Shown here in pieces: positions 1 to 20,747 of a stretch of 20,747 nucleotides of DNA. Under the pieces are notes generated by a model. That model made no database searches. It was not told where the DNA came from and saw only the letters and a list, made by a program, of their open reading frames with translations. Both the position numbers and the translations under genes were made by a program. The stretch lies in contig JAHIVS010000144.1 in NCBI GenBank assembly GCA_018816605.1, positions 1-20,747 on the forward strand, written 5' to 3'. Positions within the stretch are counted from its first letter, which is position 1; every line of letters starts with the position of its first letter. The DNA is from Pseudomonadota bacterium (GTDB lineage: Bacteria; Desulfobacterota; Desulfobacteria; Desulfobacterales; Desulfobacteraceae).

Positions 1-225
1 CATGAACGTGCCAGAAAACACCACCGGATCTGGGGACGCCCAGCCCTCTTGCGCGGCCTTCATCCAATAATCGTGCGCTGTCCTTCCAAACTCGGAAAGG
101 CCGTACTCGCCGCCGCCAGCCAGATCCCCAAGGGCTGCAAACACCCGATCCATATTGGTCTCTATTTGACCATTAATGATATCAAACTGAACAACACCGG
201 CTTTAAAACTTTTCTGGACTTCCAT
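1..225 (-). CDS. Nitrilase-family (carbon-nitrogen hydrolase) protein, N-terminal part only
   Basis: This leftward gene starts at an ATG (225-223) and runs off the left edge, so 75 residues are visible. The segment KAGVVQFDIINGQIETNMD (residues 8-26) is typical of the first strand and helix of the carbon-nitrogen hydrolase superfamily, whose members hydrolyse nitriles, amides or ureides with a Glu-Lys-Cys triad. The catalytic Glu is normally expected soon after, in a 'VLPE'-like strand. Here, after about residue 36 (GDLA), the sequence becomes GGGEYGLSEFGRTAHDYW and no longer resembles the family. None of the three frames supplies the missing strand. A purine-rich GGAGGGG lies only about 3 bases before the ATG, which is close for a Shine-Dalgarno. 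The gene may be intact but unusual, broken by a rearrangement, or joined to foreign sequence. The family call rests only on the first 36 residues. Confidence 0.45.
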   Translation of the reverse strand, partial: MEVQKSFKAGVVQFDIINGQIETNMDRVFAALGDLAGGGEYGLSEFGRTAHDYWMKAAQEGWASPDPVVFSGTFM

Positions 226-645
226 TCCCCTCCTTTTTGCCCAAGTAACACTAGAATCAGCCCCACCATATAGCCTCCCTTTTTCCCAGTCAATGCTTTT
301 TATCCGGCAAAGACCCATGAACGGTATGGCTCCGGAAGCTTAAAAGCCAGGAGTCTCGGCATCAGATCCATCTCATATCGCCCCCTTGTCAATTGAAACC
401 AATCCTGGTATTCTGGGAATATGCACTGGTCAGGGGCAAAACAATCTGCCATCCTTTTCTCCTGTTCTATTTTGGTTTTGGGCTCTAATTACCTTGACTT
501 TTAAGCTGGGTTTCGATAATTTTTTTATATTAGGAAAAAAAATAAATATAGTTAATTATCATAGTGAAATATCAATAAATGCGAAACAATAATAAGAATA
601 TATTGTATTTTCTTATTACATACCAAATCATAGGGAGAACTTCAC
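226..645. other. Divergent intergenic region, 420 bases
   Basis: This is non-coding DNA between the leftward nitrilase-like gene and the rightward response regulator. The left half is mixed in composition. The right half (about 500-630) is strongly AT-rich, as expected for promoter DNA. I see no convincing open frame with a ribosome site, apart from a doubtful 35-codon leftward frame that overlaps the nitrilase-like start. Short text near 340-355 recalls a cobalamin-riboswitch box, but the other boxes are missing. Confidence 0.5.
494..522 (+). promoter_or_regulatory. Candidate sigma70 promoter for the response regulator gene
   Basis: A -35 hexamer TTGACT (494-499) and a -10-like TAATTT (517-522) are separated by exactly 17 bases, followed by AT-rich DNA. 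Transcription would start near 530, leaving a leader of about 115 bases before the ATG at 646. The -35 is good and the -10 is only fair. Other AT-rich hexamers closer to the gene could also serve. Confidence 0.4.
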
Positions 646-1203
646 ATGACGCAAACCAATTCCTTTCTCAAGGACAAACACATTCTGGCTGTGGACGATG
701 AATGGGATGTGATTGAAACCATAGAGGAAATTCTTGATCCGGCAAAGGTTGATGTGGCGCAGGACTATGAAACCGCCTCACAAATGATCCTTCAGACCCG
801 TTACGATCTGGCCATCCTCGATATCATGGGCGTAAACGGGATTAAACTTCTGGAAGAATGTGTGCGACGGGGTATTCCGGCTGTGATGCTCACTGCCAAT
901 TCACTGAACCCGGAATCCCTGATGGAATCCATTAAAAAAGGGGCCATCTCCTACCTGTCCAAGGAGCATTTAAGCGAGCTTGATGCTCTGATCACCGATC
1001 TTCTAGGGGCCCACAATAAGGGGAAACCCACATGGAAGCTGTTGTTTGAAAAACTGGGCAGCCACTTCAACCTGCGTTTCGGCAACAATTGGAAGGAAAA
1101 TGATCAGGCCTTCTGGGATGATTTTGAAAAAAACTGGAAAATTTCAAAAGGAATCCAGGAGAGGCTTCTCCATGATCCGAAAATTGTCGACAAGGGCATT
1201 TAA
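646..1203 (+). CDS. Single-receiver response regulator with a C-terminal extension
   Basis: This 185-residue protein has a CheY-like receiver over residues 11-115. All the key residues are present: the acidic pair D17-D18, phospho-acceptor D59 (LAILD), T83 (VMLT) and K106 (YLSK). It should be phosphorylated by a histidine kinase encoded elsewhere, since none is in the window. Residues 120-185 form a charged extension rich in Trp and Phe (WKLLFEKLG, FWDDFEKNW). It has no recognisable helix-turn-helix, GGDEF, EAL or HD motif, so the output is unknown and probably works by protein contact. The ATG follows GGGAG (633-637) at a spacing of 8. A strong hairpin terminator lies just downstream, so this is a single-gene unit. 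The receiver assignment is secure; the function is not. Confidence 0.9.
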   Translation: MTQTNSFLKDKHILAVDDEWDVIETIEEILDPAKVDVAQDYETASQMILQTRYDLAILDIMGVNGIKLLEECVRRGIPAVMLTANSLNPESLMESIKKGAISYLSKEHLSELDALITDLLGAHNKGKPTWKLLFEKLGSHFNLRFGNNWKENDQAFWDDFEKNWKISKGIQERLLHDPKIVDKGI

Positions 1204-1221
1204 CCCAGCGGATGAAATCCC

Positions 1222-1265
1222 AAAAGCCGGAATCAGAACAAACGCTTCTGATTCCGGCTTTTTTT
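1222..1265. terminator. Rho-independent terminator, probably bidirectional
   Basis: A perfect 13-bp stem (1226-1238 with 1246-1258, GCCGGAATCAGAA on the left arm) encloses a 7-base loop. It is followed on the plus strand by seven T (1259-1265), and on the minus strand by TTTT from the A-run at 1222-1225. It ends the response regulator gene (stop at 1203). Read from the other side, it lies about 40 bases beyond the dctM stop, so it likely also ends the leftward catabolic operon. Confidence 0.9.
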
Positions 1266-1304
1266 ATGGAAATCCAACTCCATGGCCTAAGTCCGAAAGT
1301 TGAG

Positions 1305-2597
1305 TTAATAATATCCGAACAGCTTGGGCAAAAAGAGCACTATACTTGGACAATAGGTCAAAAAGAAAAGCACCCCGATCTGGATGACCAGAAACGGCAC
1401 GACGGCCCGGGACACATAAATAATATCCCGCTTGGCCAGGGCCCCCGTGATAAACAGGCTCACCCCCATAGGCGGGGTGCAGTAACCAATGGCAAGATTC
1501 ACGGTCATGATCAGTCCGAAATGCATGGGGTCGACATTAAAGGGCCCCAGAAGCGGAATAAAGACCGGTCCCAGAATTAATGTTGCAGAGATAATGTCCA
1601 TGAACATGCCGATAATCAGCAGCAATATATTCATGGCCAGCAAAAATACGATGGGAGAACTGATATTGGCCACCACTATCTCGGCCACCCGGTTGGGGAT
1701 GTTCTCAAAGGTCAGATACCGGCCGAAACAGGTTGCCGAGGCCACAATCAGCAACAGGGTCGCCGAGGTGACGGCAGAGCTTACGGTCACATTCTTGATG
1801 TCTGCAAAATTCATTGATTTATAAATATAATACTCAACAAAAAACGCATACACGCTGGCCACAACCGCAGCCTCATTGGCAGTAAACAAGCCTGAAAAAA
1901 TACCGCCGAATATGATCACAATGAGCATGACCGCCCAGAACCCTTCCTTGAAAATATGGAAAAGCTGGTGGAAGTCCGGGGCCGGAAGCCGCTGGATGTC
2001 CCCTCTTTTTCGATAGAGCAGAAAGGTATAAATACAAACACAGATGATAATCAAAATGCCGGGAACAAATCCCGTGATGAACAACCCTTCCAGGGACTGG
2101 TTGCTGATCATGGAATAAAAGATCATGGCAATACTCGGGGGAATGATGACCCCGAGGTTGGGGGAGGTGGTCATCAGTCCCAGGGTATAATCTTCATCAT
2201 ATCCGTTTTTGATAAGGGCCGGAATCATAAACCCGCCCAATGCCACCACCGTTGCAACCGTTGATCCGGATATGGCACCGAACAGACCGCAGCCGATGAC
2301 CCCTGCCATACCCAATCCCCCTGGCAGCCAGCTGACCAGGGCATTGGCCAGATTCATCAGCTTTTCAACCATTTTCCCCTTGGCCATGATATTCCCGCAA
2401 AGAATAAAAAACAGCACCACCACAAGGGCAAAACTGTCAAGACTTCGAAACAGGGTCTGGGCCAGAAGTGCCAGGGGCATGTCCTGGAAAAAAACAAATC
2501 CGATGCTTGCCGTAAAGAAAAGGCAAAGGAAAACCGGCACATAGGTACTCATGAGCCCCAGAAGGACAACTAGAATAATCAAATCACTCATCTGCAT
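1305..2597 (-). CDS. dctM: TRAP transporter large permease subunit DctM
   Basis: This 430-residue hydrophobic protein is the size of the ion-translocating DctM subunit of tripartite ATP-independent periplasmic transporters. It should span the inner membrane about twelve times and use a sodium or proton gradient. Family-like stretches include GxxFGAISGSTVATVVALG (near residues 103-121), the PNLGVIIPPSIAMIFYS segment (near 146-162), FxGLFTANEAAVVA, and the C-terminal NLAIGYCTPPMGVSLF. The ATG at 2597 (MQMSDL) sits 18 bases after dctQ, so the two permease subunits are translationally close. It is the last gene of the leftward operon, and the bidirectional terminator follows the stop. Substrate cannot be read from this subunit. 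The operon suggests an aromatic amino acid, beta-amino acid or aromatic carboxylate. Confidence 0.95.
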   Translation of the reverse strand: MQMSDLIILVVLLGLMSTYVPVFLCLFFTASIGFVFFQDMPLALLAQTLFRSLDSFALVVVLFFILCGNIMAKGKMVEKLMNLANALVSWLPGGLGMAGVIGCGLFGAISGSTVATVVALGGFMIPALIKNGYDEDYTLGLMTTSPNLGVIIPPSIAMIFYSMISNQSLEGLFITGFVPGILIIICVCIYTFLLYRKRGDIQRLPAPDFHQLFHIFKEGFWAVMLIVIIFGGIFSGLFTANEAAVVASVYAFFVEYYIYKSMNFADIKNVTVSSAVTSATLLLIVASATCFGRYLTFENIPNRVAEIVVANISSPIVFLLAMNILLLIIGMFMDIISATLILGPVFIPLLGPFNVDPMHFGLIMTVNLAIGYCTPPMGVSLFITGALAKRDIIYVSRAVVPFLVIQIGVLFFLTYCPSIVLFLPKLFGYY

Positions 2598-2615
2598 GGA
2601 AAATAGGCCCCTTTA

Positions 2616-3098
2616 TTATCTGGATTTAAAATCTTGAATCATCACCTGAATCGTTCGGATACCTACCATCACGCCCATGACGGGCATGATGGCATAGATA
2701 ATCACAAGCGGGATCTGCATGATAATGGTTTTTTGATGGGTCATATATTGCAGATGGGTCATTTGGTACCCGTAATATACCATCATGCCTGAAAAAAGAA
2801 GCATCAGGAGGCTGGTATAAACCGTCAGGCCCGGTTTAAGCTTTGGGAAAAGCTGGACAACGGCATCAATTCGGATCATGGCCCTCTGATTGACCGCCAC
2901 ACTGGCACCCACAAAGGTAGAGTAAATAATCACGATACGAACCAGTTCCTCACTCCAGGCCAGGGTGTAATTAAACCCATACCGCAATATCACGTTTGCA
3001 AAAAGAGACAGCAGCGCTGCAATGACAATGACAAAAAGTGTCCATTCTTCGATCCGGGTCACTATGGTGTCAAACTTTTTAAGCATTTTCCCAAGCAT
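2616..3098 (-). CDS. dctQ: TRAP transporter small permease subunit DctQ
   Basis: This 160-residue inner-membrane protein has four predicted membrane segments (about residues 20-40, 50-70, 93-112 and 128-150). It also carries the family-type phrase LAWSEELVRIVIIYSTFVGAS after the second segment, where DctQ proteins have a conserved W-x-E-E motif. DctQ pairs with DctM to form the membrane domain that receives substrate from the periplasmic DctP protein. An AGGA lies about 8 bases before the ATG. The gene sits 45 bases after dctP and 18 bases before dctM, in the standard P-Q-M order. Confidence 0.93.
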   Translation of the reverse strand: MLGKMLKKFDTIVTRIEEWTLFVIVIAALLSLFANVILRYGFNYTLAWSEELVRIVIIYSTFVGASVAVNQRAMIRIDAVVQLFPKLKPGLTVYTSLLMLLFSGMMVYYGYQMTHLQYMTHQKTIIMQIPLVIIYAIMPVMGVMVGIRTIQVMIQDFKSR

Positions 3099-3143
3099 AA
3101 ACCAAGTCCTAAATAAAAATTAACAGATAGTCGCCGACAACGA

Positions 3144-4220
3144 TTATTTCAGTGAATCCTGAACTTCTTTCAGGAAATCAGCCGGTTTATAGGTATCGCC
3201 AGGATAAATATGGTTGATTTCAGGGGCATATTTCTCATAGGTTCCCTTACTCTGCTCGGCCAAGGTTGCCATGTCCCCTTCGGACAGCTGGAAAAACTCA
3301 ACCCCTGCCGCTTTTGCGGCTTCGATATTGGTGTTCTCTTCGGTCAAAGATTTTACCCTGCTCGCAGCGCAGATATCGTGAACACTTGCGACAAAGGTCT
3401 CTCTCAAGTCGGCCGGAAGGCTTGCCAGCCATGCTTTGTTAAAAATCCAGATAAAAAGACCCTGGGCATAATTGATCTGGGTAAAATACTTGGCAACTTC
3501 AAATTTTTTGGTCACATTGCAGACCGTAAGGGTATGATCAAGGCCGGTAATGACGCCCTGCTTCAGGGCAACAGGTACATCGGGCCAGGGCATGGAAACA
3601 GGATTGAATCCCCAGTTTCTGTAACTGAGCTGATTAACGGCGGCTTCCGCGATTCTGAATTTGATTTTTTTGGCATCTTCAATGTTTCGAACCGGCTCGG
3701 TTGTGGCCCATCCATAGTTACCATAACCGGTAATATCCAATCCGGTTATCCCCTGGTGATCCATGGCCATGAGAAAATGGTTGAACAATTGTTTGTTATT
3801 GATGAAATTTTCCAGTTTTTCAAAGGAATTCACAAGAAAAGGAAGATTGACAACGCCGAATCTCGGGCCCAGGTTTGTGGCAGCCACCGAAGAGACGCCC
3901 ATACCCTGAATGGCTCCCATCTGAACCATGTTGAGAACTTCCACCTCTCCGCCCAGCATGGAGAAGGGTTTAAAATCCACATAAATTTTACCATTGGTCC
4001 TTTTCCAGACCTCATCCCGGATTTCAAAACCCGCCAGGGTTCCCACAAGACCCGGGGTGGATACATTGGAAACAATACATTTGTACTCGGCACCCGCGGG
4101 GTCGAAATCGGGTTTCCATTTGTCCAGGGAGGGGGGTGCTTTAGCGAGAACAGGAGAAGTGAACATAAAAGATCCCACTATTAAAACCAGCACTAATAGT
4201 AAAAATGTCCGCATTTTCAT
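3144..4220 (-). CDS. dctP: TRAP transporter substrate-binding protein DctP
   Basis: This 358-residue periplasmic solute-binding protein has a clear signal peptide (MKMRTFLLLVLVLIVGSFMF..., cleavage probably after A26). The mature chain follows the DctP fold. It includes a GGEVEVLNMVQMGAIQGMGV segment near residue 90 and a KIKFRIAEA segment whose Arg matches the conserved carboxylate-binding Arg of the family. It has many aromatic residues around the expected cleft, such as YGNYGW and NYAQGLFIWIF. The protein should capture an organic carboxylate and pass it to DctQM. AAAGGAA lies ahead of the ATG. It is separated from the upstream ligase gene by 192 bases, the largest gap within the operon, holding a hairpin and a possible promoter. 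An aromatic acid or amino acid is an inferred substrate only. Confidence 0.93.
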   Translation of the reverse strand: MKMRTFLLLVLVLIVGSFMFTSPVLAKAPPSLDKWKPDFDPAGAEYKCIVSNVSTPGLVGTLAGFEIRDEVWKRTNGKIYVDFKPFSMLGGEVEVLNMVQMGAIQGMGVSSVAATNLGPRFGVVNLPFLVNSFEKLENFINNKQLFNHFLMAMDHQGITGLDITGYGNYGWATTEPVRNIEDAKKIKFRIAEAAVNQLSYRNWGFNPVSMPWPDVPVALKQGVITGLDHTLTVCNVTKKFEVAKYFTQINYAQGLFIWIFNKAWLASLPADLRETFVASVHDICAASRVKSLTEENTNIEAAKAAGVEFFQLSEGDMATLAEQSKGTYEKYAPEINHIYPGDTYKPADFLKEVQDSLK

Positions 4221-4260
4221 ACTTAAGTTCCTTTCCTTTAAAAAGTTTTTATCATTTGCC

Positions 4261-4284
4261 GTGCAGAACCAAATGTTCTTGCAC
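4261..4284. promoter_or_regulatory. Inverted repeat in the ligase-dctP gap
   Basis: GTGCA-GAAC (4261-4269) and GTTCTTGCAC (4275-4284) form a hairpin of 9 pairs with one bulged base and a 5-base loop. It lies in the 192-base gap between the ligase stop and the dctP start. No T-run follows on the minus strand, so it is unlikely to be a terminator. An mRNA-processing or stabilising hairpin that sets the high level often seen for binding-protein mRNA, or a regulator site, are both possible. Confidence 0.4.
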
Positions 4285-4324
4285 CGGTTTCAACTTTTGG
4301 AATTTGGTAAACCTAAAGTATATC

Positions 4325-4353
4325 GAAGTATCAGCAATCAGGGGTCAGGTCAA
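4325..4353 (-). promoter_or_regulatory. Weak candidate internal promoter before dctP
   Basis: On the minus strand, TTGACC (4353-4348) is followed after 17 bases by TACTTC (4330-4325), in the long gap upstream of dctP. The -35 is good, but the -10 is poor. If real, it would let the transporter genes be expressed apart from the enzymes. Confidence 0.25.
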
Positions 4354-4412
4354 GGCTTTCTCTCAGCGCAGCTTCAGGATCAACTGGGAACAGGGTATGG
4401 CATACTTGAACT

Positions 4413-5993
4413 TCAAACCAGCTGTTTAAATGCCTCCTTCCGTCCGGTAAACTTCTCCCGCAGCTGGGGCTTCATTAATTTTCCCGTTGGGTTACGGGGT
4501 ACCTGGTCAAAAATGACTTTTCTGGGTACCTTGTACAATGAAAGTTTTGATTTGGCAAATTCAATAATCTGTTCTTCACTCAAACTTCTACCTTCTTTTA
4601 TCTGGACAACCGCCAGAACGATTTCCACCAGCCGGTCATCGGGATATCCGATACAGGCGACATCCTCAATATCCGGATGGTCCATGAGGGCATCTTCTAT
4701 TTCCACGGGGAAAATATTTTCGCCGCCACTGGTAATCATGTCCTTCATACGGTCCACAATATAAAAATATCCGTCTTTGTCTTTCTTTAATAGATCTCCT
4801 GTGTAAAGCCAACCATTTTTTAAGGTTTCATTTGTTTTTTCAGGATTGGAGTAATATTCCCGCATCATGCGCGGGGTTCTGAAGATCAATTCCCCCACCT
4901 CTCCATCGGGCAGTTCATTGCCCATGGGATCGGTAATTTTTGCCTCAACACCAAATGTGGGTTTCCCAATAGAGCCGGGCTTGGCAAGAACATCTTCCGG
5001 ATACAGGTTAAAGGTACCGCCGCCGCCGCCCTCGGTAATGCCATATATATTGGATACGGCACAGGGCAGTTTTTCAACCAAAAGCTTCATCACCTCAAAG
5101 GGAACCGGCTGGGCACCGATCTCCATATATTTCCAGGAGGAAAGATCAAAGGCTTCAAGGTCAAGGTTCCCTTTTTCAACGGCGCTTAAAATGGCAATGC
5201 CAATGGGCACCACAAAGAGCGTATCCGTGCATCTTTCGGCTGCAATGGCTTCAATGATCCATTTGGGATCCCTGAAATCCCGGATAATGGTGCCGCAGGC
5301 ACCGGTGGCATAAAAGGGCGCCCATAAAAACATGGTCCCGGAATGATACAGGGGCAGAAAAATCAGGTAGTTGTCGTCTTTCTGAACAAAATAGGTCATG
5401 CCGTTGCCAATGGCGGTATTGTTCAGGGAAAAATGTGTGTGCAGAACCGGTTTGGGTTTTCCCGTGGTACCCGAGGTGAACATCATGGCAAGGGAATGGT
5501 CTCTGTCCACTTCCACCAGGGCATCGGAGGTGTCGGCATACTCCTGGACCACTCTGAAATCAATGACATCGCCGGGAACCTCTTTTCCGATGCAGATGAA
5601 ATGCTGAACCGTGGTAAGCTTTTCCTGGATCGGCTGAACCACACCGATAAATTCTGCACCGAAAATAAAGACGTCCGGGTTGCAGACGCCGGCCGCAAAC
5701 AGAATATCAGAACTTTCAAACCTGAAATTCAGTGGCACAACCACTGCCCCCAGACGGATAATGGCAAAATAGGTGACCATCCATTCAAGGGAGTTGTTCT
5801 GGAGGTGCATGACAAAATCCCCGTGTTTAACCTTTAATTCCCTTGCCAGATAATTGGCAGTTCGATTGATCTCGTCATTAAATTCCTGCCAGGTAAAAGA
5901 GCGCCGGGTCCCATTGGCCGGGGCTCTTTCAATTAGGCAAACCTTATCAGGAATATGTCTTGCATGGATTGAAGCATAACCAGAGTAGTTCAA
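4413..5993 (-). CDS. AMP-forming acyl-CoA ligase (ANL superfamily)
   Basis: This 526-residue adenylate-forming enzyme converts a carboxylic acid, ATP and CoA to the acyl-CoA, AMP and pyrophosphate. All core motifs are visible: the phosphate loop MFTSGTTGKPKP, YGITEGGG, the YTGD hinge region followed by KDGYFYIVDRMKDMI, and the C-terminal NPTGK, whose Lys catalyses adenylation. The length fits medium-chain or aryl-CoA ligases rather than the usually longer acetoacetyl-CoA synthetases. The start is TTG (5993-5991), supported by AAGGAG about 8 bases upstream. It lies 90 bases after the BKACE gene. Possible substrates by context are acetoacetate released by BKACE, benzoate or a phenylpropanoid acid such as cinnamate. 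The sequence alone does not decide. The glycine-rich EGGGGG after the A5 motif is unusual. Confidence 0.9.
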   Translation of the reverse strand: MNYSGYASIHARHIPDKVCLIERAPANGTRRSFTWQEFNDEINRTANYLARELKVKHGDFVMHLQNNSLEWMVTYFAIIRLGAVVVPLNFRFESSDILFAAGVCNPDVFIFGAEFIGVVQPIQEKLTTVQHFICIGKEVPGDVIDFRVVQEYADTSDALVEVDRDHSLAMMFTSGTTGKPKPVLHTHFSLNNTAIGNGMTYFVQKDDNYLIFLPLYHSGTMFLWAPFYATGACGTIIRDFRDPKWIIEAIAAERCTDTLFVVPIGIAILSAVEKGNLDLEAFDLSSWKYMEIGAQPVPFEVMKLLVEKLPCAVSNIYGITEGGGGGTFNLYPEDVLAKPGSIGKPTFGVEAKITDPMGNELPDGEVGELIFRTPRMMREYYSNPEKTNETLKNGWLYTGDLLKKDKDGYFYIVDRMKDMITSGGENIFPVEIEDALMDHPDIEDVACIGYPDDRLVEIVLAVVQIKEGRSLSEEQIIEFAKSKLSLYKVPRKVIFDQVPRNPTGKLMKPQLREKFTGRKEAFKQLV

Positions 5994-6083
5994 CGATCTT
6001 CTCCTTTTTGTTTTGTATTTATATCCTAATAAACCTGTCTCCCTCTTGTTTTTTTAAAATTTCTTATGCTGTCGCGTCCCTAA

Positions 6084-7019
6084 TCAAAAATTAACCTTAT
6101 CCAGTCCCTTAAGTCCGAGAATGACCCTTGCTTCATCGGAAGTGGCCGGCGCAAGGCTCATTTCCTTTGCGATGTTCTTGATCATGGTGACCTGATCGGC
6201 ACTGGCCTTTGCCATGATGCCCTTGCCCGCATAGATTGAATCTTCAAGTCCCACCCGGACATTCTGAGCCCCCATGGCAATGGCGGTGGTGGTGATGGGG
6301 ATCTGAAACCGCCCCCCGGCTGCCACGGACCAGGTAAAATTGTCTTCTCCCAGAACCTCCTTGGCTTCATCGTGAATGAGCACCAGGTGTTTGACAGAGG
6401 GCTTCATCCAGCCCACCATGGGACCAAATACAAACTGGAGATGAACCGGTGTTTTTACCAGATTTTCCTCCATGAGCCATTTAACATAGGAAACATGTCC
6501 CAGCTCATAGACTTCAATCTCCGGTTTGGTATCAATTTCAAGAAATGTTTTGGCATAGATAATGTCATCGTTAAAGGTGGGGCGGAAAGTCACATTTTTG
6601 CACAACTCCAGATATTCTTTTTCCCAGGCATGCTTGTAGGTTTTAAACCGGCCGGCAATCTGGAAAATACCAAAATTAAAGGGGGCCGGATCAAAGGAGC
6701 ACATTTCCGGTTCCAATCGCTTAATGGGAATCAGTTTTTCCTCTGTGGTCTGGTTCATCCCCCCCCCCGTGGTGGGCAGAAGGACCATGTTGCACCGTGC
6801 CTTGATTTTGGTATGGACTTCCACAAACAGATCCGGATCAGACACGGGCATGCCGTTTTCAGGATTGCGCACATGGATATGGGCAATGGCGGCCCCGGCT
6901 TCCCAGGCCCTCACCGCATCCTCTACGATTTCATCCGGGGTTATGGGAAGATAATCACTCATGGTCGGGATATGGACTGAGCCGGTAATCGCTGCGGTTA
7001 TAATAATTTTATCATCCAT
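6084..7019 (-). CDS. Beta-keto acid cleavage enzyme (BKACE, DUF849)
   Basis: This 311-residue TIM-barrel enzyme belongs to the family of 3-keto-5-aminohexanoate cleavage enzyme. The family transfers CoA from acetyl-CoA: beta-keto acid + acetyl-CoA gives a new acyl-CoA + acetoacetate. Visible hallmarks are the metal-binding H47-x-H49 in AHIHVR, the FNFG segment, WEKEYLE, and VRVGLED with likely metal ligand E259. The loop CSFDPAPFNFG differs from the small-residue loop I expect in other members (roughly SLNxGSxNFG). It lies near the substrate side, so it may reflect a different acyl group. The ATG follows AAGGAG at about 9 bases. The gene lies next to an aminotransferase and aminomutase that would make an aromatic beta-keto acid, so benzoylacetate or its hydroxy form is the inferred substrate. 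Confidence 0.92.
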   Translation of the reverse strand: MDDKIIITAAITGSVHIPTMSDYLPITPDEIVEDAVRAWEAGAAIAHIHVRNPENGMPVSDPDLFVEVHTKIKARCNMVLLPTTGGGMNQTTEEKLIPIKRLEPEMCSFDPAPFNFGIFQIAGRFKTYKHAWEKEYLELCKNVTFRPTFNDDIIYAKTFLEIDTKPEIEVYELGHVSYVKWLMEENLVKTPVHLQFVFGPMVGWMKPSVKHLVLIHDEAKEVLGEDNFTWSVAAGGRFQIPITTTAIAMGAQNVRVGLEDSIYAGKGIMAKASADQVTMIKNIAKEMSLAPATSDEARVILGLKGLDKVNF

Positions 7020-7084
7020 ATTGATGTTCTCCTTTAAAAAAATTCATTCACCAGAAAACCCCCAATAGCCATACCAAAGGTTCT

Positions 7085-7567
7085 CTACACCCTGTACTCC
7101 TCGTCCGGATCCAGCACAAAGATCTTCTTTTCCTTGACATTGTCGATGACAAAAGACGATTTAATGATCTGGATACCCTCAATCTGGGTGAGCTTTTTAT
7201 TCATGAACTCACCATAGGCCTTAATGTCCTTTGCAATGACCTTGAGTACAAAATCATTGGCACCGGCAATCTGATAACATTCCACCACTTCATCAATTTC
7301 AACAAACCGCTCTTTGATGCAGGCCACGGAAGAAAGATTGCTCAAACTTAAAGAAATACTGACAATGGCCATGATGGAAAACCCGATTTTTTCAGGATCC
7401 ACAATGGCCGTAAAATGGGAGATCACGCCTGAAAGCTCCAGCCGCTTAACCCGTTCAAGGGTTGCAGGGGCTGATATCCCAACTATTTTAGACAACCTGG
7501 AATTGGTTGTTTTTCCATTTGCCTGAAGCGTATTTAAAATCAGTTTATCGATTTTATCCAGAACCAT
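7085..7567 (-). CDS. Lrp/AsnC-family transcriptional regulator
   Basis: This 160-residue protein has an N-terminal helix-turn-helix (residues 1-60: LDKIDKLILNTLQANGK, RLSKIVGISAPATLERVKRLELSGVI). A C-terminal RAM domain (about 65-150) binds amino acids and drives assembly into multimers, with ECYQIAGANDFVLKV as the typical ligand-side strand. Lrp family members usually sense an amino acid and control its uptake or breakdown, and they often regulate their own gene. Its place inside the operon, between the aminotransferase and BKACE genes, suggests it senses phenylalanine, tyrosine or the beta-amino acid. The ATG is preceded by GAGGGG. The likely target is the promoter region at 10700-10770, which is AT-rich as such proteins prefer. 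Confidence 0.93.
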   Translation of the reverse strand: MVLDKIDKLILNTLQANGKTTNSRLSKIVGISAPATLERVKRLELSGVISHFTAIVDPEKIGFSIMAIVSISLSLSNLSSVACIKERFVEIDEVVECYQIAGANDFVLKVIAKDIKAYGEFMNKKLTQIEGIQIIKSSFVIDNVKEKKIFVLDPDEEYRV

Positions 7568-7608
7568 CTAGCCCCTCTTTCATCTTTTACATTAAATAAA
7601 AACTGCAC

Positions 7609-8955
7609 TTATAGGAGTAAATGGTTATATTTTTCTTCAATCAAAGGCAACAACTCTTTTAAGCTCGCATCTATTTTGTCCACCAGAATGTCGATTTCAG
7701 GCTCCGTCATTATGGTGGACAGGATGAACAGGCCTCTGGGAATGTTAAATACGCCCTTGGCCAACAGGGACAGGTGCATCAGGGCGTGCAGTTCTTCAAC
7801 CGATTCCTGCACATGGGCTGCCGTGGTAATTTTTTGATTGACAAAATGCAGGTTGATCAGGGAACCGATCTGGTGGGACTGGAGGCCCAGACCATTGTCT
7901 TTAAAGCTTTTTAAAAGCCCTGCCTGGAACCTGTCTCCCAAATGATTTATGGCGGACACCGCCTTTTCATCAAACTTTGACAAAGCGGCAAAGCCTGCCT
8001 GCATAACGGTTTCATACCCATTGAAAGTACCGGAATGATATAACGGCCTGTCCGTATGCTCATGGCAGAAAATATTCATGTACTCGTTCTTCCCGCCAAA
8101 GACACCAATGGGCAGCCCTCCACCCACCACTTTGCCCACCGTGGTGAGATCCGGAATCACATTAAAAAGCTTCTGGCATCCGCCGGTATCCACCCGGTAT
8201 GAAAAAATTTCATCAAATATCAAAATTACATTGTTGGCTGTCGTTACTTGCCGTGCCCTTTGAAGAAATCCCGGTTCCGGCAGCACCACCCCCCCTGCCC
8301 CCAGAAAGGGTTCCATGATCACCGCGGCAAGGGTGTCCGCATTCTCCCGGACCACCCGTTCAAGCGCATCCCCGTCGTTAAAGGGCACTTCCAGCATGTC
8401 CTGGGTCATGCCGGCAGGGATGCCGGCCGTAATCACATTTTTTTTGGTGGAGGCGGCCACACTATCGTGGGTGCCGTGGAAGCCGCCGGTCATTTTCAAA
8501 ATCTTGTCCCGACCCGTAATTGCCCTGGCCGTTCTCATGGCAAAAAGAGTGGCCTCGGTTCCGGAATTCACAAACCGCACCTTTTCGAATCCGGGGATCC
8601 TTTCACACAGAAGCCGGGCAAGACGATACTGGCCCTGGGTGGGGGTTGAATACTGGGACCCCCTTTCAATACCTTCCTGAACCGCCTTTACCACATCCGG
8701 ATCTCCATGCCCATGGACCAGTGCCCCATAGGCATTGGTCACATCCAAAAGGGCATGTCCTTCATGGGAATAAACATAGGCCCCTTTTCCATGGGAAATG
8801 TGAAGGGGGTAGGGCTTGAAATAACTTAAGCTTCGGGTGGCACCCCCCGGAATATAATGGATCAGGCGTTCATGGTGCACCTTGGAAAGGGGAAACTTTT
8901 CCTGGTATGCGGCAATGATTTTCCCTTGGATCTGAGATGATATCTGATGTGTCAT
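7609..8955 (-). CDS. Class III PLP aminotransferase, probably beta-amino-acid (beta-phenylalanine) aminotransferase
   Basis: This 448-residue fold-type I aminotransferase looks at first like glutamate-1-semialdehyde aminomutase. It fits the beta-phenylalanine aminotransferases (Variovorax/Mesorhizobium type) better. IPGGATRS carries R41, which aligns with the carboxylate-binding Arg of those enzymes. Other matching blocks are VRFVNSGTEA, GGFHGTHD, PDLTTVGK (PLP lysine K275), a PLP-ring Asp D248 in IFDE, HSGTFNG, IGSLINLHFV and the C-terminal PRGLFILS. The reaction would be beta-amino acid + 2-oxo acid to beta-keto acid + amino acid. The ATG lies 15 bases after the aminomutase stop, behind a run of G, so the two genes are tightly coupled. 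No haem-biosynthesis gene is nearby, which argues against the glutamate semialdehyde role. Exact substrate is inferred. Confidence 0.88.
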   Translation of the reverse strand: MTHQISSQIQGKIIAAYQEKFPLSKVHHERLIHYIPGGATRSLSYFKPYPLHISHGKGAYVYSHEGHALLDVTNAYGALVHGHGDPDVVKAVQEGIERGSQYSTPTQGQYRLARLLCERIPGFEKVRFVNSGTEATLFAMRTARAITGRDKILKMTGGFHGTHDSVAASTKKNVITAGIPAGMTQDMLEVPFNDGDALERVVRENADTLAAVIMEPFLGAGGVVLPEPGFLQRARQVTTANNVILIFDEIFSYRVDTGGCQKLFNVIPDLTTVGKVVGGGLPIGVFGGKNEYMNIFCHEHTDRPLYHSGTFNGYETVMQAGFAALSKFDEKAVSAINHLGDRFQAGLLKSFKDNGLGLQSHQIGSLINLHFVNQKITTAAHVQESVEELHALMHLSLLAKGVFNIPRGLFILSTIMTEPEIDILVDKIDASLKELLPLIEEKYNHLLL

Positions 8956-8970
8956 TCATCCCCCCTTTGT

Positions 8971-10593
8971 CTATTCTTTTGTATGAACAATCAAGAGTTC
9001 GCCCACGGCCGCCTCAACCCTTTGTACAAATTCCCCCGACGCAATCCGGGCCTTGAGTGCTTCCAGATGGTCAATATAAACCATGTCATAATCAAGGTAG
9101 GGAAGGGTTTCGCGAACCGCCTCGTGCATTATTTTTCCGGCCGTACTCAGTTTTTCAATACCCCTCAAATCTGCCGCCTGGGCAGCGCAAAGGAGTTCAA
9201 AGGAAAGAATGTGGTTGGTATTTTCCACAATCTTCCTGGCTTTTCTGGCGGCGATGAGACCAAAACTGACAATGTCCTGGAAATCGGCTGTGGAGGTAAT
9301 GGACTGGATGGAGGCCGGCACGGCCAGGGTCCTGTTCTCAGCCACAAGGGAGGTGGTCATGAACTGACCGCCCATGAGGCCCATGCGGACGCCGGTATCT
9401 TCCTTGCACAGGAAGGGCGGAAGGCCGGTACTGTGGGCGGAATCCATAAACCGGTCAATACGCCGGTCGCTGACCACGCCCAGATTGATCATGGCAATTG
9501 CCAGGCAGTCCATGACAAAGGAGATGGGCTGACCATGGAAATGGCCGTTATGGATAAAGGTGTTAAATTCGGTAAAGATCAGGGGATTGTCATTGCTGGA
9601 GTTCAGTTCCCGGAGCAGAACCTCCCGGGCATGGTTTACCGCTTCCTTGGTGGGGCCGACAAATTGCGGGGTACACCGGATGGAATAGGCATCTTCCACC
9701 GGAATATCGGCCACGGTAATGCCCTGGTGTTTTTTGAGCACTGCCTGGAGTTCCAGGGAAAGCTCCTGCTCGTCAATGGCCAGCTTGGAATCGCTCAATA
9801 GTTTGGTCAGATTCATGGCAGTGGCATACTGGCCGGGATGGTATTTTTGCTCATGGACCCGAAGATCAAAGGGATTGATACGTCCCATAAGGGTTTCAAT
9901 GGCAAAGGCGGCAATAATATCGGAATTTTTCAATGTATTGGTGGCTTCGTCAATCACGGTGCAACCAAGCCCGACCATGGCCGAGGTGCCGTTGATCAGA
10001 GAAAGGCCTTCCTTGGCGTTGAGATACATGAGCTCAACCCCGGCCTTTTCCATGGCCTCTTTACCCGGCATCACCTCGCCGTTTATCCGGGCCTTCCATT
10101 CGCCGAAGGCGACACTGGCGATACATCCCAGGGGTCCCAGATCTCCGCTGGTTCCCAGGGAGCCTTTCCTGGGAATCAAAGGGAAGACGTGTTTGTTGAT
10201 CATGTCCAGATAAATCCTGAGGTTTTTTTCCTTGATGCCGGAATAGCCGCGGCAAAGGGAATTGGCCCGGGCAATCATGAATTTTCTGACAAGGGTGTCT
10301 TCAAAGGGTTTGCCCACCTGGGTGGTGATGCTCCGGACCAGGTTTTTCTGGAAATCATTGTCCCGTTCCTTGGGCAGCAGATGATCCACAAGGCCGCCGC
10401 AACTGGTATTTACGCCGTAGATGCACCGCTCTTCATTTGCCCAATCCTCCACCAGTTTTCGACAGTCCCGGATTTTGGGCCAGTTTTTTTCCGCTACTTC
10501 AACCTTTATGGACAGATCATTTCCTGCTGTCATCAATTCTTCAATGGTCATTGAATATCCGTCAAGAACCAGTGTTTTCCCTTTTATCGGCAT
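8971..10593 (-). CDS. MIO-type phenylalanine aminomutase/ammonia-lyase (EncP/AdmH-like)
   Basis: This 540-residue member of the histidine/phenylalanine ammonia-lyase superfamily builds its MIO cofactor from T148-S149-G150 (GSLGTSGDLGPL), where most members have Ala-Ser-Gly. The TSG version, the NTSxGG segment after catalytic Y59 (IYGVNTSCGG), KEGLSLINGTS, SSNDNP, NGHFHGQ, GLMGGQFMT and STADFQDIVSFG all match my recollection of the bacterial phenylalanine aminomutase group of EncP and AdmH. That group interconverts L-phenylalanine and (S)-beta-phenylalanine with some cinnamate release. Histidine ammonia-lyase is less likely, because no other hut gene is present. It is the first gene of the operon, with GGAGG 5 bases before the ATG and a sigma70 promoter upstream. 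Phe against Tyr preference cannot be settled from sequence reading. Lyase activity giving cinnamate is the main alternative. Confidence 0.9.
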   Translation of the reverse strand: MPIKGKTLVLDGYSMTIEELMTAGNDLSIKVEVAEKNWPKIRDCRKLVEDWANEERCIYGVNTSCGGLVDHLLPKERDNDFQKNLVRSITTQVGKPFEDTLVRKFMIARANSLCRGYSGIKEKNLRIYLDMINKHVFPLIPRKGSLGTSGDLGPLGCIASVAFGEWKARINGEVMPGKEAMEKAGVELMYLNAKEGLSLINGTSAMVGLGCTVIDEATNTLKNSDIIAAFAIETLMGRINPFDLRVHEQKYHPGQYATAMNLTKLLSDSKLAIDEQELSLELQAVLKKHQGITVADIPVEDAYSIRCTPQFVGPTKEAVNHAREVLLRELNSSNDNPLIFTEFNTFIHNGHFHGQPISFVMDCLAIAMINLGVVSDRRIDRFMDSAHSTGLPPFLCKEDTGVRMGLMGGQFMTTSLVAENRTLAVPASIQSITSTADFQDIVSFGLIAARKARKIVENTNHILSFELLCAAQAADLRGIEKLSTAGKIMHEAVRETLPYLDYDMVYIDHLEALKARIASGEFVQRVEAAVGELLIVHTKE

Positions 10594-10615
10594 GGTTTCC
10601 TCCTAAAATTATTAG

Positions 10616-10703
10616 AATTGAACTTTTGTGTGTCATACAGTGGAAAATAGAATTTTTCAGCTCAGAAAGAGATACGGACCAGGCACAACCCAAGGGTTCA
10701 ATT
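10616..10703 (-). repeat. Inverted repeat in the operon leader
   Basis: AATTGAAC (10616-10623) and GTTCAATT (10696-10703) are exact inverted copies, both inside the predicted 5' leader of the aminomutase gene. They could close an RNA structure ending just before the ribosome site (GGAGG at 10599-10603), or be two half-sites for a DNA-binding protein. An 8-base match in AT-rich DNA can also arise by chance. Confidence 0.3.
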
Positions 10704-10718
10704 TTTCCGCTCATGGTC

Positions 10719-10747
10719 AGATAAACAAATCTGCCTTTCTTTGTCAA
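10719..10747 (-). promoter_or_regulatory. Sigma70 promoter of the catabolic operon
   Basis: On the minus strand there is a perfect -35 box TTGACA (10747-10742), a 17-base spacer and a -10 box TTATCT (10724-10719). The AT-rich stretch just upstream of the -35 (about 10750-10770) could serve as an UP element. Transcription should start near 10712, leaving a leader of roughly 118 bases before the aminomutase ATG. This is the best promoter in the window. Lrp control here is likely but not shown. Confidence 0.75.
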
Positions 10748-10988
10748 GGGATTTTTTATAATTTTATAAGGGCAAATTGAAATATCGTAGAATTATCGAA
10801 ACAAAAAATTCAAAACTCATTTATTTTTTAAACTTTTTGATAGCATAGACCTTATAAACCAATAATTTCCCGGCAGCAATCGCCCGGGGTGATTTTGTAT
10901 TAATATTGTAAAATAAGCAGACCCCAATTTACCCACCCATTCCCCTGGGATAGGGTCGTTAATTTTTTAAACCTATCCGGAGGCTATT

Positions 10989-11570
10989 TTGAGACCATTG
11001 CTTTTAAACAATCCGTTTTTCAAACCGATCCTTTACGGGTTTGCCACTGTGTCTCTTTTCCTTCTAAGGTGGAAAACCAAAGGCAGGATGCCGGACATTA
11101 AAAAATTCATCCTGGTGGCCGCCCCCCATTCCAGCAATTGGGATTTTATTTTTTTCCTATTGATTATTTTTAAATTTCAGATACCGGTTCACTGGATGGG
11201 AAAAAAATCCATGTTCATCTGGCCCTTTAAAGGGCTTTTAGAAAACCTTGGCGGCATTTCCATTGACCGCTCCCGGAAGGGCAATCTTGTGGCTGCCATG
11301 GTCGAAACCTTTGACCGGACAGACCGCCTGATCATAACCATTGCCCCTTCCGGCACCCGGAAAAAAGTAACCCACTGGAAAACCGGTTTTTACCAGATTG
11401 CCTGCCAGGCAAAGGTTCCCATTGTCTGCGGATTTGTCGACTATAAACTAAAAACCGGCGGCATCGGTCCTGTAATTTTTCCCACCGGAGATATGGACTC
11501 GGATATGCAGACCATGAAGGACTTCTACAAGGACAAATCCGGCAAGTACGCAGATGCCACCCCTGCCTGA
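10989..11570 (+). CDS. PlsC-like acyltransferase
   Basis: This 193-residue member of the lysophospholipid/glycerol-phosphate acyltransferase superfamily has the catalytic HX4D box as HSSNWD (near residue 44), a substrate loop GGISIDRS, and APSGTRKK in place of the usual EGTRS block. An N-terminal hydrophobic stretch suggests membrane association. It would transfer an acyl chain from acyl-CoA or acyl-ACP to a lysophospholipid or similar acceptor. The short length and atypical third block fit the small, poorly studied branch rather than classical PlsC. The start is TTG, supported by GGAGG (10979-10983) 5 bases upstream and by no better ATG. It stands alone between the catabolic operon and the glycan genes. 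Confidence 0.8.
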   Translation: MRPLLLNNPFFKPILYGFATVSLFLLRWKTKGRMPDIKKFILVAAPHSSNWDFIFFLLIIFKFQIPVHWMGKKSMFIWPFKGLLENLGGISIDRSRKGNLVAAMVETFDRTDRLIITIAPSGTRKKVTHWKTGFYQIACQAKVPIVCGFVDYKLKTGGIGPVIFPTGDMDSDMQTMKDFYKDKSGKYADATPA

Positions 11571-11609
11571 CAAATTCCCCTGATTTGCCCTCAAACACTG
11601 CTGCAAGAA

Positions 11610-11658
11610 AGGAGGCCTCCCCGGCCTAGATCTCCCATTTTTTCCAAGGCCGCCTCCT
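11610..11658 (+). terminator. Weak candidate terminator after the acyltransferase gene
   Basis: AGGAGGC (11610-11616) pairs with GCCTCCT (11652-11658), and an inner GGCCT (11623-11627) pairs with AGGCC (11647-11651), leaving a bulge on the left arm and a 19-base loop. A run of T follows only after about 18 bases, so this is not a textbook terminator. It may simply be a structured spacer. Confidence 0.25.
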
Positions 11659-11765
11659 GACCTCCTTTGCCTTGTATTTTTAAAAAAAATGACGTATGGA
11701 AGTAGTGAATCCGATGCGTATACAAAATCAATATCATTGCCCATGCAGATGAAGGAGAATACTAA

Positions 11766-13775
11766 ATGAGGTCTAAGTTTTTTTTACTCACAACACTATT
11801 GGCCCTGATCTGCCTACCCATAATCGCACAATACGCCGGCGCCGGCACGACACCGGGCATGAACACCCAGACAATGCCGCCCCTGGTCCCTTCCCCGTCA
11901 TCCGGGCAGGAAAGCATTACCGCCACAGCCAATCGGTTTGCGACATCCTACAACCAGGCATTCCAGGACAAAGAAGACCTGACCGTCGCGGCATATAATA
12001 ACGATCATGAACGATCCCAGGAATTGATTCGTTCCTATAACCAGAACATGAGGGCTTCCAAGGACAGCTATCAAATTCTCCAGCAGATTGCAGAAAACCA
12101 GGGAACAGGAGATATCACCCTTTTTTTTCCGGAAAATTCAGCTGAAATACCGGAAAATGATTTTCAATATAACCGTCTTATCCGGTATCTGGATTCTTTG
12201 GAGAGAAATAACAGGGACAGAAAGCTGGTATTTATCATCATGGGAAGCGCATCTGCCACCGGAGAAGAGACCCACAACCGAATTTTATCCAGGAACCGGG
12301 CCAATGCGCCCATTCCCATTATGGACCAATACCTTATAAATGTTCCCCATTCATACCACAAAGTATATGGCACGGGCGAGGCAAACAGTCCCCAGGGGGA
12401 ACCCGAAGATATCAACAAACGCTATCGGTTTGTACGGATCATGGCCCTTTATGAGGATCTTGCGCCCACAATGACCGGAATGGCTCTCCCCATGGAACCT
12501 TCCCCCATGATGGGCCAGACCCTGCAAAGCCCGGCAATGGCCCAAAGAGTCCAGATCAATGAGTACATCAATCCCATTGGGATGAAATTCATCCGGGTTC
12601 CGGCCGGAACCTTTTCCATGGGAAGTCCGGATTCGGAAATACGAAGGGACACCAATGAAATCCTGCATACGGTAACCCTGACCCAGCCTTTTTATCTTCA
12701 AACCACGGAAGTCACCCAGCGCCAATGGCTGGCGGTCATGGGAGACCATCCCTCCCATTTTAAAAACTGCGGCATGGACTGCCCGGTGGAGAATGTCCGC
12801 TATTCAGATGTACAAAAATTTCTAAAACGGCTCAATGAAATGGAAAGCACGATTTACTACCGCCTGCCCACGGAAGCGGAATGGGAATATGCGGCCCGGG
12901 CCGGCACCCCATCGGCATTCTTTAACGGCCCCATGGTTGTGGAAGGCGATTTCAGCAGAAACCCATACCTGGATTCCGTGGGCTGGTATTATCGAAATGC
13001 CGACCACGCCCCCCACCTGGTTGCCCAGAAGTCGGCCAATGCCTGGGGATTTTATGACATGCACGGGAACGTGTGGGAATGGTGCTCCGACTGGCAGAGA
13101 CCCTATCCTTTCCAAGCCGAAATCGACCCCCAGGGTGCCGAGTTCGGGGAAGCAAAAATCAGGCGGGGCGGCAGCTGGGCCCATTATCCGGAATACTGCA
13201 GGTCGGCCTACCGGTCCTGGTTTGATCCGGAAGACAGAAGCCCTGAAATCGGTTTCAGGGTTGCCATCACCAAACTGGAAAGGGTTGCCCAGCCGGCTCC
13301 CCCCCGTCCCATGCCGGCCCCCATGCCCGAACCGCCCCCCCTGCCCAAGCCTGTGGTTAAGGCAAAGCGTGTGGTTAAGAAGGACCTTGAACCCATTCCC
13401 ATGCCCGATCCGGCCCGGGTCACCCAGTGCATCCTGATCCGGGATATTTCCTTTGACCTGGATTCAAGCAAGATCAACAGCCGGATGATTCCCCTGATGG
13501 ACCTTGCGGTTGAACTGCTAAACAAATATGATGGGAAAATTGATCTGCACGGCCACACCTGTTCTCTGGGCTCCAAGCCGTACAACATGGATCTGGGATT
13601 AAGGCGGGCTGAATCGGTTAAGAATTACCTGGTATCCAAGGGCATCAATGAAAGCCGGATCACCACCAAATCCTTTGGAGAAGAAGCCCCCAAGTTCACC
13701 AATCATACAGAGGCCGGCCGCTCTTTAAACCGACGGGTGGAAATCCTGCTCCATGGATTCACCAATGAACAATAG
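11766..13775 (+). CDS. Exported FGE/SUMF1-domain protein with OmpA-like domain(s)
   Basis: This 669-residue protein starts with a signal peptide (MRSKFFLLTTLLALICLPII). Residues about 116-225 look like a diverged OmpA-like domain (DITLFFPENSAEIPEND, RNRANAP, KRYRFVRIM). Residues about 267-500 form a formylglycine-generating-enzyme-like domain, with GMKFIRVPAGTFSMGS, TEVTQRQW, RLPTEAEWEYAARAG, DMHGNVWEWCSDW, RRGGSW and IGFRVA. A Pro-rich linker (about 510-550) leads to a clear C-terminal OmpA peptidoglycan-binding domain (about 554-665: ISFDLDSSKIN, LHGHTCSLG, RRAESVKNYLVSKGI, NRRVEIL). Only one Cys stands where true FGE has its copper-binding pair (RGGSWAHYPEYC), so sulfatase maturation is unlikely. 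It is probably a cell-wall-anchored envelope protein. AAGGAG precedes the ATG, and it heads the rightward gene cluster. Confidence 0.88.
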   Translation: MRSKFFLLTTLLALICLPIIAQYAGAGTTPGMNTQTMPPLVPSPSSGQESITATANRFATSYNQAFQDKEDLTVAAYNNDHERSQELIRSYNQNMRASKDSYQILQQIAENQGTGDITLFFPENSAEIPENDFQYNRLIRYLDSLERNNRDRKLVFIIMGSASATGEETHNRILSRNRANAPIPIMDQYLINVPHSYHKVYGTGEANSPQGEPEDINKRYRFVRIMALYEDLAPTMTGMALPMEPSPMMGQTLQSPAMAQRVQINEYINPIGMKFIRVPAGTFSMGSPDSEIRRDTNEILHTVTLTQPFYLQTTEVTQRQWLAVMGDHPSHFKNCGMDCPVENVRYSDVQKFLKRLNEMESTIYYRLPTEAEWEYAARAGTPSAFFNGPMVVEGDFSRNPYLDSVGWYYRNADHAPHLVAQKSANAWGFYDMHGNVWEWCSDWQRPYPFQAEIDPQGAEFGEAKIRRGGSWAHYPEYCRSAYRSWFDPEDRSPEIGFRVAITKLERVAQPAPPRPMPAPMPEPPPLPKPVVKAKRVVKKDLEPIPMPDPARVTQCILIRDISFDLDSSKINSRMIPLMDLAVELLNKYDGKIDLHGHTCSLGSKPYNMDLGLRRAESVKNYLVSKGINESRITTKSFGEEAPKFTNHTEAGRSLNRRVEILLHGFTNEQ

Positions 13776-14214
13776 GCAAGAAATCACACCAAAGCCCCAT
13801 AAAAAATGGCGCTTCATTGGGCTTTGGATATTTCTGGTATTGATCCCGGGTCTTCTGCCCTGCCAGGCAGAGGATTTCCCCGTGGTCAATGAAAAATTTC
13901 ACACCTTTGCCCTGGAATGGGTCACCAAAATTCAATCTTCCTACCGCTATTCCCAGGAAAACCCAAAAATAGAAACAGACGGCGATCAATTTATCGCCAG
14001 CTATTATTATCTGGATGAAACCTCCGTCAAAACCGATGTCAAGGGGGCAAAGAATTCAAATCAGATTTACACAGGGGTTCTGAGCTATAATGAGTATTTG
14101 TTTCAGTCCAGGGCAAATACAAGAAGCCAGGCCCTTGCCAGTAAATTTGAACCGGTTTCCATGAAACAGATGATGGAGCTTTTTCTGTACCAGGACGGAT
14201 CATGGGTAAGGTGA
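13753..14214 (+). CDS. Small exported protein of unknown function
   Basis: This 153-residue protein has a positively charged N-terminus and a hydrophobic export segment (WRFIGLWIFLVLIPGLLPC, about residues 19-37), probably cleaved near CQA-ED. The rest is polar and rich in Tyr and Ser (SSYRYSQENP, FIASYYYLDET), with no motif I recognise. The start overlaps the end of the upstream OmpA/FGE gene by 23 bases. An alternative ATG four codons in (13765) is equally possible, since neither has a good ribosome site. The gene ends 1 base before the glycosyltransferase start, so it is part of the same translationally coupled series. A periplasmic helper of the neighbouring envelope or glycan proteins is a guess. 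Confidence 0.7.
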   Translation: MDSPMNNRQEITPKPHKKWRFIGLWIFLVLIPGLLPCQAEDFPVVNEKFHTFALEWVTKIQSSYRYSQENPKIETDGDQFIASYYYLDETSVKTDVKGAKNSNQIYTGVLSYNEYLFQSRANTRSQALASKFEPVSMKQMMELFLYQDGSWVR

Positions 14215-14215
14215 C

Positions 14216-15157
14216 ATGCTAAAGTCAAGCATCATCATTCCCACCTACAACAGGCCCAGGGATCTTGAAGTTGCAATTGCATCGGTTTTAAACCAGACCC
14301 TGCGCCCCCATGAGATCATTATCGTGGATGATGGCGCCCTCACAGATCCTCCTTTGCAAAAGAAAAGCCTGCACAAGGGGATTGACTATATTTATATCAG
14401 AAAAAATCCCAAAGACAGGGGGCTGACCAAATCCAGAAATATCGGTGTGGACAAGGCCTCGGGAGACATCATCTTTTTTCTGGATGACGATGTAAAATTG
14501 TTTGAAGATTTCCTTGAAAACTCCATAAAAAAATATGAACAACACCCGGATATTTCAGGAATGGGCGGGGGAGAGCTTTTTAACAAAAAACCGTCTCTGT
14601 CTCAAAAAATATGGTTTCTATATGACCTTTTTTTCTGCATGACCGGATTTAAAAAAGGATATTTTCTCCCCTCCTGCTTTTCTACCAATTTGGGAAACCC
14701 TGTCCTGAAAACAAAATTTTCCAGGGTGGAGTTTTTAGGCGGCGCTTCCTTTTCCTTTAGAAAAAAAGTGTTTGAATCAAACCGGTTTTCAGAAAGCTTC
14801 CAGGGATATGGCCTTGGGGAAGACAAGGATTTTTCATACAAGGTCTCCCAAACCCATATTTTGTTTGCAAATCCCGGGGCCAGGCTCTATCATTTTGAAT
14901 CACCGGTCATGCGATACGAAAAATACAACAAGGCAAAGTCAAAAGTCCTTTCAAAATATAGTTTTCTGACTTCCTGCAATGTCAAAGGTAAATTCAGCGG
15001 ATTCTGGTTCTGCTATGCCATGGCCGGTTATTTGTTAAAACGATCCATTTTGATGCTCCTGTCCTATGATAAAAGTGAGGTACTGCGGGTGAAGGGAATT
15101 CTGGCCGGCATGATTGACATTTTGAAATCCAGGCAAAGACTGCGCCGCACTCCTTAA
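14216..15157 (+). CDS. Family 2 glycosyltransferase
   Basis: This 313-residue protein has a GT-A fold. It opens with SSIIIPTYNRP and VDDG (D38-D39) for nucleotide binding. The metal-binding DxD equivalent is D90-D91-D92 (FFLDDDV), and the GLGEDKDF block (E202-D203) is the likely catalytic base region. It should move a sugar from a nucleotide-sugar to a glycan or lipid-linked acceptor on the cytoplasmic side. A hydrophobic stretch near residues 260-280 may bring it to the membrane. The ATG lies 1 base after the upstream stop, with AAGGTGA overlapping that gene's end. Sugar and acceptor are unknown. The neighbours with sulfotransferase and methyltransferase domains suggest an envelope glycan. 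Confidence 0.92.
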   Translation: MLKSSIIIPTYNRPRDLEVAIASVLNQTLRPHEIIIVDDGALTDPPLQKKSLHKGIDYIYIRKNPKDRGLTKSRNIGVDKASGDIIFFLDDDVKLFEDFLENSIKKYEQHPDISGMGGGELFNKKPSLSQKIWFLYDLFFCMTGFKKGYFLPSCFSTNLGNPVLKTKFSRVEFLGGASFSFRKKVFESNRFSESFQGYGLGEDKDFSYKVSQTHILFANPGARLYHFESPVMRYEKYNKAKSKVLSKYSFLTSCNVKGKFSGFWFCYAMAGYLLKRSILMLLSYDKSEVLRVKGILAGMIDILKSRQRLRRTP

Positions 15158-15178
15158 TTTTTAAACGGGCGTACAAAA

Positions 15179-18100
15179 ATGAACCTATCCCATACGACTC
15201 CATACACGGTTTTAACAGCTGTCCTTTTCAGCCTGGGCTGTTTTTTGTCCATGCCGGCCCCATCCCTTGCAGCAGAAAAAATCCAGCACCCCATATCTCC
15301 CCAGCTGATATTTCCAATCCCCGCATCTTCCAGGCATTCACCCCACGATAAATCACCCGGGCCGGAAATCCCAGGCCGGTTTATGCGCCCGGTTGAAAAC
15401 GGCCGATGGCGCCAGGTGGGACCGGGAGGGTCCGGGGGCACCCTTGACGTGGCCATGCACCCGGTTACCGGAACCCTGCTGGTCAGCTCGGACATGGGCA
15501 GAAGCCTGCTGCAAAGCAAAGACAAGGCAACAAGCTTTCAGGCAATTGCGCCGGAAGGCCACCCCACCCTTGATGTATTGGTACCCCATCCGTCTGTTGC
15601 CGGTGTCTGGTATGCAGGGTTCTCCTCCCCAAAGGGAGCAGGCTTGTTCAAATCTGCAGATGACGGCGTGGGCTGGAGCCTGGTCCGGACAGACGAACAG
15701 ATAGCCGGACAAACCGTCTTTGGCCTGGTCATCACGGGCCCCCCGGATACGCTCATCTGGCTCACCCGGGGCCGGGGCCCTGTCATCAGCCTTGACGGCG
15801 GCATCACCTTTTCCGATTTTTCCCAGGGACTTTTGCCCCAGAATATGCCGGATCATCAGAAAAACATTTCTGCCCAATCTCCTCTGTTGGCAACGGAACA
15901 CAAGGGGAAACAACATATTTTTCTTGCCGGTAAAGACGGTTTATACCGGCGGGAACTAACAGCAGCATCCTGGGAAAAAATTCATCAATTGCCAGACACC
16001 CCTGTGACGGCCCTGTCCTATGATTCTGTCAAACAATGGGTGTGGGCAGGAAATTCAGATGATGACCTTTATTCTGGGGACCTGGATACCGATACCTGGC
16101 AAAAAGCAGCCCCAGGCCCCCCCTCCGTAACCCTGCTTCGGACCCATTCCCAAAAACCTGGATGGGTCTGGTGTTTTTCCCATGGAAGGGCCGGTCTTTT
16201 CAGAAGCGCCGACAGGGGTCTCACCTGGGAATGGCTGACCCGGAGGCTTTTGGTTGATAATTCAGATTACAAAGGGAACCTGCCCCGGGACTTCAGGCAC
16301 CGGACCAAATTTCAGCGGGATTATTTTTTTATTCTTCCCGATGATCCCATGCATCTTCTTCTGGGAGACATGTATGCCAGCCGGGACGGCGGGACCTCCT
16401 GGCAGTTTTCAGCCACCCGGTACCGGCCCCAGGACAATACCTGGCAAGGCAATGGTCTTACCCTGCTCACCAGCTACAGGGCCTGGTGGGATGAATTAAA
16501 CCCCAACCGGGTCTATCTGGGATTTTCAGATACCGGTCTGATGCGAAGTGACGACAGGGGGAAATCGATCAAAGCACTCTGGAGCAGCCAATATCCGGAC
16601 CTTTATTCGCTGGCCTATTGGAGCCGGCAGATGCTGGATACAAGCGGGTCCTGTACCGCATTTGCCGCCGACCCTGACCACCCCGACACCCAATTCTACG
16701 GCATGTCCGGCAAAGGCGGTAAAAACAGTGTCTGCGGCATGGTGTTTAAAACCCAAACAAACGGCCGTCACTGGTCCCCGGTCATGCCCTCCAAAGACGG
16801 ACTGCCCAACGGGATGATCACGGATATGGTGCTGCTGGACGGCAATGGATACGACAACCGAATTGTGTATGTGCTGGTCAATTCTCTGGCCCCGGACCAA
16901 CCCCCCATTGCCGGGATCTATCGCTCCCAGGACAGCGGAACAAGCTTTGCCAAGCTTGCCGACACGCTCTCATCCGACCTTGTCTTTCCCCTGATGAACC
17001 TGGATTATTGCAAGGACCAACCCGATATTCTCTATGCTGCCGCCAGCAGCGAAGGCGGAAACCGGGCAGCAAAGAACCTGAAAAAAATTGCAAAAAAACA
17101 GATGGACCCAGGCGGGATCTTCAGGTCCGATGATGCCGGAGCCACCTGGCAAAAGGCGGGTGGCCCGGAGCTGGCAGGCGCAGTTCAGGTGGCCGTGCAC
17201 CCGAACAATCCGAATATTGCCTTTGCCGCTGTGGCAGACGGCCCGGAAAATCGGGGCGGGATATACAGAACCCTTGACAGCGGCAGCAACTGGACCCTTG
17301 TTCTGGGAAAAACCCAAATTTTTCCAATATTGGACAATGATGACGCCCTTGTGCCCGTATCCGTGGCCATCAATCCGGTTCTGCCCGCTATCGTGTATGC
17401 GGCAGTCAACCGGGCCGGCGTATTCAGAAGTATGGACAACGGGAATTCCTGGGAGCCTGTGGACTGGGCCCACTTGAAAAAATACCAGGGGACCTACCAC
17501 ACCCTGACCATCAATCCCCATGACCCGGCAGAATTCTATCTGGCCCTGTTCGGCAATTCGTTTCTGGCCTACCGAGACCCCGTCGCAGCAAAGGCACTGG
17601 AACAAAACCAGCCCGGATATGCCCTTGTACAAAACGGGGATTTTGAACGCATGGACACCCAAGGCAAACCCGTCCACTGGACCTGGAGCAACCTGACCCA
17701 CCCTACCCCCCAGGGCACCCCCATCCTGAGTATCCAGAAAGCCCCTGACAGGAAGGGAATGGCCCTCAGGATTAAAATGAGCGGAGATCCCTATGAAAAC
17801 CCATTGTTCACGGGAAGCAACCAGGCCCCCATCACCTTTCTGGCCCACAGGCTGTCTGCCTATGCCCTGTCCGTGATCCGGGGCAAAACCGTTCAGATCA
17901 GCTTTGAGATATACAGCCGCAAACTCAAGGCAACGGATATCCCCATCCTGAGCCTCATGGAAACCAGGGACGACCTGCCGCAGTTAATTGGGGAACTGCC
18001 GGCCTCCCTGGCCTACAGCAATACCCCCTATGAAAAAATAACCATCAAAAAAAACCGCACAGGATCAGATCAATGGGTCCGGGCGGAAAGCCGTGTAAAA

Positions 18101-18220
18101 ATTTCACCGGATGCCAGGGCCTTGAACCTTATTTTACACACCACGGAAAAAAACCAGCAAACCGATTATTTTTTAGACAATATCCGCATACAGTTTGAAG
18201 GAGGATTTCATGGTCAATAA
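15179..18220 (+). CDS. Exported Asp-box (BNR) repeat beta-propeller protein with C-terminal jelly-roll-like domain
   Basis: This 1013-residue secreted protein has a signal peptide (about residues 1-31, ending in PSLAA). At least nine Asp-box motifs (S/T-x-D-x-G-x-x-W/F) are spread along residues 155-760: SADDGVGW, SLDGGITF, SADRGLTW, SRDGGTSW, SDDRGKS, SQDSGTSF, SDDAGATW, TLDSGSNW and SMDNGNSW. Such motifs mark sialidase-like, sortilin-like or Ycf48-like propellers, and the number here points to more than one propeller. Residues from about 813 (NGDFERMDTQGKPVHWTW) resemble a carbohydrate-binding jelly-roll of the 'NGDFE...W' type, ending with FLDNIRI. No conserved sialidase Arg triad or FRIP motif is evident, so a structural or glycan-binding role is as likely as hydrolysis. 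It sits between the glycosyltransferase and sulfotransferase genes, overlapping the latter by 11 bases. Confidence 0.85.
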   Translation: MNLSHTTPYTVLTAVLFSLGCFLSMPAPSLAAEKIQHPISPQLIFPIPASSRHSPHDKSPGPEIPGRFMRPVENGRWRQVGPGGSGGTLDVAMHPVTGTLLVSSDMGRSLLQSKDKATSFQAIAPEGHPTLDVLVPHPSVAGVWYAGFSSPKGAGLFKSADDGVGWSLVRTDEQIAGQTVFGLVITGPPDTLIWLTRGRGPVISLDGGITFSDFSQGLLPQNMPDHQKNISAQSPLLATEHKGKQHIFLAGKDGLYRRELTAASWEKIHQLPDTPVTALSYDSVKQWVWAGNSDDDLYSGDLDTDTWQKAAPGPPSVTLLRTHSQKPGWVWCFSHGRAGLFRSADRGLTWEWLTRRLLVDNSDYKGNLPRDFRHRTKFQRDYFFILPDDPMHLLLGDMYASRDGGTSWQFSATRYRPQDNTWQGNGLTLLTSYRAWWDELNPNRVYLGFSDTGLMRSDDRGKSIKALWSSQYPDLYSLAYWSRQMLDTSGSCTAFAADPDHPDTQFYGMSGKGGKNSVCGMVFKTQTNGRHWSPVMPSKDGLPNGMITDMVLLDGNGYDNRIVYVLVNSLAPDQPPIAGIYRSQDSGTSFAKLADTLSSDLVFPLMNLDYCKDQPDILYAAASSEGGNRAAKNLKKIAKKQMDPGGIFRSDDAGATWQKAGGPELAGAVQVAVHPNNPNIAFAAVADGPENRGGIYRTLDSGSNWTLVLGKTQIFPILDNDDALVPVSVAINPVLPAIVYAAVNRAGVFRSMDNGNSWEPVDWAHLKKYQGTYHTLTINPHDPAEFYLALFGNSFLAYRDPVAAKALEQNQPGYALVQNGDFERMDTQGKPVHWTWSNLTHPTPQGTPILSIQKAPDRKGMALRIKMSGDPYENPLFTGSNQAPITFLAHRLSAYALSVIRGKTVQISFEIYSRKLKATDIPILSLMETRDDLPQLIGELPASLAYSNTPYEKITIKKNRTGSDQWVRAESRVKISPDARALNLILHTTEKNQQTDYFLDNIRIQFEGGFHGQ

Positions 18221-19139
18221 CCCCCAGCCTGTTTTTGTGGTGGGAACCGCCAGAAGTGGCACCTCCTATCTGCATTCGCTTCTCAACCAGCATCCTTTGA
18301 TCCGCCTTTCCTATGAAAGCAAGCTGCCCCTGGAAGGATGGCAATGCTATCGAAACCGATCCGATCTGGATTCCTTCCCCGGGTTCAACCGCCTTCTGGA
18401 CGACTTCATTGCCATTGAAAGCGGAGAGGACCAGAACAAATGGCTGGTCCGGGCCATTGACCGCAACAGAAAATTTCTGTTTGACCGACATTGCTCCCAT
18501 TCATCCTTTGCAGGCCTTGTCCGGGACATCTTCGAACTGGACGGCCCCATCCTCTGCTTTGGCAACAAAATGCTCCGGGCGGAGATGTGCCCCCAGATCC
18601 TGTCCATCTGGCCAAATGCAAGATTTATTGTCCTCATGCGGGACCCCAGGGCGATTGTATCCTCCCAGCTCAAACGGTTCAAGGGCCGCCGACTCGCCTA
18701 TGCCGCCATTTATTGCGACATCCATTTTAAATGGAGTTTTGCCCATGCCGTCAACCGGAAAAATTTTCTGATTCTCTCCTATGAGCATTTTATCTGCCAC
18801 CCCCATCCGGAATTGAAAAAAATCCTGACCTTCTGCGGCATGCAGGACCCCTTTTATGCAAGGCAGATGCTGGCAAAAAAACCGGCCCGTTCCCATGCAA
18901 TGGACAAATGGCGGGAACGCCTGACCCAAAATCAAATCCGGCAGATTGAATCCTATTGCTTTCACACCATGCAAACGGCCGGGTACAAACCCCGACTGGC
19001 GTTGCATCAAAAAAAGATTTCAATCCTTGAAAAATGCATTGAAATCGGGTTTGAAAAAAAACAGGCCCTTTTTTACGGGCCCCAAAAATGGAAACAAAAA
19101 AACATGATACACCGATTCTTAAATTGGGTCCGTTCATAA
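18210..19139 (+). CDS. Sulfotransferase family protein (PAPS-dependent)
   Basis: This 309-residue protein has the 5'-phosphosulfate-binding loop GTARSGTSYLHSLL (residues 12-25) and the 3'-phosphate-binding segment FIVLMRDPRAIVSSQLKRF (about 138-156). Both are standard for sulfotransferases that use PAPS. It would add sulfate to a hydroxyl or amine on a sugar, lipid or small molecule. I chose the ATG at 18210 because GAAGGAGG lies 5 bases upstream; an earlier in-frame ATG at 18195 has no such site. The gene overlaps the end of the Asp-box protein gene by 11 bases, so the two are translationally coupled. The acceptor is unknown, though an exported glycan is suggested by context. A second, dissimilar sulfotransferase lies nearby on the opposite strand. 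Confidence 0.9.
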   Translation: MVNNPQPVFVVGTARSGTSYLHSLLNQHPLIRLSYESKLPLEGWQCYRNRSDLDSFPGFNRLLDDFIAIESGEDQNKWLVRAIDRNRKFLFDRHCSHSSFAGLVRDIFELDGPILCFGNKMLRAEMCPQILSIWPNARFIVLMRDPRAIVSSQLKRFKGRRLAYAAIYCDIHFKWSFAHAVNRKNFLILSYEHFICHPHPELKKILTFCGMQDPFYARQMLAKKPARSHAMDKWRERLTQNQIRQIESYCFHTMQTAGYKPRLALHQKKISILEKCIEIGFEKKQALFYGPQKWKQKNMIHRFLNWVRS

Positions 19140-19202
19140 GCGCCTGACAAGTTGCTGCCTAAAAAGTGGACTTTACCCTCTGATTATTGTAAAATTCTTA
19201 GA

Positions 19203-19817
19203 ATGAAAACGATGCACGCTTTAATGACACCGCTTAAAAATTGGATTATGGCCCTGTACGAAAAATATATGGGCATTGATACCCCCAAAGAACCAAAGGG
19301 AAGGGTTTTCTTCGAATATGCCAGGAATATGCGCGGGTATGAACCCTCCAACTGGCTCACCCTGAAAAGAATCGACAAAATCATTCATATCACACCGATG
19401 GATACGCTCATTGATTTTGGATCCGGCAAGGGGAAAATGGTATATCTTGCGGCCCGCTATCCCCTGAAAAAAGTGATCGGCGTTGAAATCTCCCGGCATC
19501 TCCATGATATTGCAAAAAAAAATATTGCCCATAATCAGAAACGCTTCAAATGCAAAAACATCCGGTTGGTGAACGCCGATGTCCTGGATTTTGCCATCCC
19601 CGACGATCTCACCATTGCCTATTTTTTCAACCCCTTTCTCAATGAGATCTTCATCCAGGTCATCTCAAACATTGAGGCTTCTTTAAAAAAAAATCCCAGA
19701 AAAATCTGGGTGGTGTATAAAAACCCACAAATGAAAGCATATCTGGACAACTGCTCCTGGCTGACCTTTGTGAAAATTGATCATAATATTGCCTTCTATC
19801 GCTCAAACCGGGACTGA
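19203..19817 (+). CDS. Class I SAM-dependent methyltransferase
   Basis: This protein of about 204 residues has the SAM-binding motif I LIDFGSGKGKMVYLAARY (near residue 70), the acidic motif II GVEIS and a post-motif NADVLDF. The motif IV strand is YFFNPF, which resembles the NPPF/DPPY pocket of some methyltransferases and the related small families found beside glycan genes. It would methylate an unknown acceptor, perhaps a sugar. The start is uncertain. ATG 19203 has no clear ribosome site, and a TTG at 19152 would add 17 residues. The stop lies 33 bases from the stop of the converging sulfotransferase gene. It is the last gene of the rightward series, 63 bases after the first sulfotransferase. 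Confidence 0.82.
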   Translation: MKTMHALMTPLKNWIMALYEKYMGIDTPKEPKGRVFFEYARNMRGYEPSNWLTLKRIDKIIHITPMDTLIDFGSGKGKMVYLAARYPLKKVIGVEISRHLHDIAKKNIAHNQKRFKCKNIRLVNADVLDFAIPDDLTIAYFFNPFLNEIFIQVISNIEASLKKNPRKIWVVYKNPQMKAYLDNCSWLTFVKIDHNIAFYRSNRD

Positions 19818-19827
19818 TATGTCCGCC

Positions 19828-19852
19828 AAACTGCTTCCCCGCAGCTTTTTTT
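19828..19852 (+). terminator. Possible terminator between converging genes
   Basis: A short stem CTGC (19831-19834) with GCAG (19841-19844) is followed by seven T (19846-19852), which run into the stop codon of the converging sulfotransferase. The 4-bp stem is weak, so efficiency is doubtful. Confidence 0.3.
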
Positions 19853-20705
19853 ACCGTTCACTTTTGGTCGCAACCAAGCGGATCACCCATTGTTGAAACC
19901 GGTTCAACCGTTTTTTCCAGCTCTCATCATACCGGATCCCTTGAAAATCTTTAAATTGAACCCGGGTGTTGCTGCCGGTGAACACATGAAAGGTCCTTTT
20001 CCGGATATGGGCAATCACCTGGTCATAGGGCAGATCGACACCCACATACCGGCCCAATTTTTTTAATTCTTCTTTTGGCCGGGCGCACAAATTTTTGTAG
20101 GACAAAAAATAAAAATCCAATTTGTGCCGTTTCAGATACAGGGGCATGAAAAAATGGTTCAGCTTATAATTCATGAACCCTTTCAAAAAGCTGTCCCTGT
20201 TTTTTATGAACGAAGAGATATTGCCCATCAGATCCCGTTTGATATACACGATTTTTACATCATAGGCATTGGAGCAAATCAGATAAATCAGCCTGAAAAG
20301 ACTTTTGGACGTATCCACGATGATGGCGGATCCATGGTCCTGGTGGATCATGTTTGCCATTAACCGTGTATGGAATTTTGCATCATCCCATTCCCCCTTT
20401 TTCATGGTTGGGCACAGGGGGCGATTCCATACTAGTTTCAGCAACAACAACATCTTGGTATACAAATCCGGTTTGGTATACAAACAATATTCCGACAACT
20501 CCATATGCTGCCAGAACCCGCAGGTTTCCACCTTTTCTCCGCAAAAACAGGGAATTTTACCAATCTGTTTTTTCTTTGAAAACAGCATCAGCTCCCCTGC
20601 ATTAAACACCTGGGGCGATGCGCCCAAAAGGTAGCCCAGCAGAGTTGATCCGCTGAAACTGGTTCCCAGCAGATAAATTATCTTTATTTTTTTTTGACCG
20701 TGCAA
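19851..20705 (-). CDS. Second sulfotransferase family protein, with a cysteine-rich insert
   Basis: This 284-residue protein has a phosphosulfate-loop motif LLGTSFSGSTLLGYLLG (residues about 12-28) and a 3'-phosphate-site-like segment VKIVYIKRDLMGNISSF. VDTSKS lies between them. The CFCG...CGFW insert (about residues 53-64) is a Cys pattern seen in many bacterial sulfotransferase-like proteins and may bind metal. It is a different subfamily from the one at 18210. The start is TTG (20705-20703), since an in-frame stop lies 3 bases upstream and no ATG precedes the first motif. The ribosome site is weak. An A9 run follows the start closely and could be a spot for a sequence error. It is encoded on the opposite strand from the glycan genes but probably acts on related products. 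Confidence 0.85.
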   Translation of the reverse strand: MHGQKKIKIIYLLGTSFSGSTLLGYLLGASPQVFNAGELMLFSKKKQIGKIPCFCGEKVETCGFWQHMELSEYCLYTKPDLYTKMLLLLKLVWNRPLCPTMKKGEWDDAKFHTRLMANMIHQDHGSAIIVDTSKSLFRLIYLICSNAYDVKIVYIKRDLMGNISSFIKNRDSFLKGFMNYKLNHFFMPLYLKRHKLDFYFLSYKNLCARPKEELKKLGRYVGVDLPYDQVIAHIRKRTFHVFTGSNTRVQFKDFQGIRYDESWKKRLNRFQQWVIRLVATKSER

Positions 20706-20747
20706 TCTTTAGTCTCCGCTGCCAAACGATTCAAAAACAGCCACCCC
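20684..20747 (-). CDS. C-terminal tail of an upstream leftward gene (very short, uncertain)
   Basis: Two minus-strand frames are open from the right edge. One reads ...WLFLNRLAAETKDCTVKKK and stops at 20686-20684, overlapping the sulfotransferase start by 22 bases. The other reads ...VAVFESFGSGD and stops at 20711-20709. The first looks more like a natural basic protein tail. It would give overlapping, coupled genes, which fits the lack of a promoter-sized gap. No family can be named. Confidence 0.3.
   Translation of the reverse strand, partial: GWLFLNRLAAETKDCTVKKK

Follow-up and report, generated by a model that had tools for sequence, protein, structure and literature searches.

Anaerobic degradation of phenylalanine in Aromatoleum and Thauera leads to benzoyl-CoA by alpha-deamination and decarboxylations, through phenylpyruvate, phenylacetyl-CoA and phenylglyoxylate. 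Lysine fermentation is initiated by a 2,3-aminomutase with later loss of the beta-amino group, whereas the phenylalanine aminomutases AdmH and EncP serve antibiotic biosynthesis. In anaerobic acetophenone degradation, benzoylacetate is processed by a CoA ligase and a thiolase. The benzoylacetate of that route, a published intermediate (PMC5214803), comes from carboxylation. The Kce step of lysine fermentation, in which a beta-keto acid cleavage enzyme (BKACE) acts with acetyl-CoA, has been described (PMC4922564). In the sulfate reducer D. multivorans, the step from phenylglyoxylate to benzoyl-CoA has been called unclear (PMC5109826).

Here we describe a gene set in marine sulfate-reducing bacteria that looks like an undescribed route from phenylalanine, a common aromatic of protein arriving in marine sediments, to benzoyl-CoA. 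We consider it likely that the operon is catabolic and converts L-phenylalanine via (S)-beta-phenylalanine and benzoylacetate to benzoyl-CoA and acetoacetate, the substrates, products, stereochemistry and flux direction all being those predicted from the sequences. If true, this would be a complete phenylalanine route of few enzymes, testable in a cultured organism, and a natural aromatic role for BKACE.

Organization and conservation of the operon

The window, the whole stretch of 20,747 nucleotides analysed here, encoded on its minus strand a MIO aminomutase, a class III aminotransferase, an Lrp regulator, a BKACE, an acyl-CoA ligase and a TRAP transporter in this order (Table 1). The first-pass annotation had placed the mutase, the transaminase and the BKACE in one operon in reaction order, which agreed with the open frames, with Pfam matches far above the cut-offs and with the loci of relatives; it had omitted the Lrp gene, the ligase and the transporter. 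As the gaps between the genes were short (15, 41, 65, 90, 192, 45 and 18 bases from the mutase to DctM), the genes form an operon-like unit.

Table 1. Features of the operon region in the window
Feature	Position	Strand	Description
MIO aminomutase, AdmH/EncP type	8971..10593	-	540 aa; PF00221 (Lyase_aromatic) 523.7 bits; TIGR04475 672.6; AdmH 3unv 477.6
I89 codon	10327..10329	-	aligned with His in 3kdy and Val in AdmH; Ile in 34 and Val in 5 of 39 mutases
T148-S149-G150 codons, MIO-forming triad	10144..10152	-	Ser149 and Gly150 in 39/39, Thr148 in 38/39 mutases
F438 codon	9280..9282	-	identical to AdmH residue in DFQD (alignment); 39/39 mutases
Class III aminotransferase	7609..8955	-	448 aa; PF00202 (Aminotran_3) 187.4 bits
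R41 codon, proposed carboxylate-binding Arg	8833..8835	-	aligns with R36 of 6k8h; 41/41 transaminases
R407 codon, second Arg	7735..7737	-	common to 2yku and 4ao9 (PRG); 41/41 transaminases
Lrp/AsnC regulator	7085..7567	-	160 aa; PF01037, PF13412; between transaminase and BKACE
BKACE (DUF849)	6084..7019	-	311 aa; PF05853 (BKACE) 289.1 bits, gathering score 24.8
H47-I-H49 codons, presumed zinc ligands	6873..6881	-	both His in 36/36 BKACEs
E169 codon	6513..6515	-	aligned with E171, the catalytic base in BKACE15; 36/36
R255-V-G-L-E259 codons	6243..6257	-	R255 equivalent to BKACE15 R254; R255 and E259 in 36/36
AMP-forming acyl-CoA ligase	4413..5993	-	526 aa, TTG start; PF00501 251.4 bits
TRAP solute-binding protein DctP	3144..4220	-	PF03480
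TRAP small permease DctQ	2616..3098	-	PF04290
TRAP large permease DctM	1305..2597	-	PF06808, TIGR00786
CheY-like response regulator	646..1203	+	weak response-regulator model matches; convergent, adjoins TRAP genes in many loci

In 31 of 42 sulfate-reducer loci, the DNA extended 3.7 kb or more beyond the mutase, and the transaminase and BKACE genes were found downstream of it on the same strand in all 31, so that the grouping is not a matter of chance. The other 11 loci, with less than 3.7 kb downstream owing to contig ends, were left out of the count; both genes were still visible in four of them (L016, L028, L031 and L039), and the remaining seven ended earlier. The Lrp/AsnC gene was present in 28 of the 31 loci. 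Residues were counted in sequences with 90% coverage (39 mutases, 41 transaminases and 36 BKACEs from 47 sources, window included), and the catalytic residues of the core enzymes were intact in the window and fixed among relatives. A wider search of the phylum (395 sampled genomes, E 1e-115) gave one genome, G020, as its sole match.

The MIO aminomutase

The mutase would shift the amino group of L-Phe to give (S)-beta-Phe. Comparison with PDB chains identified AdmH (3unv) as its closest solved relative, followed at approximately 351-354 bits by tyrosine aminomutase and by 3kdy/3kdz. The latter are named histidine ammonia-lyase in the PDB table, but their length and score are like those of the tyrosine aminomutase entries, and we take them to be tyrosine aminomutase. 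The remaining histidine ammonia-lyase chains reached at most 277.5 bits. The phenylalanine aminomutase model TIGR04475 scored under its curated cut-off of 800 bits, yet was the best of the eight matched models, while the curated cut-offs of both histidine ammonia-lyase models were missed (483.7 of 524 and 455.4 of 539.15 bits). The Xaa-Ser-Gly triad of MIO enzymes was present, and F438 presumably occupies the position of PaPAM F455. The earlier assignment to the EncP/AdmH type was supported by the scores, on which histidine ammonia-lyase was rejected; that function was also disfavoured by a separate paralogue with approximately 34-41% identity in many genomes of the family.

It seems unlikely that the enzyme is a phenylalanine ammonia-lyase, from which cinnamate would be led by the ligase and beta-oxidation to benzoyl-CoA, with the transaminase and BKACE serving another substrate. 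MIO mutases are able to release cinnamate, the D. toluolica mutase is named Pal, a predicted phenylalanine ammonia-lyase, in one source, and cinnamate degradation via a CoA ligase and a thiolase has been proposed for D. multivorans. However, such a pathway leaves no role for the invariant transaminase-BKACE pair, locus L038 has the three core genes without an adjoining ligase, and the best scores were those of the aminomutase model and AdmH.

Tyrosine as the main substrate, giving 4-hydroxybenzoyl-CoA by the same logic, is quite improbable. Although tyrosine aminomutases are relatives of the mutase and 4-hydroxybenzoylacetate is on record as a BKACE substrate, AdmH scored far above the tyrosine aminomutase chains, and the His of 3kdy, which we take to be the residue reading the tyrosine ring, was replaced by Ile (I89 in the window) or Val in all 39 mutases.

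The aminotransferase

In the proposed phenylalanine route, the transaminase would convert beta-Phe and 2-oxoglutarate to benzoylacetate and glutamate. The closest solved chains were 6k8h (290.5 bits), GSAM 3k28 (261.2 bits) and the beta-transaminases 2yku (255.2 bits) and 4ao9 (253.3 bits). The slightly higher score of GSAM 3k28 than of 2yku and 4ao9 counts against a beta-transaminase. Both arginines of 4ao9 and 2yku were present in the window enzyme as R41 and R407; R36 of 6k8h, aligned with the former, has been suggested to hold the substrate carboxylate (PMC10589169), and an equivalent of the latter was found neither in 6k8h nor in the sole GSAM compared (3k28). Four positions have been named for a proposed motif of aromatic beta-amino-acid transaminases (PMC10589169). 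At those corresponding to T38, Y47 and N70 of 6k8h, the window enzyme has Leu, His and Ala against Val, Thr and Glu of the motif, matching none of the three, and the fourth lay outside the alignment; 6k8h is an active enzyme, yet matches none of the four.

The BKACE

The BKACE, presumably with zinc, would convert benzoylacetate and acetyl-CoA to benzoyl-CoA and acetoacetate. Its closest solved relatives were 3lot, 3e02, 3e49 and 8rio. From the family, we take H47 and H49 to be zinc ligands and E259 to be the zinc-ligand Glu. The profile cut-off was exceeded and H47, H49, E259, E169 and R255 were all present, the last two corresponding to the catalytic base E171 and R254 of BKACE15 (PMC11961710). 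The enzyme missed the cut-off of the 3,5-dioxohexanoate BKACE model NF053538 (336.6 against 430 bits) and reached 210.0 of 382 bits with the Lys_ferment_KCE model, which represents a different BKACE subgroup. Recorded substrates of BKACEs include benzoylacetate and 4-hydroxybenzoylacetate, and a subgroup active on benzoylacetate is on record; the D. toluolica enzyme has been labelled DUF849 in one source. The existence of benzoylacetate-active BKACEs supports, as far as sequence goes, the earlier proposal that phenylalanine is converted to benzoyl-CoA by way of a BKACE.

Association with benzoyl-CoA degradation genes

Benzoyl-CoA would enter the BamB/BamA pathway. The marker BamA (E 1e-25, fragments counted; 39 of the 86 family genomes above the cut-off) was detected in 44 of 50 operon carriers, whereas of the 36 family genomes lacking the operon 2 had it (Fisher p = 1.9e-15, with shared descent as a confounder). 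The carriers were 46 genomes with the mutase, and G072, G073, G078 and G087 added for a BKACE orthologue; this was accompanied by transaminase, Lrp and ligase genes in G072, by transaminase and Lrp genes and a mutase fragment in G073, and by the ligase only in G087. When these four were not counted as carriers, the table was 41/5/5/35 (p = 2.1e-13). BamA was not found at E 1e-25 in six carriers (G002, G030, G032, G040, G042 and G087). Among the 43 locus genomes, BamA exceeded the cut-off in 32, with fragments in six more, and G001, a 98% relative of the window's genome, had BamA above the cut-off.

Benzoyl-CoA genes lay within 10 kb in three loci. In L017, BamB (1288.8 bits to 4z3w) was separated from the mutase by approximately 5 kb; in L027, a BamC-like fragment lay approximately 10 kb off, and the contig also carried BamB at a greater distance; in L038, BamQ and BamA, which both exceeded their cut-offs, were 4-7 kb away. 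The presence of benzoyl-CoA degradation genes in operon genomes, on which the first-pass annotation had made its proposal depend, was thereby established. None of the 86 family genomes reached the PadI cut-off of 700; PadI-like proteins just below it, within 13 bits, in D. toluolica (696.1), G085 (693.9) and G017 (687.1) make the phenylglyoxylate route possible in these three.

As an independent line of evidence, in two gammaproteobacterial MAGs (L037 and L044) the mutase and transaminase were kept, and a CoA ligase and a thiolase stood at the place of the BKACE, which was not found in the stretches examined. Only these two of the 41 genomes of their order had BamA; class I BcrC was also present in them. 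That a ligase and a thiolase can take the place of the BKACE amounts to a natural experiment as to the intermediate through which the pathway must pass. We lean toward a joint interpretation of these loci as a second general plan of anaerobic breakdown of aromatic amino acids, comprising an aminomutase, a beta-transaminase, a module for C-C cleavage that can be exchanged (a BKACE in sulfate reducers, a CoA ligase with a thiolase in gammaproteobacteria) and a benzoyl-CoA reductase of either class II or class I, and forming an aromatic counterpart of lysine fermentation.

Ligase, transporter and energy cost

The operon ligase may act on acetoacetate or an aromatic acid; it shares 71% identity with a ligase encoded in the D. 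multivorans phenylacetate region. Two ligases of D. multivorans were candidates for FadD4 (Dmul_C24830). The first-pass annotation had the CoA thioester made without ATP cost at that step. An ATP-free entry was not upheld, since the acetoacetate formed has to be activated again, a cost that the operon's own ligase may bear. A SCOT-type CoA transferase (TIGR02429) was found in only 4 of the 86 family genomes, including three carriers; D. toluolica gave no match at E 1e-30. As atoAD has been cited for D. toluolica (PMC5109826), TIGR02429 may miss that type.

The TRAP system would import phenylalanine or related aromatic acids. The D. toluolica operon proteins were 90.2, 79.1 and 74.7% identical (DctM, DctP and DctQ) to those of D. 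multivorans, which fits the 74-90% published for DctM9Q9P9 of D. toluolica, supposedly an importer of phenylalanine/phenylacetate (PMC5109826); by this close inference, the operon transporter is very probably DctM9Q9P9. A DctP search of the order gave matches in 120 of 389 genomes, 86 of them outside the 50 operon carriers. Because neither the ligase nor the TRAP genes are confined to the operon, induction of the transporter is no proof of the aminomutase-BKACE route.

The transporter and the Lrp regulator would also suit a system that takes up aromatic beta-amino acids from the environment and uses them, or one that scavenges nitrogen, in place of a main phenylalanine route. This is very improbable, as beta-amino acids that are already formed would leave an invariant alpha-to-beta mutase without purpose, and the linkage with benzoyl-CoA genes suggests carbon use. 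Biosynthesis of a beta-amino acid for a natural product, as with EncP and the biosynthetic AdmH, the closest solved relative of the mutase, is scarcely credible and was set aside, since NRPS/PKS genes were not found among the 17 scanned frames of the window, the BKACE would remove the product and the context is catabolic.

Comparison with known systems

The proposed route shares with lysine fermentation the sequence of aminomutase, beta-keto acid and BKACE giving an acyl-CoA and acetoacetate. It differs in its aromatic substrate, in the BKACE subgroup, and in having a MIO mutase and a transaminase in place of the radical SAM lysine mutase and a dehydrogenase. The Aromatoleum/Thauera route has the same start and end, but the operon would employ an aminomutase and C-C cleavage. 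Benzoylacetate is common to the acetophenone route, from which the operon differs by the proposed transamination, and whose ligase and thiolase resemble those of the gammaproteobacterial variant. The DFQD motif is common to the window mutase and AdmH, whereas the operon, unlike the setting of AdmH/EncP, looks catabolic. The window transaminase shares both arginines with the beta-phenylalanine aminotransferases 4ao9 and 2yku of aerobic beta-amino-acid users, although its likeness to GSAM enzymes is equal or slightly greater.

Organization of the operon

The first-pass annotation had placed genes for a MIO aminomutase, an aminotransferase and a beta-keto acid cleavage enzyme (BKACE) in one operon, predicting a route from L-phenylalanine through (S)-beta-phenylalanine and benzoylacetate to benzoyl-CoA and acetoacetate. 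Open reading frames and family profile matches confirmed the three genes and their coordinates, and also detected an Lrp/AsnC regulator, an acyl-CoA ligase and a TRAP transporter. The order on the minus strand was mutase, aminotransferase, Lrp/AsnC regulator, BKACE, ligase and TRAP transporter, with gaps of 15-192 bases. A 59% relative of the window's response regulator is encoded close to the D. multivorans TRAP genes, where two histidine kinases are reported (PMC5109826). The region 11766-13775 encodes a sulfatase-modifying-factor-like domain fused to an OmpA domain.

Features of the window and related genes in other genomes
Feature	Location	Strand	Remarks
MIO aminomutase	8971-10593	minus	open frame and family profile match
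Class III aminotransferase	7609-8955	minus	open frame and family profile match
Lrp/AsnC regulator	7085-7567	minus	between transaminase and BKACE
BKACE	6084-7019	minus	open frame and family profile match
AMP-forming acyl-CoA ligase	4413-5993	minus	family profile match
TRAP transporter	1305-4220	minus	family profile match
Response regulator	646-1203		convergent to TRAP genes
Gammaproteobacterial locus L037	315-6377		mutase, PRK12582-type ligase, thiolase, transaminase; then D-amino acid dehydrogenase-like gene
Gammaproteobacterial locus L044	1-4898		mutase, PRK12582-type ligase, thiolase, transaminase; then GntR and TRAP genes
PadI-like proteins	G079:C1:4919431-4920741; G085:C9; G017:C2		a few bits below cut-off

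Active-site residues

The closest solved relative of the window mutase, which has the triad TSG, was AdmH. The AdmH motif DFQD was present in all 39 mutases counted; we take its Phe to be F455 of the Pantoea enzyme, presumably steering the reaction to the (S)-beta product. The position of the His in 3kdy, a chain of the tyrosine-aminomutase type, which we assume reads the tyrosine hydroxyl, was occupied by Ile in 34 and by Val in five of the 39 mutases, and the window mutase has Ile.

R41 of the window transaminase aligned with R36 of 6k8h, suggested in PMC10589169 to bind the carboxylate of the substrate; R407 aligned with the Arg of the PRG segment in 4ao9 and 2yku. This second Arg was absent from 6k8h and from the GSAM shown (3k28), while both residues were fixed in 41 of 41 transaminases, including the two gammaproteobacterial ones. 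Against a beta-transaminase, the window protein had no match to the motif given in PMC10589169 at the three positions covered by the alignment. The GSAM 3k28 also scored slightly above 2yku and 4ao9, which counts against the same reading.

The window BKACE has counterparts of the family's zinc-binding HxH and Glu, and of E171 and R254 of BKACE15, all fixed in the 36 BKACEs counted. According to PMC11961710, E171 is the catalytic base, as tested by mutation, and BKACE15 lies in an aromatic-degradation context. Residues 108-116 (window 6672-6698) read SFDPAPFNF, in contrast to an NMG segment in the solved relatives. The pattern S(F/Y)DPAP was shared by 94 of 120 listed BKACE relatives, and the segment may mark this substrate group.

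Distribution of the operon

Scanning species genomes yielded 44 loci: two from gammaproteobacterial MAGs (L037 and L044) and 42 from genomes within the family of Desulfospira joergensenii, L042 and L040 coming from one assembly. Named carriers among the 42 were Desulfobacula, Desulfotignum and Desulfospira; in a Desulfobacula sp. MAG (L001) the mutase was 98% identical, with synteny across the window. Conservation was counted in the 31 of 42 loci whose sequence extends 3.7 kb or more beyond the mutase. The transaminase and BKACE lay on the mutase strand in all 31, and the Lrp gene was kept in 28, the exceptions being L017, L027 and L038. Four loci (L011, L014, L029 and L032) have a different TRAP system after the ligase in place of the window type, 71-73% alike among themselves.

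No further operon was found at E 1e-115 among 395 sampled genomes of the phylum. Protein searches gave, among the matches listed, more distant mutase relatives from Acidiferrobacteraceae and Thermodesulfobacteriota. For one Thermodesulfobacteriota mutase and one BKACE the longest contig was 26,041 bases each; this equal length suggests, without proving, that both lie on one contig.

Association with benzoyl-CoA genes

Benzoyl-CoA genes, which the first-pass annotation had proposed to look for in operon genomes, were found: among the 43 locus genomes scanned, BamA (TIGR03200) was above cut-off in 32 and fragmentary in six more, and none was found in G002, G030, G032, G040 and G042. In 86 family genomes, counting mutase orthologues at >= 84% identity (a few at 83%) and BamA at E 1e-25, fragments included in both cases, 41 had mutase and BamA, five mutase only, five BamA only and 35 neither. 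With carriers of BKACE orthologues counted as operon carriers, the numbers became 44, 6, 2 and 34. This co-occurrence is confounded by shared descent, to which physical linkage is less exposed.

The linkage search covered all 44 loci and the window, and found benzoyl-CoA genes in three of the 27 loci with at least 5 kb upstream, L017 and L027 representing one arrangement. In L017, the strand opposite the mutase carries BamB, which scored 1288.8 bits against 4z3w from Geobacter, together with a gene for a ferredoxin-like protein interpreted as BamC, at a distance of about 5 kb. A 75% relative of this ferredoxin precedes the mutase of L027 by about 10 kb, and BamB is on the same contig of the genome, G027. 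In L038, BamA (476.2 bits, cut-off 464.45) and BamQ (482.0 bits, cut-off 338.65) precede the mutase by about 4 and 7 kb, respectively. These are the same three loci that lack the Lrp gene. The same search found no linked benzoyl-CoA gene in the window. A thiolase and a small protein weakly similar to benzoylsuccinyl-CoA thiolase BbsB/BbsA adjoin BamQ in L038 (565-2188).

The gammaproteobacterial loci have a mutase with 67-70% identity; after it come a PRK12582-type acyl-CoA ligase, a thiolase and a transaminase of the beta type, and no BKACE was found within the two stretches. A ligase and a thiolase together achieve the conversion of a beta-keto acid for which BKACE needs a single step, so the two versions have mutase and transaminase in common and are set apart by their cleavage module. 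Among 41 genomes of this gammaproteobacterial order, the search detected a full-length mutase in G037 (the genome of L037); the partial mutase of G043 fell under its threshold, yet is present on L044. BamA occurred in exactly these two genomes, a pair drawn by chance once in 820 if kinship is ignored. Class I BcrC was above the cut-off of 421.15 bits in both (663.1 and 659.4), and BamB gave no match at E 1e-60 in either.

Transport, ligase and relation to known pathways

The TRAP proteins of D. toluolica Tol2 and D. multivorans were 90.2, 79.1 and 74.7% identical; the identities given in PMC5109826 for DctM4Q4P4 of D. multivorans against DctM9Q9P9 of Tol2, a supposed importer of phenylalanine/phenylacetate, are 74-90%. 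As the only Tol2 DctP above threshold was that of the operon (five of 11 first-look candidates scored), sequence comparison makes it very probable that the operon transporter is DctM9Q9P9. Close relatives of this TRAP system, among them those in loci L137, L138 and L139, occur widely across the order beyond the known carriers; in L137 and L139 they adjoin ribosomal-protein-like genes, as judged by eye.

The same paper (PMC5109826) describes Tol2 as dispensing with PadB and PadEFGHI, and regards the way in which D. multivorans converts phenylglyoxylate to benzoyl-CoA as unclear. Counter to a Pad-free Tol2, its genome (G079) encodes a PadI-like protein with 696.1 of the 700 bits required, and similar proteins occur in G085 and G017. 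Two BamB paralogues lie roughly 20 kb away from the G079 gene.

The BKACE would release acetoacetate, which would need activation. A SCOT-type CoA transferase was found in three of 50 carriers, so the operon ligase could activate acetoacetate. The ligase may also be of the aromatic-acid type, since its 71% relative in D. multivorans, adjoining a second ligase, belongs to a region formed on phenylacetate and phenylpyruvate, according to PMC5109826. The ATP saving expected in the first-pass annotation is only a possibility.

No description of the route was found in the literature covered (titles and abstract openings). One source names the Tol2 mutase Pal and the BKACE a conserved uncharacterized DUF849 protein, and these names speak against the route having been proposed in the 2013 Tol2 paper. 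The predicted pathway would join known enzyme families in a combination not found described, and the genomic support for it is strong.
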